This document shows positions 1 to 64,000 of a stretch of DNA of 64,000 nt, piece after piece (position 1 is the stretch's first letter; each line of letters opens with the position of its first letter). A program made the position numbers and the translations under genes. The stretch comes from Aquirufa lenticrescens (GTDB lineage: Bacteria > Bacteroidota > Bacteroidia > Cytophagales > Spirosomataceae): contig NZ_CP049834.1 of NCBI RefSeq assembly GCF_019916085.1, forward strand, positions 775,501 through 839,500, read 5' to 3'. The notes below the pieces were generated by a model. That model was not told where the DNA came from. It did no database searches and saw only the letters and a program-made list of their open reading frames with translations.

Positions 1-1176
1 GCCTTGGAAGATATTCGTCAAGGTAAAATAATTATAGTCGCAGACGATGAAGATCGGGAGAACGAAGGCGATATGATTTGTGCCTCAGAAGCGATCACGC
101 CTGAAATAGTCAATTTTATGATCAAGGAGGCGCGCGGTTTGATGTGTGTTTCTTTAACAGATGAGCGTTGCCAGGCATTGGGTCTAGAGATGATGGTGAA
201 TCAGAATACGACCTCCCATGAGACGCCGTTCACCGTTTCAGTCGATTTACTAGGCAATGGTTGCACCACAGGTATTTCAGCTCAGGATCGGGCCAAAACC
301 ATACAAGCACTAGTGGATCCCGCTACTCAGCCAACCGACTTAGGAAGACCTGGCCATATTTTTCCTTTAAAATCGCGTTCAGAAGGCGTTTTACGTCGCA
401 CAGGACATACGGAAGCTTCGATGGATTTTGCTCGTCTAGCGGGCTTTAAACCCTCAGGTGTATTGATCGAAATCTTGAACGAAGATGGCAGTATGGCGCG
501 TTTGCCTGACTTAAGGGTCATCGCTGATAAGTTTGATTTGAAATTAGTGACGATTAAAGATTTGATCGAATACCGTTTGGCGAAAGAGTCTCTGATTAAA
601 AGAGAAATCGGTGTGAATATGCCTACGGAATGGGGATCTTTTGAATTAGTGGCTTTCAAACAAATCAATACAGGAGATACCCATTTAGCCTTGATTAAAG
701 GAAGTTGGGAGAAAAACGAACCTGTAATGGTGCGTGTACATAGTTCTTGTGTGACGGGAGATATTTTTGGTTCTTGCCGCTGCGATTGCGGAGAACAATT
801 GCACGCTGCGATGGAAATGGTGGAAAAAGAAGGGAAAGGCGTGATTTTATATATGTTCCAAGAAGGCCGCGGAATCGGTCTAATCAATAAGTTGAAAGCG
901 TATAAATTGCAGGAGCAAGGCCGAGATACAGTAGAAGCGAATCTAGAACTTGGCTTTGCAATGGATGAGCGTGACTACGGCGTAGGTGCCCAAATTTTAC
1001 GCGACCTAGGCGTCCAAAAGATTCGATTAATCTCTAATAATCCGAAGAAAAGAGCGGGCCTAATGGGCTACGGATTAGAAATCGTTGATTCGATCGGAAT
1101 TGAGATTCCTGCAAATCCACATAATAAGAAGTACTTGGAAACGAAAAGAGATAAAATGGGGCACGCGATTCGCTAG
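1..1176 (+). CDS. ribBA: Bifunctional riboflavin enzyme RibBA (5' end outside window)
   Basis: This gene makes two riboflavin precursors. The N-terminal half is 3,4-dihydroxy-2-butanone-4-phosphate synthase, with [10 protein letters not shown] near the visible start and [12 protein letters not shown] near residue 130. The C-terminal half, from about residue 205, is GTP cyclohydrolase II, with the zinc cysteines in [15 protein letters not shown] and the FQEGRGIGL loop. The reading frame is open to base 1, and the usual first dozen or so residues are missing, so the TTG at base 4 is not the true start. The gene ends inside a hairpin terminator and is convergent with the prohibitin-like gene. 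Both halves carry their signature residues, so both activities are probably intact. Confidence 0.96.
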
Positions 1177-1194
1177 AATCACGTGCCTATTATT
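1160..1194 (+). terminator. Terminator overlapping the ribBA stop codon
   Basis: The arms GGCACGCGATTC and GAATCACGTGCC pair over 12 positions with one mismatch around a four-base loop. A T-rich stretch follows. The ribBA TAG stop lies in the loop, so the hairpin is built partly from coding sequence. It sits between convergent genes and may act in both directions. Confidence 0.7.
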
Positions 1195-2097
1195 TTATTG
1201 ATTCCCTAGGATGATCGGGGCACTTTTGCCACCCATAATGATCACTTTTGCGTTAGGGGATTTTGCTAATTCTTTCTGGGCAATAATCGACTCATATTGC
1301 AATTGCTTGTCGCTTAGACCTGTCGATAAAATCTTCTGGTAATCCGCGATACCCTGCGCTTCTACGCGCTTTCTCTCTGCTTCTTGCTTCTCTTTCTGTA
1401 ACACGAATTGCATCTTTTGCGCATCTTGTTCCGCATTGATTTTTGACTCAATAGTGGTCTTAACTGAGGTAGGAAGGTTGATGTTGCGAATCAACAATTG
1501 CTCTAATACTAAACCTCTTTTCTTGAAATTCTTCTCAATGTCTGAGTATATGCGTTGTTGGAATTCATTGCGCTTCAAAGAGTAAAGGGCCACTGCATCG
1601 TAATAAACCGCATTGTCGCGAATCATCGTACGCGTAATAGGACGAACTACTTTGTCTTTGTAATCTTCACCTATCTCCCGTAACACGCGTGGTGCTTCCG
1701 ATGGAATGATGCGAAATAGAACCGTCAAATCGACCACCACTTCTAATCCGTCTGCTGTTAATACCCGGATGGCATCATCACCGGCTTTGTCTCCTTCGTC
1801 GTGGACGCTGGACATGGTGTAGTTTTGGGTTTTGGCATCAAATACCACCACTTTTGCTAAGGGATTTACCACATTAAGTCCGCTATTTAAGGTGGAGGTT
1901 TGTACTTTACCAAAGACACTTTGGACCCCTACTTCGCCTGCGTCTACTTGTACAACAGCTGAACTGGTTAGTCCCAGAATGGCAAAAACGGCTCCTACGA
2001 CTTTTAAGGTTTTACTGTATTTCGAAAATACTAAATTGGGGTTAGAGATCGCATTTCCGGCGATAAATAACAAAATACCTAGGAAGATGAAAAACAT
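1195..2097 (-). CDS. Prohibitin/SPFH-domain membrane protein
   Basis: This 300-residue protein has two hydrophobic segments at about residues 1-20 and 30-50. An SPFH (band 7) domain covers about residues 50-225, with AGEVGVQSVFGK at its start. A charged helix rich in Lys, Glu and Gln follows (about 215-260), as expected of prohibitins, which form ring-like membrane scaffolds. In bacteria such proteins organise membrane domains and often work with FtsH-type proteases, but none is adjacent here. The gene stands alone, divergent from mlaF with about 60 bases between them and convergent with ribBA. The family call is firm; the cellular role is not known from the sequence. Confidence 0.88.
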   Translation of the reverse strand: MFFIFLGILLFIAGNAISNPNLVFSKYSKTLKVVGAVFAILGLTSSAVVQVDAGEVGVQSVFGKVQTSTLNSGLNVVNPLAKVVVFDAKTQNYTMSSVHDEGDKAGDDAIRVLTADGLEVVVDLTVLFRIIPSEAPRVLREIGEDYKDKVVRPITRTMIRDNAVYYDAVALYSLKRNEFQQRIYSDIEKNFKKRGLVLEQLLIRNINLPTSVKTTIESKINAEQDAQKMQFVLQKEKQEAERKRVEAQGIADYQKILSTGLSDKQLQYESIIAQKELAKSPNAKVIIMGGKSAPIILGNQ

Positions 2098-2160
2098 AGT
2101 TTTTTGATTTAAATGTCATCAAATTTATCATAAAGTATTCAATAATCCCTAATTTTGAAT

Positions 2161-2889
2161 ATGATTGAAATCAAGGGTTTATCTAAATCTTTTAACGGTC
2201 GTGTAGTGCTCGATGACATTAATGCGAATTTCCAACCTGGAAAGACGAATATGGTGATCGGGGGAAGTGGTACGGGTAAATCTGTTCTACTAAAATGCAT
2301 GATTGGGATTTTGGTTCCAGAACAGGGTCAAGTGCTGTATGATGGACGTGATTTTTTAACGGCTCATCAAGATGTAGTGAAGGAAATTCGCCGCGAAATG
2401 GGCGTTCTTTTTCAAGGAGGAGCCCTTTTTGATTCCAAATCTGTTTTAGAAAACGTTCGTTTCCCACTAGATACCCTTACTTCCCAAACGCTCGAAGAGA
2501 AAAACGCGCAGGCGATGCTTTGTTTGCAACGCGTGGGTTTGGAGAATGCGGCGCTTTTAATGCCATCAGAGATTTCTGGCGGGATGAAAAAGCGGGTAGG
2601 TATTGCGCGTGCCATTGTTATGAATCCGAAATATTTGTTCTGTGATGAGCCTAATTCAGGATTAGATCCATTAACGGCAGTGAAAATTGATTATTTAATC
2701 CAGGAAATCACGCAGGAATACAATATGACCACCGTAGTCATATCGCATGATATGAATTCGGTGATGCGGATGGGGGAATCGATTATCTTTTTGAAGGAGG
2801 GTAAGAAAATTTGGGAGGGGAATTCGGAGACATTTCACCATTCAGGCGTGCCTGCTTTAGAGGAGTTTTTATCTACTAAATTATTTTAA
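2161..2889 (+). CDS. mlaF: MlaF-type ABC transporter ATPase
   Basis: This is the 242-residue ATP-binding subunit of an Mla/Mkl-type lipid transporter, which moves phospholipids between the inner and outer membranes. It has Walker A (GGSGTGKS, residues 34-41), the signature ISGGMKKR near 140 and Walker B LFCDEPNSGLDP near 160. ATG at 2161 was chosen over an in-frame TTG six bases upstream because the family begins MIEI. It is the first gene of a tight run with murB (one base apart) and kdsA. The matching permease gene, mlaE, lies far away at 43.3 kb, and no mlaD-type MCE gene is in the window. It could serve another MlaE-family permease. Confidence 0.88.
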   Translation: MIEIKGLSKSFNGRVVLDDINANFQPGKTNMVIGGSGTGKSVLLKCMIGILVPEQGQVLYDGRDFLTAHQDVVKEIRREMGVLFQGGALFDSKSVLENVRFPLDTLTSQTLEEKNAQAMLCLQRVGLENAALLMPSEISGGMKKRVGIARAIVMNPKYLFCDEPNSGLDPLTAVKIDYLIQEITQEYNMTTVVISHDMNSVMRMGESIIFLKEGKKIWEGNSETFHHSGVPALEEFLSTKLF

Positions 2890-2890
2890 T

Positions 2891-3895
2891 ATGTTTTCTC
2901 TACGTGGGTATAATACGTTTGGGATTGAGGCGGAAGCTCGTCAATTCGTAGAGATTAGTTCGATTGATCAATACGTTTCTATTCGTAAATCAGGGGAATA
3001 CGCGCATTTGCCTCATCTTTTTTTAGGGGGTGGGAGTAATGTGTTGTTGACCAAAGCTCAGGAGGCGCTTGTCGTTAAAATTTCTATTCCCGGTATTTCC
3101 GTTTTGAAGGAAGATGCTGATTATGTATGGTTGAAAGGTGGTGCAGGGGTAGTTTGGGATGAATTTGTTCAATATGCTGTGAATCAAGGCTGGTCTGGAT
3201 TGGAGAATTTATCCCTGATTCCAGGTACAGTGGGTGCGGCTCCGATGCAAAATATCGGCGCTTACGGCGCGGAAATTAAAGATACATTTGAGTCATTAGA
3301 AGCCTTGAATCTTCAAACTTTAGAACTCGAAGTGTTTGATGCCAAAGCGTGTGCTTTTGGCTACCGTGAAAGCTTCTTTAAGCGCGCAGGGAAAGGCCAA
3401 TACCTCATTAGCTCTGTGACGTTTAAGTTATCGAAGAAACCTTCAGTTAAAACGTCTTATGGAGCAATTCAGGAGGTTTTAGCGGCAAAAGGAATTGCAC
3501 AGCCAACTATCCGGGAGGTAGCTGATGCTGTTATTGAAATTCGCAAAAGTAAATTACCTGATCCGAAAGAAATTGGTAACTCCGGTAGTTTCTTTAAGAA
3601 TCCGACCGTTTCAGCCTCTGAGGCTTCACGCTTATTGGTTCAATTTCCGGGTATCCCGAATTATCCTGTAGAGGGTAGTACGGATGTTAAGTTTCCTGCT
3701 GGTTGGTTCATCGAAAAGGCTGGTTGGAAAGGCTTTAGAAGAGGGGATGCAGGGGTGCATGCGAAGCAAGCACTCGTTTTAGTGAATTATGGAGAGGCGA
3801 CTGGTGGAGAGATTTTGGCCCTATCAGAAGAAATTAAGCAATCAATTAAAGACACCTTCGGCGTTTCATTAGAGACCGAAGTAAATATTTTATAA
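2891..3895 (+). CDS. murB: UDP-N-acetylenolpyruvoylglucosamine reductase MurB
   Basis: MurB reduces UDP-GlcNAc-enolpyruvate to UDP-MurNAc in cytoplasmic peptidoglycan synthesis, using FAD and NADPH. The 334-residue protein has the FAD-binding stretch LFLGGGSNVLL near 45, IPGTVGAAPMQNIGAYG near 115-130, the catalytic-serine motif GNSGSFFKNP near 230 and the closing ETEVN that carries the conserved glutamate. The length fits the type I (E. coli-like) form. ATG follows the mlaF stop after one base and kdsA follows one base after its own stop, so the three genes are very probably co-transcribed. Confidence 0.96.
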   Translation: MFSLRGYNTFGIEAEARQFVEISSIDQYVSIRKSGEYAHLPHLFLGGGSNVLLTKAQEALVVKISIPGISVLKEDADYVWLKGGAGVVWDEFVQYAVNQGWSGLENLSLIPGTVGAAPMQNIGAYGAEIKDTFESLEALNLQTLELEVFDAKACAFGYRESFFKRAGKGQYLISSVTFKLSKKPSVKTSYGAIQEVLAAKGIAQPTIREVADAVIEIRKSKLPDPKEIGNSGSFFKNPTVSASEASRLLVQFPGIPNYPVEGSTDVKFPAGWFIEKAGWKGFRRGDAGVHAKQALVLVNYGEATGGEILALSEEIKQSIKDTFGVSLETEVNIL

Positions 3896-3896
3896 T

Positions 3897-4706
3897 ATGA
3901 CATTACCTACTTTAGATAATTTAGGCAAAGGCCCCTTCTTTTTGATGGCAGGATCTTGTGCGATTGAAAGCAACGATTTAGCTTTTGAGATTGCGGAAAA
4001 AATCGATGGAATCACCAAGTCGATGGGCATTCCCTATATTTTCAAAGGTTCGTATCGCAAAGCTAATCGTACCAAAATCGATTCTTTTACTGGTATTGGT
4101 GATATAAAGGCATTGGAGATTCTACAAGCGGTAGGTAAACATTATTCCTTACCGACGGTGACGGATATTCACGAAAGTGCAGAAGCAGCCATGGCAGCGG
4201 CTTATGTTGATGTTTTGCAAATTCCCGCTTTCCTTTGCCGTCAAACTGATTTATTAGCCGCTGCTGCCCAAACAGGCAAAGCCGTGAATATCAAAAAAGG
4301 TCAGTTCATGTCTGGTGCATCGATGCGTTTTGCCGTGGAGAAAGTATTACACGAGAATCCAGAGGCGGTTGTTTACTTGACGGATCGTGGGAACTCGTTT
4401 GGTTATGGAGATCTAGTAGTGGATTACCGTAATCTTCCGGAGATGTCAGCGATGAATGTCCCAGTTATCATGGATTGCACACACTCCTTGCAACGTCCGA
4501 ATCAAACGACGGGTGTAACAGGTGGACAACCTGCTTTGATTGAAACCATTGCAAAAGCAGCCATCGCTGTAGGTGCAGATGGAATCTTCATCGAAACACA
4601 CCCGAATCCTTCGGTAGCAAAATCAGATGGCGCGAATATGCTTCCATTAGATCAATTAGAAGGTCTTTTGGAGAAACTATTGCGCGTTCGCGAAGCGATC
4701 GTTTAA
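3897..4706 (+). CDS. kdsA: 3-deoxy-D-manno-octulosonate 8-phosphate synthase KdsA
   Basis: KdsA condenses phosphoenolpyruvate with arabinose 5-phosphate to make Kdo-8-phosphate for lipopolysaccharide. The 269-residue protein has GSCAIES near the N-terminus, FKGSYRKANRTK, IKKGQFMS and DCTHSLQRPN, all typical of the family. The cysteine in GSCAIES (Cys21) is at the position that marks the metal-dependent class, so metal dependence is inferred. It closes the mlaF-murB-kdsA run. Its stop interlocks by four bases with the stop of the convergent barrel-protein gene, leaving no room for a terminator between them. Confidence 0.96.
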   Translation: MTLPTLDNLGKGPFFLMAGSCAIESNDLAFEIAEKIDGITKSMGIPYIFKGSYRKANRTKIDSFTGIGDIKALEILQAVGKHYSLPTVTDIHESAEAAMAAAYVDVLQIPAFLCRQTDLLAAAAQTGKAVNIKKGQFMSGASMRFAVEKVLHENPEAVVYLTDRGNSFGYGDLVVDYRNLPEMSAMNVPVIMDCTHSLQRPNQTTGVTGGQPALIETIAKAAIAVGADGIFIETHPNPSVAKSDGANMLPLDQLEGLLEKLLRVREAIV

Positions 4707-6601
4707 TGCATTTTATAGCTGATTTGGAGGGTGATATCGGTTTTGGTATTCCCTTCAATGGCATCTAAGCCAGATCCTACTTCCGTGCGATCTTGGTATT
4801 GAATCCTTGCATATTTAGCGGCTATGGCTATTTCTCTGTTCCATTGATAGGCCATCACCACTGTTGTCTTGATGGCTTTACCCGCATAGGCCGGTAAAAG
4901 GAAAGAATAGGGGACGCCAGGTTCATAAGCATAATTTCGCGTGTCATAACTGGGCGTATTGATAAAGGCGAAACGTCCTTGTACATTCCATTTGCCCTGA
5001 TCCCATTTCACATCTTGTAAAAGTAAATATCCGATTTCAGAGCCTAAAGCAGAGGCCATCGCGCGTACGTGAAAGTCCCAGGATTTGATGGCGATGAAAT
5101 GCCCATCCAAGCTGATTTGAATTAGGTCTTTCTCCTCTTTTCGCGTCCATTTGCCTTGAATGAATCCGCGGGCGCTATGCCTTTTTTCCCACTGCAAGCG
5201 GCTAAGGAATTCCCAGCCAAAGGTATTAGAGGCTACAACTTGGTATTTAGGCCCTGGGAAGCAAAAATAATCGACATACGAGCTTAACTTCATTCGCTTG
5301 TTAATTTGGTAACCTAGGCCTAGGAATAGGCCCCATTCGTTTAGATTTTCTGAGTTTTCAGAAAGCCCATTCGATTTTGGACTAAAATAGCCCGCCGAAT
5401 AGTGTCTGAATAGATAAGAGGCATCTAATTTCTTCGATAGGGAGGTGGCTGCGGATTGAATGAGGGAATATTGTCTATTGCCTGAAGTCGCAAATTCTCC
5501 TACCATTCTGATGTTTCTAAAGGGGTATTGAAAGCTAATTGAATAGTTCTGTAATTTGTTTCCAGACCACTCGGGTTGTTTGTATCCAATGCCGATAGGT
5601 TTAGGCAAGGACCATAGTGTATAAACCCCGTTTAACTGGAGGACGAGTGGAATACTCAAAGGAGAATAGGTAATGTTTGCGCCAGTGGTTTTCTCTTGCA
5701 TCGCGTCTTTATGACTGATTTCTGAGCTCGTTCGATGGAAGCCATCTTCGACCCTCGTTCGCAAATAGGTTTTACCTATTGAGTCGATTCCGGTGGTGGC
5801 ATCCAAGTTTCGGTATGACGCAAAAGTTTGAATTCGAAGAAATTCCGTGAGTTTTAGGGTGAAATTGATTCCTTGGTAATAACCATATTCTACGCTGGAA
5901 CTGTAGGCTAAACCGCCTAGATTGAATTTTTGGGTAGCTTTTATGCTTTCAAAACTCTTGCCTAAGGAGAAACCTCCAGACTGAACAAGCCCTTGACCCC
6001 ATTGGTTAATGAAGTCGCCTAGGATGACTTTCTCCAAAATCCCTTTGGATTTAAACTCGACAAAACCACTACTAAAGTCGCTAAGGTCTTTCTCTCCCGC
6101 ATCCTTTTGCAACAGAAACCCCATCCGAAGGTTCGCATTTAATTGCCCCCTGTAGCGTAGTGTTTGATTCGTTCGATCACCCACATAACGGGTCTTGCTT
6201 CGGAGATCAGGATCTGTAAAACCTTTTTTTGTCTCAGCGGTCCAATCCGTTTTAAATAAGATCTGATGGGTCGATGAGTTTGGTTTCCACCAGCGGGGAT
6301 TCATCGGATGGCAAATGACATAGTCGTGAATTCGGCGCAAAAATGCTAGATCCCAAGCCGGAATGGTTTGTAATTCCAAGATGGATTGAAAAGTGCCTAT
6401 TTGTTTGCGGAAGGCAATAAACGCAGCGATTTGATCTGAGCTGAATAAGAGAGAGGATTGAAGCTCTGTTTCAGAAACTACATTAATGTTCAGCGGATTC
6501 GCAAGGTAATAGTCGAAGCTAGATTGCTTTTCCTCTTCCTCTTGTGTGGAAATTTGGGCGAAACAGGCCAAGGATATCAGCAAAAGTAAGAGTGTTTTCA
6601 A
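4703..6601 (-). CDS. Helix-hairpin-helix outer-membrane barrel-like protein
   Basis: The 632-residue product starts with a signal peptide (MKTLLLLLISLACFAQ). A helix-hairpin-helix stretch at about residues 33-95 resembles the ComEA-type DNA-binding repeat. The rest is rich in alternating aromatic and polar residues, as in outer-membrane beta-barrels. Bacteroidota genomes carry such proteins, usually annotated only as helix-hairpin-helix proteins. DNA uptake or sensing at the cell surface would be a guess. The gene is last on its strand after the unknown acidic protein, with a 71-base gap that holds a weak hairpin near 6654-6674. Confidence 0.7.
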   Translation of the reverse strand: MKTLLLLLISLACFAQISTQEEEEKQSSFDYYLANPLNINVVSETELQSSLLFSSDQIAAFIAFRKQIGTFQSILELQTIPAWDLAFLRRIHDYVICHPMNPRWWKPNSSTHQILFKTDWTAETKKGFTDPDLRSKTRYVGDRTNQTLRYRGQLNANLRMGFLLQKDAGEKDLSDFSSGFVEFKSKGILEKVILGDFINQWGQGLVQSGGFSLGKSFESIKATQKFNLGGLAYSSSVEYGYYQGINFTLKLTEFLRIQTFASYRNLDATTGIDSIGKTYLRTRVEDGFHRTSSEISHKDAMQEKTTGANITYSPLSIPLVLQLNGVYTLWSLPKPIGIGYKQPEWSGNKLQNYSISFQYPFRNIRMVGEFATSGNRQYSLIQSAATSLSKKLDASYLFRHYSAGYFSPKSNGLSENSENLNEWGLFLGLGYQINKRMKLSSYVDYFCFPGPKYQVVASNTFGWEFLSRLQWEKRHSARGFIQGKWTRKEEKDLIQISLDGHFIAIKSWDFHVRAMASALGSEIGYLLLQDVKWDQGKWNVQGRFAFINTPSYDTRNYAYEPGVPYSFLLPAYAGKAIKTTVVMAYQWNREIAIAAKYARIQYQDRTEVGSGLDAIEGNTKTDITLQISYKMH

Positions 6602-6672
6602 GGGATTAATTTTCCTTGAAATTACCTGTTGCTTGAGGTTTAATGCGGTTTAAAACTGATAATGAAAATCAG

Positions 6673-7506
6673 TTAGTTGAACTTTCGTTCGATGAGTTGG
6701 TGCAGTTCTTCCCAGATAGCTTCGTTTTCTGCTTGACGATAGTCTGAATAACGTTCTAAGAGCGCTTGAGACCATGTTTCAGCTTCGGCTTCATTATCAA
6801 TAAATTGAATCAAAGATTCTAATTGTGCTATATCACCACGGAAAATCTCTTGAAGGTATTTGATACGTTGGTGAAGGCTGATCGTGTCAGCGATGCGTTG
6901 AGTCATTTGCGATTCGACTTTGGACTTCAAAGAATCCGATGAACCGCTTAATAAATCCTTTAGTCGAGTGAATTCTTCTTCTGAGGAATCTTCTAGGCTT
7001 TCTGGTGCTTCAAAATAAACCTCTGTACTCAATAAATCGAAGGGCTCTGCTGGCATTTCTGCTGCGGTATAATCAGTTGAAGCGGATGTTTCTGCTGCGG
7101 TATAGGAGGCAACTGGTGCCTCATAAGTCGGCGCATCCGACACAGGTGCCTCGTAAACGGGAGCATCCGGCGCCTCATATGAGTTCAATAAATCCGCAAA
7201 ACTAGGCTGTGGCACATCCTCGACAGGAACTGCCAGGCTTTCAATCCATGAGCCCCAAATGAATTCAGGCAATGCAACTTGGTACAATAAGGTTTGAGCA
7301 ATGCCTTCCCATTTCTCTAAAAAGCGTGGGCTAGACCACGGGAAATTAGGGAAATTTTCTTGTGCGCGGGCTGAGTTTAGTTGAGTTAACAGTTCCGCTT
7401 GAATGACTTCAATGATAGGAGTGGGAACCTCCCAGGCTAATACCTCTTGAAATGTGATTGATTCAGGTGAATCATTCCAGTATTGCAAGAATATATTAGG
7501 TGCCAT
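6673..7506 (-). CDS. Unknown acidic protein with Pro/Ala/Tyr-rich linker
   Basis: This 277-residue protein matches no family I recognise. It has a Trp-rich N-terminal part (about 1-105), a low-complexity linker of EAPVxxAP and YTAAE units (about 108-160) and an acidic helical C-terminal part (about 165-277). No signal peptide or membrane segment is visible, so it is probably cytoplasmic. It starts nine bases after the rnc stop on the same strand, which places it at the end of the acpP-fabF-rnc transcription unit. Its job is unknown. Confidence 0.6.
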   Translation of the reverse strand: MAPNIFLQYWNDSPESITFQEVLAWEVPTPIIEVIQAELLTQLNSARAQENFPNFPWSSPRFLEKWEGIAQTLLYQVALPEFIWGSWIESLAVPVEDVPQPSFADLLNSYEAPDAPVYEAPVSDAPTYEAPVASYTAAETSASTDYTAAEMPAEPFDLLSTEVYFEAPESLEDSSEEEFTRLKDLLSGSSDSLKSKVESQMTQRIADTISLHQRIKYLQEIFRGDIAQLESLIQFIDNEAEAETWSQALLERYSDYRQAENEAIWEELHQLIERKFN

Positions 7507-7515
7507 AGGTGTTGA

Positions 7516-8259
7516 TTATTTAATGTCTAATTGTTCGGAAGCCATTCTAGCGGCTGTTTGTTCTGCTTTCTTCTTCGAATAGCCTTTGCCCTCTGCTATT
7601 TTTTCGCCGTCTAAGATGACCAAAGCCGTAAATTCACGGTTGTGGTGTTCTCCCTCTTGATCTAGCTCAAAAGAGACCTTTTTGCCTTCTTTTTGAGCCC
7701 ATTCAATCAGCATTGACTTGAAGTTCGGGTTGTTTTGTACAACGGCGTCTAGGTCAAAGTATTGCGTGAGAATCTTTTTAATGATGAAGTTTTGGGTGAA
7801 GGCAAAGCCTTTGTCTAAATATACCGCACCTACAAAAGCTTCTAAGGCATCTCCGTACATCGATGTGCGGGACATCGCGTTTTTGCGCTGTGTTTCGTAC
7901 TCGATTACTTTCTCTAAGCCTAATTTGCGGCCAATTACGTTCAAAGATTCACGGCTGACCATACGAGAGCGTATTTCAGTCAAAAAGCCTTCGTCTTTGA
8001 AAGGGAATTTTTGGAACAAATACGTCGCCGTAATCATCCCAAGCACAGAATCACCTAAGAATTCTAGGCGTTCATTTGACTCTTTGTAGTTTTCTGCCAC
8101 ACTCTCTTTCGAAGCAGAGGAGTGTAAAAAGGCTAGTCTATATAACGTTAAATTATTTGGACTAGCCCCAATAAGATGTGTAACCGATTTCTTTAAGAAT
8201 TTCTCTCGTTCGTCTAGTCGAATCGGATCTAACCAGTTTAGGAGAGATTTTACGGCCAT
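7516..8259 (-). CDS. rnc: Ribonuclease III
   Basis: RNase III cuts double-stranded RNA in rRNA and mRNA processing. The 247-residue protein has the catalytic signature ERLEFLGDSVLG near residue 65-76, a second acidic cluster around GDALEAFVGAVYLD and a C-terminal double-stranded-RNA-binding domain from about 175. The frame stays open upstream into fabF, but the ATG at 8259 gives MAVKSLLNW and leaves a normal seven-base gap after the fabF stop, so it was chosen. The order acpP-fabF-rnc occurs in many bacteria and supports co-transcription. Confidence 0.95.
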   Translation of the reverse strand: MAVKSLLNWLDPIRLDEREKFLKKSVTHLIGASPNNLTLYRLAFLHSSASKESVAENYKESNERLEFLGDSVLGMITATYLFQKFPFKDEGFLTEIRSRMVSRESLNVIGRKLGLEKVIEYETQRKNAMSRTSMYGDALEAFVGAVYLDKGFAFTQNFIIKKILTQYFDLDAVVQNNPNFKSMLIEWAQKEGKKVSFELDQEGEHHNREFTALVILDGEKIAEGKGYSKKKAEQTAARMASEQLDIK

Positions 8260-8266
8260 ATTTGTC

Positions 8267-9514
8267 TTAGATTTTTCTGAAAATAACCGTTGCGTTGTGA
8301 CCACCGAAACCAAATCCGTTGCTCAATGCCACGTCAATTTTGCGTGCTTTACCTACGTTTTCCGTCAAGTCGATGCGTTGATCGATTTCTGGATCGCGGT
8401 TAAATACGTTGATGGTAGGAGGGACAAATTGATGTTGAATCGCTAATACAGACGCTACCGCCTCTACCGCACCTGCACCACCTAATAAGTGACCAGTCAT
8501 CGATTTCGTCGAAGAGATAGCTATTTTATAAGCGTGCTCACCGAAACAATCCACGATTGCTTTAATCTCTTGTGGATCACCAATCGGAGTGGATGTTCCG
8601 TGTGTATTCACGTAATCAACTTCTTCTGGCTTGATGTTCGCATCTTCTAAGGCATCAATCATTGACAATAAAGCGCCATAACCCTCTGGGTGTGGGGCTG
8701 TAATGTGGTGTGCATCAGAAGAGAAACCTCCACCGATTAATTCAGCGTATATTTTTGCGCCACGCGCTTTAGCGTGCTCGTATTCTTCTAAAATCAAGGC
8801 ACCTGCACCTTCACCTACCACGAAACCATCGCGATCCACGTCATATGGACGAGAAGCTGTTGCTGGATCGTCATTACGAGTAGACATGGCGTGCATTGCG
8901 GTGAAGCCACCAACGGATGCAATCGTCACTGGAGCTTCAGAACCACCCGTAACACACACGTTGATACGTCCTGTGCGGATATAGTTGAAAGCATCAATGA
9001 TCGCGTTGTTCGCTGAAGAACAAGCCGAAACAGTCACGTAGTTAGGACCACGGAATCCGTTGCGGATCGAGATTTGGCCTGAAGATGAATCTGCAATCAT
9101 CTTAGGGATAAAGAAGGGATTGATTTTCGGGGTTCCGTCTCCTTGTCCGAAATAGATCATCTCGTCTTCAAAAGTCTTCAAACCTCCGATACCTGATCCC
9201 CAGATAACGCCTACTTTGTTTTTATTCAAGGTCTCCATGTCAAAATTCGCATCAGCGATAGCCTCATCAGCCGCCACTACTGCGTATTGTGTGAATGGAT
9301 CCATTTTACGTGCTTCTTTGGCATTGATAAAATCTTCTACCTTGAAGTTCTTTAATTCACAAGCAAAACGAGTTCTGAATTTTTCCGCATCGAATTTCGT
9401 GATGGGGCCACAACCGCTAACGCCGTTCTTTAATCCATCCCAATATTCACTAACTGTGTTCCCGATGGGGGTTAGGGCGCCTAAGCCCGTGACAACTACT
9501 CGTTTTAACTCCAT
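8267..9514 (-). CDS. fabF: Beta-ketoacyl-ACP synthase II (FabF)
   Basis: FabF elongates fatty acids by condensing acyl-ACP with malonyl-ACP. The 415-residue protein has the Cys-His-His triad: the cysteine in SACSSANNA, the first histidine in NTHGTSTPIGD and the second in SMTGHLLGGAGA. The start at 9514 (MELKRVVVTG) matches the family; the longer open frame from a TTG would run into a hairpin. It lies between acpP and rnc. The 118-base spacer upstream holds a terminator-like structure that could lower fabF expression relative to acpP. Confidence 0.96.
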   Translation of the reverse strand: MELKRVVVTGLGALTPIGNTVSEYWDGLKNGVSGCGPITKFDAEKFRTRFACELKNFKVEDFINAKEARKMDPFTQYAVVAADEAIADANFDMETLNKNKVGVIWGSGIGGLKTFEDEMIYFGQGDGTPKINPFFIPKMIADSSSGQISIRNGFRGPNYVTVSACSSANNAIIDAFNYIRTGRINVCVTGGSEAPVTIASVGGFTAMHAMSTRNDDPATASRPYDVDRDGFVVGEGAGALILEEYEHAKARGAKIYAELIGGGFSSDAHHITAPHPEGYGALLSMIDALEDANIKPEEVDYVNTHGTSTPIGDPQEIKAIVDCFGEHAYKIAISSTKSMTGHLLGGAGAVEAVASVLAIQHQFVPPTINVFNRDPEIDQRIDLTENVGKARKIDVALSNGFGFGGHNATVIFRKI

Positions 9515-9542
9515 ATTCTTGTTATTTATGAATCTGCTTAAA

Positions 9543-9613
9543 ATAAAAAATGTCAATCAGTCCGAGAAATCCCATGGAAAAATCCACCTGATTACTGTTA
9601 ACTAATTGACATA
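9543..9613 (-). terminator. Possible attenuator between acpP and fabF
   Basis: Read on the minus strand, ATGTCAAT and ATCAG pair with CTGAT and ATTGACAT, with about a dozen unpaired bases on the 5' side, and a T-rich tract (TTTTTTATTTT) follows at once. The terminal loop contains a further short palindrome. The arrangement is that of a partial terminator after acpP, which would let acpP transcripts outnumber fabF transcripts. This is inferred from pairing only. Confidence 0.4.
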
Positions 9614-9632
9614 ATTTTTATGGTTGCTTCGA

Positions 9633-9869
9633 TTACTTTGCGTTCTCTTCCAAATAAGTAATAGCTTGGCCTACTGTTTGGATGTTCTCCGCTTGATCAT
9701 CTGGAATAGAAACAGAGAATTCTTTTTCGAATTCCATGATTAACTCAACTGTATCTAGAGAGTCAGCTCCCAAATCGTTTGTGAAAGATGCCTCAGGAGT
9801 AACTTCTGATGCTTCTACACCTAATTTTTCAACGATGATGCTTTTTACTTTTTCTGCAATATCTGACAT
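9633..9869 (-). CDS. acpP: Acyl carrier protein
   Basis: This 78-residue acidic protein carries the growing acyl chain in fatty-acid synthesis on a phosphopantetheine attached to Ser37 in the motif [11 protein letters not shown]. The start at 9869 (MSDIAEKVK) gives the usual ACP length; the open frame extends 24 codons further upstream but through promoter-like and palindromic sequence. fabF follows downstream, with a possible attenuator between them. Enzymes that load and use this carrier, FabD and FabF, are encoded in the same window. Confidence 0.97.
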
Positions 9870-9900
9870 TTTAATATTATTTTGGGGTTCAAAAACGATG

Positions 9901-9932
9901 CAAAGATTAGAATTAAAGTTGAATTTATCAAA
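9901..9932 (-). promoter_or_regulatory. Probable acpP promoter
   Basis: On the minus strand a TTTG box at 9929-9932 lies about 20 bases before TAATCTTTG at 9901-9909. This resembles the Bacteroidota TTG / TAnnTTTG pattern with one extra base in the -7 box. It is about 31 bases upstream of the acpP ATG. A long palindrome overlaps it. Confidence 0.4.
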
Positions 9933-9948
9933 CAAATTCAATTCTAAT
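9906..9948. repeat. Palindrome over the acpP promoter
   Basis: The outer arms ATTAGAA and TTCTAAT and the inner arms TTGAATTT and AAATTCAA are perfect complements. A six-base insertion (TTAAAG) lies on one side, and the loop is seven bases. The element lies between the ROK kinase stop and acpP and covers the proposed -33 and -7 boxes. It may be an operator for a fatty-acid regulator or a terminator for the ROK gene; it has no long T tract. Confidence 0.5.
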
Positions 9949-9971
9949 TAGCCTGTTCTAGGCTGTTTCCT

Positions 9972-10889
9972 CTAAAAACAAAGCGATGCAGCCCCTAAAA
10001 GGCCTGCGTCGTTGCCTAATAAGGCTTTTTTAATGGTTAATTTTTCCAAATAAGCTGGCGTTAACCAGTAATTTAGCTGCTTCTCCATACTAGGTAAAAT
10101 AAAGTCGTAAGAGGCTGATAATCCGCCACCTATGAAGATATTTTTGATATCTAGGATACGAATTAAGGAAACTAACATATCTCCTAATAAGGATCCCACT
10201 TCATTCCAAATAGCTAAAGCTAATTCATCTCCTTCTTCAGCTCCTACCACTAAGGCTGTCGTTGAAATAGTTCCATCAGCAGGAAGAGACGTTTTTCCAG
10301 TGTAGGCAGCACGCATGGCGGTAGCCATTTGTAATAACTCTTTCTTGCCCACATTGCGTTCTAATACTTTACCATCGCGTGAAGGAACGTGACCTGGTTC
10401 CATCGCATTGCCATCCCCACCTAAGAAGATTTTACGATCGATGACAGCAGCGCCACCTACTCCTGTTCCCAAGGTAATGAAAACGAAGTCTTCTGGCATG
10501 GTAGCCTTCTCTGGAGAGAAATAGAATTCACCTAAAGCAGCTGCATTAGCATCGTTTTCCATAAAGAAAGCGTGCTCTGGAAAGCGCTTCTCCAACATAT
10601 CAATCATAGGAGATCCATCAATTTCTGGGATAGCTGTGATCTCGATTAAAGTGCGGCGATCCTTCGTTAGGATGCCTGGTAAACCGATTCCCACTTTCTT
10701 TACATTCTTGTGTTGGTACAATTGCAAAGCAATCGCATCCGCCAAACGCTCTAAAAAGTGATGAGATTCTCTCCAGGTAGCAGTATCGTAACTTTGAAAA
10801 TTGTTGATTTGACCTGTGTCTGCGTGGACGATTCCCATTTTAACGCCGGTTCCACCTACATCGATTCCTAAGTATTCTGCTGCTGCCAT
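9972..10889 (-). CDS. ROK-family sugar kinase
   Basis: The 305-residue protein has the ASKHA-fold phosphate-binding loop GIDVGGTGVKMG near the start, ENDANAAALGE near 125, a second loop ITLGTGVGGAA near 147 and EPGHV near 180, which mark the ROK family. The CxCGxxGC zinc site that normally follows the ExGH motif is absent; the sequence there reads PSRDGKVLERNVGKKE. The substrate is probably glucose or a related hexose or hexosamine, but it cannot be read from the sequence. The gene is monocistronic by appearance, upstream of acpP on the same strand. Confidence 0.82.
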   Translation of the reverse strand: MAAAEYLGIDVGGTGVKMGIVHADTGQINNFQSYDTATWRESHHFLERLADAIALQLYQHKNVKKVGIGLPGILTKDRRTLIEITAIPEIDGSPMIDMLEKRFPEHAFFMENDANAAALGEFYFSPEKATMPEDFVFITLGTGVGGAAVIDRKIFLGGDGNAMEPGHVPSRDGKVLERNVGKKELLQMATAMRAAYTGKTSLPADGTISTTALVVGAEEGDELALAIWNEVGSLLGDMLVSLIRILDIKNIFIGGGLSASYDFILPSMEKQLNYWLTPAYLEKLTIKKALLGNDAGLLGAASLCF

Positions 10890-10952
10890 AAGTTTGATTT
10901 ATTGAATTACGAAATTGTCGAATTTTGACGTGAATTTCAAATCAAAAGTGGC

Positions 10953-11417
10953 TCAAGGGTAAATTTGCTCGATTTTTTCAAGGATTTGGGTCACAGCCGG
11001 GCAGATTACCGCGTTTTTTGAGGTTAATCCCAAAATCCCCATGATGTTCTTACGGTCGGTATGCGGGTATTCGCGGCAGGCTTTGGGGCGGTGATCGTAG
11101 ATGCCACATTTGTTGTCCTCTAGATCTAAAAAGGGGCAAGGGGCCTTAGGATAGACCCAATCACCGTCAGAATCTTGTACTAAATAAGCATCCAAGAAAG
11201 CAGACGTCTTCATTTTGAACAAATGAGAAACACGTTGGATATCGGTATCATTCCACATCGGACTAGTCGTGCGACAGCAATTGCCGCAGGTCAAGCAATC
11301 GGTTTTCTTGAAAACTTCGGTGTGAGCTTGGAAAAATTGCTGATCCAAGTTCTTAGGCTTACGAGCCACTAATCGTTGGATTAGTTTTCTGAAGGAGGGG
11401 TCTTTAGTTTTGGCCAT
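10953..11417 (-). CDS. YkgJ-family cysteine-cluster protein
   Basis: This 154-residue cytoplasmic protein has the cluster CLTCGNCC near residue 39 followed by [23 protein letters not shown] and a last cysteine (VICP). The pattern matches the YkgJ / Fe-S or zinc-binding cysteine-cluster family (formerly UPF0153), whose function is not established. Its start overlaps the end of tdk by 14 bases, so the two genes are probably translated from one mRNA. Metal binding is inferred from the cysteine pattern. Confidence 0.8.
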
Positions 11418-11988
11418 GGAAGCAAGAACGGCAGCGAGCCTCGTAAGACTCTGTTTCGCCTAATAAGACGGTTTGTTGTTGCTCCACCTTGCGGTAGGAA
11501 TAATGAGCGGCTGCTCCGCAGTTCACACATACAGCGTGCACTTTCGTGACGAACTCGGCGATGGCCATAAGTCCAGGCATAGGCCCAAAAGGTTGCCCTT
11601 TAAAGTCCATATCTAATCCCGCCACGATGATTCGCTTACCTTGATTCGCTAGGGAATTACATACCTCTACGATGTTATCATCAAAGAATTGTACCTCATC
11701 TAAACCAATCACATCGCAATCTCCAGCTAGCAAAAGGATTTCTCCTGAGTTGTTAACCGGTGTAGAACGGATGGAATTTTGATTGTGAGAAACGATATCT
11801 TCGTCATGGTAGCGGGTATCTGCCATCGGTTTGAAGATTTCGACCCGCATTTGGGCGATTTTTGCGCGTTTTAAGCGGCGAATCAGTTCTTCTGTTTTAC
11901 CAGAGAACATGGAACCGCATATCACTTCAATCCAACCAGCAGGTGGATTGCGTTCAGCAGATTTGGAATGGGTAGGTTCTAAAAACAA
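11404..11988 (-). CDS. tdk: Thymidine kinase (type II)
   Basis: Tdk phosphorylates thymidine in the salvage pathway. The protein has the P-loop GSMFSGKT, the lid-region DEVQFFDD and a zinc site from CVNCG and CRSC. The frame is open to an ATG at 12015, but that ATG lies in the loop of the sdh terminator hairpin. The TTG at 11988 gives MFLEPTHSK, which resembles the MFxEP start of related proteins, so it was chosen (194 residues). The 3' end overlaps the cysteine-cluster gene by 14 bases. The identity is certain and the start is moderately supported. Confidence 0.93.
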
Positions 11989-11994
11989 GGGCGT

Positions 11995-12024
11995 AAAAAG
12001 CCCCTGAAATTGCATCCAGGGGCT
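11995..12024 (-). terminator. Terminator of the sdhCAB operon
   Basis: On the minus strand AGCCCCTG and CAGGGGCT form a perfect eight-base stem around a ten-base loop, followed by a run of five to six T. It lies 12 bases after the sdhB stop. The hairpin includes the upstream ATG of the tdk frame. Confidence 0.82.
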
Positions 12025-12036
12025 ATAAATTGAAAA

Positions 12037-12795
12037 TTATTTAGACGAGAATGTCGATGAGAAATATTCGCGGTTCATACGCGCGATGTTCTCAATAGAG
12101 ATACCTTTAGGGCATTCAGCCTCGCAAGCACCGGTGTTTGAACAAGCGCCGAATCCTTCTTCGTCCATCTGAGCAACCATCGCTTGCGCGCGAGTCGCTG
12201 CTTCCACTTTACCTTGAGGTAATAAAGCTAACTGTGAAACTTTAGCAGACGTAAACAACATCGCCGAAGCATTCTTACAAGCCGCTACACAAGCTCCACA
12301 ACCGATACAAGCCGCTGCTGCGAAAGCCTCGTCTGCGTCATCTTTTGGAATAGGTAGGTTGTTTGCATCTTGCGCATTACCTGTGTTCACTGAAACGAAA
12401 CCTCCTGCTGCAATAATACGGTCAAAAGAAGAACGGTTCACTACTAAGTCCTTAATCACTGGGAACGCACTCGCTCTCCAAGGCTCTACCGTAATTGTTT
12501 CGCCATCTTGGAACGAACGCATGTGAAGCTGGCAAGTTGTCACACCACGGTTTGGTCCGTGTGGACGACCGTTAATGTACATCGAGCACATACCGCAAAT
12601 ACCTTCGCGGCAATCGTGGTCAAATGCTACCGGATCATCTCCTTCTTCGATCAAACGGTTGTTTAACACGTCAATCATTTCCAAAAATGACATATCTGTG
12701 GAGATGCCGCTCACCTGATAAGTTTCGAACTTACCAGCTACGCTTGCATTTTTTTGTCTCCAAATTTTGAGTGTCAGGTTTAAATGTCCTTCCAT
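12037..12795 (-). CDS. sdhB: Succinate dehydrogenase/fumarate reductase iron-sulfur subunit
   Basis: SdhB passes electrons from the flavin of SdhA to quinone at the membrane. The 252-residue protein has the [2Fe-2S] cysteines in [13 protein letters not shown] and later cysteine groups [11 protein letters not shown] and [13 protein letters not shown] for the [4Fe-4S] and [3Fe-4S] clusters. It is the last gene of sdhC-sdhA-sdhB and starts nine bases after the sdhA stop. The sequence style is that of the Bacteroidota enzymes related to fumarate reductase. The direction of catalysis cannot be read from sequence. Confidence 0.95.
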
Positions 12796-12804
12796 TGTAT
12801 CGAA

Positions 12805-14784
12805 TTATTTATAAGATCTTTGAGCAATTTTGATGTTTTCGTATTTCAATTCTTCTTTGTGAAGTTTGAAAGTCGATTGTTTTTCGTATTCCCAAGCCGC
12901 TACATAAGCATACTTTTCGTCATCACGAAGGGCTTCCCCGTCTTCTGTTTGGTATTCTGTACGGAAGTGACCTCCACAACTTTCGTTGCGATCTAAGGCA
13001 TCAATACACATTAACTCGCCTAATTCAAGGAAGTCAGCCACACGGCCCGCTTTCTCTAATTCAGGGTTAAGATTATCGATCTCACCTGGGATCTTCACAT
13101 CTGACCAGAATTCTTTCTGTAAGGCTTGGATCTCCTTGATAGAAGCTTTCAAACCTTCTGCGCTACGTGCCATACCGCACTCGTCCCACATGATCTTACC
13201 TAAACGCTTGTGGAAGTAATCGACTGGCTTAGATCCTTTAATGTTCATCAGAGTCTCTAAACGATCACGTACCGCTTTCTCTGCCGCTACGAAATCTTCT
13301 GAATCCGTTGACATCGATGGTGTGCGAATTTCGGCTGCTAAGTAAGCACCGATTGTGTAAGGAATCACGAAATAACCATCCGCTAAACCTTGCATTAAGG
13401 CTGAAGCTCCTAAACGATTCGCGCCGTGATCAGAGAAGTTAGCTTCTCCTAAAGCGTATAAACCAGGAACTGTAGTCATTAAGTTGTAATCTACCCAAAG
13501 TCCACCCATCGTGTAGTGAACCGCTGGATATATACGCATTGGCACCTCGTATGGATCTTCACCCGTAATTTGCTTGTACATATCAAACAAGTTACCGTAT
13601 TTCTCTTTTACGACTGCCTTACCCATCGCTTGAATCTCTTCGTCTGATGGATTGTGCATATTGTTTTTGTTTGCTTCTCCTTTTCCGTAACGGATGATCG
13701 CCGCAGCATAGTCTAAGTAAACCGCCATTTTAGACGTTCCTACACCATAACCTGCATCGCAACGCTCCTTAGCTGCACGAGAAGCAATATCACGTGGTAC
13801 TAAGTTACCGAATGCAGGGTAACGACGCTCTAAGTAGTAATCTCTTTCGTCTTCTGGAATCTCGTTCGCTTTGCGATTATCGTTTTGTTTCTTAGGAACC
13901 CAAATACGACCATCGTTACGAAGGGACTCAGACATCAAGGTTAATTTCGATTGGTGATCACCTGATACCGGGATACACGTCGGGTGAATTTGTGTGTAAC
14001 AAGGGTTAGCGAAGAAAGCCCCTTTTTTGTGCGCTTTCCAAGCTGCTGTTACGTTCGATCCCATCGCGTTAGTAGACAAGTAGAATACGTTTCCGTAACC
14101 ACCCGTACACAATAAAACCGCGTGTCCGAAGTGGCGCTCTAAAGCTCCAGTTACTGAATCACGAGCGATGATACCACGTGCTTTTCCGTCGATCGTTACG
14201 ACATCTAGCATTTCGTGGCGAGTATACATTTTCACGTTACCCATTCCCACCTGGCGTTGCAAAGCAGAATAAGCACCTAATAATAATTGCTGACCAGTTT
14301 GACCTGCCGCGTAGAACGTACGTTGCACTTGCGTTCCACCGAATGAACGGTTAGAAAGCAATCCACCGTATTCACGAGCGAAAGGAACCCCTTGCGCTAC
14401 GCATTGGTCAATAATGCTTCCAGATACTTCCGCTAGACGGTGTACGTTCGCTTCACGCGCACGGTAGTCACCACCTTTGATGGTATCGTAGAATAAACGG
14501 TAAACGGAGTCACCATCGTTTTGGTAGTTCTTCGCTGCGTTGATACCTCCTTGAGCGGCAATTGAGTGCGCACGACGTGGAGAATCTTGGAAACAGAATA
14601 CTTTTACTTTATATCCTAATTCAGCTAACGATGCAGCGGCAGACGCACCTGCTAGGCCTGAACCTACCACGATGATTTCTAAGCTACGTTTGTTCGCAGG
14701 GTTTACTAGAGAAACGCTGGAACGATATTTGGTCCATTTGTCGGCTAACGCGCCTTCTGGAATTTTGGCATCTAATTTTGTCAT
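12805..14784 (-). CDS. sdhA: Succinate dehydrogenase/fumarate reductase flavoprotein subunit
   Basis: SdhA oxidises succinate to fumarate with covalently bound FAD. The 659-residue protein has the dinucleotide fold [15 protein letters not shown] near 36-50, the FAD-linking histidine region [15 protein letters not shown] near 70-84, the capping and active-site part around [10 protein letters not shown], and [15 protein letters not shown] near the end. It sits between sdhC (20-base gap) and sdhB and is certainly part of the same operon. The length is typical of the Bacteroidota form. Confidence 0.96.
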
Positions 14785-14805
14785 ATCAATCGTATCGCTG
14801 AAATA

Positions 14806-15471
14806 TTAATGAATCAAATGGAAATAAAAGGCAATCGGCATCGCAGCAAAAGCCGCAGGAATAACGATAGAGAAGATCGCTCCGATCGTTTTGATCGTAG
14901 GCGTATACTTAGGGTGATTCCAACCGATCGACTGGAATGCACTAGAGAAACCATGTAAAAGGTGATATCCTAAAGAAATACATCCTAAAACATAGACTAC
15001 AACCACTACAGGGTTCATAAATACCGCTTGCATCTCTGCATATAACGTATGGTCCTCTAAGCCCTCTGTTAAACGAGAGAAGTACCAAAAATGCTTTAAG
15101 TGAAGAATTAAGAATAATAATAATAAAGTTCCTAAAAGACCCATGGAACGTGAATACCACTTGCTGTTCGCAGCGCCATCCACCTTCGCGTAAGCGACTG
15201 GGCGTTTTGATTTGTTTTCTAACCAAAGACGAAGACCGTCATAAATGTGTAATAATAACCCAGCGAACAACACAATCTCCATCGTGCGGATAACCGGATT
15301 CGTTCCCATAAACTCTGCACCCTCATTAAAGGCCACTCCGCCATCATTTAGGAAGATTAGAGCGTTCAAACTGCAGTGAACTAACAGGAAGCTAATTAAA
15401 AAGAGGCCCGTAATGGCCATCAGGAGCTTTTTCCCGAGAGATGAATTAAGTGATTTTGCTAACCAAGCCAT
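14806..15471 (-). CDS. sdhC: Succinate dehydrogenase cytochrome b subunit
   Basis: This 221-residue membrane protein anchors SdhAB and carries heme for electron transfer to menaquinone. Five hydrophobic segments are visible, at about residues 16-38, 62-80, 107-128, 150-172 and 192-215. Histidines in LLVHCSLNA, LLHIYDGLR, LHLKHFWYF and YHLLHGFSS are placed as expected for heme ligands in the b558 family. A single anchor subunit with five helices matches the Bacteroidota enzyme. It is the first gene of the operon and has a well-matched promoter upstream. Confidence 0.92.
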   Translation of the reverse strand: MAWLAKSLNSSLGKKLLMAITGLFLISFLLVHCSLNALIFLNDGGVAFNEGAEFMGTNPVIRTMEIVLFAGLLLHIYDGLRLWLENKSKRPVAYAKVDGAANSKWYSRSMGLLGTLLLLFLILHLKHFWYFSRLTEGLEDHTLYAEMQAVFMNPVVVVVYVLGCISLGYHLLHGFSSAFQSIGWNHPKYTPTIKTIGAIFSIVIPAAFAAMPIAFYFHLIH

Positions 15472-15534
15472 AAATAAATGTATTTGTTAAAAGGAAATAA
15501 AAATAAACGAACAGGTTCGATTTTATTTAGCTAC

Positions 15535-15566
15535 CAAAACTACAATCGAATTGCCGCTCTATCAAA
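15535..15566 (-). promoter_or_regulatory. Promoter of the sdhCAB operon
   Basis: On the minus strand TTTG at 15563-15566 and TAGTTTTG at 15535-15542 are separated by 20 bases, a close match to the Bacteroidota consensus. The -7 box is 63 bases upstream of the sdhC ATG, so a leader of roughly 55 bases is expected. Confidence 0.65.
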
Positions 15567-15641
15567 TTTAAAACGTAAAAAATCCATTTTTTTTGAAAAA
15601 AGGAATTGCCTTCTTAACTTACAGCTAATCAAAAATGTTTT

Positions 15642-18455
15642 ATGCTCTTGAAAAGAATTAGCCTTTATTTCTTGTTTCTGTGCGCGCTTAGTTTTGCGGC
15701 TCAAGCGACCCATTTAAAGGGAGGGGAGATCACGGTAAAACGGATGTCGGATAAAACATTGACTTTCGAATTTACGCTAACCACCTACACGGAAAATAAT
15801 CGGGCGAATGTGGAGCAGAATACGGTGAATTTCTGTTTTGGGGATGGTTCTTCTATTTTATCAGCTCGTCGTTCTGCTGGTTATCCTATTAATCTAGGGA
15901 ACGGGACGTTGAAAAACGTATACAAAATCCAATATACCTATCCAGCTGCTTCCTTGTTTTATAAAGTATCCGTGGCTGTTCCTAATCGAAATGATGGCGT
16001 ATTGAATATTACACGTTCAGTGGATGTGGCATTTTATGTAGAAACTATCTTTTCGATTAATGCAGGATTGGGATTAAATTCCACGCCTGTGTTACTGAAT
16101 CCAGCGGTGGATTTGACTGCCGTGGTCGGACAGCCCTTTATTCATAATTCGAATGCGGTAGATGCGGAAGGTGATTCTTTGGCCTACCGCCTATCTGTAT
16201 CTAGAACTGGGGCAGAATTAACCTGCGATCCAGCAGGAAGAGGTTTATTAGCCCCTAATTTTAAGCAGCCTAATGAGGTTTCTGCAACTCCCTCTTCGTT
16301 TACGATTAATGCCAAAACAGGGGATTTAATCTGGAGATCCCCTCAAGAAGTAGGTTTGTACAACTGTGCATTTATTATTGAAGAGTGGAGAAACGGCGTC
16401 AAGATTTCGGAGACCGTTCGGGATATGCAGATCGAAGTGAAGGATTTAGATAACAGAGGTCCCTTGTTAAGTGTACCTGCAGATGTTTGTATTCAAGCTG
16501 GAACGCGTATAAATCAAACCATTACGGCCATTGATCAGGTTTCTAAAACGGGACGGGTGGATCCGATATCCATTACGAGTAGTGGAAATGTGTATGCGAT
16601 AGATACATCTTATGCTGTCAAACCTCCTAATGCGACCTTTACGGCTGCTGCGCGCCAAACGGCTCTTACGGCTGTAGGTACCTTCAACTGGCAAACAGAT
16701 TGTGTTCACATTCGAAAAGAGGGATATGATGTCTTTTTCAAGGCAGAGGACTTTCCGCCTGTGACAAACGCAGGGGTGAGTAATTTAGTAGATAGTAAGA
16801 TTTGGAATATACGGGTGCTCGCGCCAGCAGTGAAAAATGTGACAGCTACAGCAGGAGTGGGTACTTCCATCGCGCTTAAATGGTCTACGTACGCCTGTTC
16901 TTTACCTAATGCTACGTTGATTTTGTACCGAAAACAAGGTGCCTGCGATGCCATCGTCAATGCGAATTGTGCTACTGGTATGTCGGCATCTGGCTACACG
17001 GAACTAGCTCGTTTACCTATTACGGCCACAGCTTACACGGATAATGCCATCGTAAAAAATACGAATTACTCTTATGTGCTAGTGGTGGCCTTTACGAATT
17101 CGAAAGGAGTAGACGATTTCAGTCCGATGTCAAATTCGGCTTGTTATTTGATTGCCAGCGCTTCGCCTATTATGACAAATGTATCTGTGCTTAAAACGAG
17201 TACCACGGCAGGGGAGAACTTAGTGCGCTGGACGCGTCCAGTGAAATTAGATACGCTGCAATACCCTGGGCCTTATACATATCAATTGATGCGGGCTATT
17301 GGAACTGGGACTTATGGAGCCATAGGTTCACCTATTCCGGCTACTATTCGCACTGCAGTAAACGATACGACCTATACGGATACCGGTTTAAATACCTCCG
17401 CGTTGACTTACCGCTATCGCACGGATTTCTATTATACGTTAAATGGTGTGCGAACTTTATTAGAGTCGCCTACACCGGCTTCTAATGTGCGTTTAAGTAC
17501 GCAAGTGGCCATTGCTTCTGTGAAGTTAGCATGGTCTGCTACTGTACCTTGGTCCAATGAGAACAAAGTTCACCGTGTTTACCGTGAGACGCCTCGTGGG
17601 TCAGGTATTTTTAATCGTATTGCCGATGTGCCTGTGACGACGGCTGGCACTTTTAAATATGTGGACTCAGGAGCAGATACGTATGCCGCTGACGGGACGT
17701 TTTCTGTGGCGATGAAGACCGATTCGTCGTACTGTTATTATGTGGAGACCTTGGGTTCGTATGGGCCAGGATTGCCAGCGATGGAATTGATTAATAAGTC
17801 GCAAATCATTTGTGGTATTCCACAGACAGACATTTTCCCTTGTCCTCCAGCGCTGCAGTTGTACACTGTGGATTGCGCGTCTTTAGATACAAAGGCGGAT
17901 TGTTCATTCAGTAGCTTTACAAATCAACTTACGTGGACGCCTACGGTCTCCGGTATTTGCGATCCGGATATTGTGAGTTATAAGATTTATTATGCTAAAG
18001 ACCCTCCGTCTGCCTATACCTTATTAGCCACTTCTTCTACGTTGAACTTCTCGCATATACTCCAAAACTCCTACCGTGGTTGTTATTACGTGACCGCTGT
18101 AAGTGCCTTAGGTAAAGAAAGTACGCCTAGCAACAAGATTTGCGTAGAGAACTGTGCGTCATTTGACTTGCCTAACTTATTTAGTCCAAACGGAGATGGC
18201 CTGAATGATTCCTTTAAGCCGATGCGCTGTCCACGCTTTGTGAGTTTAGTGACCTGTAAAATTGTAGATCGCAATGGTCAGCTAATTTACCAATATTCCG
18301 GTCCTTTGGCTGGTTTTGGTTGGAATGGAACGGATTCAAACGGCGTTCAAATGTCAGCCTCCTCTTATTTCTACACTTGCGATGTGGTCTTTGATCTGTT
18401 TGATAAATCGGCACAAAACAAGAGTCTTAAAGGCTGGGTAGAACTAGTTCGCTAA
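15642..18455 (+). CDS. Secreted surface protein with CHU_C (T9SS) C-terminal domain
   Basis: The 937-residue product has a signal peptide (about 1-22, ending AAQA) and a PKD/cadherin-like beta-rich N-terminal half (VDAEGDSLAYRL near 180). Several fibronectin-III-like repeats lie between about 395 and 840. The C-terminal domain runs from about 846 to 937, with LPNLFSPNGDGLNDSF, RNGQLIY, WNGTDSNG and YFYTCDV. That last domain is the gliding-motility-associated (CHU_C, type B) sorting signal read by the type IX secretion system. The protein is therefore predicted to be on the cell surface or secreted. Many cysteines suggest disulfides. The adhesin-like role is inferred; no enzyme motif is seen. 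Confidence 0.88.
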   Translation: MLLKRISLYFLFLCALSFAAQATHLKGGEITVKRMSDKTLTFEFTLTTYTENNRANVEQNTVNFCFGDGSSILSARRSAGYPINLGNGTLKNVYKIQYTYPAASLFYKVSVAVPNRNDGVLNITRSVDVAFYVETIFSINAGLGLNSTPVLLNPAVDLTAVVGQPFIHNSNAVDAEGDSLAYRLSVSRTGAELTCDPAGRGLLAPNFKQPNEVSATPSSFTINAKTGDLIWRSPQEVGLYNCAFIIEEWRNGVKISETVRDMQIEVKDLDNRGPLLSVPADVCIQAGTRINQTITAIDQVSKTGRVDPISITSSGNVYAIDTSYAVKPPNATFTAAARQTALTAVGTFNWQTDCVHIRKEGYDVFFKAEDFPPVTNAGVSNLVDSKIWNIRVLAPAVKNVTATAGVGTSIALKWSTYACSLPNATLILYRKQGACDAIVNANCATGMSASGYTELARLPITATAYTDNAIVKNTNYSYVLVVAFTNSKGVDDFSPMSNSACYLIASASPIMTNVSVLKTSTTAGENLVRWTRPVKLDTLQYPGPYTYQLMRAIGTGTYGAIGSPIPATIRTAVNDTTYTDTGLNTSALTYRYRTDFYYTLNGVRTLLESPTPASNVRLSTQVAIASVKLAWSATVPWSNENKVHRVYRETPRGSGIFNRIADVPVTTAGTFKYVDSGADTYAADGTFSVAMKTDSSYCYYVETLGSYGPGLPAMELINKSQIICGIPQTDIFPCPPALQLYTVDCASLDTKADCSFSSFTNQLTWTPTVSGICDPDIVSYKIYYAKDPPSAYTLLATSSTLNFSHILQNSYRGCYYVTAVSALGKESTPSNKICVENCASFDLPNLFSPNGDGLNDSFKPMRCPRFVSLVTCKIVDRNGQLIYQYSGPLAGFGWNGTDSNGVQMSASSYFYTCDVVFDLFDKSAQNKSLKGWVELVR

Positions 18456-18456
18456 C

Positions 18457-18792
18457 ATGGACGGAATCGTTTTAATCGATGGAGGTTGTCGCTTTTGTCG
18501 CTTCTCCTCGAAGCTACTGAAACGGATGGTAAAAGGCAATTTGCCCATCATTCCCGAAACATCATTTACGGAATTTACGCTTCCTGACATTGATAGCATC
18601 AAATGGGTGGTAGGGAAGAAGGTCTATGTGAAATCGGATGCCATAGCACGTATTTTAGTCCATGCTCATTGGTATTTTCAACCCCTGCGTATCATGTTTT
18701 TATTACCTACCCGCCTGCTGGATATGGGCTATGATTGGGTGGCGAAGAATCGATTATTTTGGGGTAAATCGGTGGACGATTGTGCCATTTAG
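18457..18792 (+). CDS. DCC-family (DUF393) thiol-disulfide oxidoreductase-like protein
   Basis: This 111-residue protein begins MDGIVLIDGGCRFCRF, matching the DCC family in which a DGxCxxC motif follows a short strand. The family is described as thioredoxin-like, but its reaction is not established. The ATG follows the CHU_C gene stop after one base, so the genes are probably co-transcribed. A link to disulfide formation in the cysteine-rich neighbour is possible but only inferred. No signal peptide is seen, which argues against a periplasmic role. The fabD promoter lies at its 3' end. Confidence 0.8.
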   Translation: MDGIVLIDGGCRFCRFSSKLLKRMVKGNLPIIPETSFTEFTLPDIDSIKWVVGKKVYVKSDAIARILVHAHWYFQPLRIMFLLPTRLLDMGYDWVAKNRLFWGKSVDDCAI

Positions 18793-18811
18793 GGCTTTTG
18801 GCCTATCTTTG
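18780..18811 (+). promoter_or_regulatory. Promoter of fabD
   Basis: TTG at 18780-18782 and TATCTTTG at 18804-18811 are separated by 21 bases, a close match to the Bacteroidota pattern. The -33 box lies inside the end of the DCC-family gene, and the fabD ATG is 27 bases after the -7 box. Confidence 0.65.
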
Positions 18812-18838
18812 TAAAAATTAAAATATCAAAAACTCTTT

Positions 18839-19720
18839 ATGAAAGCATATATTTTCCCAGGTCAAGGTTCTCAGTTTCCAGGAATGGCAAAGGATCTTTA
18901 CACGAATTTTCCAGTAGCGAAACAAATCATCGATGAGGCGGATGCCATCTTAGGCTTTTCTTTATCGTCTGTGATGTTCGAGGGGACGGATGAGGAATTG
19001 AAACAAACGAAAGTAACACAACCTGCGATCTATTTGCATTCTATTTTGATTCCCAAATTAGGGAAAGACTTCGCTCCCTCAATGGTTGCAGGTCACTCTT
19101 TAGGAGAATTTTCTGCGCTAGTTGCGGCAGGCGGCTTAAGCTGGCAAGATGGATTACGATTAGTGTACCAAAGAGCGCTAGCCATGCAAAAGGCTTGCGA
19201 AATCGAGCCAAGCACCATGGCTGCCGTTTTAGGTTTGCCCGATGCAACAATTGAAGAAATTTGCCAGGCTTACGGTCCATCCGTAGTCGCAGCAAACTAT
19301 AACTGCCCTGGCCAAGTCGTGATCTCTGGATCAGTAGAAGGAATCGAAGCGGTAGGCGTTCAATTGAAAGAAGCAGGAGCGAAGCGCGTATTGCCATTGC
19401 CAGTAGGTGGAGCCTTCCACTCACCCTTTATGGAACCAGCACGTGTAGAATTAGCCGCGGCTATTGAAGCAACGGAAATCGTTCGCCCTATTTGCCCGAT
19501 CTTCCAAAACGTGAATGCTAAACCATCACAAGACCCAGCTGAAATCAAAGCGAACTTAATCTCTCAATTAACGGGTGCCGTTCGTTGGACACAGTCAGTT
19601 GAAGCGATGGTAGGCGCAGGTGCGACAGAATTTATCGAATGTGGACCAGGCAAAGTATTGCAAGGACTTGTGCGCAAGATTCACGCGGAGGCGGTTGTTT
19701 CTTCTATGGAGTTAGCATAA
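18839..19720 (+). CDS. fabD: Malonyl-CoA:ACP transacylase
   Basis: FabD transfers malonyl from CoA to acyl carrier protein, which feeds fatty-acid elongation. The 293-residue protein starts MKAYIFPGQGSQFPGM and has the nucleophile elbow GHSLGEFSAL (serine near 85) and the catalytic histidine in GGAFHSPFM near 195. It closes with IECGPGKVLQGLVRK, as expected of the family. It has its own promoter. The other fatty-acid genes in the window (acpP, fabF) are about 9 kb away on the other strand. Confidence 0.96.
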   Translation: MKAYIFPGQGSQFPGMAKDLYTNFPVAKQIIDEADAILGFSLSSVMFEGTDEELKQTKVTQPAIYLHSILIPKLGKDFAPSMVAGHSLGEFSALVAAGGLSWQDGLRLVYQRALAMQKACEIEPSTMAAVLGLPDATIEEICQAYGPSVVAANYNCPGQVVISGSVEGIEAVGVQLKEAGAKRVLPLPVGGAFHSPFMEPARVELAAAIEATEIVRPICPIFQNVNAKPSQDPAEIKANLISQLTGAVRWTQSVEAMVGAGATEFIECGPGKVLQGLVRKIHAEAVVSSMELA

Positions 19721-19801
19721 GAATAATCGAATTTGATGCACTGATTGTGAGCGCTTAAGCGGAAAACGACGGAAATAATTCAATTATTTTTTCGGTAACG
19801 T

Positions 19802-19832
19802 TTGATAATTTGGGCTCAAGCCCTTACTTTTG
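19802..19832 (+). promoter_or_regulatory. Promoter of tRNA-Gln
   Basis: TTG at 19802-19804 and TACTTTTG at 19825-19832 are separated by 20 bases. This matches the Bacteroidota consensus and lies 16 bases upstream of the mature tRNA 5' end. Confidence 0.65.
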
Positions 19833-19848
19833 CATCAGATTTTGGAAT

Positions 19849-19919
19849 TGACCTATGGTGTAATGGTAACACACCAGTTTTTGGTTCTGGTTTTCTAGGT
19901 TCGAGTCCTGGTAGGTCAA
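19849..19919 (+). tRNA. tRNA-Gln (anticodon TTG)
   Basis: The 71-base cloverleaf has a perfect acceptor stem (TGACCTA with TAGGTCA), D stem GTGT/ACAC, anticodon stem CCAGT/TCTGG and T arm CTAGG-TTCGAGT-CCTGG. The anticodon loop TTTTGGT has TTG at positions 34-36, which reads CAA and CAG. Positions 31 and 39 are both T, leaving one unpaired position next to the anticodon loop. The CCA end is not encoded: A, C, A follow the stem. It is the only tRNA in the window. Confidence 0.95.
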
Positions 19920-19928
19920 CAGAATTTT

Positions 19929-19958
19929 AAGAAGCGCATCGAAAGGTGCGCTTCTTTT
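19929..19958 (+). terminator. Terminator after tRNA-Gln
   Basis: AAGAAGCGCA and TGCGCTTCTT form a perfect ten-base stem around an eight-base loop and are followed by TT. It lies ten bases after the tRNA and ten bases before the stop of the convergent TIM-barrel gene, so it may serve both. Confidence 0.85.
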
Positions 19959-19967
19959 GTTTCATGC

Positions 19968-20891
19968 CTAGATCATCTTCTTCATCTTCTCCAGTCCCGT
20001 CTTCGCCACCTTCAGTGGATCTTGTGACCAAAGTTCCTTGTTGAATAATTCCAACGAAAGAATAACCGGCTTTTCAGATGGTTTTAAGCGCTTAATGATT
20101 TCCTTGATGGGAGCTTCCCCATCGCCTGCATAGATGCGGTCGCCGTCCGTAATGGAGGTAGGTTTAATGGAAGTGACGTAGTCATTAACGTGGAAGACGT
20201 CAATCGAGTTTTCTCCCACTAGGTGGAGGCAGTCGATAGAGGATTCGCCTTTGTAGATATGGAATACGTCTAATAGCAGTTTGGCGTTGGGTTGACCAGC
20301 TTCGGCAGCTACGAAAAGGACGTCCGCGACACGGTTTAGGTTTTTTGAGTGTCCCCACATTTCCAGTTGTGGAGTGACACCAGTGCTGACCCCTAAGTCG
20401 AGGATGGCGCGGTAGCGTTCTGCCGCGCGACGAAGGTCGAGGCCGGCTTCTTTGGTGGCGCCCATGGGAGGAGCGGCGGTGCGGAAACAGCCTAATTGGG
20501 CTAGCATATCCATCTCGCGTTTCATTTGTTCCAAACCTTGTTTGCGCGTCGCCTCATCATCTACGATCCACTGGGCGAAGCCAATGGCGTTTTGGATTTT
20601 AATTCCTAGATCATCGATGCGCTTCTTCGCTTCTAAAAGGGTTCCGCCTGATTTCAAATAGGCCTCTAGCGTAGGTACCCAAATCTCACAATGTTGAAAG
20701 CCGGCCGCGGAGGCGACTTCGAGTTCTTTGATGAGTCCTAACTTTTGGCCCATAATCGTACTCATATTCAGTGAGAACTCGAATTTATGTGCTTTAGCAA
20801 CAGGTGCTGCTGAGGCAGAGGAAGGCAAAAAGGCCGCCCCTGCAGCGGTTCCGGATGCAATCAATAAATCGCGGCGACTAATGTTTGTCAT
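19968..20891 (-). CDS. Sugar phosphate isomerase/epimerase-like TIM-barrel protein with Tat signal
   Basis: The 307-residue protein starts with a twin-arginine signal (SRRDLLIASG, then an Ala-rich stretch ending SASAAP), so it is predicted to be folded in the cytoplasm and exported. The body is a xylose-isomerase-like / AP endonuclease 2 TIM barrel, with metal-site candidates in CEIW, PQLEMWGH, LLLDVFHIY, VFHVNDY and SLELFN. The start overlaps the AGE epimerase stop by four bases (ATGA), placing it last in the PfkB-AGE-TIM operon. It probably isomerises or epimerises a sugar; the substrate is unknown. Confidence 0.82.
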   Translation of the reverse strand: MTNISRRDLLIASGTAAGAAFLPSSASAAPVAKAHKFEFSLNMSTIMGQKLGLIKELEVASAAGFQHCEIWVPTLEAYLKSGGTLLEAKKRIDDLGIKIQNAIGFAQWIVDDEATRKQGLEQMKREMDMLAQLGCFRTAAPPMGATKEAGLDLRRAAERYRAILDLGVSTGVTPQLEMWGHSKNLNRVADVLFVAAEAGQPNAKLLLDVFHIYKGESSIDCLHLVGENSIDVFHVNDYVTSIKPTSITDGDRIYAGDGEAPIKEIIKRLKPSEKPVILSLELFNKELWSQDPLKVAKTGLEKMKKMI

Positions 20892-22150
20892 AGGTATAGG
20901 TTTATTTCGCCTAGCTTCTCATAGGAGAGAATCATTGAGCGAACATTATGGTAATTTATTTTCCAGTTGTGGGCCATGTGTCGCCAAATCGGTTCTCCCT
21001 CACGGGTCATCAGCGGCCACCATTCACCGGTATTTCGGTTAATCATTTTATCAAAAACGAAGCGATGCACTTGTTCATACGCTTTCATGAATTGCAAATC
21101 TTTCGTTAAAAGATAGGCATCCAGCATTCCAATGAGCATTTCGGCTTGTTGCCAAAATTCCTTCTCTACATCTGTAGGCCCTCCACTGTGCGAACCTTCC
21201 ACAAAGACTCCGCCATGTTCCCAGTCGACGCCATTTTCCATCGAATGGTAGAAAGCCTTTTTGATGTTGTCCAAATAGGGTGTGGCATCAATCTTGCCCA
21301 CGTTCAATGCGTGCAACAGCAACCAGCCAAATTCTGAGTTATGGCCGTAAGAGGTATTGTCGACGGCTGAGGCTTTTTGGCCTCCCTCCTGAAAACGATC
21401 CCAACCCCACACGATATCGAATTTTATCTGTGGTGCGACACTCCAGTCCGCCCAAAACTGAGGAATACCTGTCCCCGTCTTCGGGTCCATTATTTTATAA
21501 ATCAAAATATCAATTGACTCCTGCAGCTTTCTGCGGTGTATCTCTTTCCCACTCGCCTCATACAAGGTCGTGAATGCCTCCATCAAATGCATATGAACAT
21601 CTAAGGTTTTTCGATCCCCGCCCGGCGCACCTGGTCCCATGAGCGACCAATCTTCCGCAAAGAATTCCCAATAACCGCCGTAATGGGTATCTACCGCATA
21701 TTTTTGGAGTAAATCGAAGACCTTCTCCGCGTATTCTAAACCCACCGGATCCCCCGTCGCCAGAGTATATTCGCTTAGGGAATAAATCGCAAAGCTATGG
21801 CCATATCCAATTTTCTGCTTATTCGTCGGTTCTCCCGCCCGGTTCACCATCCAATAGAACCCACCATTTTCAGCGTCCCACATGTTGTCCAGTAAAAACC
21901 GAACCCCATGCGCCGCCATCTCTTTCATGATTTCCCCTCCAAAACCGTGGCGATAGGCCTGCGAGTAGGTAAAGACGGAACGGGTCATCGCAATCAGCGA
22001 CTTCTCGTCATCTCCTGCATCTTCACCAAACTCATTAAAATGCGTTATAAAACCACCTTGTTTTTGATCCACCGTCCGCTGAATCCAGAAGGGCAATAAT
22101 GCTCCCTCGGTATATTCCTTGATTTCCGATCTAAGCGATTGAATGTCCAT
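20888..22150 (-). CDS. AGE-family epimerase (cellobiose 2-epimerase/N-acylglucosamine 2-epimerase-like)
   Basis: The 420-residue protein has the alpha/alpha-barrel pattern of the N-acylglucosamine 2-epimerase family. Histidines in DVHMHLMEAF, TSYGHNSEFGW and INYHNVRS are in the places of the catalytic histidines of cellobiose 2-epimerase. No signal peptide is seen. The open frame extends 51 codons upstream inside the kinase gene, but MDIQSLRSEI at 22150 is the natural start; it overlaps the kinase gene by 20 bases. The product likely epimerises glucose to mannose in an oligosaccharide or a related sugar; the exact substrate is not readable. Confidence 0.85.
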   Translation of the reverse strand: MDIQSLRSEIKEYTEGALLPFWIQRTVDQKQGGFITHFNEFGEDAGDDEKSLIAMTRSVFTYSQAYRHGFGGEIMKEMAAHGVRFLLDNMWDAENGGFYWMVNRAGEPTNKQKIGYGHSFAIYSLSEYTLATGDPVGLEYAEKVFDLLQKYAVDTHYGGYWEFFAEDWSLMGPGAPGGDRKTLDVHMHLMEAFTTLYEASGKEIHRRKLQESIDILIYKIMDPKTGTGIPQFWADWSVAPQIKFDIVWGWDRFQEGGQKASAVDNTSYGHNSEFGWLLLHALNVGKIDATPYLDNIKKAFYHSMENGVDWEHGGVFVEGSHSGGPTDVEKEFWQQAEMLIGMLDAYLLTKDLQFMKAYEQVHRFVFDKMINRNTGEWWPLMTREGEPIWRHMAHNWKINYHNVRSMILSYEKLGEINLYL

Positions 22151-23081
22151 GGTGTAATTGTCTAATGGCGTCCGGACTCGCGGAGCCGGTTTCGCCGATT
22201 TGATGAATACTGATATGTACGGCCAAAGACGCCAATTCACAAGCTTCTTCCACCGTTGCCCCAGCTGCTCTTGCCGCAGAGAATCCTGCCACCACCATAT
22301 CACCGGCTCCCACCGTATCGATAGAGCCTTTTATTGGGAAAGCAGGCTGGTGATGAAACTCCTGCTCGCTCGCGTAAATCATCCCTTTTTCACCTAAGGT
22401 GACTAACACAGGATTTTTTCGCAAGGTGGCCCATGCTTGGATGTTTTCGGGCGTAGCTGGCTTTTGAAGTATTTTTATAAACTCAGCCTCGTTCACCTTT
22501 AAGGGTAGGTTTTTCGCCTGGCGGCCTAGTGAACGTAAATCTGCTAGTGCATGTGTAAAGTTTAGCGCTTCGACGTGTTTTGCCTGCAAGAGTGGAGTGT
22601 TGAATTGCTCATTGATGATAATCCAGTCGAAAGAGGCTGATTGTAGGGTAGAGATTAACTCGCTGGTTTTATTCTGAAAATTCGAAGACCTCGTTCCAAA
22701 ATCGATACGATTCAATTCCTCTTGTGTTTGCAGCGGTTTCGAATAGGTAGGGGTGTCGATATTCGTTTCTTTAATGTTTTTAGCATCAATCCCTAAAGCC
22801 GTCATCTGGTGCGCCATCTCTCTTCCAAAGAGATCATTTCCACGCACCCCGAAGGCCGAAACATGCGCGCCTAATACCGCTAGATTCTTCGCCACATTAC
22901 CCGCGCCACCTAAATAAGCACGTGGCTGTGAAGCGAGATGCACTTCTTTTGCAGTTTCTATAGAATATTCACCAGTGGATGTTTGAATGTCAAAATAGAA
23001 GTCCAACGCAAAATCCCCCATCACCGCTATACGCAGCTGTTGGATTCGAGCCAAAATGGTCTCTAATCTTTCGGAGTTCAT
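22131..23081 (-). CDS. PfkB-family carbohydrate kinase
   Basis: The 316-residue protein has the family signatures YLGGAGNVAKNLAVLG near 55-70 and DTVGAGDMVVAGF near 260, where the aspartate of GAGD is the catalytic base. The N-terminal region (MGDFALDFYFD) resembles the kinase domain of heptose kinases of the RfaE type, but no nucleotidyltransferase domain is attached. It is the first gene of a three-gene sugar operon with an AGE epimerase and a TIM-barrel protein, so it probably phosphorylates the sugar that they produce or supply. Confidence 0.85.
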   Translation of the reverse strand: MNSERLETILARIQQLRIAVMGDFALDFYFDIQTSTGEYSIETAKEVHLASQPRAYLGGAGNVAKNLAVLGAHVSAFGVRGNDLFGREMAHQMTALGIDAKNIKETNIDTPTYSKPLQTQEELNRIDFGTRSSNFQNKTSELISTLQSASFDWIIINEQFNTPLLQAKHVEALNFTHALADLRSLGRQAKNLPLKVNEAEFIKILQKPATPENIQAWATLRKNPVLVTLGEKGMIYASEQEFHHQPAFPIKGSIDTVGAGDMVVAGFSAARAAGATVEEACELASLAVHISIHQIGETGSASPDAIRQLHHGHSIA

Positions 23082-23130
23082 GTCGGATAGGTTTAGCTAA
23101 ATTTTCATCGAAAAATAGGGATATTTTCTT

Positions 23131-23138
23131 TAATTTTG
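23131..23138 (+). promoter_or_regulatory. Possible -7 box for glmM
   Basis: TAATTTTG fits TAnnTTTG and lies 30 bases before the glmM TTG start. No TTG is seen at the expected -33 distance. Confidence 0.35.
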
Positions 23139-23168
23139 ATCATCTATTCATTCTAATTCATTTTTGTT

Positions 23169-24557
23169 TTGGCACTAATCAAATCAATCTCTGGCATACG
23201 TGGTACTATCGGTGGAAAACCGGGCGAAGGTTTAAGTCCTATTGACGTCGTAACTTTTGCAGCGGCCTATGGCACCTGGTTAAAGAAAAAAGGACATCCT
23301 TCAAACTCTATCGTGTTAGGTCGTGATGCGCGTATCTCCGGAGAAATGGTCAGTTCCTTAGTGGCTAATACCTTAATCGGTTTAGGCTGGAATGTATTGG
23401 ATATCGGTCTTTCTACGACCCCAACCGTTGAATTAGCGGTGCCGTGGACGAAAGCAGCAGGTGGAATTATCATCACCGCTAGCCACAATCCAGCGCAATG
23501 GAATGCCTTGAAATTATTGAATGATCGCGGAGAGTTTATTTCGGATCAGGATGGAAAAGACTTATTGACGATCGCCGAAAATCAAGATTTTGATTTCGCG
23601 GACGTGATGAAACTAGGTAAATTGACGCAAGATGATAGCTTTTTACAACAGCACGTGGATCACGTGTTAGGTTTGAGCTGGGTGAATCAACCCGTGATTG
23701 CGAAAGCGAACTTCCGTGTATTAGTCGATGCAGTGAATTCGACTGGAGGAATCGTAGTGCCTATGTTGTTGAAAGCCTTGGGGGTTCAACACGTGGATGT
23801 GATTTTTGGCGAGGCTACTGGTCATTTTGGCCATAACCCAGAACCACTTCCGGAGAATTTAACGGATATGATCTCCAAAATGAAAGGCGGAAACTACGAT
23901 TTAGGTATCGTGGTGGATCCAGATGTGGATCGCCTTTGCTTTATTTCGGAGGATGGAACACCATTTGGTGAAGAATATACCTTAGTGGCGGTAGCTGAAT
24001 ATGTGCTTTCTGTGAAGCCTGGCAATACTGTATCCAACCTTTCTTCTACCCGCGCTTTAGCGGATGTAACCCGCAAAGCAGGTGGCGAATACTACGCGGC
24101 AGCGGTAGGAGAGGTGAATGTGGTGACTCAGATGAAAGCGGTAAACGCGATCATCGGTGGCGAAGGTAACGGAGGCGTGATCTTCCCTGAGTCGCATTAC
24201 GGACGTGATTCCCTGGTGGGAATTGGATTGTTCTTGACGCATTTGGCAAACAAAGGCATTAAAGCATCTGAATTACGCGCGAGCTATCCGGCTTATGTGA
24301 TTTCCAAAAACAAAATTGAATTATCTGCTGACCTGAACGTCGATTTAATCCTCGCGACGGTAGCTGAAAAATACAAGAATGAGCAGGTAAATACGATAGA
24401 TGGCGTGAAAATTGACTTCCCAGATCGCTGGGTTCATTTGCGCAAATCGAATACGGAACCGATCATTCGCATTTACGCGGAGGCATCTTCGGAGGCTGAT
24501 GCAGATACACTCGCTCAACAAATTATACACGTGATTGAAGAAATCGCGCAAGTTTAA
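23169..24557 (+). CDS. glmM: Phosphoglucosamine mutase (TTG start)
   Basis: GlmM interconverts glucosamine 6- and 1-phosphate on the way to UDP-GlcNAc. The 462-residue protein has the phosphoserine loop TASHNPAQWNALK, the metal-binding DPDVDRL, the sugar loop GEGNGGVIFPE and the phosphate-binding RKSNTEPIIRIY. The start is TTG at 23169, because the conserved family beginning MALIKSISGIRGT lies exactly there and no ATG precedes it. The cysteine desulfurase gene follows with no gap (TAA then ATG). A phosphomannomutase role cannot be excluded, though the sequence style is that of Bacteroidota GlmM. Confidence 0.92.
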   Translation: MALIKSISGIRGTIGGKPGEGLSPIDVVTFAAAYGTWLKKKGHPSNSIVLGRDARISGEMVSSLVANTLIGLGWNVLDIGLSTTPTVELAVPWTKAAGGIIITASHNPAQWNALKLLNDRGEFISDQDGKDLLTIAENQDFDFADVMKLGKLTQDDSFLQQHVDHVLGLSWVNQPVIAKANFRVLVDAVNSTGGIVVPMLLKALGVQHVDVIFGEATGHFGHNPEPLPENLTDMISKMKGGNYDLGIVVDPDVDRLCFISEDGTPFGEEYTLVAVAEYVLSVKPGNTVSNLSSTRALADVTRKAGGEYYAAAVGEVNVVTQMKAVNAIIGGEGNGGVIFPESHYGRDSLVGIGLFLTHLANKGIKASELRASYPAYVISKNKIELSADLNVDLILATVAEKYKNEQVNTIDGVKIDFPDRWVHLRKSNTEPIIRIYAEASSEADADTLAQQIIHVIEEIAQV

Positions 24558-25700
24558 ATGTCAGAAAAAACACCTATTTACCTAGATAACGCGGCGACCA
24601 CTCCGGTAGATCCGGCGGTTTGGGCTGAAATGCAGCCCTATTTCGAGAATTTCACCGCGAATCCCTCGTCGATTCACTCCCATGGGCGTCAAGCGAAAGT
24701 GGCCGTAGAAAAGGCGCGCAAAACGATCGCTACTTTACTTAACGCTTCGCCCTCTGAGATACTATTTACTTCTGGAGGAACGGAAGCAGATAATACCGTA
24801 TTGCAATCGGCCGTTTTGCACGGTGGATGCAAAGTGATTATCACCTCCCCTTTAGAACACCACGCGGTTTTGCATACGGCGGAGGCCTGGGCGAAACTGG
24901 GTTTAGCTGAATTGAAATTAGTTCGCGTAAATCCGGATGGAGCGATTGATTTAGCGCATTTGGAAGAATTATTAGCCTCGTCTGATAAGGCGATTGTGAG
25001 TTTGATGCATGGGAACAATGAGATTGGTAATTTATTAGATTTACACGCAGTGGGAGACCTTTGCGAGCAATATGGAGCCTTATTTCATTCGGATACCGTC
25101 CAAACCATGGGCCACTACAAGCACGACGCCTCAGCCTTGAAAGTCCATTTTATGGTGGGCGCAGCGCATAAATTCCATGGCCCTAAAGGGATTGGTTTCT
25201 TGTATGCAAAGGCCGGAACGAAGTTCAGTCCGCTAATGCACGGTGGAGCGCAAGAGCGTAACCAGCGTGGAGGCACGGAAAACGTGTATGGGATGATTGG
25301 TATTGCTAAAGCCCTAGAAATGGCCTACTCCGCCATGGACGAGCATGCAACCTATATCAAAGGCTTAAAATCCTATTTCATCGAAGGTTTACAAAAACAA
25401 TTCCCAGGTATTTCCTTTAATGGAGCCTCAGGGGATGTCGAAAATAGTTTGTATACGGTATTGAGCGTGCGTTTCCCATCAGTGGCAGACGGCGATATGT
25501 TGTTATTCCAATTAGATATAGAGAAGATTTCAGCTTCAGGTGGTAGCGCCTGTTCAAGCGGTACGTCTGTGGGTTCTCACGTATTGTCGGCCTTGAACCC
25601 GACAGCGACGGGTGCTGCCGTTCGTTTCTCGTTTAGCAAAAATAATACCCGAGCGGAGATCGATCGGGTATTAGAAGTATTGAAAAAAATCGTGGCCTAG
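24558..25700 (+). CDS. Cysteine desulfurase (IscS/NifS family)
   Basis: This PLP enzyme takes sulfur from cysteine for Fe-S clusters or tRNA thiolation. The 380-residue protein has [10 protein letters not shown] at the start, TSGGTEADN near 72, the PLP lysine in [11 protein letters not shown] near 205 and the active-site cysteine in SGGSACSSG near 330. No scaffold or regulator gene is next to it, so whether it is IscS or a specialised desulfurase is open. It follows glmM directly. Its TAG interlocks by four bases with the stop of the convergent proS gene. Confidence 0.92.
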
Positions 25701-27169
25701 TAGGCGCGAGCAAAGATCACTCTGCGGCTGGAAGGTGCTCCCGATAGGATGCATTTTCCAGCTTCTTCTTTTGCATCCAATGGAATACATCTGATAGTCG
25801 CTTTCGTTAATTCTTTGATTTTCTCTTCCGTCTCAGACGAACCATCCCAATGCGCAGAAAGGAATCCGCCGTCTTCAATTTTAGCGGTGAACTCGTCCCA
25901 GCTATTCACCTCGAACGTATTCGCTGTTCTGAAATCAAGTGCTTTTTGATAAATGCTTTTTTGGATGTCTTCCAAAGTGTCCACGATCACTTCTTCGATT
26001 CCCTCGAATGGCATACTCGTTTTCTCTCTTGTATCACGACGAGCTAATTCAATCGTCCCGTTTTCCATATCGCGGTTACCGATTGCTAAACGTACCGGAA
26101 CTCCTTTTAACTCATATTCAGCGAATTTAAAGCCTGGGCTTTGATTGTCTGCGAAGTCAAACTTTACGGATACACCGCGGGATTTTAGCGCCTTCACTAA
26201 AGGATTGATGCGCGCTTTGATATTTTCTAATTGCTCTTCCCCTTTGTAGATCGGTACGATCACTACTTGAATAGGTGCTAATTTAGGAGGCAATACTAAA
26301 CCTTGGTCATCTGAGTGCGCCATAATCAAGGCACCCATTAATCGGGTGGAAACACCCCAAGAGGTTCCCCACACATAATCCAATTGATTTTCCTTGTTGA
26401 CAAATTTTACGTCGAAAGCTTTGGCAAAGTTTTGGCCTAAAAAGTGCGACGTTCCCGCCTGCAACGCCTTTCCATCCTGCATCATCGCTTCGATACAATA
26501 GGTTTCATCCGCTCCCGCAAAACGCTCATTCGCTGTTTTAATCCCTTTCAATACCGGCATCGCCATGAAAGTCTCTGCGAATTCTGCATACACTTCTAAC
26601 ATCTGCTCGGTCTCTTCGATTGCCTCTTGTTTCGTTGCATGTGCCGTGTGGCCTTCTTGCCACAAGAACTCTGCCGTACGTAAGAACAATCGCGTACGCA
26701 TTTCCCAGCGCACCACGTTCGCCCATTGATTAATCAAAAGAGGCAAATCACGGTAGGATTGAATCCAGTTTTTATAAGTGGACCAAATCACCGTTTCCGA
26801 CGTAGGTCTCACAATTAATTCTTCTTCTAGTTTTGCGTCTGGATCGACGATCACTCCGCCGCCATTCGGATCATTTTTTAGACGGTAGTGCGTTACGACG
26901 GCACATTCTTTAGCAAAACCCTCTACGTGTGAAGCCTCCTTCGAAAGGAACGATTTAGGGATGAAAAGGGGAAAATAGGCGTTCGTGTGGCCTGTTTCCT
27001 TAAACATATCATCTAATGCGCGCTGCATTTTTTCCCAAATGGAATAGCCATAAGGTTTAATGATCATGCAGCCTCTCACCGCAGAATTTTCGGCTAAATC
27101 TGCTCTCTTCACTAATTCGTTGTACCACTCAGAATAATTGTCTGCGCGGCTTGGTAGGGATTTACTCAT
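25697..27169 (-). CDS. proS: Prolyl-tRNA synthetase (archaeal/eukaryotic-like type)
   Basis: ProS charges tRNA-Pro. The 490-residue protein has the class II motif 2 region [22 protein letters not shown] near 152-173, motif 3 in [20 protein letters not shown], an anticodon-binding domain from about 285 and a C-terminal tail ending [15 protein letters not shown]. It lacks the editing insertion of the bacterial type, and the length fits the archaeal/eukaryotic-like ProRS that many Bacteroidota have. It is monocistronic, with a possible promoter upstream and no terminator at its interlocked 3' end. Confidence 0.95.
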
Positions 27170-27238
27170 AAATTATGTTAAAATCGTCATGTAATGTTCG
27201 TTTTTTCGTTTACTTTACGTTTGAAAAATGGAACGTTA

Positions 27239-27246
27239 CAAAGATA
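27239..27246 (-). promoter_or_regulatory. Possible -7 box for proS
   Basis: On the minus strand TATCTTTG matches TAnnTTTG and lies about 70 bases before the proS ATG. No TTG is seen at the usual upstream distance. Confidence 0.35.
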
Positions 27247-27287
27247 CGTTTTGTTAGGCTTTTAATTGACATCATCCGCTAAAAACC

Positions 27288-28253
27288 ATGAAAAATCAAT
27301 CCTTTGCTTACTTATTGCTTGTAGGATTTGGAATCCTTTCCAGCTGTGTGAATGTGACGAATAATTCGTATGCATCAGATGATTTATACGATGAAGCAAA
27401 TCGTTCCGTTCAGATTGCCAAAGTTCAGGCCGCTAAAGCCGCTAAAGAAAAGAAATACCTCGATTTTCAAGATTTAGAGGAGGATGATGTAGAAGTGATT
27501 GAGGAAGAGGAAGGTCTAGCTCAACAATCAACCTCGCGAATTAATCCTAATTTATACGAATCAGCCTATCAACGTGGACTTTCAGATGGGTTATTTAATA
27601 GTCCTTATTTAGGATATGGCTACCGATATACACCATTCTCTTATTGGAGTCCTTCTTATTCCTTCTTCGGAAGTCCATTTAGAACATTTGGCTTAGGCAT
27701 CGGGGTGTCCGCATTCAACCCATATTCATTTTACAGTCCGTTCAATGATCCGTTTAATCCGTTTTTTGATCCATTCTATCGCTCGTTCTACAGTCCTTTC
27801 TATGGTGCATTTTACAATCCTTATGGGTTTAATAATTTCTACAGAACGTATAATTACTATGGTCCTGGTGGAAATTACACAGGATATAGTGGGCAATACC
27901 AAACAGGAGATTTGAGAGAGCGTAAGAGCTTTGGGCCTCGTGAAGATCGTTCAACTAACCGAAATTCAGGTGGAAATTATACCAATTCTCCTCGCGGAGG
28001 GAATAATTCCTATAACACACAGGGAAACAATCTTCCACGTGTAAATACCCAACAAACGGAAGGTTCAGGTTCTAGCTCTCAACAATATGTGGCACCGCGC
28101 CGTAATTCAAATTACGAGTACCGTTCTGCTCCTGTAGATGGAGGTGCTCAACGTAATTATTCAACTTCTACACCATCCTACAGTAGTCCAAGCTCCGGTG
28201 GAGGATCTAGTTCCGGCGGTGGCGGAGGTGGTTCAAGTCGCGGTCCTCGTTAA
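27288..28253 (+). CDS. Aromatic-rich low-complexity lipoprotein
   Basis: The 321-residue product has a lipoprotein signal ending LSSC (Cys at about residue 20). An acidic stretch (about 60-75) is followed by a region dominated by Tyr, Phe, Pro, Asn and Ser (about 105-205) with repeated SPF, DPF and YSPF units, and a Gly/Ser-rich tail. No enzyme motif is visible. It should be anchored to the outer membrane. It is followed nine bases later by the FadL-like porin gene, so the two are probably co-transcribed. Its function is unknown; a structural or adhesive role is a guess. Confidence 0.7.
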   Translation: MKNQSFAYLLLVGFGILSSCVNVTNNSYASDDLYDEANRSVQIAKVQAAKAAKEKKYLDFQDLEEDDVEVIEEEEGLAQQSTSRINPNLYESAYQRGLSDGLFNSPYLGYGYRYTPFSYWSPSYSFFGSPFRTFGLGIGVSAFNPYSFYSPFNDPFNPFFDPFYRSFYSPFYGAFYNPYGFNNFYRTYNYYGPGGNYTGYSGQYQTGDLRERKSFGPREDRSTNRNSGGNYTNSPRGGNNSYNTQGNNLPRVNTQQTEGSGSSSQQYVAPRRNSNYEYRSAPVDGGAQRNYSTSTPSYSSPSSGGGSSSGGGGGGSSRGPR

Positions 28254-28262
28254 TTTACGATC

Positions 28263-29816
28263 ATGAAAAAAGCTCTTTTCTTATTTTTCAGCGTACTTAC
28301 GCTGAACACGGCTGTGGCCCAAATCTATACTTATCCCAGTTTAGCGAAACAGTTTTCCACTAGCTATTCCTTGGGCACGGCGCGTATGCAGGCCTTAGGT
28401 GGTGCGAATACGGCGTTAGGGGCTGACTTGAGTTCCATTACTGGAAACCCAGCTGGTCTAGGTTTGTATACTCGTTCTGAGGTAAATATGAGTTTGGCCT
28501 ATACCGGGGTTCAAACCAAGTCGACCTATTTAAGTACTTCCAATGTGGCATCAGAAAATCAAATCCAAATGCCTACGCTAGGAATGGTTATTTCTAGTAA
28601 TAACTTAAGTGGAGGGGATTGGCATGGATCATTGGGGTTTGGTTATTCTCGTCAAGCTATTTTTATTCAACCCATTCAAATTTCTGGTACAAATAACCGT
28701 AGTTCTTTGTTAGATAACTTTATCGAAAAGGCGAATGATAAAGGAGCCACAGGTGCGAGTTTAGATGACGAATATGATTCCTATTCTGGGACGGCTTCAT
28801 CTGCTGAGGCTTTGGCCTATCAAACCTATCTAATCAATCCGAATGCTGCTTCTGGAGGTGCTCCATTTGAGCGTTTTCAGCCTTTATTACCCACAAATCA
28901 ATATGGATCAGCTACTAACACGGGCGCATTAACATCCTGGGATTTTGCCTATGGCGCGTCCTATCGAGATAAGTTCTACTTAGGAGCGGGTTTGCATTTT
29001 TCTAAAATAACGGCCAGTTCTTCGACTACTTGGGAAGATGAATTTGTAGGGGCTAAAAATGTGGCAGGATTTCAATATGCAGAGACCTTATTAACTTCTG
29101 GATCTGGTATTGCCATCAGCTTAGGTGGAATTTATAAAGTCAATCCTTCGCTTCGTTTGTCTCTAGCTTTTAGAAGTCCAACTTATTATGACCAAATGAA
29201 TGAGACATACGATGCACGTTTGTCCCCAAACGTCATTGGAATTCCGGCTATTGGTTCCACCGGAAATCCAATAACGATCACCAAGGTGAATCCGATGCGC
29301 TTAACGACAAATGAATTCACCTATCAATTATTAAGCCCAATGAAAGTTTCAGGTGGTTTCGCCTTTTTCTTTTTGAAGAAAGGATTCTTAACAGCGGATG
29401 TGGAATATGTGGGATACGGTGGAATGAAAGTTTATTCTGCAGAATTAGGTGGTTCAGCTAATCAAGCTTTTCAGTCGAAGTACAATGGTCAAATCTCCCG
29501 CAATTTTGAAGGTGCTTTGAATCTTAAAGTAGGATTTGAAATTCGTGTTTCTCCCTCTTTAAGTATTAGAAGTGGCGCGGCGATGTTTGGAAGTGGATAT
29601 GCCCAAAGCTATGACACCATCGATCGCAATGCTTTTCAATTCTCTGGAGGAATTGGCTACCGTAAATCGAACTTCTACTTGGATTTAACAGCTATTCAGC
29701 GTACGCAAAAGGATGCTTATACGCCATATACCCTAAAAAATACAGCTGATTATAGTTCGGCTACGGTAGATCTAACGTCCACACAATTGATGCTGGGAGG
29801 AGGAATCTACTTCTAA
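28263..29816 (+). CDS. FadL/OmpP1-like outer-membrane protein
   Basis: The 517-residue protein has a signal peptide (MKKALFLFFSVLTLNTAVAQ). A mature start with GTARMQALGGANTALGAD and TGNPAGLGLYT is typical of the OmpP1/FadL/TodX transport barrel family in Bacteroidota. The rest is beta-strand-rich and ends in an aromatic residue (GGGIYF), as outer-membrane barrels do. It probably lets hydrophobic compounds cross the outer membrane. It is second in a two-gene unit with the aromatic-rich lipoprotein. Its stop interlocks by four bases with the aroK stop. Confidence 0.8.
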   Translation: MKKALFLFFSVLTLNTAVAQIYTYPSLAKQFSTSYSLGTARMQALGGANTALGADLSSITGNPAGLGLYTRSEVNMSLAYTGVQTKSTYLSTSNVASENQIQMPTLGMVISSNNLSGGDWHGSLGFGYSRQAIFIQPIQISGTNNRSSLLDNFIEKANDKGATGASLDDEYDSYSGTASSAEALAYQTYLINPNAASGGAPFERFQPLLPTNQYGSATNTGALTSWDFAYGASYRDKFYLGAGLHFSKITASSSTTWEDEFVGAKNVAGFQYAETLLTSGSGIAISLGGIYKVNPSLRLSLAFRSPTYYDQMNETYDARLSPNVIGIPAIGSTGNPITITKVNPMRLTTNEFTYQLLSPMKVSGGFAFFFLKKGFLTADVEYVGYGGMKVYSAELGGSANQAFQSKYNGQISRNFEGALNLKVGFEIRVSPSLSIRSGAAMFGSGYAQSYDTIDRNAFQFSGGIGYRKSNFYLDLTAIQRTQKDAYTPYTLKNTADYSSATVDLTSTQLMLGGGIYF

Positions 29817-30331
29817 ACGGGTAAGTATTGGTCTAACAGCCAAAGTAGCTGGCTAACGGTGATTTCTCCGTCTACTTGAACATCAGCTTGCTGATAAAAA
29901 GGTAAGCGCTCCTCGAAGGTTTTTTTGATGGAGGCGATCACCACTTCTTCACTTTGGGTCTTATCTAACAAAGGACGGTTGTTACCTTGTGCTTTGTATA
30001 AACGCTTCGCTAAATCATTTACATCTACGTTTAGGAATACACTGACGCCATTTTGCTTAATGAAGTCCATATTGTCATGAAAGCAAGGTACCCCGCCACC
30101 CGTTGCAATCACCATCGATTGATCCGGTTGAAAACCTCGAAGGGTCTTTTTTTCTATTTCGCGGAAATGCGCCTCACCAAAATTCGAAAAAATCTCAGAC
30201 ACTGTCTTCTGTTCACGGGTCTCAATCAACTTATCCATGTCCATGAAGGAGTAACCAATATTCTTTGCTAATTCTTTCCCTAAGGTACTTTTACCCGAGG
30301 AGGGCATTCCTACTAAATAGATATTCTTCAT
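29813..30331 (-). CDS. aroK: Shikimate kinase
   Basis: AroK phosphorylates shikimate at O3 in aromatic amino-acid synthesis. The 172-residue protein has the P-loop GMPSSGKST near 8-16, the substrate-binding MDMDKLIE and FREIEKKTL, TGGGVPCF and the lid arginine region GNNRPLLDK. It lies seven bases after the BT_3928-family gene and is probably co-transcribed with it and DUF1599. Another shikimate-pathway gene in the window is aroQ at 39 kb. Confidence 0.94.
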   Translation of the reverse strand: MKNIYLVGMPSSGKSTLGKELAKNIGYSFMDMDKLIETREQKTVSEIFSNFGEAHFREIEKKTLRGFQPDQSMVIATGGGVPCFHDNMDFIKQNGVSVFLNVDVNDLAKRLYKAQGNNRPLLDKTQSEEVVIASIKKTFEERLPFYQQADVQVDGEITVSQLLWLLDQYLPV

Positions 30332-30338
30332 TCTGGTT

Positions 30339-31421
30339 TTATTCTAGGCTTTGTTGAATCTCATCCGCGGAGGGTAGGGCATAGGAAGACCATTTTCCTT
30401 TGACCGTTCCATCTTTTACTAGCCACAATCCTGGACTAGAGCGAACGATTGTTTTGAGTATTTTCGTATCGGCAGAAAGCGCCGGGAACGCTAATTGGTA
30501 TTTATGACGTAACGCGTTGACCTCCGCATCTGGTGAGGCTGAAACTAACCAAACGGTGATGTTTTTCAAACCTTTCGTTAGCTGTTCAATTTGCGGTAAA
30601 GCTCCCTCATTCATGTGGTGAATGTTTGGGATAATGACCATCAATTTCGCCCTTTTAAAGCTTTCTTGCGTATAATTAGTCGTATCTCCCTCAGCCCACA
30701 ATTGATAATCAGTAATTAGTGGTCTAGCCTCTTTTTCATTCGTCGCCTGCATCGAGATGAATTGGGCTGTCGTGTCAGTAGGCATCTCGGTTAGAGATGT
30801 CTCAACACCTTTGATTTTGTACACGTAGGAGAATTTTAAAGGCTCCCGTTCTTTCATATTCGTGGGAATATGATCGCCTACCGCATACGGTAATCCATCG
30901 CTGATAGGGAGGTGGAAATAGCAGAAGGTACCTAGTGCAAAGCTAGCGATGGCTGTTATTGCTACCCATTTACCCGTTTTTCGATCTTCCGGTTTCTTTG
31001 CAATCAGTAAGATGGCCGTCAAGACAAGCAAGAAAATATCTTTTCCGAAAGACGTCCAGGGAGTTAATTTGATCGTTTCTCCAAAACATCCACAGTCCGT
31101 TACCTTGTTGAAATAGGCCGAATAGAAAGTCAGGAATCCAAAGAAAGCGAGGATTCCTACAAAGGCATATAAGGTCTGTTTGATGCGGTAATTTAGGGCA
31201 AGTGCTACCGCTAAAACGATTTCTAAGCTACTTAATAGGATGGATAGTATGAGCGCATAGGGAATCCAAAACTTCCAAAAGCCCGCCATAAACGCGAAGT
31301 CTACCGAGAATACCTCGAAGTATTCTTCTAGCTTTAGTTGGGTTCCGATTGGGTCGTTCAATTTAATGAGACCTGAGAAGATGAAAATCCCCACCAATAA
31401 AATCTTCGCGATTTTGGTCAT
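30339..31421 (-). CDS. BT_3928-family membrane protein (DoxX-like)
   Basis: The 360-residue protein has a DoxX/MauE-like membrane part, with helices at about residues 5-20, 44-75, 84-104, 124-141 and 150-170. A soluble thioredoxin-like C-terminal part follows (about 175-360). A DCGCFG motif near 110 is typical of the Bacteroidota BT_3928 family. The function is not established; a redox role is suggested by the cysteines. The start overlaps the DUF1599 stop by one base (TAATG), so the genes are translationally coupled. Confidence 0.85.
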   Translation of the reverse strand: MTKIAKILLVGIFIFSGLIKLNDPIGTQLKLEEYFEVFSVDFAFMAGFWKFWIPYALILSILLSSLEIVLAVALALNYRIKQTLYAFVGILAFFGFLTFYSAYFNKVTDCGCFGETIKLTPWTSFGKDIFLLVLTAILLIAKKPEDRKTGKWVAITAIASFALGTFCYFHLPISDGLPYAVGDHIPTNMKEREPLKFSYVYKIKGVETSLTEMPTDTTAQFISMQATNEKEARPLITDYQLWAEGDTTNYTQESFKRAKLMVIIPNIHHMNEGALPQIEQLTKGLKNITVWLVSASPDAEVNALRHKYQLAFPALSADTKILKTIVRSSPGLWLVKDGTVKGKWSSYALPSADEIQQSLE

Positions 31422-31999
31422 TATTGCTGTTGTTGCTGCTGTTGCTCGCCTTTCAATGTGATCAAGCAGAACACGGCGTAATTAAGCATGTCTTGGTAAT
31501 TAGCTTCCACGCCCTCTGAAACCAATGTTTTACCATCATTGTTTTCGATTTGTTTTGTACGGAAAATCTTCATCAGAATTAAATCCGTCATACTGCTGAT
31601 GCGCATATCCCGCCAAGCCTCGCCGTAATCGTGGTTTTTATTGCGCAATAATTCTAAGGTGATTTCTACTTGCTCATCGTATATACGGCCTAGTTCCTCT
31701 GGTGCAAATTCCATTTGGTCAGATCCTTCAAGCGATTTTTGAATCAGCGCGATGATGCAATAGTTGATGATTCCAATGAATTCTCCTTCGATGCCATCCT
31801 CGATTTTTTGCGCACCTTTTTCTTGGATACTGCGAATGCGTTGAGCTTTGATGAAGATTTGGTCAGTTAAGCTAGGTAGTCGTAAAATTCTCCATGAAGT
31901 ACCGTAATCTTTGTTTTTTTTATCAAACAAGGCTTTGCAGAATGAAATTACTTGGCGATATTCGATTTCGGTTTGGGAAGGCGTTGAGTCCCTATTCAT
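31421..31999 (-). CDS. DUF1599 protein with C-terminal polyglutamine tail
   Basis: The 192-residue protein contains two copies of the DUF1599 unit, seen as KNKDYGTSWRILR near 33 and KNHDYGEAWRDMR near 120, each followed by an S(L/M)TD and helical stretch. The domain has been linked to nucleotide metabolism or modification, but the reaction is not known. The last seven residues are all glutamine, from a CAA/CAG run. The gene is divergent from folP and upstream of the BT_3928 gene, a neighbourhood I know from other Bacteroidota. Confidence 0.85.
   Translation of the reverse strand: MNRDSTPSQTEIEYRQVISFCKALFDKKNKDYGTSWRILRLPSLTDQIFIKAQRIRSIQEKGAQKIEDGIEGEFIGIINYCIIALIQKSLEGSDQMEFAPEELGRIYDEQVEITLELLRNKNHDYGEAWRDMRISSMTDLILMKIFRTKQIENNDGKTLVSEGVEANYQDMLNYAVFCLITLKGEQQQQQQQ
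31424..31444 (-). repeat. CAA/CAG trinucleotide run
   Basis: Seven consecutive glutamine codons (mixed CAA and CAG) end the DUF1599 gene directly before its stop. Because the unit is three bases, slippage would change only the tail length and not the downstream coupling to the BT_3928 gene. Confidence 0.8.
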
Positions 32000-32039
32000 A
32001 GATACAGTTTTTAGACGATGCTCACGTTTTTATAGCCTA

Positions 32040-32047
32040 CAAAATTA
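32040..32047 (-). promoter_or_regulatory. Possible -7 box for DUF1599
   Basis: On the minus strand TAATTTTG fits TAnnTTTG and lies about 40 bases before the DUF1599 ATG. No clear -33 box is seen. Confidence 0.3.
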
Positions 32048-32073
32048 TTTAAATTATCCTAAATTCACTCGAT

Positions 32074-32943
32074 TTGGACGCTCTTTTTTCCACAAGTCAA
32101 ACAATCCGTTTAAATGGGCAATTGCTTGATTTTTCGAAGCCGCAAATCATGGGAATTTTAAACATCACCCCCGACTCCTTTTTTGAAGGTAGTCGTGTAT
32201 CGTCTGTAGAATTAGCCTTGAAACAGGCATCTTCCATGATCGCTGCCGGTGCTTTGATTTTGGATATCGGCGGACATTCGACTAGGCCTGGAGCAGCACC
32301 AGTGAGTCCAGAGGAAGAAATAGATCGGGTTTGTCCTATAATTTCTGCTATTTCCGCGGCATATCCATCTGTTATAATTTCAATAGATACTTACCGTGTT
32401 GCGGTTGCGAAGGCAGCTATGGCGGCTGGTGCCCATCTGTTTAATGATATTGGTGCTGGTCAAATGGACGAAGGAGTGTTCGATTACATCGTTGAAAATC
32501 AAGTTCCCTATATTCTCAGTCATAGTGTAGGGCGTTTCGAGCAAGTGCACGAAGTGCCAAACTATCAAAATGTCGTGGCAGAAGTATTACACGATTTATT
32601 GCCCAAAGTCCAAGAGCTACGTTCGCGCGGCTTCAAGGATTTGATTGTGGATCCCGGTTTTGGATTCTCTAAATCATTGGATCATAATTATAAACTTTTG
32701 GCTCATCTCCGCTCATTCAAATTACTAGGCGCTCCCATCTTAGCAGGCTTGTCGCGTAAGACGATGATTTGGAAAGAATTAGGCATTTCTGCGGATGAGG
32801 CTTTGAATGGATCATCGGTATTGCATACGGTTGCCTTATTGCAAGGTGCTTCCATTTTGCGCGTGCACGATGTAAAGGAGGCCAAAGAAACCATACAATT
32901 AGTTCACAAACTTCAACAAAATGGCATATCCCATTTATTATAA
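32074..32943 (+). CDS. folP: Dihydropteroate synthase (probable TTG start)
   Basis: FolP joins p-aminobenzoate to dihydropterin pyrophosphate in folate synthesis. The 289-residue protein has GILNITPDSFF near 28, DIGGHSTRPGA near 65 and DPGFGFSKS near 190, the pterin- and phosphate-binding loops. No ATG lies upstream of the conserved core, and a stop codon in frame is about 24 bases further up, so TTG at 32074 is the best start. The 3' end overlaps the class IV PLP gene by 23 bases, which suggests coupled expression. Confidence 0.93.
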   Translation: MDALFSTSQTIRLNGQLLDFSKPQIMGILNITPDSFFEGSRVSSVELALKQASSMIAAGALILDIGGHSTRPGAAPVSPEEEIDRVCPIISAISAAYPSVIISIDTYRVAVAKAAMAAGAHLFNDIGAGQMDEGVFDYIVENQVPYILSHSVGRFEQVHEVPNYQNVVAEVLHDLLPKVQELRSRGFKDLIVDPGFGFSKSLDHNYKLLAHLRSFKLLGAPILAGLSRKTMIWKELGISADEALNGSSVLHTVALLQGASILRVHDVKEAKETIQLVHKLQQNGISHLL

Positions 32944-33736
32944 AGGTGCTTGGCAAGATCCTGAACAGGTGACTGTGTCGGTTAAGGATGTCGGTTTCTT
33001 ACGTGGTTTTGGCATCTTCGATTTCTTCCGTATTATGGATGGGCATCCCATCTTTATGTCCGATCATTTGGATCGTTTTTTGAGTTCGGCTTCGAAAATG
33101 GGTTTGTCACATAGTTACTCGAAGGAATCGCTGGCTGCGTTAATTAATGAGATCGCGGCGCTTTCCGTCGATCCTTGTCTAGGAGTGAAATTGGTTTTAA
33201 CGGCCGGCTTCAGTTTAAATGGATTTGATCCGATAGGGGAATCTGAATTGTATATTTTTCCTGGGGTTTTCTCTTTTGCAGAGCCTACCGCCGGTATGCG
33301 TTTAATGAGTCGAGAATACAAGCGTGAAATGGCGGATATCAAATCACTGAATTATGCCTACGCTTTAAGGGAAATGCCAGCGGTTCGTGCCGCCGGAGGC
33401 GATGATTTGATTTACCATACTCCTGAGTTTGGTGTCTCAGAGTCCTCGCGGTCTAATTTGTTTTACGTCAAAGACGGAGTCATTCATACGCCTGCAGATC
33501 ATATTTTAGAGGGTATTACCCGTAAAATGGTGATTGCCTTAGCTTCCTCGGTTTACGAAGTTCGAGTGGGTAAATGTACTTTAGCAGATTTTATGAACGC
33601 TGATGAAGTCTTCACCACCGGGAGTACAAAGCGCGTCTTGCCTATTTTCTCCATTGATGGAAAACAGATAGGAGATGGGAAAAGGGGTGAGGTGACGGAG
33701 AGGCTGTATCAGCTTTTGCTAGTAAATGAGAAATGA
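32921..33736 (+). CDS. Class IV PLP aminotransferase/lyase (possible PabC)
   Basis: The 271-residue protein belongs to fold-type IV PLP enzymes: the PLP lysine is in DIKSLNYAYAL near 145, the conserved glutamate is in GVSESSRSNLF near 175 and TTGSTKRV is near 230. The family includes branched-chain and D-amino-acid aminotransferases and 4-amino-4-deoxychorismate lyase (PabC). The 23-base overlap with folP makes PabC attractive, because PabC makes the substrate that FolP uses, but sequence alone does not settle it. The final codons read into the heptad-repeat palindrome. Confidence 0.82.
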   Translation: MAYPIYYKGAWQDPEQVTVSVKDVGFLRGFGIFDFFRIMDGHPIFMSDHLDRFLSSASKMGLSHSYSKESLAALINEIAALSVDPCLGVKLVLTAGFSLNGFDPIGESELYIFPGVFSFAEPTAGMRLMSREYKREMADIKSLNYAYALREMPAVRAAGGDDLIYHTPEFGVSESSRSNLFYVKDGVIHTPADHILEGITRKMVIALASSVYEVRVGKCTLADFMNADEVFTTGSTKRVLPIFSIDGKQIGDGKRGEVTERLYQLLLVNEK

Positions 33737-33800
33737 TGGTAAATGGTAAGTGGTAAATGGTGAATGATCATTTACCATTCACCATTCATCATTCACCATT
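33737..33800. repeat. Inverted heptad array between convergent genes (TGGTAAA type)
   Basis: The left arm is four consecutive seven-base units (TGGTAAA, TGGTAAG, TGGTAAA, TGGTGAA). The right arm is four complementary units (TTTACCA, TTCACCA, TTCATCA, TTCACCA). The arms meet at TGATCA, with the axis between 33767 and 33768. Folded, about 31 of the positions in each arm align, with three mismatches and three G-U pairs. The element fills the whole space between two stop codons and is a likely two-way terminator, though without a T tract. Confidence 0.85.
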
Positions 33801-34315
33801 TATTTTGGCCTAAAAGCCTTCATATTCTCCTCCCTACACACTAAAAAAGGTCCACCAATTAGATCGATGCAATAAGGAATCGCTGGGAAAACAGCCTCTA
33901 AGCATTGTCTAATGGCTTTTGGTTTTCCTGGTAAATTCAAGATTAAGGTTTGGTTGCGAATGCCCGCTGTTTGACGGCTAAGGATCGCGGTAGGAACGTA
34001 TTGCAAGCTTACAGAGCGCATTAATTCCCCGAAACCTGGCATCATCTTTTGACATACTGCCTCAGTTGCTTCAGGAGTGACATCGCGTAAAGCGGGGCCA
34101 GTTCCACCTGTTGTTACCAATAGGCAAACTTCCTCAGACATTTCGATCATCTTGGCCTCGAGTTGATCTTGTTCGTCAGGTACGACGGCGTATACTACCT
34201 CAAAATCGGATTCCAGGTATTCTTTTAATAATTCCACTACGGCCTTGCCTGGAATATCTTCGTAGATACCCGCGCTAGCCCGGTCAGACACATTAATTAC
34301 GCCTATTTTGATCAT
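33800..34315 (-). CDS. mogA: MogA/MoaB-family molybdopterin protein
   Basis: The 171-residue protein has the MPT-binding motif VTTGGTGPALRDVTPEAT near 68-85, plus VINVSDRASAG at the start and NLPGKPKAI near 140, typical of MogA/MoaB, which adenylate molybdopterin in molybdenum cofactor synthesis. No other cofactor gene is in the window, so the pathway position is by family only. The start overlaps the tcdA stop by 23 bases. The stop lies at the edge of the heptad palindrome. Confidence 0.85.
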   Translation of the reverse strand: MIKIGVINVSDRASAGIYEDIPGKAVVELLKEYLESDFEVVYAVVPDEQDQLEAKMIEMSEEVCLLVTTGGTGPALRDVTPEATEAVCQKMMPGFGELMRSVSLQYVPTAILSRQTAGIRNQTLILNLPGKPKAIRQCLEAVFPAIPYCIDLIGGPFLVCREENMKAFRPK

Positions 34316-35084
34316 TCTTTTTAGGTAATTTAAGTTTTTTCTCCATCGGGATCGGCTCGTCTAATAGATCACGAATGACGATGGATGCGACTACACCTCC
34401 AAAGGCAGCTGGTAAATAAGAGATAGTTCCGTAAGCAGACTTTTTGAAGTTGCTTCCGTCTGTTAGGATAAGCGATTCGTCTTTGACTTTTTCCAAAGAA
34501 AAAACGGTCTTAATCCCTTTGCCTACACCCATTTTACGAATGCGTTTGCGGACTAAAGAAGCTAAATAGCATTCACGGGTATCAAATAAATCAGCTGTTC
34601 TGATTTTAGTAGGATCCATTTTGCCCCCAGCCCCCATAGAGCTAGCGATTTTAAATCCTAGGTCGTAAGCCGTTTTTAGTAAAGTGACTTTAGGCGTTAC
34701 AGAGTCGATACAGTCCATGACGTAATCGAATTTATTTGTCTCAAGCAAGTTCTTCGCTTCTTCTGGGCTTAAAAATTGCTCGATGGCCGTTAGTTCGAGT
34801 GCGGGGTTGATGGCTCGTAAGCGTTCGGCCATAATTTGGGCTTTGGAAACCCCATGGTTAGTCGCTAAAGCAGGTAATTGTCTATTGCGATTCGTTGGAT
34901 CTACCACGTCTCCATCGACAATCGTCATTCGGCCTACGCCAGAACGTGCGATGAATTCTGCGGCAAAGGAGCCTACGCCCCCTAATCCGACTACTAAAAC
35001 GTGTGATTTTTGTAATTTATCGATCCCTTCCGGTCCGATCAAGAGTTCAGAGCGGCTTAGCCAGCTTAGATCATTGTTTGGCAT
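34293..35084 (-). CDS. tcdA: TcdA-type tRNA threonylcarbamoyladenosine dehydratase
   Basis: TcdA (CsdL) cyclises t6A37 in tRNA to ct6A using ATP. The 263-residue protein is of the E1/ThiF fold, with the nucleotide loop GLGGVGSFAAE near 34, VDGDVVDPTNRNRQ near 58, MDCIDSVTPK near 118 and the TcdA-like RTADLFDTRECYLASLVRKRIRK near 165, which is not found in HesA/MoeB relatives. It lacks the C-terminal rhodanese domain of MoeB types. It lies two bases from the glycosyltransferase gene and overlaps mogA. Confidence 0.88.
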   Translation of the reverse strand: MPNNDLSWLSRSELLIGPEGIDKLQKSHVLVVGLGGVGSFAAEFIARSGVGRMTIVDGDVVDPTNRNRQLPALATNHGVSKAQIMAERLRAINPALELTAIEQFLSPEEAKNLLETNKFDYVMDCIDSVTPKVTLLKTAYDLGFKIASSMGAGGKMDPTKIRTADLFDTRECYLASLVRKRIRKMGVGKGIKTVFSLEKVKDESLILTDGSNFKKSAYGTISYLPAAFGGVVASIVIRDLLDEPIPMEKKLKLPKKNDQNRRN

Positions 35085-35086
35085 AA

Positions 35087-36040
35087 TTAGGATATTTCTT
35101 CCTTGATTTGATAATTCGTCGTCTTATCTGAGTTCGTAATCAATAACTCCCCGATAAATCCCGCTAAAAAGAGCTGTACGCCCAATATGATAGCAACAAG
35201 TGCTAAAAAGAATAGTGGATTATCTGTGACGTTGCGGTACTTTAAATTATAAGCAATGTTATACAATTTAACACCGATTAGATAAATCGTTAAGCATGAC
35301 CCCGTTAAAAAAGATAGGATACCGAGGCTTCCAAATAAGTGCATCGGGCGTTTCCCAAAAATCTGCACAAATGAAATCGATAATAGATCCAAGAAACCAT
35401 ACAGGAAGCGCTCTAAACCAAATTTAGTCACACCATACTTGCGCGCCTGGTGTTGAACTACCTTCTCGCCAATCTTCGTAAATCCGTTCCATTTCGCTTG
35501 AACGGGTATGTAGCGGTGCATTTCACCATACAGACGTAAGGTTTTCACCACCTCAATTTTATAAGCTTTTAAGCCGCAATTGAAGTCGTGCAAATGTACG
35601 CCAGACAATTTACGGGTTGCTGCATTGTATAATTTAGTGGGAATTGTCTTAGAAATAGGATCGAATCGCTTCTGCTTCCAGCCTGAAATGAGGTCGTAGT
35701 TTTCTTCAGTAATTAAGCGATACAATTCAGGAATTTCGTCTGGTGAATCCTGTAAATCAGCATCCATGGTGATCACTACTTGACCGGATGCCTTGCTGAA
35801 TCCTTCGTGAAGAGCTGCCGATTTACCATAATTACGCGCAAAAGAGATAGCTAAAATCGTGCTGTATTGCGTGGATAATTGCTTTAAAACCTCCCAAGAA
35901 TTGTCGTTGCTGCCATCGTTTACGAAGATCATCTCGTAAGAAAACGCATTTTCTTTCATCACTCGATCGATCCAAGAACATAGTTCTGGAAGCGATTCGG
36001 CTTCGTTATAAAGAGGTACTACGATGGATAGCTGTAACAT
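35087..36040 (-). CDS. Family 2 glycosyltransferase with two C-terminal membrane helices
   Basis: The 317-residue protein has a GT2 catalytic part with PLYNEAESLPE near 9-19, VNDGSNDNSW near 40 and the metal-binding DADLQDSPDE near 95, followed by FNCGLKAYK near 160. Two hydrophobic segments at about 230-255 and 270-295 anchor it. The arrangement matches GtrB/dolichol-phosphate-mannose-synthase-like enzymes, which load a sugar onto undecaprenyl phosphate at the inner membrane. The sugar is unknown. It is upstream of tcdA and mogA on the same strand. Confidence 0.85.
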   Translation of the reverse strand: MLQLSIVVPLYNEAESLPELCSWIDRVMKENAFSYEMIFVNDGSNDNSWEVLKQLSTQYSTILAISFARNYGKSAALHEGFSKASGQVVITMDADLQDSPDEIPELYRLITEENYDLISGWKQKRFDPISKTIPTKLYNAATRKLSGVHLHDFNCGLKAYKIEVVKTLRLYGEMHRYIPVQAKWNGFTKIGEKVVQHQARKYGVTKFGLERFLYGFLDLLSISFVQIFGKRPMHLFGSLGILSFLTGSCLTIYLIGVKLYNIAYNLKYRNVTDNPLFFLALVAIILGVQLFLAGFIGELLITNSDKTTNYQIKEEIS

Positions 36041-36061
36041 ACGAGCAAAAATACAAAATAA

Positions 36062-36781
36062 TTATGAAGGAAAGATGATATAATAGGGTCTTAATAATTC
36101 GATGAATGCTGGGCTGTATTCGCCTAGGTCAGTTTTGATATTTATTCTCTTGTGATTAATGGGACTTTTTTCTCTCGAACCGCAGGCCATTACGCGTAAT
36201 ACGGGACTAGAGGGGTTGGAATGGATGGTTACTTTTTCATGGATGAAGAGCCCATTTGCCTGTAGCGATTGTTCGAATAAGGCCAAAACATCAGCCGGAT
36301 ACAGCACGGCAAATTCTCCCTCTTTAGTAAGTAATCGATCAATCGAGGCAGCTAAATCAGCCGGGCTCAAATGATCCGCGTGAATCGCCATATGTTTTGC
36401 TTCATCGGAAGCTGCGAGATGATTCGTGAAAAAGGGAGGGTTGGAGCAGATAAAGTCGAATTTTTCTTCAGGATTATAATTGCTGACATCTGTGAGGATT
36501 ACCTGCAGGCGCTCTTTGAATGGACTATTATTGAAATTTTCAGCCGCCACATTGGCCACTTCTGGATGAATTTCGAGAGCTTTCACAGTACAGTTGCGAT
36601 TTGTTTGTGTTAGCATTGAGGCTAGCAAGCCGCAACCCGTTCCAATATCAAGGCAATGGCCTCGTGCCTTCAGAGAAGACCAAGCGCCAAAAAGACAAGC
36701 CTCCGTACTAATCTTCAATCCCGGATTACCGTGATTTAGCGAAAATTGTTTGAACTCAAATGTGGATCTATTTTCGGCCAT
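36062..36781 (-). CDS. trmN6: tRNA1(Val) adenine-37 N6-methyltransferase
   Basis: The 239-residue protein is a SAM-dependent methyltransferase with the cofactor loop DIGTGCGLLA near 40 and the target motif CSNPPFF near 111, the NPPF signature of N6-adenine methyltransferases. The length and the opening FEFKQFSLNHGNPGLKIST resemble TrmN6 (YfiC). A different nucleic-acid target cannot be excluded. It overlaps rnhA by 14 bases and is probably co-transcribed with it. Confidence 0.82.
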   Translation of the reverse strand: MAENRSTFEFKQFSLNHGNPGLKISTEACLFGAWSSLKARGHCLDIGTGCGLLASMLTQTNRNCTVKALEIHPEVANVAAENFNNSPFKERLQVILTDVSNYNPEEKFDFICSNPPFFTNHLAASDEAKHMAIHADHLSPADLAASIDRLLTKEGEFAVLYPADVLALFEQSLQANGLFIHEKVTIHSNPSSPVLRVMACGSREKSPINHKRINIKTDLGEYSPAFIELLRPYYIIFPS

Positions 36782-37391
36782 AATCTGCCGGATTTTCGCC
36801 CCAGTCCTCGGTTTCCCACTTCAGGACTTTGGTCGAATAATGATTGCTTTTTAACCAAGCGATAGCATTATCCACCATTTGGAATAATTCTTCAGTCCTG
36901 GCATTGCGCTCAAGGTTGGTTTTGATGGCTCGATTTCTAACCCAAGCAATGGCCGTTCTCGAATCTGAATACAAAGGGTAAGGACAATCTAATTTCTTTA
37001 GATACGCTAGGCCATGCACAATCGCTAAAAACTCACCTAAGTTAACGGTGCCTTTAGGGAAAGGACCACGCGCAAATAAGACTTCTTTTGTTTCAGTGTT
37101 TACTCCTTGGTATTCCAGTTTACCTGGATTTCCAGCGCAGGCGGCATCTACCGAGATGCTGGGTGTAATAATTTTAGCCGCGTTTAAACGAGGTGTTTTC
37201 GTCTTAGAAGCAGGAGATACGCTGGCCCAATAATTCTTTTTCGCCGCGCTTTCAGCTTCGGATTTGGACTCAAAAGATTTGTATTGTGCCCCCGCGAAGC
37301 CTTTGATATTCTTCTCGGTCTCCGCCCAGGAATCAAAGATTCCGGTTTGATGACCTGCCCAAATCACATAATATTTTTGTTTTTTGGCCAT
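36768..37391 (-). CDS. rnhA: Ribonuclease H with viroplasmin N-terminal domain
   Basis: This enzyme removes RNA from RNA/DNA hybrids. The 207-residue protein has a caulimovirus-viroplasmin-type domain at about residues 1-50 (YYVIWAGHQTGIFDSW), which binds hybrids in eukaryotic RNase H1. The RNase H fold follows, from about 75, with acidic catalytic residues in SVDAACAGNPG, NLGEFLAIVHGLAYL and YSDSRTAIAWV. The fusion is known in Bacteroidota and Firmicutes. It lies between marC and trmN6 on the same strand, with no gap after marC. Confidence 0.88.
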   Translation of the reverse strand: MAKKQKYYVIWAGHQTGIFDSWAETEKNIKGFAGAQYKSFESKSEAESAAKKNYWASVSPASKTKTPRLNAAKIITPSISVDAACAGNPGKLEYQGVNTETKEVLFARGPFPKGTVNLGEFLAIVHGLAYLKKLDCPYPLYSDSRTAIAWVRNRAIKTNLERNARTEELFQMVDNAIAWLKSNHYSTKVLKWETEDWGENPADYGRK

Positions 37392-37961
37392 CTACATCAA
37401 ACGTGATTTAAAGATTTTAATCGCGATTGCAATCAAAATTACCCCGAAAATCTTGCGCAAAATCTGCGTTCCTGCATTGCCTAATTTTTTCTCAATCCAG
37501 ACACTAGAACGCAAAACGATGTAAATGAAAACGAGGTTAATGAAGATACTGATAATGATGTTTTCCTCTTCGAATTGTGACTTCAAGGAAATCAAAGTCG
37601 TCATCGTACCCGCTCCAGCGATGATAGGGAAGGCTAATGGTACGATGGAATGCGTATTAGTCTCGATTTCTTCACTCTTAAAGATGTTGCGCCCTAAGGT
37701 CATTTCCATACCGATCAAGAAAATGATCAAGGCTCCCGCCATTGCGAAGGAATTCGTGTCTACTCCCAATAAATGCAATATGAATTTGCCCGCATAAAAG
37801 AATCCCACCATAATTATGCCGGATGCTAAAGTCGCCTGTCCAGGATGGATGTCTCCATTCTTTTTGCGCAATTCGATGATGATAGGGATTGAACCTAAAA
37901 TATCAATGACAGAAAAAAGAATTAAGGAAGCCGAGAGGATCTCTTTGGAGTTAAAGTTCAT
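37392..37961 (-). CDS. MarC-family membrane protein
   Basis: The 189-residue protein has about six hydrophobic segments and the family features SVIDILGSIPI near 17-27 and FPIIAGAGTMTTLISL near 112-127. MarC proteins are inner-membrane proteins of uncertain function; the old link to antibiotic resistance was not upheld for E. coli MarC. It begins inside the 3' end of the class V aminotransferase gene (11-base overlap) and is followed directly by rnhA. Confidence 0.85.
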   Translation of the reverse strand: MNFNSKEILSASLILFSVIDILGSIPIIIELRKKNGDIHPGQATLASGIIMVGFFYAGKFILHLLGVDTNSFAMAGALIIFLIGMEMTLGRNIFKSEEIETNTHSIVPLAFPIIAGAGTMTTLISLKSQFEEENIIISIFINLVFIYIVLRSSVWIEKKLGNAGTQILRKIFGVILIAIAIKIFKSRLM

Positions 37962-38997
37962 ATTTTATGGTTTGGATGAGTGTTTCAATATCTTCAAACG
38001 TATGGCTAGGGAAGTTCGCGATGCGGAAACTAGTTTCTTTCCATTTTCCATAGCCTTTTCCTAGTTCTATGTCTTTAATTAGGCATAGCTGGTGTAATTG
38101 TTTAATCTTTTCAGGTGCTCCTGTTAACGCCAAAACCGTTGGTAAACGCAAGGCTGGGTTTTCAATTAAATAGCTAAACTCCGTTTCATTATCCCAGAAA
38201 TCTGTCCATACTTTCATTTTTGCCAAAGTCGCACTATGCGTTTCTGATAGGGATGGCAGCTGCTGAGTCAATCGGTAAATTAGGTAAATGCTCAACACAT
38301 TAGGTGTCATTTGCGTTTGAAACAAACGTCTGTTTTCTTCCAAAAACAAAACGTCATTATAATGCGTCGCACGATTTAATTCTTTTGCTCTAGCTAATGC
38401 CTTAGGAGAACAAATCAGCATACCCATTCCAGCTGGAATTCCAATGCATTTCTGTACCGATGCTAACCAAACATCAGCCTCATTCCATGGTAATTCGATG
38501 CCGCCCATCGAAGAAGTGGCATCCACAGCAATGAGAGCATCATCAGCTAGTTGATAATCTGCACGGCGTATTTGTTGACCGGTTCCGTTTGACGTTTCAC
38601 TTTGGACTAAACATAGTGTGTCCCCTTGAATTGGTCCTATCTGAAGGCTTATTTCAGCAAGGCTTTGGTCTAGGGAGAATTCAATAGATTCCGCTACCGA
38701 AGAAGCATAATGGGCCCATTTTTTGCCAAAAGCACCATTATAGAGGTGGGTAGACTTTTCTCTTACGAGGGACTGAATGACGATTTCCCAGGCCTCTGTG
38801 GCGGATGAAACGAAATAGATGTTATAATTTGAAGGAATATTCCATTTCTGATGAAGCACTTCAAATGTAGCTTCGAGTAGCTTTTCGAAACGCTCACTTC
38901 GGTGATTGATACTGACAATACCCTGCTCAAAAGCCTCTTGAATGTATCCAAGGGCCTCTGGATGAACCTTAGAGGGGCCAGGGTAGAAGGATAACAT
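37951..38997 (-). CDS. Class V PLP-dependent aminotransferase
   Basis: The 348-residue protein resembles phosphoserine and alanine-glyoxylate aminotransferases: FYPGPSKVHPEAL at the start, VSSATEAWE near 67, VDATSSMGG near 155 and a PLP-lysine candidate in ASVQKCIGIPAGMG near 180. The conserved residues for phosphoserine binding cannot be judged by eye, so SerC is not claimed. It follows aroQ after three bases and overlaps marC. Confidence 0.8.
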   Translation of the reverse strand: MLSFYPGPSKVHPEALGYIQEAFEQGIVSINHRSERFEKLLEATFEVLHQKWNIPSNYNIYFVSSATEAWEIVIQSLVREKSTHLYNGAFGKKWAHYASSVAESIEFSLDQSLAEISLQIGPIQGDTLCLVQSETSNGTGQQIRRADYQLADDALIAVDATSSMGGIELPWNEADVWLASVQKCIGIPAGMGMLICSPKALARAKELNRATHYNDVLFLEENRRLFQTQMTPNVLSIYLIYRLTQQLPSLSETHSATLAKMKVWTDFWDNETEFSYLIENPALRLPTVLALTGAPEKIKQLHQLCLIKDIELGKGYGKWKETSFRIANFPSHTFEDIETLIQTIKYEL

Positions 38998-39000
38998 CGG

Positions 39001-39426
39001 TTAAATGAAGGAATAAAGGCCTAATTCATAACCTCTAAGTCCGAAACCCACAATGATTCCCTTTGCTTTAGGGCTTAAATAACTGTGGTGTCGGAAATCT
39101 TCCCTTGCGTGAACATTCGATATATGAATCTCAATGACGGGTGTTTTGATGGCTGCCACGGCATCGCCTAAAGCTACTGAAGTGTGCGTATAACCACCCG
39201 CATTGAATAAAATACCGTCGTAGCTAAAGCCTACTTCGTGTAATTTATTAATTAATGCACCTTCTTCATTGGATTGAAAATAAGAGATGTCTAATTGATC
39301 GCCGAATTTATCTTGTAAGATTTCCAAAAACTGTTCGAACGTCTGTGCACCATATATTTCTGGTTCACGTGTGCCTAATAAATTCAAATTAGGACCATTC
39401 AGGATCAATATTTTCTTTCTTACCAT
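39001..39426 (-). CDS. aroQ: 3-dehydroquinate dehydratase, type II
   Basis: AroQ makes 3-dehydroshikimate in the shikimate pathway. The 141-residue protein has the family motifs LNGPNLNLLGTREPEIYG near 8-25 (with the catalytic arginine and tyrosine), FQSNEEGALI near 52, NAGGYTHTSVAL near 75 and EIHISNVHARE near 98. The length is normal for the dodecameric type II enzyme. It is the first gene of a minus-strand run and is divergent from xerD with 67 bases between them. Confidence 0.95.
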   Translation of the reverse strand: MVRKKILILNGPNLNLLGTREPEIYGAQTFEQFLEILQDKFGDQLDISYFQSNEEGALINKLHEVGFSYDGILFNAGGYTHTSVALGDAVAAIKTPVIEIHISNVHAREDFRHHSYLSPKAKGIIVGFGLRGYELGLYSFI

Positions 39427-39493
39427 ATTAATAAGGGGACATGCGGTGTAAAAATACGTAATTACTTTAAATTTACGGGATTCATAGCATAAA

Positions 39494-40408
39494 ATGTATA
39501 TGTGGGAGACAGAAATCCAGTCTTTTGGTGATTACTTAAAAATAGAGCGTGGACTGTCTAAGCATTCCCACGAAGCCTATTTGCGAGATATCCAAAAGCT
39601 GGCGACCTATCTATCCGTTTCTCCCATTTTGATTAGTGAGGTTGATGAATCCCATATTTTGGCTTTCCTAAAAGACCTACACTCCTTAGGCATCGAGGCA
39701 AGTACACAATCGCGTACCTTATCTGGTATCCGTGCCTTTTTTCAATTTCTCGTGTTCGATGGCACGCTAAAAGCGGACCCCACCTTTCACGTGAAAAATC
39801 CCCAAATGGGACGCAAATTACCTGACACCCTTTCTTTCGACGAGATCACAGCCATTCTCGATGAAGCAGACTTGTCTAGTCCAGAGGGAGTTCGCAATCG
39901 GGCCATGCTTGAATTTTTGTATGGAGCGGGATTACGTGTTTCGGAACTGATTGGCCTAAAAAGAGAAGATATATACGAAGATCAAGGCTTCATCAAAGTC
40001 CGTGGAAAGGGTGACAAAGAACGCCTAGTCCCAGCAGGTCGCGATGCATTTAAGTATTTGAATCTGTATTTGGAATCAGTTAGACCTTCTGTACCTGTCA
40101 AAAAAGACGCCACTCATTTAGTCTTCCTAAATCGCCGTGGTTCCGGCTTGAGTCGTGTGATGGTTTTCTTGATTTGTAAAGACCTTGCCGCGAAAGCAGG
40201 CATCACTAAAGTGATTAGTCCCCATACTTTTCGACACTCATTTGCAACGCATTTAATTGAAGGCGGAGCAGATTTACGTGCCGTTCAAGAGATGTTAGGG
40301 CACGAATCGATTTTAACGACGGAGATTTATACGCACTTAGATCGGGCTTATTTGACGCAGATGGTGCAGGATTTTCATCCTTTTTCCAAAATAGATAAGA
40401 GATTATAG
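39494..40408 (+). CDS. xerD: Tyrosine recombinase XerD-like
   Basis: The 304-residue protein has a SAM-like N-terminal core-binding domain (about 1-95) and a C-terminal catalytic domain. The latter carries the Arg in GAGLRVSEL, Lys in VRGKGDKERLV, His and Arg in PHTFRHSFATH, His in LGHESILTTE and the Tyr nucleophile in EIYTHLD. Such proteins resolve chromosome dimers at dif. A second ATG two codons in is an equally good start. No mobile-element genes flank it, which supports a housekeeping role. Its last codons (IDKRL) overlap the start of the second heptad array. Confidence 0.9.
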   Translation: MYMWETEIQSFGDYLKIERGLSKHSHEAYLRDIQKLATYLSVSPILISEVDESHILAFLKDLHSLGIEASTQSRTLSGIRAFFQFLVFDGTLKADPTFHVKNPQMGRKLPDTLSFDEITAILDEADLSSPEGVRNRAMLEFLYGAGLRVSELIGLKREDIYEDQGFIKVRGKGDKERLVPAGRDAFKYLNLYLESVRPSVPVKKDATHLVFLNRRGSGLSRVMVFLICKDLAAKAGITKVISPHTFRHSFATHLIEGGADLRAVQEMLGHESILTTEIYTHLDRAYLTQMVQDFHPFSKIDKRL

Positions 40409-40481
40409 AGTGTAGAGTAGAGATAAATAACCCTATCTATACTCTCTACTCTATTATCTAGAATCTTTACTCTCTAATCTC
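40394..40481. repeat. Inverted heptad array between convergent genes (TACTCTC type)
   Basis: Read in sevens, the left arm from 40394 is GATAAGA, GATTATA, GAGTGTA, GAGTAGA, GATAAAT. The right arm from 40433 is CTATCTA, TACTCTC, TACTCTA, TTATCTA, GAATCTT, TACTCTC, TAATCTC. The stretch 40400-40459 pairs into a stem of about 25 positions with three mismatches around a loop near 40426-40433. The array runs into the coding ends of xerD and of the unknown gene downstream. The unit sequence differs from that at 33.7 kb but the period is the same. Confidence 0.75.
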
Positions 40482-40886
40482 CGACCCCTCCTCTGGAAAA
40501 GGGATAAACACAAAATTCGTAAACTGTCCATCTACAACAAAAAGACACGCGAATTCTTCGATGTCTTTGAAGTTTTGGACAAATAGTTCCATATTTTCTT
40601 CTGCGATGAGTTTGCGCTGCACAAATTCTTCCATCATGGAGGCGTGGTAATTCCACTTGTTTTCGTGCAATTCGCCTACGCCAATCAGTTTTTGGCCGAT
40701 TTCGATGGGGCGTTGGGAAGTTACAAAGATGGGGAAATCGGAGAAGCCACGCTTTTTGATTTGGTAAGCTGCTTCTTTCAAGGCATCCGCTACTTTGATG
40801 AAATCAGAAGAGATTAGGCCTAAATATTTCCCGTTTAAGTCCGGGGAATTAGGTGCATTGGAAAGGGCTGTGTAATCTTCGATCAT
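40467..40886 (-). CDS. Conserved-looking protein of unknown function
   Basis: The 139-residue protein has no motif I can name. It is soluble, mixed alpha/beta by eye, without signal peptide or membrane segment. It follows the alanine dehydrogenase gene after one base and is probably co-transcribed; I recall a small unknown gene in this place in related Bacteroidota. Its last four codons (EIRE) and stop are made of the heptad-array sequence, so its natural C-terminus may have been altered by that array. Confidence 0.7.
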   Translation of the reverse strand: MIEDYTALSNAPNSPDLNGKYLGLISSDFIKVADALKEAAYQIKKRGFSDFPIFVTSQRPIEIGQKLIGVGELHENKWNYHASMMEEFVQRKLIAEENMELFVQNFKDIEEFACLFVVDGQFTNFVFIPFPEEGSEIRE

Positions 40887-40887
40887 G

Positions 40888-42108
40888 TTAACTCTTACTT
40901 AGTAATAATAATTGGATGTCTTTAACTGGTTTGTTGAATAATTTTCCAGTGCTTGGTTGCGTAACGAAGCCTTTATAGCAGAATACACCTTTCATAAAGG
41001 ATTTTCCTTGCCAAAGCATTTCTTCCACTCCCCCTGTCTTTCCCGCTTTCAAGATGAAGGAAGTCATCAGGTTGCTCATGGCTAAACTAGCGGTGTGAGC
41101 CACCAGGGAGGGTATATTGGGTACACAGAAATGAGTTACGCCATATTTCTCGAATGTTGGCTTTTGAATCGTGCAAGGCTCTGAAGTCTCAAAACAGCCG
41201 CCTTGGTCAATACATACATCCAGGATTAATGTTCCCGGATTCAGTTTACTGACCATTTCCTCTGTCACGATGCAAGGAGTAATTCCACTATCTGAACGCA
41301 AGGCTCCTACAATAATTTGGGCTTCTTGCAAAGCTTTTGCCAGATTTTCTGAGTCAATTACCTGCGTGACGATAGGAAAACCAAGCGCCGCTTTTAGGCG
41401 TTGCAACTTATAAATGTCTTTATCGAATACTTGGAACTGAATACCAGCGCTCGCTGCCGCTCGCGCCACTTGCTCCACCACCTGACCCGCACCTAAAAGC
41501 ACCAGATTGCATGGTGGGACGCCTGTTACATGTCCTAACAGCAAACCTTTTTTCTTTTGAATCAAATCGGTGGCAATTGGCAAAATCAATTGGCCAGCAA
41601 TTTCAGCCATGATTTTAATGAAAGGAAAGCCGCCGCCATTGTCTTCGACGAATTCGAGGCCGATGGCCAAAAGTTTTTTTGCATTCATCGCATCGATTAA
41701 CTCGGAGGATAAATGCTGGTAAGAGGCACTAGAAATAAAGGCCTGACCTTCTTTCATTCGCGCGATTTCAGCGATGGTAGGAGGGGTAATCTTTAACGTC
41801 AACGCACTTTGCCAAATCATCGCCACATCCTCACTCACACTTGCTCCGGCTAATAAATAGTCTGAATCGCTGAAACCTGCACGTTCTCCCGCGCCTTTTT
41901 CAATCACAATTTCGTGGCCATTATTGGTTAATAATGCAACGGCTTGCGGGCTCAGAGATATACGGTTTTCGTTCGGGTCGGATTCCTTAGGTAGACTGAT
42001 GCGGATGCTTTGGGCATTCTGCTTCGTCCAGGCCATCGCCTCTAAAGGGGCAATTCCTTGCTTCGAAAGTAAGTCCTGAAAGGGATTGTGCTCTAATATC
42101 TTCGCCAT
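40888..42108 (-). CDS. ald: Alanine dehydrogenase family protein
   Basis: The 406-residue protein belongs to the alanine dehydrogenase / transhydrogenase alpha family, with an N-terminal part with EKGAGERAGFSDSDY near 70-85, the nucleotide-binding loop VLLGAGQVVEQVARAA near 205 and ILDVCIDQGGCFETSEP near 290. It probably interconverts alanine and pyruvate with NAD. It is longer at both ends than the classic enzyme of about 370 residues. The start overlaps tsaE by 16 bases; the gene order tsaE-ald-unknown is familiar from Bacteroidota. Confidence 0.85.
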   Translation of the reverse strand: MAKILEHNPFQDLLSKQGIAPLEAMAWTKQNAQSIRISLPKESDPNENRISLSPQAVALLTNNGHEIVIEKGAGERAGFSDSDYLLAGASVSEDVAMIWQSALTLKITPPTIAEIARMKEGQAFISSASYQHLSSELIDAMNAKKLLAIGLEFVEDNGGGFPFIKIMAEIAGQLILPIATDLIQKKKGLLLGHVTGVPPCNLVLLGAGQVVEQVARAAASAGIQFQVFDKDIYKLQRLKAALGFPIVTQVIDSENLAKALQEAQIIVGALRSDSGITPCIVTEEMVSKLNPGTLILDVCIDQGGCFETSEPCTIQKPTFEKYGVTHFCVPNIPSLVAHTASLAMSNLMTSFILKAGKTGGVEEMLWQGKSFMKGVFCYKGFVTQPSTGKLFNKPVKDIQLLLLSKS

Positions 42109-42524
42109 ACAACTTCTAATTTACGGTGCGCGTCATCGACGTGGGAGACGTTTAGTTCCAAATGTTCAAAGGTCCAAAACTCCTCCGCCTGCTCCGGCCA
42201 CTCCACCAGACACAAGTGTCCAGAGTCTAAATATTCTTCTAATCCGATGTCAAAAGCTTCTTGTGCGTTCTTCAATCGGTATAAATCAAAATGGTACACG
42301 GGATTTCCTTTGCCATCCACATATTCATTTACTAATGAAAAAGTGGGGCTTTGGACAGATTGTGCGACCCCTAATTGCTGGCAAATTTCCTTAATTAAAG
42401 TCGTTTTTCCTGCCCCCATTTCTCCTCGAAACAACCACACATTCGGGTAGTCTTTTGTCTCGCGAATGAGGCTAGCGGCTATTTCAGGCAGTTCCGTGAT
42501 GCTGTATTTATCCCAGGGTCTCAT
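42093..42524 (-). CDS. tsaE: tRNA threonylcarbamoyladenosine synthesis ATPase TsaE
   Basis: TsaE is the ATPase partner of TsaB and TsaD that makes t6A37 in tRNA. The 143-residue protein has the P-loop GEMGAGKTTLI near 33-43, VQSPTFSLVNEY near 58 and YHFDLYRL near 78. The ATG at 42524 (MRPWDKYSI) was chosen because the frame upstream lies inside the SDR gene; it overlaps the SDR stop by four bases. TcdA, which acts on the product of this pathway, is encoded at 34 kb. Confidence 0.92.
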   Translation of the reverse strand: MRPWDKYSITELPEIAASLIRETKDYPNVWLFRGEMGAGKTTLIKEICQQLGVAQSVQSPTFSLVNEYVDGKGNPVYHFDLYRLKNAQEAFDIGLEEYLDSGHLCLVEWPEQAEEFWTFEHLELNVSHVDDAHRKLEVVWRRY

Positions 42525-43222
42525 AGTTCGATGTCCCCTAATTGTGGTCTGATGAGTATTTCTTCTAAAACAGTCGATGGATTCATCGTATATGCCGAGT
42601 AAATCGTCGATGCGACATCGTCCGCGGGTATAAAGCGCGACTCTGGCAATTCCACTCCATCCCAAGCTGGTGTTAAAGTGGCTCCAGGTAAAATGGCTGT
42701 TACTTTAATTCCTTGCAATTTCGTTTCCTCACGCAAAACCTTAGTGAAGCCCAACAAGGCAAACTTACTAATGCAATACGATCCACCCGCAGTATAAGCC
42801 GTGATGGATGCCGTAGAGCAGATGGTGAAAATGTGACCTGATTTTTGGGCCTGTAAAGTAGGTAAAAAGGCACGTGTCAAATGATACGCACTGTATAAAT
42901 TAGCCTCGATTTGACGCTCTAAAACGCCATCTTCTTCGTTCTGGATTTGACCCGGCATAAAAAATCCGGCATTATTGATTAGGACATCGATGGTTTTGGT
43001 TTGGCCTAAAACCCATTCTGCAAAATTCTGGCACTGCTTTTTGTCGCTTAAATCTGCGACGAAGGTGTGTAATAAAGGCGAATTGAACTCAGCAGATAGC
43101 TCCTTTAATTTCTCTCCCGTTCGCGAACACGTATACACGGTAAATCCTTCCAAAAGGAATTTTTTCACTAACGCTTTGCCAATTCCTTGGCTACCCCCAC
43201 TAATTATTGCCGTTTTGTTCAT
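42521..43222 (-). CDS. Short-chain dehydrogenase/reductase
   Basis: The 233-residue protein has the classical SDR signatures: the NAD(P) loop GGSQGIGKA near 8-16, NNAGFFMPG near 85 and the active-site YCISK near 150. An arginine after the first strand (CSRTGEKLKEL) hints at NADPH. The substrate is unknown. The start at 43222 (MNKTAIISGG) was chosen because the upstream extension overlaps the mlaE promoter region. It is the first gene of the SDR-tsaE-ald-unknown run and is divergent from mlaE. Confidence 0.88.
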   Translation of the reverse strand: MNKTAIISGGSQGIGKALVKKFLLEGFTVYTCSRTGEKLKELSAEFNSPLLHTFVADLSDKKQCQNFAEWVLGQTKTIDVLINNAGFFMPGQIQNEEDGVLERQIEANLYSAYHLTRAFLPTLQAQKSGHIFTICSTASITAYTAGGSYCISKFALLGFTKVLREETKLQGIKVTAILPGATLTPAWDGVELPESRFIPADDVASTIYSAYTMNPSTVLEEILIRPQLGDIEL

Positions 43223-43230
43223 TATCTTTG
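43223..43230 (+). promoter_or_regulatory. Possible -7 box for mlaE
   Basis: TATCTTTG matches TAnnTTTG exactly and lies 30 bases before the mlaE ATG, in the 38-base space shared with the divergent SDR gene. No TTG is at the normal -33 distance. Confidence 0.4.
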
Positions 43231-43260
43231 ATAAATATCGATGTGTAATATACCAATCAG

Positions 43261-43992
43261 ATGTCAAAATTAGGCAAATATTTAATCTTCCTGGGAAAGC
43301 TTTTTACAAATCCAGAAAAATTTCGGGTTTATCTCGCCTTGACGTTTCAGGAATGTGTGGACATCGGTATTAATTCGATCTTGATTGTAGCGATTGTCTC
43401 CTCCTTTTTAGGAGCTGTGACTTGCGTGCAAACCGCAGCAAATATGGATAATCCCTTCGTTCCTCAATACATTATCAGCTTAATTGTTCGGGATTCGACC
43501 ATTTTAGAGATGGGGCCTACAATTACTTGTGTCGTATTAGCTGGTAAAATTGGTTCTAACATTGCTGGTCAATTAGGGACGATGCGCATTACAGAACAAA
43601 TTGATGCTCTAGAAGTGATGGGGATTAACTCTCGGTCTTATTTAGTATTACCTAAAATCATTGCCGCAATGATTACTTTCCCCATGTTGGTGACCCTAGC
43701 TTGTTTTTTGGCCATCTACGGAGGCTATTTAGCCGGTTGGTTAACAGGATCGATTTCTCCACAGGAATACATCAAAGGATTACAATTCCAATTCAAAGGA
43801 AACTATATGATTTTTGCATTGACGAAATCAGTGGTATTTGCCTTTTTAATTGTAACGATTTCGGCGTTTAAAGGATTCTACACGAAAGGTGGTGCTTACG
43901 AAGTAGGGACAGCAAGTACCGCTGCGGTAACCAATTCGTGTATTGCGATTTTGATTGCAGATTATCTTTTGGCCCAATTATTAGTCGGCTAA
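43261..43992 (+). CDS. mlaE: MlaE-type ABC transporter permease
   Basis: The 243-residue protein is the permease of an Mla/Mkl-type lipid transporter in the inner membrane. It has several hydrophobic helices and the family core GPTITCVVLAGKIGSNIAGQLGTM (about 95-118), followed by EQIDALEVMGINSRSYLVLPK, the coupling-helix region. It is a lone plus-strand gene here; the likely ATPase (mlaF) is at 2.2 kb and no MCE-domain gene is in the window. Its stop interlocks by four bases with the transglutaminase stop. Confidence 0.92.
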   Translation: MSKLGKYLIFLGKLFTNPEKFRVYLALTFQECVDIGINSILIVAIVSSFLGAVTCVQTAANMDNPFVPQYIISLIVRDSTILEMGPTITCVVLAGKIGSNIAGQLGTMRITEQIDALEVMGINSRSYLVLPKIIAAMITFPMLVTLACFLAIYGGYLAGWLTGSISPQEYIKGLQFQFKGNYMIFALTKSVVFAFLIVTISAFKGFYTKGGAYEVGTASTAAVTNSCIAILIADYLLAQLLVG

Positions 43993-44843
43993 ATTCTCTC
44001 AATAAATACGTTGGTAGTTAATAGCGAGCTTGCAGAGCCTCTGTAGGATCCGTAAACGGGTGTGATTTCCTCAGGCAAACAAGACGCGGCTAATGGAATA
44101 TGGTTTCCTGAAACGACCTCGTGCTGCGTCGGATCATAGCCCCTCCAGCCACCACCTGGCAAATAAACCTCCACCCAGGCATGTAAATGATGTGTCTGAT
44201 TAGGCACATCAACAGGTGCGACTCCAATATAATAACCCGAAACAAATCTTGTAGCTAAGCCCATCGCGCGACACAGCGCGGAAAACAAGACCGCATAATC
44301 CCGGCAAGAACCCTTGCGGTTAATCAGGGTGAATTCGGGAGTATTCGGATTTCCTTCTTCTCGAATCTCATAAGCAAAATTCGTAAAGATGAATTCATTT
44401 AAGGCAGAAAGATAGGCTGAGGTGCTGTATTTTACGCCTGAGGCAATTTGGCGTGCCATTTGTTCTACATTCGGAGTAACACCCTCTAAACCTAAATAGG
44501 GGCTGAGCGTTTTTTGGTAGGAACGAGAATAAGTGATGGGTAATGTTTTACTCTCGAAAGGGAAGTAGACGAAGTCAAATGGATTGAACTCGGTTGTCTC
44601 TACCGTCGCCTTCATTTCTATTTCTAGAAAATTTGTCGGCTCCTTGAAGAATAGGATATTTTGAATGTTACCTTCTGGATCCAAGTTTTTTGAAATTTGA
44701 ACCGGGCTAGGATGAATGTCTAATTGGAAATCTTGAACTGTTAATAGGGCACTTTTACGCGGATGTAAATAGAGGACGTGCGGGTCTAAGGTGACCGATT
44801 CACTATATTCATACCGAAGTTTATGCTGAATGCGCGCGATCAT
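43989..44843 (-). CDS. Transglutaminase-like protein of the Anbu cluster
   Basis: The 284-residue protein has an N-terminal beta-rich domain (about 1-125) and a transglutaminase-core domain with the complete triad: Cys180 in KGSCRDYAVL, His221 in LHAWVEVY and Asp237 in GYDPTQHE. The ATG at 44843 was chosen; it overlaps the Anbu stop by four bases (ATGA). Such proteins travel with Anbu and alpha-E proteins in many bacteria. They may act as proteases or in peptide-bond transfer; the substrate is unknown. No signal peptide is seen. Confidence 0.88.
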   Translation of the reverse strand: MIARIQHKLRYEYSESVTLDPHVLYLHPRKSALLTVQDFQLDIHPSPVQISKNLDPEGNIQNILFFKEPTNFLEIEMKATVETTEFNPFDFVYFPFESKTLPITYSRSYQKTLSPYLGLEGVTPNVEQMARQIASGVKYSTSAYLSALNEFIFTNFAYEIREEGNPNTPEFTLINRKGSCRDYAVLFSALCRAMGLATRFVSGYYIGVAPVDVPNQTHHLHAWVEVYLPGGGWRGYDPTQHEVVSGNHIPLAASCLPEEITPVYGSYRGSASSLLTTNVFIERI

Positions 44844-45565
44844 TTCGTAGGCGAAATTAAATCTTTCATCCAACCTTCTTCGATTCCTTCGAGGGATTTA
44901 CGCAATGCTTCATTCCAATCGTCGGAAATCTTTTGCATATCTTCCTTGTAGAGTCTGATTTCTTTGGCCTTGAAACTATTCTTTTCGTAAACGACCACAT
45001 CAATAGGGAAGTCCACATCATTGGCACTTACTTGGGTAGCATCAAAGGACAAGAAGCCCATTTTTAAGGCGTCTTTTAGCGAAGTTTCGTTGGTTAAATT
45101 GCGGTTTAATAAGGGCTTGCCGTAATTGGAGTTACCAATTATCTGGTATTTTAGACCATCATTAATTTCAATCCAATTGCCTTCTGGGAAGATTAAAAAA
45201 AGTTTGTGTTCGTTGTCTTTGGGCATTTGTCCACCTACAATCGCGTGTAAATTAAAAGCGTAGCCTTCTTTTTCTAGGGTTTCGCGATCTTCAGCAGCTA
45301 CTTGTTTTAGTTTTTGGCCAAAGGAAGTAGCCGCCTGAAACATATAATCGTAGCTTTCTTCCTCATCCTCAATGGCTTGATTGAAATAGGTGACGGCTTT
45401 ATCGCGTACAGAGCGCAATCCTGCTGTCATAATGAAAAGCGAATGATCTTTAATCTCGTGAATGGAGATTTTCTTATTCGAATATACTTCATTACCTGCA
45501 GTAATACGCGTGTCTGCAATCGCAATCAATCCTTCTTTAACGGTAATTCCTAAACAATAAGTCAT
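44840..45565 (-). CDS. Anbu proteasome-related peptidase
   Basis: The 241-residue protein begins MTYCLGITVKEGLIAIADTR, as Anbu proteins do. After methionine removal Thr2 would be the N-terminal nucleophile of an Ntn hydrolase; Asp18 and Lys31 or Lys32 fit the other catalytic positions. Anbu is the proteasome-like beta-subunit relative that assembles into open helical rings; its natural substrate is unknown. The gene is between the alpha-E gene (57-base gap) and the transglutaminase gene (four-base overlap), the known Anbu gene set. Assignment is strong; the role is not. Confidence 0.9.
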   Translation of the reverse strand: MTYCLGITVKEGLIAIADTRITAGNEVYSNKKISIHEIKDHSLFIMTAGLRSVRDKAVTYFNQAIEDEEESYDYMFQAATSFGQKLKQVAAEDRETLEKEGYAFNLHAIVGGQMPKDNEHKLFLIFPEGNWIEINDGLKYQIIGNSNYGKPLLNRNLTNETSLKDALKMGFLSFDATQVSANDVDFPIDVVVYEKNSFKAKEIRLYKEDMQKISDDWNEALRKSLEGIEEGWMKDLISPTK

Positions 45566-45615
45566 ATGATGATGGTGGCAAATGGGAGCGCAATATTACA
45601 TTAATTTTAACAAAT

Positions 45616-45636
45616 AGCCGGCCTAGTTGACCGGCT
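45616..45636 (-). terminator. Small hairpin between the alpha-E and Anbu genes
   Basis: AGCCGG and CCGGCT form a perfect six-base stem around nine bases that include the alpha-E stop codon. ATTTGTTAAAA follows on the minus strand, which is not a strong T tract. It may be a weak terminator or mRNA-processing site that changes the ratio of the two proteins. Confidence 0.35.
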
Positions 45637-46585
45637 TTAAGTCAAAATAAGTGTTGTGTATTGTTTGTCCGATGTCGTTGTTCGAGGTTTGAAAAGCATC
45701 TAAAAACTGGTGCAATCCCGTAGTAAGTATGTCGTCAATCTCTGTGAATTGTACTTCAGAAAGGATCTTGGATAGTTTTTTCTCCGCTAAATTCGAGTAG
45801 CCGTGGTCAAAAGAAGTTCCGGAAATAGCATAAAGCGATTGTTCTGCTTCGGTTAAACAATGGACCACCGATCGCGGAAACCCTTTGTCCAAGATCAAAA
45901 ATTCCACAATATTCGTGGGATTCACCACTTTGTATTGCTGGCGGAACATATTGTAGGCAGAAACCGATTTCAAAACCGAAGACCATAATAACAGATCTAA
46001 AGGAGAACCCACTGCGTCCACATTAGGTAAAAGGGTAAAATATTTAACATCTAAAAAACGTGTCGTTTTGTCTGCCCGTTCGAGTAATTTTCCTAACTGA
46101 CCAAAATGCCAGCCTTCGCCACGGGTAATCGTCGAATCGACAATGCCATAAAACAACTGACTTCCGGATTTGATTTCCTCTAAAAATCCTTGGTAGCGGG
46201 CTAATTCCCAGCTTTTGCTTCCTTCTACGCGGTCCTTTACTTTCCAGTAGATTTGGTTTACATATTCCCACATTTCCTTCGAAATACTTTCGCGAATGGT
46301 GCGGGCATTCTCACGTGCTGAATACAGACAAGAAAGAATCGAGTTCGGATTATTGACATCGAAGGTCATGAAATACAAAACGTTCTCACGGTTTGCTTCG
46401 GGGTAATGTTCGAAGAAATTGTAATGATCGGCCGTGGCCACGATCAAGGGCTCCCATTGTTCCGGGACATTCGGGGGTAAATCGAGGGCAAGATTAAAAT
46501 TCACCGAGATGAAGCGGGCATAATTGTCAGCTCTCTCGATGTACCGATTCATCCAATAAATGGAATTGGCTACACGACTTAACAT
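45623..46585 (-). CDS. Alpha-E domain protein (DUF403) of the Anbu cluster
   Basis: The 320-residue, largely helical protein begins MLSRVANSIYWMNRYIERADNYAR, the hallmark of alpha-E (DUF403) proteins. The family is known by its gene neighbourhood with a circularly permuted ATP-grasp enzyme, a transglutaminase and Anbu, and is thought to serve a peptide-synthesis or tagging system. The ATP-grasp gene, usually directly upstream, is missing: upstream there is only 116 bases and then pyrD on the other strand. The molecular function is unknown. Confidence 0.9.
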   Translation of the reverse strand: MLSRVANSIYWMNRYIERADNYARFISVNFNLALDLPPNVPEQWEPLIVATADHYNFFEHYPEANRENVLYFMTFDVNNPNSILSCLYSARENARTIRESISKEMWEYVNQIYWKVKDRVEGSKSWELARYQGFLEEIKSGSQLFYGIVDSTITRGEGWHFGQLGKLLERADKTTRFLDVKYFTLLPNVDAVGSPLDLLLWSSVLKSVSAYNMFRQQYKVVNPTNIVEFLILDKGFPRSVVHCLTEAEQSLYAISGTSFDHGYSNLAEKKLSKILSEVQFTEIDDILTTGLHQFLDAFQTSNNDIGQTIHNTYFDLKPVN

Positions 46586-46667
46586 AGGCTATAAATTTTT
46601 CTAAAATGCTTGATATCTTAAAATTAGGATTTTTTTTCAGAGTGCGGCATCAGCCCGTCCTTTTTTG

Positions 46668-46675
46668 TATTTTTG
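46668..46675 (+). promoter_or_regulatory. Possible -7 box for pyrD
   Basis: TATTTTTG fits TAnnTTTG and is 26 bases upstream of the pyrD ATG. No TTG is seen at the -33 distance. Confidence 0.35.
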
Positions 46676-46701
46676 CCTATTAATTCGTCCAAAAAATCCA
46701 T

Positions 46702-47730
46702 ATGTTTTATCAAATTTTCATAAAACCACTTTTCTTTCTATTCAATCCAGAGCGTGCGCATTACCTAGCCGCAGATTTAATTCGCTTGACCTTACGTATT
46801 CCAGGGATGTCATTGCTTTTCAAAGCTTTGTTTCAGGTGGAGGATAAACGATTAGAACGGACAGTTTTTGGACTTCATTTTCCTAATCCGGTGGGTTTAG
46901 CGGCTGGATTTGATAAGAATGCGATGCTGATTGATGAATTTGCCGAATTGGGTTTTGGATTTATTGAGGTAGGTACGGTTACTCCCAAACCGCAGGACGG
47001 CAATCCTAAGCCTCGTTTATTTCGATTGCTCGAAGATGAAGCAATAATTAACCGAATGGGATTTAATAATGAAGGCTTGGCCGCGATGAAAACGCGCCTC
47101 GAAAAACGTCGTTCTAAGGTTATTGTAGGTGGAAATTTGGGAAAGAACAAAGTAACACCGAATGAATTAGCGGATGACGATTACCGCCAAGGATTCGAAG
47201 CTTTATATGATGTAGTGGATTATTTTGTAGTGAACGTTAGTTCGCCGAACACCCCTAATCTGCGAGCACTTCAAGAGAAAGAGCCCCTTAAGCAATTGTT
47301 GCAGACCTTGCAAGATTTGAATGCCTTGAAACCGGTACAGAAACCGATTTTATTGAAAATTGCGCCGGATTTGAGTAATGATCAATTAGACGACGTGATT
47401 GAAATTGTGTTAGAAACTCGCTTAGCCGGCGTCATTGCTACGAATACGACCCTGTCTCGCGAAGGTTTGCAATCTGCTCACAAAGGGGAAATGGGCGGAT
47501 TAAGTGGTAAGCCTTTGACCAAAAGATCAACTGAGGTAGTGGCTTATTTACACCAAAAATCAAACGGCCAATTCCCCATCATAGGGGTAGGTGGAATCCA
47601 TTCTGGAGCTGATGCTATAGAGAAATTAAAAGCAGGAGCTTCCTTAGTTCAGATCTATTCCGGCTTCATCTACGAGGGTCCGGGATTGATTAAAGAAATT
47701 AACCAAGAAATACTCGCGGCTGGACTGTAA
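46702..47730 (+). CDS. pyrD: Dihydroorotate dehydrogenase (quinone-linked, class 2)
   Basis: PyrD oxidises dihydroorotate to orotate at the membrane in pyrimidine synthesis. The 342-residue protein has an N-terminal hydrophobic helix for membrane contact, [10 protein letters not shown] near 66, the class 2 serine site [15 protein letters not shown] near 175, [11 protein letters not shown] near 250 and the FMN-phosphate loop [11 protein letters not shown] near 295. It stands upstream of ftsK with 62 bases between the genes. Confidence 0.95.
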
Positions 47731-47792
47731 ATTGATTTTGTAAATCGGATCAAAAAAGCGAAATTTATAAGATTATAACCTTGGTTCCCACA

Positions 47793-50246
47793 ATGGCAAA
47801 AAAGATTAGTAACACTACAAGTACCTTACAACTTAATTTTGAGCAAGATAAGCCCAAAAGAAAAATGGACGGTGCCGTTCTATACCGCATTCAATTAATT
47901 ATAGCCGCCTTTTTGTTTCTGATTGGTACCCTTTTGTTGGTATCGTTTGGTTCGAGTTTTTTCGTAGGTGTTTCTGACCAAAGTGAGGTAGAGCGAGGCG
48001 TAGTGGATACCATCAAGGGTTCTGATATTCCGATTAAAAACTTTGCAGGACTTTTAGGTGCTAAAATCGCACACTTCTTTTTATTCAAGACTTTTGGGTG
48101 GTCGACCTTATTATTAATCCCCTTATTCTATTTATCGGCGTTAAAAGTGGGTTTCAAAAAAGAGATTTACTCGTTAGAGCGCCTATCTTGGCAGGTATTG
48201 TTCTATATCCTTTGGTTTAGTTTATTAGCAGGATTTTTTGTTTTCTCTCTTGATTTGCCCCATTCAATTGGTGGTGGAGTAGGGTATTTTGTGAACGAGA
48301 AACTGTATCAATTATTAGGTTACCTATCCATTTTTGTGATTGGTTTTGGTGGATTTATCTTTTTGGTTTTATTCTATCAATTAAATCCTAAAAAGGCAGT
48401 TGTTGCAGCTCCTTTGGCCACTGAAGAAGAGGACGAAGAAGAGGAGGAAAGTCTATTTATTGATGAGGATGGTCCTTCAGTTCACGTGGATAATGATGAT
48501 CTACAAGAATTTAGACCAATTGTTCCGCCAGTAGTGGAAGAGGTTGTTCCAGAAATGGAAGCGCCTGTTGAAGTGCCAGAAGAAGTCATTCCTGAGCCAG
48601 AAGTTGCGGAGGAAAAGAAAGAAGATGATTTAGACTTTACCTATAAAGTGGCGGATGTAGCGGATGAAGTAATTGAAGAAGAACCTACTCCGGTGTCTCG
48701 TGAGATCAAAGCAAACGATTTAGTGGAGCAATTTGGCCTTTATGATCCTACCGCTGATTTGCCTAAATACCAGTTTCCTACGATCGATTTATTGAAAGAA
48801 TACGATCAAAAGAACCAAACATCGCAAGTGACGATGGATGAGTTGAAGGCGAATAAGGAGAAGATTGTAGAGACTTTATTGAATTATGGTATCGGGATTC
48901 AGAAGATTGAAGCTACGATTGGGCCCACTGTTACCTTGTATGAGATTGTCCCTAAGGCAGGAGTTCGCGTCAGCAAAATCACTTCTCTTGAAGATGATTT
49001 ATCCCTTTCATTGGCTGCTATGGGAGTTCGTATTATCGGCCAAATGCCTGGTAAAGACACCATCGGTATCGAGGTAGCTAACAAGAACCGCGAGATGGTT
49101 CCAGTTCGTGCGGTAATCGGTTCTGAAAAGTTCCAAAAATCCACCTACGATCTTCCTATCACATTAGGTAAGACGATTTCGAATGAGATTTTTGTTGCGG
49201 ATTTGGCCAAAATGCCTCACCTCTTAATGGCCGGAGCAACAGGTCAAGGTAAGTCGGTAGGTTTAAATATGCTCTTGACTTCTTTGATTTACAAGAAGCA
49301 CCCGGCGACATTGAAGTTTGTTTTGGTCGATCCGAAGAAAGTGGAATTATCGCTTTTCAACAAGTTAGAGCGTCACTTCTTGGCTTGTCTTCCTGATTCA
49401 GCAGAGGCGATTATTACAGACACGAAAAAGGTAGTAAGCACGTTGAACTCGCTTTGTAAGGAGATGGACTTGCGTTATGATAAGTTGAAAGACGCTGGTT
49501 GCCGAAACATTAAGGAATACAACCAGAAGTTCATCAACCGTCGCTTGAATCCAAACGAGCACGACTTTATGCCATACATCGTCTTAGTGATTGATGAGTT
49601 AGCCGATTTAATGTTAACGGCGGGTAAAGAGGTAGAACATCCGATTGCGCGTCTTGCTCAATTAGCGCGCGCCATCGGTATTCACTTGGTTGTGGCGACA
49701 CAACGTCCTTCGGTGAACGTCATCACCGGTACGATTAAGGCGAATTTCCCAGCTCGTCTATCGTTTAAGGTAATGTCCAAAATTGACTCCCGCACCATTC
49801 TCGACGCCGGTGGCGCTGATCAGTTAGTAGGTATGGGAGATATGTTATTGTCGATGGGCTCAGAAGTGATTCGTTTGCAATGTGCCTTCGTAGACACCCC
49901 AGAAGTGGAAGACATCTGTGATTTCATTGGAAACCAACAAGGGTATACTTCTGCTTATTTATTGCCTGAGCCTGATTCAGAGGAAATGGGTGGCCAAGAT
50001 CGCGGGGATTTCGATCCAAGTGACCGAGATTCGTTCTTCGATGAAGCAGCTCGCTTAGTCGTGATGCACCAGCAGGGAAGTACATCGCTAATCCAACGTA
50101 AGTTGAAATTAGGCTATAACCGTGCTGGTCGTTTAATTGATCAGTTAGAAGCTGCAGGAATCGTAGGTTCATTCGGTGGTTCCAAAGCCAGAGAAGTACT
50201 CGTGAAATCAGAAACTGAATTAGAAGAGATTTTGAAAAATTTATAA
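47793..50246 (+). CDS. ftsK: DNA translocase FtsK
   Basis: FtsK anchors at the division site and pumps chromosome DNA toward dif, where it activates XerCD. The 817-residue protein has four to five membrane helices (about 25-210), an acidic linker (about 215-330) and a RecA-like motor with Walker A GATGQGKS near 480 and Walker B YIVLVIDELADL near 600. A C-terminal gamma domain begins with RDSFFDEAARLVV near 745. The ATG at 47793 was preferred over the TTG at 47781. lolA follows after one base. The partner recombinase gene xerD is 7 kb upstream. Confidence 0.95.
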   Translation: MAKKISNTTSTLQLNFEQDKPKRKMDGAVLYRIQLIIAAFLFLIGTLLLVSFGSSFFVGVSDQSEVERGVVDTIKGSDIPIKNFAGLLGAKIAHFFLFKTFGWSTLLLIPLFYLSALKVGFKKEIYSLERLSWQVLFYILWFSLLAGFFVFSLDLPHSIGGGVGYFVNEKLYQLLGYLSIFVIGFGGFIFLVLFYQLNPKKAVVAAPLATEEEDEEEEESLFIDEDGPSVHVDNDDLQEFRPIVPPVVEEVVPEMEAPVEVPEEVIPEPEVAEEKKEDDLDFTYKVADVADEVIEEEPTPVSREIKANDLVEQFGLYDPTADLPKYQFPTIDLLKEYDQKNQTSQVTMDELKANKEKIVETLLNYGIGIQKIEATIGPTVTLYEIVPKAGVRVSKITSLEDDLSLSLAAMGVRIIGQMPGKDTIGIEVANKNREMVPVRAVIGSEKFQKSTYDLPITLGKTISNEIFVADLAKMPHLLMAGATGQGKSVGLNMLLTSLIYKKHPATLKFVLVDPKKVELSLFNKLERHFLACLPDSAEAIITDTKKVVSTLNSLCKEMDLRYDKLKDAGCRNIKEYNQKFINRRLNPNEHDFMPYIVLVIDELADLMLTAGKEVEHPIARLAQLARAIGIHLVVATQRPSVNVITGTIKANFPARLSFKVMSKIDSRTILDAGGADQLVGMGDMLLSMGSEVIRLQCAFVDTPEVEDICDFIGNQQGYTSAYLLPEPDSEEMGGQDRGDFDPSDRDSFFDEAARLVVMHQQGSTSLIQRKLKLGYNRAGRLIDQLEAAGIVGSFGGSKAREVLVKSETELEEILKNL

Positions 50247-50247
50247 G

Positions 50248-50850
50248 ATGAAAAAAGGACTATTATTACTATGCTTGAGTTTTAGCGTATTTGCTCAGTC
50301 GAACAAGGCGGTAAGCCTGATTGATGGAATGCAGAAGAAGTACAAGACGATGGGCTCATTCTCCGCTAATTTTACCTATCAAACAGAAGGAGCAGCCACC
50401 ATGTCTGGATCTATTACAGTGAAAGGGATGAAGTTTCGTTTAAAAACGGCTGGCCAAGAGATCTTTAATAATGGGAAAGAAGTAGCCACCTATATCAAAG
50501 AAATCAATGAGGTGAACATCTCTAGCTTTGATCCTTCAGAAGGTGATTTGAATCCGGCTAAAATCTATTCATTCGACAAGAAGGCCTACAAGATCTCTTT
50601 TAAAGGCGAATCAGCTGGCGTCTCGACGGTGGAGTTAGCTCCTGTGGCAAAAGGTACTCAGGTGAAGAGTATCGCCCTTAAAATTTCAAATGCGGATCTA
50701 TCTGTAAGTGAATGGACAATCATTAATAAGGCGGGAAAGAAACAGCACTTTAAAGTGGCTAAATTAAACCCAAAAGCAAACGCTGACGATAAATTTTTCA
50801 GCTTTGACAAGAAAGCCTTTCCAGGTGTTGAAGTGAACGATTTACGTTAA
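50248..50850 (+). CDS. lolA: Outer-membrane lipoprotein carrier LolA
   Basis: LolA ferries lipoproteins across the periplasm. The 200-residue protein has a signal peptide (about 1-17, ending SVFAQ) and the LolA-like beta pattern with MGSFSANFTYQTEG near 30-43, MSGSITVKGMKFRLKT and the asparagine-rich NNGKEVATYI. The ftsK-lolA adjacency is familiar from Bacteroidota and strengthens the call. A strong terminator follows. Confidence 0.88.
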   Translation: MKKGLLLLCLSFSVFAQSNKAVSLIDGMQKKYKTMGSFSANFTYQTEGAATMSGSITVKGMKFRLKTAGQEIFNNGKEVATYIKEINEVNISSFDPSEGDLNPAKIYSFDKKAYKISFKGESAGVSTVELAPVAKGTQVKSIALKISNADLSVSEWTIINKAGKKQHFKVAKLNPKANADDKFFSFDKKAFPGVEVNDLR

Positions 50851-50871
50851 TCTATTTACCGGATTGCACAT

Positions 50872-50905
50872 AAAAAAAGGCCTCTCGAAAGAAAGGCCTT
50901 TTTTT
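50872..50905. terminator. Two-way terminator between lolA and purQ
   Basis: A run of A, then AGGCCT, a loop, AGGCCT and a run of seven T form a perfect hairpin with A/T extension. It lies 21 bases after the lolA stop and 17 bases before the purQ stop, so it can serve both convergent genes. Confidence 0.9.
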
Positions 50906-50922
50906 ATGTGTACTGTAGAGGA

Positions 50923-51609
50923 TTAAAAAGTCTGCAAAATTAATTGCTTCATAATCTCTAATCCATCCGTATTATTCAAATCTGGATCTGCCGCTCTTTC
51001 TGGGTGAGGCATCATTCCAAATACGTTTCTGCCTTCATTACAGATACCTGCTATGTTTAAAAGACTACCATTCGGGTTTGACTCTTCTGTTACTTCCCCA
51101 TTCTCGTTGCAGTAGTAGAACAAGATTTGGTCATTTGCTTTCAAAGAGGCTAAAGTCTTCTCATCTGTGAAATAACGTCCCTCTGCGTGAGCGATAGGTA
51201 TTTTGTAGGCTTTATTCGTATCTAATTCTTGAGTTAACAATGAATTATTCGTAGCTGCTTTTAAGTAGATATTCTTAGAAATGAATTTCTGAGAATTATT
51301 TCTTAATAAAACGCCAGGCAATAAATGCGCTTCAACTAATACTTGGAAACCATTGCAAATTCCCATTAAATAACCGCCATTTTTTGCGTGCTCGATAACG
51401 TGCTCCATAATAGGGGAGAAACGAGCAATAGCACCAGAACGCAAGTAATCTCCGTAAGAGAAACCACCTGGAACGATGATGAAATCACAGTTTTGTAGAT
51501 CAGTCTCTTTGTGCCAAAGTTTAACAGCTTCATAGCCTAAACTTTGAATGACTCCGACGGTATCGTCGTCACAATTGGATCCTGGGAATACTACTACGCC
51601 AAATTTCAT
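50923..51609 (-). CDS. purQ: Phosphoribosylformylglycinamidine synthase glutaminase subunit
   Basis: PurQ supplies ammonia from glutamine to PurL in purine synthesis. The 228-residue protein is a class I glutamine amidotransferase with the nucleophile in MGICNGFQVLVE near 87 and the His/Glu pair in MMPHPERA near 200. The ATG at 51609 (MKFGVVVFPGSNC) is the conserved family start; the longer frame runs back 27 codons without support. A -7-like box lies 24 bases upstream. PurL is not in the window. Confidence 0.95.
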   Translation of the reverse strand: MKFGVVVFPGSNCDDDTVGVIQSLGYEAVKLWHKETDLQNCDFIIVPGGFSYGDYLRSGAIARFSPIMEHVIEHAKNGGYLMGICNGFQVLVEAHLLPGVLLRNNSQKFISKNIYLKAATNNSLLTQELDTNKAYKIPIAHAEGRYFTDEKTLASLKANDQILFYYCNENGEVTEESNPNGSLLNIAGICNEGRNVFGMMPHPERAADPDLNNTDGLEIMKQLILQTF

Positions 51610-51632
51610 ATTTTCTTTGCTATTATTTTGTG

Positions 51633-51640
51633 CAAAAATA
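51633..51640 (-). promoter_or_regulatory. Possible -7 box for purQ
   Basis: On the minus strand TATTTTTG fits TAnnTTTG and is 23 bases before the purQ ATG. A -33 TTG is not seen at the right distance. Confidence 0.4.
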
Positions 51641-51677
51641 CGGTTTTTGAATGAAAAATGCAGACCCTCCGGAGCTT

Positions 51678-52160
51678 TTATTTTAACCAAAATCCGAGTC
51701 TCAACCCTGCCTTGGTTTCAAAACCATTTTGTCCAATCCCCGCATTTACCGATAGATCAAGATGGAAATGGCTGTTGTAGTTTCGTTGAATACCCCAAAC
51801 ACCTCCAGCGTACATATGGGTTGCTTCCTCCGCTTTCTTAAAAACAAAAGAAGGCTCCGCAAATAATCCAATGTAGTTTCCAGAATAATTTGTGGAGAGA
51901 CGTCCTTCGTCTCTCCGTTTTTCTAGGTTATAATAGTGTCGGTATTCGCCTCTCAGCATGAATAATTTAGACTGTAAACCATTTGTACTGCCATATCCGA
52001 TGGAGTTTCCTATAGATAATTTAAGCGAGTTATTTTCTTGTATGCTCTTCTCCAAGCCGATGGAAGGCGATAAAATAGAGATGGAATACAAAGGCTTAGT
52101 TTCTTGTGCACTCAGTTGAATTGCAACAAAAAGCAGCAACATAGTGATCGGGTATTTCAT
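51678..52160 (-). CDS. Small outer-membrane-barrel-like protein
   Basis: The 160-residue protein has a signal peptide (about 1-18, ending QLSAQ). Alternating strands follow (ISILSPSIGLEKS, GNYIGLFAEPSFV, AGGVWGIQRNY, KAGLRLGFWLK), as in small beta-barrels of the outer membrane. I do not recognise a family. It follows the lipoprotein gene by ten bases, so the two are probably co-expressed. Confidence 0.6.
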   Translation of the reverse strand: MKYPITMLLLFVAIQLSAQETKPLYSISILSPSIGLEKSIQENNSLKLSIGNSIGYGSTNGLQSKLFMLRGEYRHYYNLEKRRDEGRLSTNYSGNYIGLFAEPSFVFKKAEEATHMYAGGVWGIQRNYNSHFHLDLSVNAGIGQNGFETKAGLRLGFWLK

Positions 52161-52170
52161 AAGAATGAGT

Positions 52171-53139
52171 TTAAAAATTTAATGAATAAGTAAAGCCATT
52201 TCGTCCACGGCAGATGGCTGTTCCTACATTCGTTGCCCAATTTAAAGGGACATAATTGAAGGTTTCATCGATGACCGTTTCGATTTTATAATCGTCTTGG
52301 GTAGTTGCTGAATAGTGTTTAGAAAAAGGAGTGTAATATTCGAGGAAGTTAATATCACCTTCCATAGACATAGCTGCACTACTATTACCCCAATAATAAG
52401 TGAACCAAAAGCGTTGTCGCCACTCGTGTTTTACTCGCACGGCGAGTTTACGGTAGAAGCCTAAGTCAAGCAGATAAACTTCTGCGGTAAAGCGACAGGT
52501 CCCTTGTCCTGGGTTTTCGTAGGTGACAGAATTGCTTTCGACTTTATTCAGTACTTTACTAGTTGTATTTTTAAGAGCAGTTGCAGGCTGACTTTGGTAA
52601 ACTGTTGCATGTGCCACTTTCTCAGGTGAGGCGCGGAAAGTCGCTTTGTTCTGTTCGAAATCAACGATTCTAATTTGAAAGACTTTGGTAGGATTGACCT
52701 GGTATACTAGTTCGCCTATTTGTATCAGACCATCTTTGTTAATCAACCGGCTTAAAATGGTGTCATCCACGATGGGCTGAAGTGATTTATCCTCTCCATC
52801 ACCCACGAGTTTTAGCATGTGTTCAAATCCAGTTAGGTCTCCGGTTTCTGCTATTTGCGTCAAGGTAAGTGAATCTAATTTGCGCAATTCCGTGCTTTGT
52901 GATTCCAAAAATTGAATGTCGCGCAAAATGGAAGGGTCGGAGGGATTCTTTTGGAATTTTTCGACATAAGCCTGAAAAGTGACTTGATCTTCGAAAGCCA
53001 GAAAGCCATTTGAATTGAGTAGCGTGTAAGTAGTGTTTACTGGAACGATGGTCGCTGCTGGGTCTTTCGTGCAGGACGTAAAAAATAAAGTGCAGGCAAA
53101 TAGGATTGCCACGACATACGTCGTGTAGTGATTTTTCAT
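52171..53139 (-). CDS. Lipoprotein of unknown function
   Basis: The 322-residue product has a lipoprotein signal ending FFTSC (Cys at about residue 23) and no motif I can name. The first half is helical and polar (LESQSTELRKLDSL near 68) and the second is beta-rich with many aromatic residues (FWFTYYWGNSSAA near 243). A cysteine pair may form a disulfide (GTCRF near 210, TAICRG near 310). The gene leads a two-gene unit with the small barrel protein. Upstream 175 bases hold the ahcY terminator and no clear promoter. Confidence 0.65.
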   Translation of the reverse strand: MKNHYTTYVVAILFACTLFFTSCTKDPAATIVPVNTTYTLLNSNGFLAFEDQVTFQAYVEKFQKNPSDPSILRDIQFLESQSTELRKLDSLTLTQIAETGDLTGFEHMLKLVGDGEDKSLQPIVDDTILSRLINKDGLIQIGELVYQVNPTKVFQIRIVDFEQNKATFRASPEKVAHATVYQSQPATALKNTTSKVLNKVESNSVTYENPGQGTCRFTAEVYLLDLGFYRKLAVRVKHEWRQRFWFTYYWGNSSAAMSMEGDINFLEYYTPFSKHYSATTQDDYKIETVIDETFNYVPLNWATNVGTAICRGRNGFTYSLNF

Positions 53140-53261
53140 TGTATTAGTGGTTAAATGTGAGTACTAGGATAAAGGTAGACTAAACTTTGAGAGTTCGGTA
53201 CCCACCTATTGAGATTACCAAGAAACTGATAATGAGTTAAAAAGATAATGAGGGAAACAAA

Positions 53262-53292
53262 AAGGCCGCGACTCGTAGAGTCGCGGCCTTTC
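53262..53292 (-). terminator. Terminator of ahcY
   Basis: AAAGGCCGCGACT and AGTCGCGGCCTTT form a perfect 13-base stem around a five-base loop, 22 bases after the ahcY stop. T-rich sequence follows on the minus strand. It is one of the strongest hairpins in the window. Confidence 0.9.
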
Positions 53293-53314
53293 AAAACCTA
53301 ACAGGAAATAAATC

Positions 53315-54631
53315 CTAGTATCTGTAGTGCTCAGGCTTGTATGGTCCCGCTTGAGGTACACCAATGTAGTCAGCTTGCTCTTTTTCTAACTTCTCTAATT
53401 TAGCACCAATGTGCGCTAAGTGTAAAAAAGCTACTTTCTCATCTAAGTGCTTAGGAAGAATGTACACTTTGTTCTCGTAGTTCGCTGAGTTCGCCCAAAG
53501 TTCTAATTGAGCCAATGTTTGGTTACAGAACGAGTTCGACATCACGAATGAAGGGTGACCCATCGCACAACCTAAGTTCACTAAACGACCTTCCGCTAAA
53601 ACGATTACGTTTTTACCATCGATCGTGTACATATCTACTTGTGGTTTGATTTGATCTTTCGATGCACCGTAGTTGTTGTTCAACCACTCCATATCGATTT
53701 CGTTATCGAAGTGACCGATGTTACAAACGATTGCTTTGTCCTTCATCGCTTTGAAGTGACGATCACGGATAATCTTCACGTTACCAGTCGCCGTTACAAA
53801 GATGTTTGCGCGTGTCGCTGCTTCGTCCATTGGAACTACTTCGTAGCCATCCATTGCTGCTTGTAAAGCACAAATTGGATCGATTTCAGTTACTAACACA
53901 CGGCAACCTGCACCACGTAATGAATCAGCAGAACCTTTTCCTACGTCACCGTAACCAGCTACTACTGCTACTTTACCCGCTAACATTAAGTCTGTCGCAC
54001 GACGAATCGCATCTACTAATGACTCTTTGCAACCGTATTTGTTATCAAATTTAGACTTAGTTACCGAGTCATTTACGTTGATCGCTGGCAAGAATAACGT
54101 GCCATTCTTCATACGCTCATATAAACGGTGAACACCTGTCGTAGTTTCTTCTGATAAGCCTTTGATGCCTTCGATTAACTCAGGATATTCATCAAAAACC
54201 ATATTAGTTAAATCACCACCATCATCTAAGATCATGTTTAATGGTTGACGATCTTCTCCAAAGAATAAAGTCTGCTCAATACACCAGTTGAATTCTTCTT
54301 CGTTCATGCCTTTCCAAGCATAAACCGGAATGCCTGCTGCTGCGATAGCCGCTGCTGCGTGATCTTGTGTAGAGAAAATGTTACAAGAGGACCAAGTAAC
54401 GTCAGCTCCTAAAGCTGTTAATGTTTCAATTAAAACCGCTGTTTGAATTGTCATGTGAAGACAACCTGCGATACGCGCACCTTTTAAAGGTTGTGCAGCA
54501 CCGAATTCTTCACGTAATGCCATCAAACCTGGCATTTCTGCTTCTGCTAATTGAATTTCTTTGCGACCCCAGTCCGCTAATGCAATGTCTTTAACTTTGA
54601 ATGGTACATAAGTACCCGATTGTGATGCCAT
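53315..54631 (-). CDS. ahcY: Adenosylhomocysteinase
   Basis: AhcY splits S-adenosylhomocysteine into adenosine and homocysteine in the methyl cycle. The 438-residue protein has the NAD-binding loop [15 protein letters not shown] near 220, [15 protein letters not shown] near 82, [13 protein letters not shown]-like residues near 190 and a C-terminal tail ending YKPEHYRY that completes the neighbour's cofactor site. It stands alone with a -7-like box and a strong terminator. Confidence 0.97.
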
Positions 54632-54669
54632 TGTGTGTATTTTTTGAAAGGTATTTTCTTACTAAAGTG

Positions 54670-54677
54670 CAAATTTA
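54670..54677 (-). promoter_or_regulatory. Possible -7 box for ahcY
   Basis: On the minus strand TAAATTTG fits TAnnTTTG and is 38 bases before the ahcY ATG. A -33 box is not clear; murF ends seven bases further upstream. Confidence 0.4.
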
Positions 54678-54683
54678 ATGCAA

Positions 54684-55982
54684 TTATTTGGAATTTTCTA
54701 AAAATGCCAAAACACTTTCGAGTTGAATTCCTCGAGAACCTTTAACTAAAAGAAAACTGTCCTGAATCGGATGATCTTGAAGCCAAGTATGTAGGCCAAA
54801 TTTGTCTGGGAAATAATAAGCCGAAGGCAAATTGATTAAGGCGTGCTGCATATGTTGCCCTACTAATAGCACTTTTTCAAAGGATAATCCAGCAATAAGC
54901 TTTCCTAATGAGGCATGTTCTTCAATGGAGGAATCTCCTAATTCAAACATATCCCCTAAAATAAGTAGCTTGGGCGTTCCTTCCGTTTCTGCGAAATGTG
55001 AAATTGCAGCAGACATCGACGATGGATTGGCGTTATAGGCATCCATCAAAACTTGGTTTGATCCTATTTTGATGAATTGAGAACGATGATTATTTGGGAT
55101 ATAGGTGCTTATTCCCGTATTGCATTGCTCGTCGCTTAATTCGAAATATTTACCCACCGCAATGGCTAATTGAATATTCTCAAAATTATAGATGCCTGGT
55201 AAATGGGAATCGATAATTTCACCATTGGCTAGGGCAAAGCGCACCATCGGTTTCGCCTCAACCAGGGTCGTAGGCATCGCTTCGTTCGTATAAACTCCAT
55301 TTTGCATACCTCTTTCGCAGAACATTTCTTGAACCGGGCCTGCTTGCTGAGGTAAAAAGGTGACACCTTTAGAAGCTTGCAAAAAGTCAAAAAGTTCCCC
55401 TTTCCCTTTACGGACCCCTTCGATTCCCCCAAAGCCTTCTAAATGGGCTTTACCGATATTGGTGATCAAACCGTGGGTGGGTTGAGCGATGTCGACGAGT
55501 TCTTTAATGTCTCCTTGCTTGTTCGCACCCATTTCGATCACTGCAATTTCGTGTTCCTTTTTAATGGATAATACGGAAAGCGGAACTCCGATATGGTTGT
55601 TTAGGTTGCCGGTGGTTGCAAAGCAATGGTATTTTTGGGATAATACTGAGAAGATTAATTCCTTCGTAGTGGTCTTTCCGTTCGAACCAGTTAAACCGAC
55701 GATGGGAATCGTTAAGGTTTGGCGGTAGGCGGTTGCCAAGGCTTGAAGGGCCAACAATCCATCTTCTACCAATAAAGTCCGTTCTCCTGCTAAATAATCC
55801 GCATCATCAATGATAGCATACTGAGCGCCTTTTTCTAAAGCTTCCGTTGCCATCGCATTCGCATTAAAATTAGGTCCTTTTAAGGCGAAGAATAAATTTC
55901 CTGCTTGGATTTTTCGGGTATCGGTAGATACACCAGTGGAGGATAAAAACTTTTCTAGAAGTGTTTGTGTATTGACAATCAT
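54684..55982 (-). CDS. murF: UDP-MurNAc-tripeptide--D-Ala-D-Ala ligase MurF
   Basis: MurF adds D-Ala-D-Ala to the peptidoglycan precursor in the cytoplasm. The 432-residue protein has the N-terminal STDTRKIQAGNLFFAL (about 19-34), the ATP loop GLTGSNGKTTTKE near 98-110, NNHIGVPLSVL near 130 and DAYNANPSSM near 310, all typical of Mur ligases and of MurF in particular. It follows the TSUP transporter gene by 30 bases on the same strand. MurB is encoded at 2.9 kb. Confidence 0.95.
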   Translation of the reverse strand: MIVNTQTLLEKFLSSTGVSTDTRKIQAGNLFFALKGPNFNANAMATEALEKGAQYAIIDDADYLAGERTLLVEDGLLALQALATAYRQTLTIPIVGLTGSNGKTTTKELIFSVLSQKYHCFATTGNLNNHIGVPLSVLSIKKEHEIAVIEMGANKQGDIKELVDIAQPTHGLITNIGKAHLEGFGGIEGVRKGKGELFDFLQASKGVTFLPQQAGPVQEMFCERGMQNGVYTNEAMPTTLVEAKPMVRFALANGEIIDSHLPGIYNFENIQLAIAVGKYFELSDEQCNTGISTYIPNNHRSQFIKIGSNQVLMDAYNANPSSMSAAISHFAETEGTPKLLILGDMFELGDSSIEEHASLGKLIAGLSFEKVLLVGQHMQHALINLPSAYYFPDKFGLHTWLQDHPIQDSFLLVKGSRGIQLESVLAFLENSK

Positions 55983-56012
55983 TAGCCTGTTATGACAATT
56001 GACTGCAAATAT

Positions 56013-56945
56013 CTACAAAAATTTTGGAACCCCTAAGATAATCTGACGTAGACTGACGATGATTATGACGATTCCTACGAGAATCATCATCGATTTTACC
56101 GGTAATTTATTGGCTAATCGAGCCGCAATTGGGGCCGCAATGACACCACCTAAAATTAAACCGATGATCACATGTAAATATCCTAGACCGATGACAGCAA
56201 AAAAGGTTAGCGATGAAGCAAGTGAGACGAAGAACTCAGTCAAGTTCACACTTCCGATCGTGTACTTTGGATGACGCCCCGAGGCAATCAGGGTAGAGGA
56301 TACAATCGGCCCCCAACCGCCGCCACCAATGGAATCTAAATAGCCACCAAAGAGTGCTAGCCAGCCTACTCGTTTCAATTGACGTTTTTCTTGACGTTTA
56401 ATTAGGGCCTTACGAATGATAATGGCACCTAAGAATAAAGTATAAACGGAAACAATCGGTTTGATGTATCCAGCATAATCTTCTAAACTCGATAAGACAT
56501 AAGCTCCTAAGATAGCTCCAATCACTCCTGGAATCACGAGTGTCTTAAATAATTTGGAATTCACATTGCCAAACTTCAAGTGCATATACCCTGAAACTCC
56601 AGATGTAAACACCTCGGAGGCGTGAACGCTCGCTGAGGCGGCGGCAGGGGTGATACCTACGGACAATAAAAAGGTCGTTGCCGTTACGCCATAGGCCATT
56701 CCCAAAGCCCCGTCAATCATTTGGGCAATAAATCCTCCTAAAACATAATATAAAATGGAAGAATCAACCGTATTAAACACGGCGATGACTTTTTCTGCAG
56801 TAAGGTACGTGAATAAAAGATGCCCCACGATCATCAATGCCAGCGCATTGCTAATGTGAATAATTACTTCAGTGATGCTACGATCACGCATCCAGATGGT
56901 TTGGATGGCATTAAAAATACTCGGAAAATTTCTTTTAGGAGGCAT
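56013..56945 (-). CDS. TSUP-family (TauE/SafE) membrane transporter
   Basis: The 310-residue protein has about eight hydrophobic segments and the paired family motifs IDGALGMAYGVTATTFLLS (about 80-98) and LDSIGGGGWGPIVSSTLI near 205. TSUP proteins move sulfite, sulfonates or other anions through the inner membrane; the substrate here is unknown. An N-terminal extension of about 60 residues includes one extra hydrophobic helix. It has a well-matched promoter and precedes murF. Confidence 0.85.
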   Translation of the reverse strand: MPPKRNFPSIFNAIQTIWMRDRSITEVIIHISNALALMIVGHLLFTYLTAEKVIAVFNTVDSSILYYVLGGFIAQMIDGALGMAYGVTATTFLLSVGITPAAASASVHASEVFTSGVSGYMHLKFGNVNSKLFKTLVIPGVIGAILGAYVLSSLEDYAGYIKPIVSVYTLFLGAIIIRKALIKRQEKRQLKRVGWLALFGGYLDSIGGGGWGPIVSSTLIASGRHPKYTIGSVNLTEFFVSLASSLTFFAVIGLGYLHVIIGLILGGVIAAPIAARLANKLPVKSMMILVGIVIIIVSLRQIILGVPKFL

Positions 56946-56963
56946 AGACTTTTTAATTCCCTA

Positions 56964-56994
56964 CAAAGCTAATAGACTTTACTTAATCTACCAA
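56964..56994 (-). promoter_or_regulatory. Promoter of the TSUP gene
   Basis: On the minus strand TTG at 56992-56994 and TAGCTTTG at 56964-56971 are separated by 20 bases, which fits the Bacteroidota consensus. The -7 box is 18 bases before the ATG. Confidence 0.6.
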
Positions 56995-57063
56995 CAAAGT
57001 AGAGTAAATATTTTTTCATAAAAAAGCCGTAATTTGCATCTCCTTTTACAATAAATACATTTT

Positions 57064-59880
57064 ATGCGTACAGAGTATCAGTTTAGAGAGATCGAGAAAG
57101 CTTGGCAATCGTTTTGGGAAGCCAATAAAACATTCCAGGCTCAGGTAAATCCAGCGAAGCCCAAATATTATGTCTTAGACATGTTCCCGTATCCATCGGG
57201 TGCAGGATTACACGTGGGTCATCCGCTGGGGTATATTGCCTCTGATATTATGGCGCGCTACAAGCGTTTACAGGGTTATGAGGTGTTGCACCCGATGGGG
57301 TTCGACTCTTTTGGCTTACCTGCTGAGCAATATGCAATCCAAACAGGTCAGCATCCTGCCATTACGACAGAACAAAATATCGCTCGTTACATTGAGCAAT
57401 TAAAGAATATGGGCTTCTCTTTCGATTGGTCGAGAGAGGTCAGAACTTCTGATGCATCTTATTACAAGTGGACTCAGTGGATTTTTATGCAATTATTCAA
57501 TTCTTGGTATAACCAGGAATCAGATAAAGCGGAGTCTATTGAAACCTTGAAGACTATTTTAGGGGCCAAAGGTTCGATCGGATTAAAAGCAGTTTGCGAT
57601 GAAGAGGTCACTCGAATCACCGCGGAGCAATGGAATGCGATGTCTGCGGACGAGCAATATGCGTATTTATTGAGCTTCCGTCTAGCTTATTTGGATGACT
57701 CAGTGGTAAACTGGTGTCCACAATTAGGGACGGTTTTAGCGAATGATGAAGTCAAAGACGGAGTTTCAGAGCGCGGCGGTTACCCAGTGGAGCAGAAGAA
57801 AATGCGCCAATGGTCGATGCGCATCACAGCCTATGCTGATCGTTTATTAAGAGGATTAGACGAGGTGGATTGGGCTGATTCTTTGAAAGAGCAGCAACGC
57901 AATTGGATTGGAAAATCGATCGGAACGGATGTGGAATTTGCCATTGAAAACGTTTCAGATAAGAAAATAAAAGTATTTACTACACGTGTGGATACCATTT
58001 ATGGGGTTTCCTTTATGGTGTTAGCGCCAGAGCACGAGTGGGTTTCAGAATTGACGACACCTGGGCAGAAAGAAGAGGTGGAAGAATATGTGAATTGGGC
58101 CAAAACCCGTTCAGAACTTGACCGCGTCTCGGAAGTAAAAACCGTTTCAGGAGTATTTACTGGAACTTATGTCATTAACCCAGTGAACCAAGAACGTGTT
58201 CCTTTATTCCTTGCAGACTATGTGTTAGCCGGTTATGGAACAGGTGCAGTGATGGGCGTGCCATCGGGAGATCAGCGTGACTGGAATTTTGCGAAGCATT
58301 TTGACTTGCCTATTCCGGCTATTTTAGATGGCCAAAAAGACATCGACAAACAAGCAGATCCTACGAAAGAGGGGAAATACATTCATTCCGGAATGATTAA
58401 TGGAATGGAATATAAGGAAGCGACGAATACCTTAATCGCTTGGTTAGAGGAGAACGGAATTGGAAAAGGAAAGGTACAATATCGAATGCGCAACGCGGTG
58501 TTTAGCCGTCAACGCTATTGGGGCGAACCTGTTCCGGTGTATTTCAAACCAACGGCCTCAGGCGATTTATTGCCTTATTTAATCGAGGAGTCTGAATTGC
58601 CCTTGGAACTACCTAAAATAGATAAATACCTGCCTACTGAGACGGGAGAACCTCCTTTAGGACGGGCGGCAGCTGATTGGAAATACAAAGGACAATACGA
58701 TTACGAATGGTCTACGATGCCAGGATGGGCAGGCTCTTCATGGTATTGGTATCGCTATATGGATGCCACGAATTCAGGCGAATTCGCTTCGAAAGAAGCG
58801 ATTAACTACTGGAAAGCGGTGGATTTGTACATCGGTGGATCGGAGCACGCGACGGGTCACTTGTTGTATTCTCGTTTTTGGAACAAATTCTTAAAAGATT
58901 TAGGCTATGTACCGGAAGAGGAATTTGCGAAGAAATTGATCAACCAAGGGATGATTCAAGGGCGTTCGAACTTTGTTTATCGCTTAAAGGATTCTGCCAA
59001 AGTCACTTTTGTCTCTCACGGCTTGAAAGATCAATATGATGTCGCGGCACTTCACGTGGACGTAAATATCGTAGAAAATGATGTGTTAGACCTAGAGGCC
59101 TTCAAAAAATCCAGAAATGACGTGCCTGCGGATGCGGAATTTATTTTAGAAGACGGCAAATATGTGTGCGGTTGGGAAGTGGAGAAGATGTCGAAATCGA
59201 AGTTTAACGTCGTTAATCCGGATGATTTAATTGCCAAATACGGCGCAGACACCCTTCGTGTCTACGAGATGTTCCTTGGACCTTTAGAGCAATTTAAGCC
59301 TTGGAACACGAACAGTATTTCGGGATCGCATAATTTCTTGCGCAAGGTTTGGCGTTTATTCTTTGATGACAACACGAACACTTCGAAAATTGTGGACATA
59401 CCTGCGACTCCGGAAGAATTGAAAGTATTGCACACGGCGATTCGCAAAGTGCAAGATGATTTAGATCGCTTCTCGTTCAATACGGTCGTTTCGACTTTGA
59501 TGATTTGCGTGAATGATTTGGGAGCCTTAAAATGTCACAAGAAATCAGTATTACGCGAATTAGTGATCTTGCTGTCTCCTTACGCTCCGCACATTGCAGA
59601 AGAATTGTGGGCCGCTTTAGGCGAGCAGGAGGGAAGTATATCCTATGCTTCATTCCCTGCATTCAACGCTGCTTTCTTAGAGGAAAATGATTTCAATTAC
59701 CCGATTTCATTCAATGGTAAAGTGAAGTTAACGCTTGCTTTCCCAGTGACGGCAACGCCAGCGGAAATTGAGGCTGCTGTTTTAGCGAATGAGCAAGTAA
59801 CAAAGCATTTAGAAGGCAAGACCCCATCGAAAGTGATTGTCGTACCGAAACGGATTGTGAATATCGTCTTAGGTAAATAA
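57064..59880 (+). CDS. leuS: Leucyl-tRNA synthetase
   Basis: LeuS charges tRNA-Leu and edits mischarged products. The 938-residue protein has the class I HIGH-type motif YPSGAGLHVGHPLGY near 40-54, the editing domain (about 300-520) with TRVDTIYGVSFMVLAPEH and GTGAVMGVPSGDQRDWNF, the KMSKS motif in VEKMSKSKFNVV near 705 and an anticodon-binding region after about 760. An insertion around residues 150-205 (TLKTILGAKGSIGLKAV) is longer than in E. coli and looks normal for Bacteroidota. It is a single gene with its own terminator. Confidence 0.97.
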   Translation: MRTEYQFREIEKAWQSFWEANKTFQAQVNPAKPKYYVLDMFPYPSGAGLHVGHPLGYIASDIMARYKRLQGYEVLHPMGFDSFGLPAEQYAIQTGQHPAITTEQNIARYIEQLKNMGFSFDWSREVRTSDASYYKWTQWIFMQLFNSWYNQESDKAESIETLKTILGAKGSIGLKAVCDEEVTRITAEQWNAMSADEQYAYLLSFRLAYLDDSVVNWCPQLGTVLANDEVKDGVSERGGYPVEQKKMRQWSMRITAYADRLLRGLDEVDWADSLKEQQRNWIGKSIGTDVEFAIENVSDKKIKVFTTRVDTIYGVSFMVLAPEHEWVSELTTPGQKEEVEEYVNWAKTRSELDRVSEVKTVSGVFTGTYVINPVNQERVPLFLADYVLAGYGTGAVMGVPSGDQRDWNFAKHFDLPIPAILDGQKDIDKQADPTKEGKYIHSGMINGMEYKEATNTLIAWLEENGIGKGKVQYRMRNAVFSRQRYWGEPVPVYFKPTASGDLLPYLIEESELPLELPKIDKYLPTETGEPPLGRAAADWKYKGQYDYEWSTMPGWAGSSWYWYRYMDATNSGEFASKEAINYWKAVDLYIGGSEHATGHLLYSRFWNKFLKDLGYVPEEEFAKKLINQGMIQGRSNFVYRLKDSAKVTFVSHGLKDQYDVAALHVDVNIVENDVLDLEAFKKSRNDVPADAEFILEDGKYVCGWEVEKMSKSKFNVVNPDDLIAKYGADTLRVYEMFLGPLEQFKPWNTNSISGSHNFLRKVWRLFFDDNTNTSKIVDIPATPEELKVLHTAIRKVQDDLDRFSFNTVVSTLMICVNDLGALKCHKKSVLRELVILLSPYAPHIAEELWAALGEQEGSISYASFPAFNAAFLEENDFNYPISFNGKVKLTLAFPVTATPAEIEAAVLANEQVTKHLEGKTPSKVIVVPKRIVNIVLGK

Positions 59881-59913
59881 AAAAAAGGCTCCTCGATCTG
59901 AGGAGCCTTTTTT
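59881..59913. terminator. Two-way terminator between leuS and the Spy/CpxP-like gene
   Basis: A run of A precedes GGCTCCT, a short loop, AGGAGCC and six T. The perfect hairpin lies at the leuS stop and eight bases before the stop of the convergent gene. Confidence 0.9.
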
Positions 59914-59920
59914 AGGTTGA

Positions 59921-60280
59921 TTATTCTCTTGGAGGTCCACCTTGACGCGTTTGGCTTTGCATCGTTTTGTATTTCTCCAATTGTTCTGGAGTTAAGATCG
60001 CTTTGAATTGCTCTGCTTGCGCATCGTTTGCTTTTTTCATCTCAGCCATCATCTCTTCTCTTTCCATTCCTTGCTCGCGCAATTCCATCATCTTTTTCAT
60101 ACGAGCTGCAATTAAGGGTTCCACTTTGGCAACTTGATCTTTCGATAAACTTAATTCTGTCGTCATGCGATCTACCTGACGTTGTACCATCGCTTGAGGA
60201 TCCATTCCTTGTGCATGGATACTTGTACTGAATGCCATCATTGCTACAACGAAGGCGAAAATTGTGCTAATCTTTTTCAT
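59921..60280 (-). CDS. Periplasmic Spy/CpxP-like small protein
   Basis: The 119-residue product has a signal peptide (about 1-23, ending SIHAQ), then a charged helical protein with a methionine-rich stretch (MKKMMELREQGMEREEMMAEM near 65) and an ILTPEQLEKYK ending. The LTxxQ-type helix resembles periplasmic Spy/CpxP chaperones and similar small Bacteroidota proteins. Metal or stress sensing is only an inference. It follows eboF by one base on the same strand and might be read through from the Ebo genes. Confidence 0.65.
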   Translation of the reverse strand: MKKISTIFAFVVAMMAFSTSIHAQGMDPQAMVQRQVDRMTTELSLSKDQVAKVEPLIAARMKKMMELREQGMEREEMMAEMKKANDAQAEQFKAILTPEQLEKYKTMQSQTRQGGPPRE

Positions 60281-60281
60281 A

Positions 60282-61646
60282 TTATGTTGGAAAAATAGTT
60301 TCCCAAATATATTGATATACTTGAGTTGCTGTTATCTGTTTGTCGATATTTTGCGACGAAATGAAAACAGGATAATAGGCCTCATCGCAGAAAGGACTTC
60401 CGTGAGAGCCTTTTACTAGGCTAGCATCGAGCGGAATTACGTCCATTCTGTAACGGAAACCTAAGAGCTTACGCGCTAATTTATACGCCGCTCTGAGCTT
60501 TATAAAAGGGTTTTTAGGATCCATGAACATTTCCACTGGGTCGTAACCTGGTTTTTTGAAGATGTCCACACAGCGAGCGAAGTCCGGCGCTTTCGCATCG
60601 TCTAACCAATAATAATAGGTAAACCATTTGTCAGAATCTGCGACCAAAACCAGATCGCCGCAACGGTCGTGTGCAATCTGGTAGTCTTCGAGTTCTTTTC
60701 CACTGAGGATTTTAGTGATGCCCGGAACCTTTTCGAAGATGGCTCTGATTTCGGATGGATTCTTACAATAAATATGCGCAATCTGATGGTCTGAAACGGC
60801 GAAAGCTTCGCTCGCACCTGGATCCAATAATTCCAAACCTTGTTCTTCTCGAATGGCGATTTTACCTGCCTCGCGTAATACGCGATTTAAATGAATCGGT
60901 GTATGGACATCGTTGATACCGTATTCGGATAACAAGATGATCTCAGCGTTTTTAGCCTCGAAATGAGTAATTAACTGTTCTAATACCTGATCTATTTCTT
61001 TTAACTCTTTTGCAATAGCTGGTAAATCCACCCCAAACTTCTGGAGACAATAGTCTAAATGCGGCAGGTAAATCAAGTTCAGCGTAGGATCGTACTTTTC
61101 ATCTACATAGATGGACGCATCCGCAATCCATTGGGTGGATTTAATATTCGCATTCGGACCCCAAAAATTAAACAAAGGGAATGTACCCAGTTTAGCCTGT
61201 AATTCATCTCGTAGTGTGGCAGGAAACGAATAGCAATCCGGCGCCTTCACTCCATCCGAATGGTATTGGGGACGGGGAGTTACCGAATAATCCGCAGACG
61301 AATACATGTTGTACCACCAGAACATTTTGGCGCAAGTGAAATTCGAATCTTTCCTCTTCGCTGCCTCCCAGATTTTTTCAGCCCCCACTAAAGAATTCGA
61401 CTGTTTCCAAAACTTCACTTCCGAATCCGTCTTATCATACCAACCATTCCCCACGATACCGTGCTCTGATGGGTTTTTGCCCGTCAAATATACGGTCTGG
61501 GAGGTAGTTGTTACCGCCGGAAAAGGAGGCTGGATTTTTTGAATTTGCTTCTTTTGGATATAGGCATACAAAAAGGGAGTGTACTCAGCGGAAATGACAC
61601 TTTCGCTGAGCCCTACCACGTCGATAACGGCAGTCTTTTTCATCAT
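60282..61646 (-). CDS. eboF: EboF-like alkaline-phosphatase-family protein
   Basis: The 454-residue protein is of the alkaline phosphatase / nucleotide pyrophosphatase superfamily. The Thr nucleophile is in TTTSQTVYLTGKNPSEHG near 46-63; metal ligands are likely in LLSEYGINDVHTPIH near 240 and SDHQIAHI near 282. No signal peptide or membrane helix is seen. Its four-base overlap with an EboE gene, with EboD upstream, identifies it as EboF, a component of the Ebo cluster. Its substrate is unknown. The ATG at 61646 overlaps the eboE stop (ATGATGA). Confidence 0.85.
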   Translation of the reverse strand: MMKKTAVIDVVGLSESVISAEYTPFLYAYIQKKQIQKIQPPFPAVTTTSQTVYLTGKNPSEHGIVGNGWYDKTDSEVKFWKQSNSLVGAEKIWEAAKRKDSNFTCAKMFWWYNMYSSADYSVTPRPQYHSDGVKAPDCYSFPATLRDELQAKLGTFPLFNFWGPNANIKSTQWIADASIYVDEKYDPTLNLIYLPHLDYCLQKFGVDLPAIAKELKEIDQVLEQLITHFEAKNAEIILLSEYGINDVHTPIHLNRVLREAGKIAIREEQGLELLDPGASEAFAVSDHQIAHIYCKNPSEIRAIFEKVPGITKILSGKELEDYQIAHDRCGDLVLVADSDKWFTYYYWLDDAKAPDFARCVDIFKKPGYDPVEMFMDPKNPFIKLRAAYKLARKLLGFRYRMDVIPLDASLVKGSHGSPFCDEAYYPVFISSQNIDKQITATQVYQYIWETIFPT

Positions 61647-62797
61647 CCTAATAAGTCTGTGATGGTTTTTATTTCGCGGCTAATCGATTCAGCCATCGGT
61701 ACTTGGAAGGCAGGAGGTAATACGCCCCAGGTATAGGTTTCGATTTCCAAATGATTCGTAAACGGGCTAGCCTTTTGGATAGCGAGCGTTTCTCGGATTT
61801 CTTTTTGAGTGGATCCTAATAAACCATAGGTTTCTAAAAAGAGGGGCACGTGGAAATGCACCCGCCATTCATCGTATGTATTAGGCTTATAGGCCGCAAA
61901 GGCCTCATCCAGATCCTTAAATTCTTGGTACGAACCGTCTTTGCGCAAGGCTTTGACCTGATGCAAATAAACGGGTTCCTGGTATTTCTGTAATTCTGCG
62001 ATCTTTTCTACTTCCTGTTCTCTTAAATCGACGCGTAGGGCAGAACTAATTTGAATCTTTCCAATAGGTATGTTTTTAGCTTTCAGTTCCTGAATACTTG
62101 CCTCAGGTGCATCAAAGCTTACTCCATAATGGCAGATGTCAAAGCACAATTGGATGTGTTTTCTGATCAAATCTGGATTTCCTGAAGGCAACAATACCTG
62201 CTCGTACCAAGCCACAAAATCGCTGTGATTGCTCAATAAGCCATCCGGCTCCGGTTCGATATCAAGGTGGATGATTTTACCCGTGTTTTTCTCAATCTTA
62301 GCTAATACATCAACTACTTCCAATAGATGTTGAGTCGATGCCCGCATCGCTTGCTGGCGCTCTTCTGCTGTATTCCACCAGTATTTATAAGACAGGGGAG
62401 AGGTAGAAATACCTCCCTCATTTTCTGTTAAAAGTGCAGCTAAAATATGCGCTAAACGAATTGTATAATCCCTTCTATCCGTCGTAGTCCAATCGGGTGC
62501 GTGCACTTGATCTTTTACGATGGTGTTGTGAAAACCTCCGTAAGGGAATCCGTTGAGAGTAAAAACGTAGAGATTTTGCTCAGAAAGCCACGTTTGTAAA
62601 TCCTTTAAAGCCGCATGCTCTTGCAAATCAATACTCGCTTGATTGGCAAATCGCAAACCTAAACCCATCGGCTGGTCTGGCGAAACCTGTGTCTTTACCG
62701 CAGGAACGTGCTGCTTTAATTGCGCAAAATGTTCTGACCAAATCTCTCCGGTATGAATATTACTGCAATAACTCAGGTGTCCGTAAGGCGTTTTCAT
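61643..62797 (-). CDS. eboE: EboE-like TIM-barrel metabolite-traffic protein
   Basis: The 384-residue protein has a xylose-isomerase-like TIM-barrel pattern: GFPYGGFHNTIVKDQVH near 84-100, IHLDIEPEPDGLLSN near 190 and LCFDICHYGVSF near 228, with acidic residues and histidines placed as in a metal site. It begins MKTPYGHLSYCSNIHTGE, typical of EboE. In cyanobacteria the Ebo genes are needed to export a scytonemin precursor to the periplasm; the product here is unknown. It lies between eboD (one-base gap) and eboF (four-base overlap). Confidence 0.88.
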   Translation of the reverse strand: MKTPYGHLSYCSNIHTGEIWSEHFAQLKQHVPAVKTQVSPDQPMGLGLRFANQASIDLQEHAALKDLQTWLSEQNLYVFTLNGFPYGGFHNTIVKDQVHAPDWTTTDRRDYTIRLAHILAALLTENEGGISTSPLSYKYWWNTAEERQQAMRASTQHLLEVVDVLAKIEKNTGKIIHLDIEPEPDGLLSNHSDFVAWYEQVLLPSGNPDLIRKHIQLCFDICHYGVSFDAPEASIQELKAKNIPIGKIQISSALRVDLREQEVEKIAELQKYQEPVYLHQVKALRKDGSYQEFKDLDEAFAAYKPNTYDEWRVHFHVPLFLETYGLLGSTQKEIRETLAIQKASPFTNHLEIETYTWGVLPPAFQVPMAESISREIKTITDLLG

Positions 62798-62798
62798 A

Positions 62799-63944
62799 TT
62801 AGGCGATTTGTTCCAAGTAATCGACTGATTTTTTGATGAGATCGAAATCCATCTCGTGCACTTCCACGCCTTTGCCTACATGTTCTAGCAAGGTGATGGT
62901 TAATTGCCCGCCTAAGTGTTCTCTGAACTCATTTAAGCCGTTCGTTAAATTGATTTTGTCATTTTCTGCCAAAGCAGGGTGAAATATCGCAAAACCTAGT
63001 TTTTTCAACAAGTGGATGATGCGATCTACGTCTTCTTTCGTCAAATGACCGATCAAGTGCGAATAGACGCTATCTAACGCTATTCCAATCGCCACCGCTT
63101 CTCCGTGACGGATCTTGAAATCGCTTAAGTATTCTAATTTATGTGCTGCCCAATGGCCAAAATCCAAGGGTCTAGCCGAACCAAGCTCAAAAGGATCACC
63201 ACTCGCAATATGTTGCATATGCAGCGAAGCGCAGCGGTAAATCTGCTCAATCATCACAGACTTGTCTCGCTGGTTCATTGCATCCGCATTTTCTTCTAAC
63301 CAGGTAAAAAAGCTGATGTCTTTAATCAGGGAAACTTTAACAGCTTCCGCAATTCCCGAACGCCAATCGCGCTCACCTAAACTCTCTAGGAACGAATAAT
63401 CGTTAAATACGGCTACAGGAGGCGCGAACGTACCTAGGAAATTCTTCTTGCCTAGGTAATTGACGCTGTTTTTTACCCCTACACCCGAATCGTTTTGGGA
63501 TAATACAGTCGTCGGTATCCGGATGAATTTCACGCCTCTATGGGAAATGGCAGCGGCATAGCCGGCCATATCTAAGAAAGCCCCACCACCGATGCAGGCC
63601 ACAAACGAGTGGCGATCGATTCCGTGTTCATCTAATGCGCGAATTACTTCTTCGTAAAAGCGTGGGTCGTTTTTACACACTTCTCCACCTGGAAGAACCA
63701 GAATTTCTGGGGCTAAATCAGCAGGAGAATGCGCTTGAAAATAACTGACAATCTCTGCGGTTAATTGAGTCTGAATATCCGTTATCCCTTTATCGAGTAC
63801 AAAAAGAATCTTTTTACGAAAGCTAGGGTTGCCAAAGTTTTGGACAAAATCAGCAAAAACGCGATTTTCAGGCGCAAATAAACGCTCCGTGAAGAATACC
63901 TCGTAAGAATAGGGTACCTGAAAATGTTGTTTTAAAGATTGCAT
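62799..63944 (-). CDS. eboD: EboD: 3-dehydroquinate-synthase-like enzyme
   Basis: The 381-residue protein belongs to the dehydroquinate synthase fold, with the NAD loop CIGGGAFLDMAGYAAA near 115, IPTTVLSQNDSGVGVKNSVN near 140 and metal-site residues in SGIAEAVKVSLI near 198, FGHWAAHKLE near 260 and IRHGEAVAIG near 277. The neighbours eboE and eboF make it EboD, so it should not be taken as the shikimate enzyme AroB without proof. It is the second visible gene of the cluster and starts four bases after the stop of the upstream gene. Confidence 0.87.
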   Translation of the reverse strand: MQSLKQHFQVPYSYEVFFTERLFAPENRVFADFVQNFGNPSFRKKILFVLDKGITDIQTQLTAEIVSYFQAHSPADLAPEILVLPGGEVCKNDPRFYEEVIRALDEHGIDRHSFVACIGGGAFLDMAGYAAAISHRGVKFIRIPTTVLSQNDSGVGVKNSVNYLGKKNFLGTFAPPVAVFNDYSFLESLGERDWRSGIAEAVKVSLIKDISFFTWLEENADAMNQRDKSVMIEQIYRCASLHMQHIASGDPFELGSARPLDFGHWAAHKLEYLSDFKIRHGEAVAIGIALDSVYSHLIGHLTKEDVDRIIHLLKKLGFAIFHPALAENDKINLTNGLNEFREHLGGQLTITLLEHVGKGVEVHEMDFDLIKKSVDYLEQIA

Positions 63945-63948
63945 AGGT

Positions 63949-64000
63949 TTACGTAACGGCGAATTTTTTAGCTAAACCCAAAGATACGGGTAATAAGGCT
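63949..64000 (-). CDS. C-terminal end of an upstream Ebo gene, probably eboC (partial)
   Basis: A minus-strand frame is open from the window edge to a TAA at 63949-63951 and shows 16 residues ending LAKKFAVT, with a hydrophobic stretch before them. It ends four bases before the eboD ATG. In Ebo clusters the gene before eboD is eboC, a UbiA-type membrane prenyltransferase, and a hydrophobic C-terminus fits that. The fragment alone cannot prove it. Confidence 0.45.
   Translation of the reverse strand, partial: ALLPVSLGLAKKFAVT

Follow-up and report, generated by a model that had tools for sequence, protein, structure and literature searches.

The heptad arrays of this genome are probably the cognate repeats of IVP pentamers, with the array at the xerD junction being an arms-only copy of an IVP-heptad element. 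The full element comprises a small gene of the PF05635/TIGR02436 family placed between two inward-facing inverted repeat arrays. Its repeats are usually 7 nt long, formed by a conserved core of 3-5 nt and 2-4 variable positions, and the repeat family differs from one protein clade to the next. Arms-only pairs of the same repeats are scattered genome-wide, mostly at convergent gene ends and with about five cores per arm. The association of protein and repeats is observed, and it is likely that the IVP pentamer recognises its repeats; more tentatively, comparison suggests that the arms-only pairs may be mobilised in trans by IVP. The pairing of protein and repeat is the new part, the array alone belonging to a known kind. 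No paper joining heptad arrays to IVP genes was found in the literature searched, which included no preprints and few subscription journals.

The array at the xerD junction

The window is the whole stretch of DNA analysed, 64,000 bases long (bases 775501-839500 of a single-contig genome of 2,505,188 bases, the window genome). The array lies between two host genes taken from ORF calls, a XerD-type tyrosine recombinase gene on the left (39494..40408, + strand), outside the element and with an orthologue adjoining the junction in relatives, and a conserved gene of 139 aa on the right (40467..40886, - strand). Orthologues of the latter were identified in 80 retained loci, the nearest named one being that of A. 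antheringensis (Aquirufa, Cytophagales) with 97% protein identity.

The left arm (40393..40427, + strand) is formed by the five heptads AGATAAG, AGATTAT, AGAGTGT, AGAGTAG and AGATAAA, which belong to family A (AGAKWAK) in its R form. Their AGA cores, read directly, stand at 40393, 40400, 40407, 40414 and 40421, in exact 7-bp steps. The arm starts inside the xerD ORF and provides its last codons and stop. After a spacer of 7 bp (40428..40434, by sequence reading) comes the right arm (40436..40480, - strand), formed by seven heptads with TCT cores at 40436, 40443, 40450, 40457, 40464, 40471 and 40478, again in 7-bp steps; this is family A on the minus strand, that is, the Y form on the plus strand, and the 139-aa gene takes codons and its stop from it. 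The core positions confirm the statement of the earlier note that heptads with a 7-bp period supply codons and stops of both genes. The unit of family A is better written AGAKWAK, with positions 1-3 about 99% conserved and position 6 conserved in 92%. As RNA, the whole array folds into one hairpin (-27.9 kcal/mol, z -3.2). At the window's own xerD junction no IVP gene is present between the arms, just the 7-bp spacer.

The second array of the window (33732..33800), also at a convergent junction, comprises ATGGTRA heptads (family B) in inverted arms, with a hairpin z of -4.6, and its cognate IVP gene is present elsewhere in the window genome (1981410-1981712). The two arrays had been described as two unrelated heptads in 64 kb; both are real, but further families exist beside them, and some families are interrelated.

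Period-7 arrays across the genome

The scan covered the whole genome, 10,000 of its bases being N; relatives were examined locus by locus. Genes were taken from simple calls, not curated annotation (2150 genes, 91% coding), so that start positions may be off. Local self-match by lag over the whole genome gave 52 segments at lag 7, of which 49 were non-coding. The other lags between 4 and 13 yielded 0-2 each, and the lags of two and three periods, 14 and 21, yielded 39 and 12. Lag 7 stands alone. The suggestion made from the window that a common system acting on the period lies behind heptads of differing sequence is supported. A period-7 scan of the genome had been set beforehand as the test of it, and the arrays proved enriched at convergent gaps. 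The family regexes identified 88 array islands in the 2.5-Mb genome, located in 48 of 170 convergent, 34 of 718 tandem and 6 of 352 divergent gaps of at least 20 bp (Fisher p 5e-17 for convergent against tandem, 1e-19 against divergent).

Four families dominate in the window genome: A (AGAKWAK), B (AATGGTR), C (CAGTRNN) and D (AAAGMAY), each with a conserved core and variable positions. When the forms AGA, ATG, CAGT and AAAG are called R and their complements Y, the arms face inward: the order is RY in 42 islands, RRY in 7, RYY in 2 and RRRY in 1, YR was found in none, and four islands are Y-only (YY in 3, YYY in 1). Arms from different families keep the inward polarity as well, and it is also seen at tandem and divergent gaps; pairing in a hairpin or the direction of the genes is therefore by itself no sufficient explanation.

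Counts of cores per arm have their mode at five. In family A five cores were counted in 45 of 78 runs, with three in 6, four in 12, six in 5 and seven in 5. Family B has five in 19 of 42 (three in 8, four in 13, six in 2) and family D in 13 of 20 (four in 4, six in 1). Family C peaks at four to five with no clean five (four in 15, five in 10, six in 3). Hand counts from hit positions in two relatives, made with an A-family pattern unable to list three-core arms, showed this mode too, with about 15 arms of four cores, 24 of five and 4 of six in G296, and about 13, 18 and 2 in G304.

Three heptad arrays of the window genome (846274-846468, 219213-219442 and 1505559-1505817) lie within a few kb of the three N stretches and have repeated flanking sequence; these stretches are perhaps rRNA operons. 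Another array-bearing gap, 1949050-1949285, contains a degenerate partial tRNA-like copy beside an apparent tRNA.

The same junction in relatives

Four relatives (L154-L157) present arms only at the xerD junction, of family A or D. Three of them (L154, L156 and L157, with a 139-aa protein 97-99% identical) carry A arms of 7, 5 and 11 units on the left and 5, 5 and 5 on the right, and the fourth (L155, 99%) carries D arms. Ten relatives (L162-L171) have no array, the stops of the two genes being 5 bp apart, and in L184-L189 other heptads were identified (AATGTAG, TTAGTNN and GGGATTA). In sister species (L158-L161, L290, L291, L295 and L296) CAAAGNN and CTTTGNN arms at the junction enclose an IVP gene. 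The ORF at 2573-2935 of L161 matches TIGR02436, four helix bundle protein, with E=6.5e-26 and PF05635, 23S rRNA IVP, with E=4.1e-23. Both profiles clear the curated cut-offs for IVP, PF05635 with 120 and 82 bits against 33.8 and TIGR02436 with 108 and 91 bits against 24. The xerD junction has a parallel at 1246753-1246837 of the window genome, where a B arms-only pair occupies a site that holds D- or A-type genes in relatives.

The earlier note had called for a comparison of heptads between strains. At this junction the gains and losses of units may be due to slippage, but an origin of the arrays by slippage followed by arm inversion is unsupported.

IVP genes and their flanking arrays in Aquirufa

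The window genome contains three PF05635 genes. One, IVP1, has C arms (531695-531751 and 532214-532259), another, IVP3, has B arms (gene 1981410-1981712; arms 1981265-1981297 and 1981761-1981779), and the third, IVP2 (gene 1021341-1021646 in 1020900-1022050), is flanked by inverted arrays of hairpin units of about 27 nt (GACTAAGCTGCGAAGCAGCGACTCTTT) with no heptads. Arms of the IVP2 type recur in G296, G308 and G312. S-type IVP genes, with 15-nt arms (AGTCCGAAGGGAAAG and variants), were identified in L261, L262, L266, L270, L271 and L294, and many mixed-family arrays in the window genome have a close variant of this unit at their centre (133197, 192596, 1486761).

Heptad arrays within 450 bp flank 18 of 30 Aquirufa IVP loci on both sides and 4 of 30 on one side, compared with both sides in 4 of 1500 random placements in the loci of relatives and 0 of 1500 in the own genome. 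When any tandem period from 5 to 40 was counted blind, arms were present at 58 of 60 IVP loci against 36 of 600 random placements. The IVP genes inspected sit between protein genes (for example engB-hemE, or the 139-aa gene and xerD) and none within a 23S rRNA gene. Their median dN/dS of 0.03-0.25 indicates purifying selection. No exact insertion boundary and no target duplication could be made out, and no IVP match was found among 50,697 phage records.

A tblastn search of the window genome (10 kb being N) for a cognate IVP of families A and D found just the three known genes. A-type genes were identified in G304 and G318 and D-type genes in G308, G320 and G324; in G296 A arrays are numerous and the A-type gene is missing. 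Arrays of A and D with no resident gene may be relics of gene loss or may be served by a related IVP. That family A, dominant in the window genome and the family of the xerD array, has no resident cognate gene is the main gap in this account.

Protein clade and repeat family

Arms were labelled by regex before the protein tree was built. For 51 labelled IVP proteins and 12 arm families, the protein tree (short, 106 columns, with some weak joins) requires 11 changes of arm family, the minimum possible. At least 33 changes were needed when the labels were shuffled globally, and at least 19 when they were shuffled inside each genome so that the host stayed constant; 0 of 5000 of the latter reached 11. 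A Mantel test made with no hand labels gave rho 0.515, a value reached by 0 of 999 within-genome permutations.

The arms track the protein and not the site, gene and arms being exchanged together at a site. At engB-hemE, a site whose neighbours were identified by eye in the sequence, elements of type C, I or S are found; a second site has A or D, a third J or F, and elements of family F occupy three sites. Heptads of the sister clades A and D resemble each other. Genomes that have an I-type IVP are richer in free I-family arrays (p=0.002); the abundance of C arrays showed no significant relation to the presence of a C-type gene (p=0.29). Coupling of gene and arms is partly expected from physical linkage, and since both can travel together it is by itself no proof of recognition. 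Taken with the scattered arms of the same families, the association in trans of the I arrays and the five-core mode, recognition is the simplest reading. Some clades have other periods, 15 nt in S, about 27 nt in H and about 8 nt in one Nostoc gene, so period 7 is not universal.

Structure of IVP and proposed mechanism

The AlphaFold2 model of IVP1 is a confident four-helix bundle (pLDDT 94.5). Foldseek ranked 2gsc (chains A-E) and 2rld (A-E) highest for it, followed by the Avd of a diversity-generating retroelement (DGR), 4dwl, and the DGR ribonucleoprotein entries 8ube, 8ubb and 8ub7. Both 2gsc and 2rld are five-chain entries, and the title of the 2gsc paper (2006), as cited in PMC10053308, refers to five four-helix bundles. 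Kinship of PF05635 with Avd is noted in PMC10053308; the Avd profile match of IVP is weak (E 0.003). The pentameric structures of these homologues point to a ring with one core per protomer.

IVP would thus form a ring of five four-helix bundles, akin to Avd, and bind its repeats as single-stranded DNA or RNA. Each protomer would hold one core, the chain running round the ring as in TRAP (trp RNA-binding attenuation protein) with its NAG triplets. TRAP is a ring protein whose target has evenly spaced short cores, variable spacers and a core number equal to that of the ring. The comparison is one of analogy only, the proteins being unrelated and the binding by IVP putative. Such binding would fix the spacing at 7 nt and the arm length at five cores, regardless of the sequence of the core. 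By binding, IVP may copy, protect or mobilise its repeats, and arms-only pairs might spread in trans as REPINs do with RAYT. Convergent gene ends would be the least harmful places for insertion, and the stop codons present in most arms could substitute for the stop of the invaded gene.

Alternative explanations

Replication slippage followed by arm inversion, offered in the earlier note as an example of the common mechanism, is not supported: the mode at five cores, the restriction to period 7 and the inward polarity of arms from mixed families argue against it, and the clade-matched genes that the arms flank also speak against it. Slippage does not predict a peak as sharp as that at five (45 runs in family A), and arm inversion is no explanation for an inward polarity shared by arms of different families. 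The other phrase used there, a recombination system that generates the arrays, comes nearest to the present result in that a gene family, IVP, is tied to the arrays, though this was not visible from the window. The arrays could also be plain slippage satellites of the known cyanobacterial STRR type, in or beside which IVP genes prefer to insert. The 7-bp unit steps between near-identical relatives at the xerD junction (left arm of 5, 7 or 11) agree with this, and loops of 7 nt are expected to escape mismatch repair. It is nevertheless unlikely, as it predicts neither the mode at five nor the sharp drop at six (from 45 to 5 in family A), gives no preference for 7 over 6 or 8, and leaves unexplained both the clade-specific repeats and the inward polarity of solo arms.

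The strong enrichment at convergent junctions and the good folding of both window arrays as RNA (z -3.2 and -4.6) are what would be expected if the inverted arrays were bidirectional terminators or stabilisers of mRNA 3' ends for convergent genes, selected as hairpins and with the repeats incidental. This is improbable in view of the many pairs whose arms, being of different families (C-b, AB-c, DB-c, A-d), do not pair and still keep the inward polarity, which is the same at tandem and divergent gaps. Furthermore, the arrays flank one protein family far above chance, orthologous junctions of relatives have no array at all, and harm to promoters accounts equally well for the scarcity at divergent gaps. 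Finally, IVP could be a nucleic-acid-binding regulator with no mobility involved, point mutation and selection having turned heptads into its operators or RNA sites. The coupling of protein and repeat, the purifying selection on the IVP genes and the kinship with Avd, a subunit of a ribonucleoprotein, suit this explanation; it is quite doubtful all the same, because close relatives differ at one site in gene and arms at once, and the complete two-armed pairs at dozens of unrelated junctions look more like copies than like sites recruited piecemeal.

Relation to known systems

Among the systems closest to the IVP-heptad element is RAYT (TnpA_REP, a Y1 transposase) with its REP/REPIN sequences: in both, a short extragenic repeat encloses a chromosomal gene in inverted orientation and is scattered genome-wide as inverted pairs, and the protein clade matches the repeat class. 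The flanking repeats of IVP elements are dispersed in the same manner, families B and C being also present as free arrays in the window genome. Unlike RAYT, IVP has a four-helix-bundle fold and no nuclease recognised in it, and unlike the REP palindromes its repeats are 7-nt tandem arrays. Identity with RAYT/REP is excluded by the absence of the Y1 transposase (Y1_Tnp, PF01797, in 0 of 8 Aquirufa genomes; controls positive in 5 of 14).

The arrays themselves resemble the heptameric STRR, GGGAATC and TAACTGA repeats, which are 7-nt tandem arrays, mostly intergenic, with an ACTG core shared with family C among them; according to the lag spectrum the Aquirufa arrays are likewise intergenic tandem 7-mers, as heptameric STRR are defined. 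In Xanthomonas, GGGAATC heptad arrays form 70-75 convergently oriented pairs (PMC4692102), and TAACTGA heptad arrays occur in Beggiatoaceae, cyanobacteria and Bacteroidetes (PMC4679880). Neither paper ties a cognate gene family to the arrays, and xcc0516 is not mentioned in PMC4692102; what is added here is the cognate gene, the polarity rule and the five-core mode.

The 23S rRNA intervening sequences with an IVP ORF encode the same protein family (PF05635). Unlike them, the Aquirufa copies are located between protein genes and flanked by short tandem repeat arrays. In the DGR (Avd, RT and TR/VR), Avd has the IVP fold (4dwl, 8ube), but the associated reverse transcriptase that defines a DGR is not part of the IVP elements. 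RVT_1 was identified in just 3 of 8 Aquirufa genomes, which excludes a constant reverse transcriptase partner, and in the window genome it lies about 400 kb from the nearest IVP gene. This single RVT_1 domain (1580154-1580918, - strand, 74 bits) stands away from any IVP gene.

Occurrence beyond Aquirufa

PF05635 matched in 232 of 296 sampled Bacteroidota genomes. ACTGNNN arrays were present in 116 of the 296; the control pattern GTCANNN was also common in some, which indicates that many cores exist. Across the phylum, with kinship uncorrected, 135 of the 140 genomes that have ACTG or GTCA heptad arrays contain an IVP gene, as do 97 of the 156 that lack them. The best-scoring IVP genes of 30 genomes of the phylum had heptad flanks in 9 cases, 3 of them on both sides (control 0 of 2000 on both sides).

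Of 17 plasmid IVP genes, 13 have heptads within 200 bp on at least one side and 5 on both, against 77 and 1 of 3901 random placements. They come mostly from cyanobacteria: Nostoc, Anabaena, Calothrix, Trichormus, Pseudanabaena, Aulosira, Scytonema, an Azospirillum and a Riemerella are represented. The plasmids of Nostoc, Anabaena and Calothrix are among those with heptad arrays at their IVP genes. Two loci, L357 and L359, appear heptad-flanked by eye yet fall under the filter. In L362 (Nostoc edaphicum pNe_5) the IVP gene at 16463-16849 has arms with an apparent period of 8 in place of 7, and clades may thus vary in their spacing.

It is conceivable, at somewhat less than an even chance, that the heptamers known for decades from cyanobacteria, Xanthomonas, Beggiatoaceae and Bacteroidota, so far lacking an explanation, are all cognate to one widespread pentameric IVP/Avd-like system that reads five evenly spaced cores, propagates the arrays and has its code set by the clade. 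If true, this would be a mobile-repeat system with no known transposase, Avd being a relative recruited by retroelements. The pairing of IVP with heptads proposes a role for PF05635, a large family of unknown function, and an owner for an ownerless class of bacterial repeats, made up of heptameric STRR with their inverted pairs; the Avd of DGRs would also find its place in a wider family of repeat-reading ring proteins.

Some IVP genes of cyanobacterial plasmids are found inside CRISPR-cas runs (cas6-IVP-cas4 and cas10-IVP-cmr3), as identified in L347 (Anabaena pANA02), L351 (Pseudanabaena) and L349 (Picosynechococcus).
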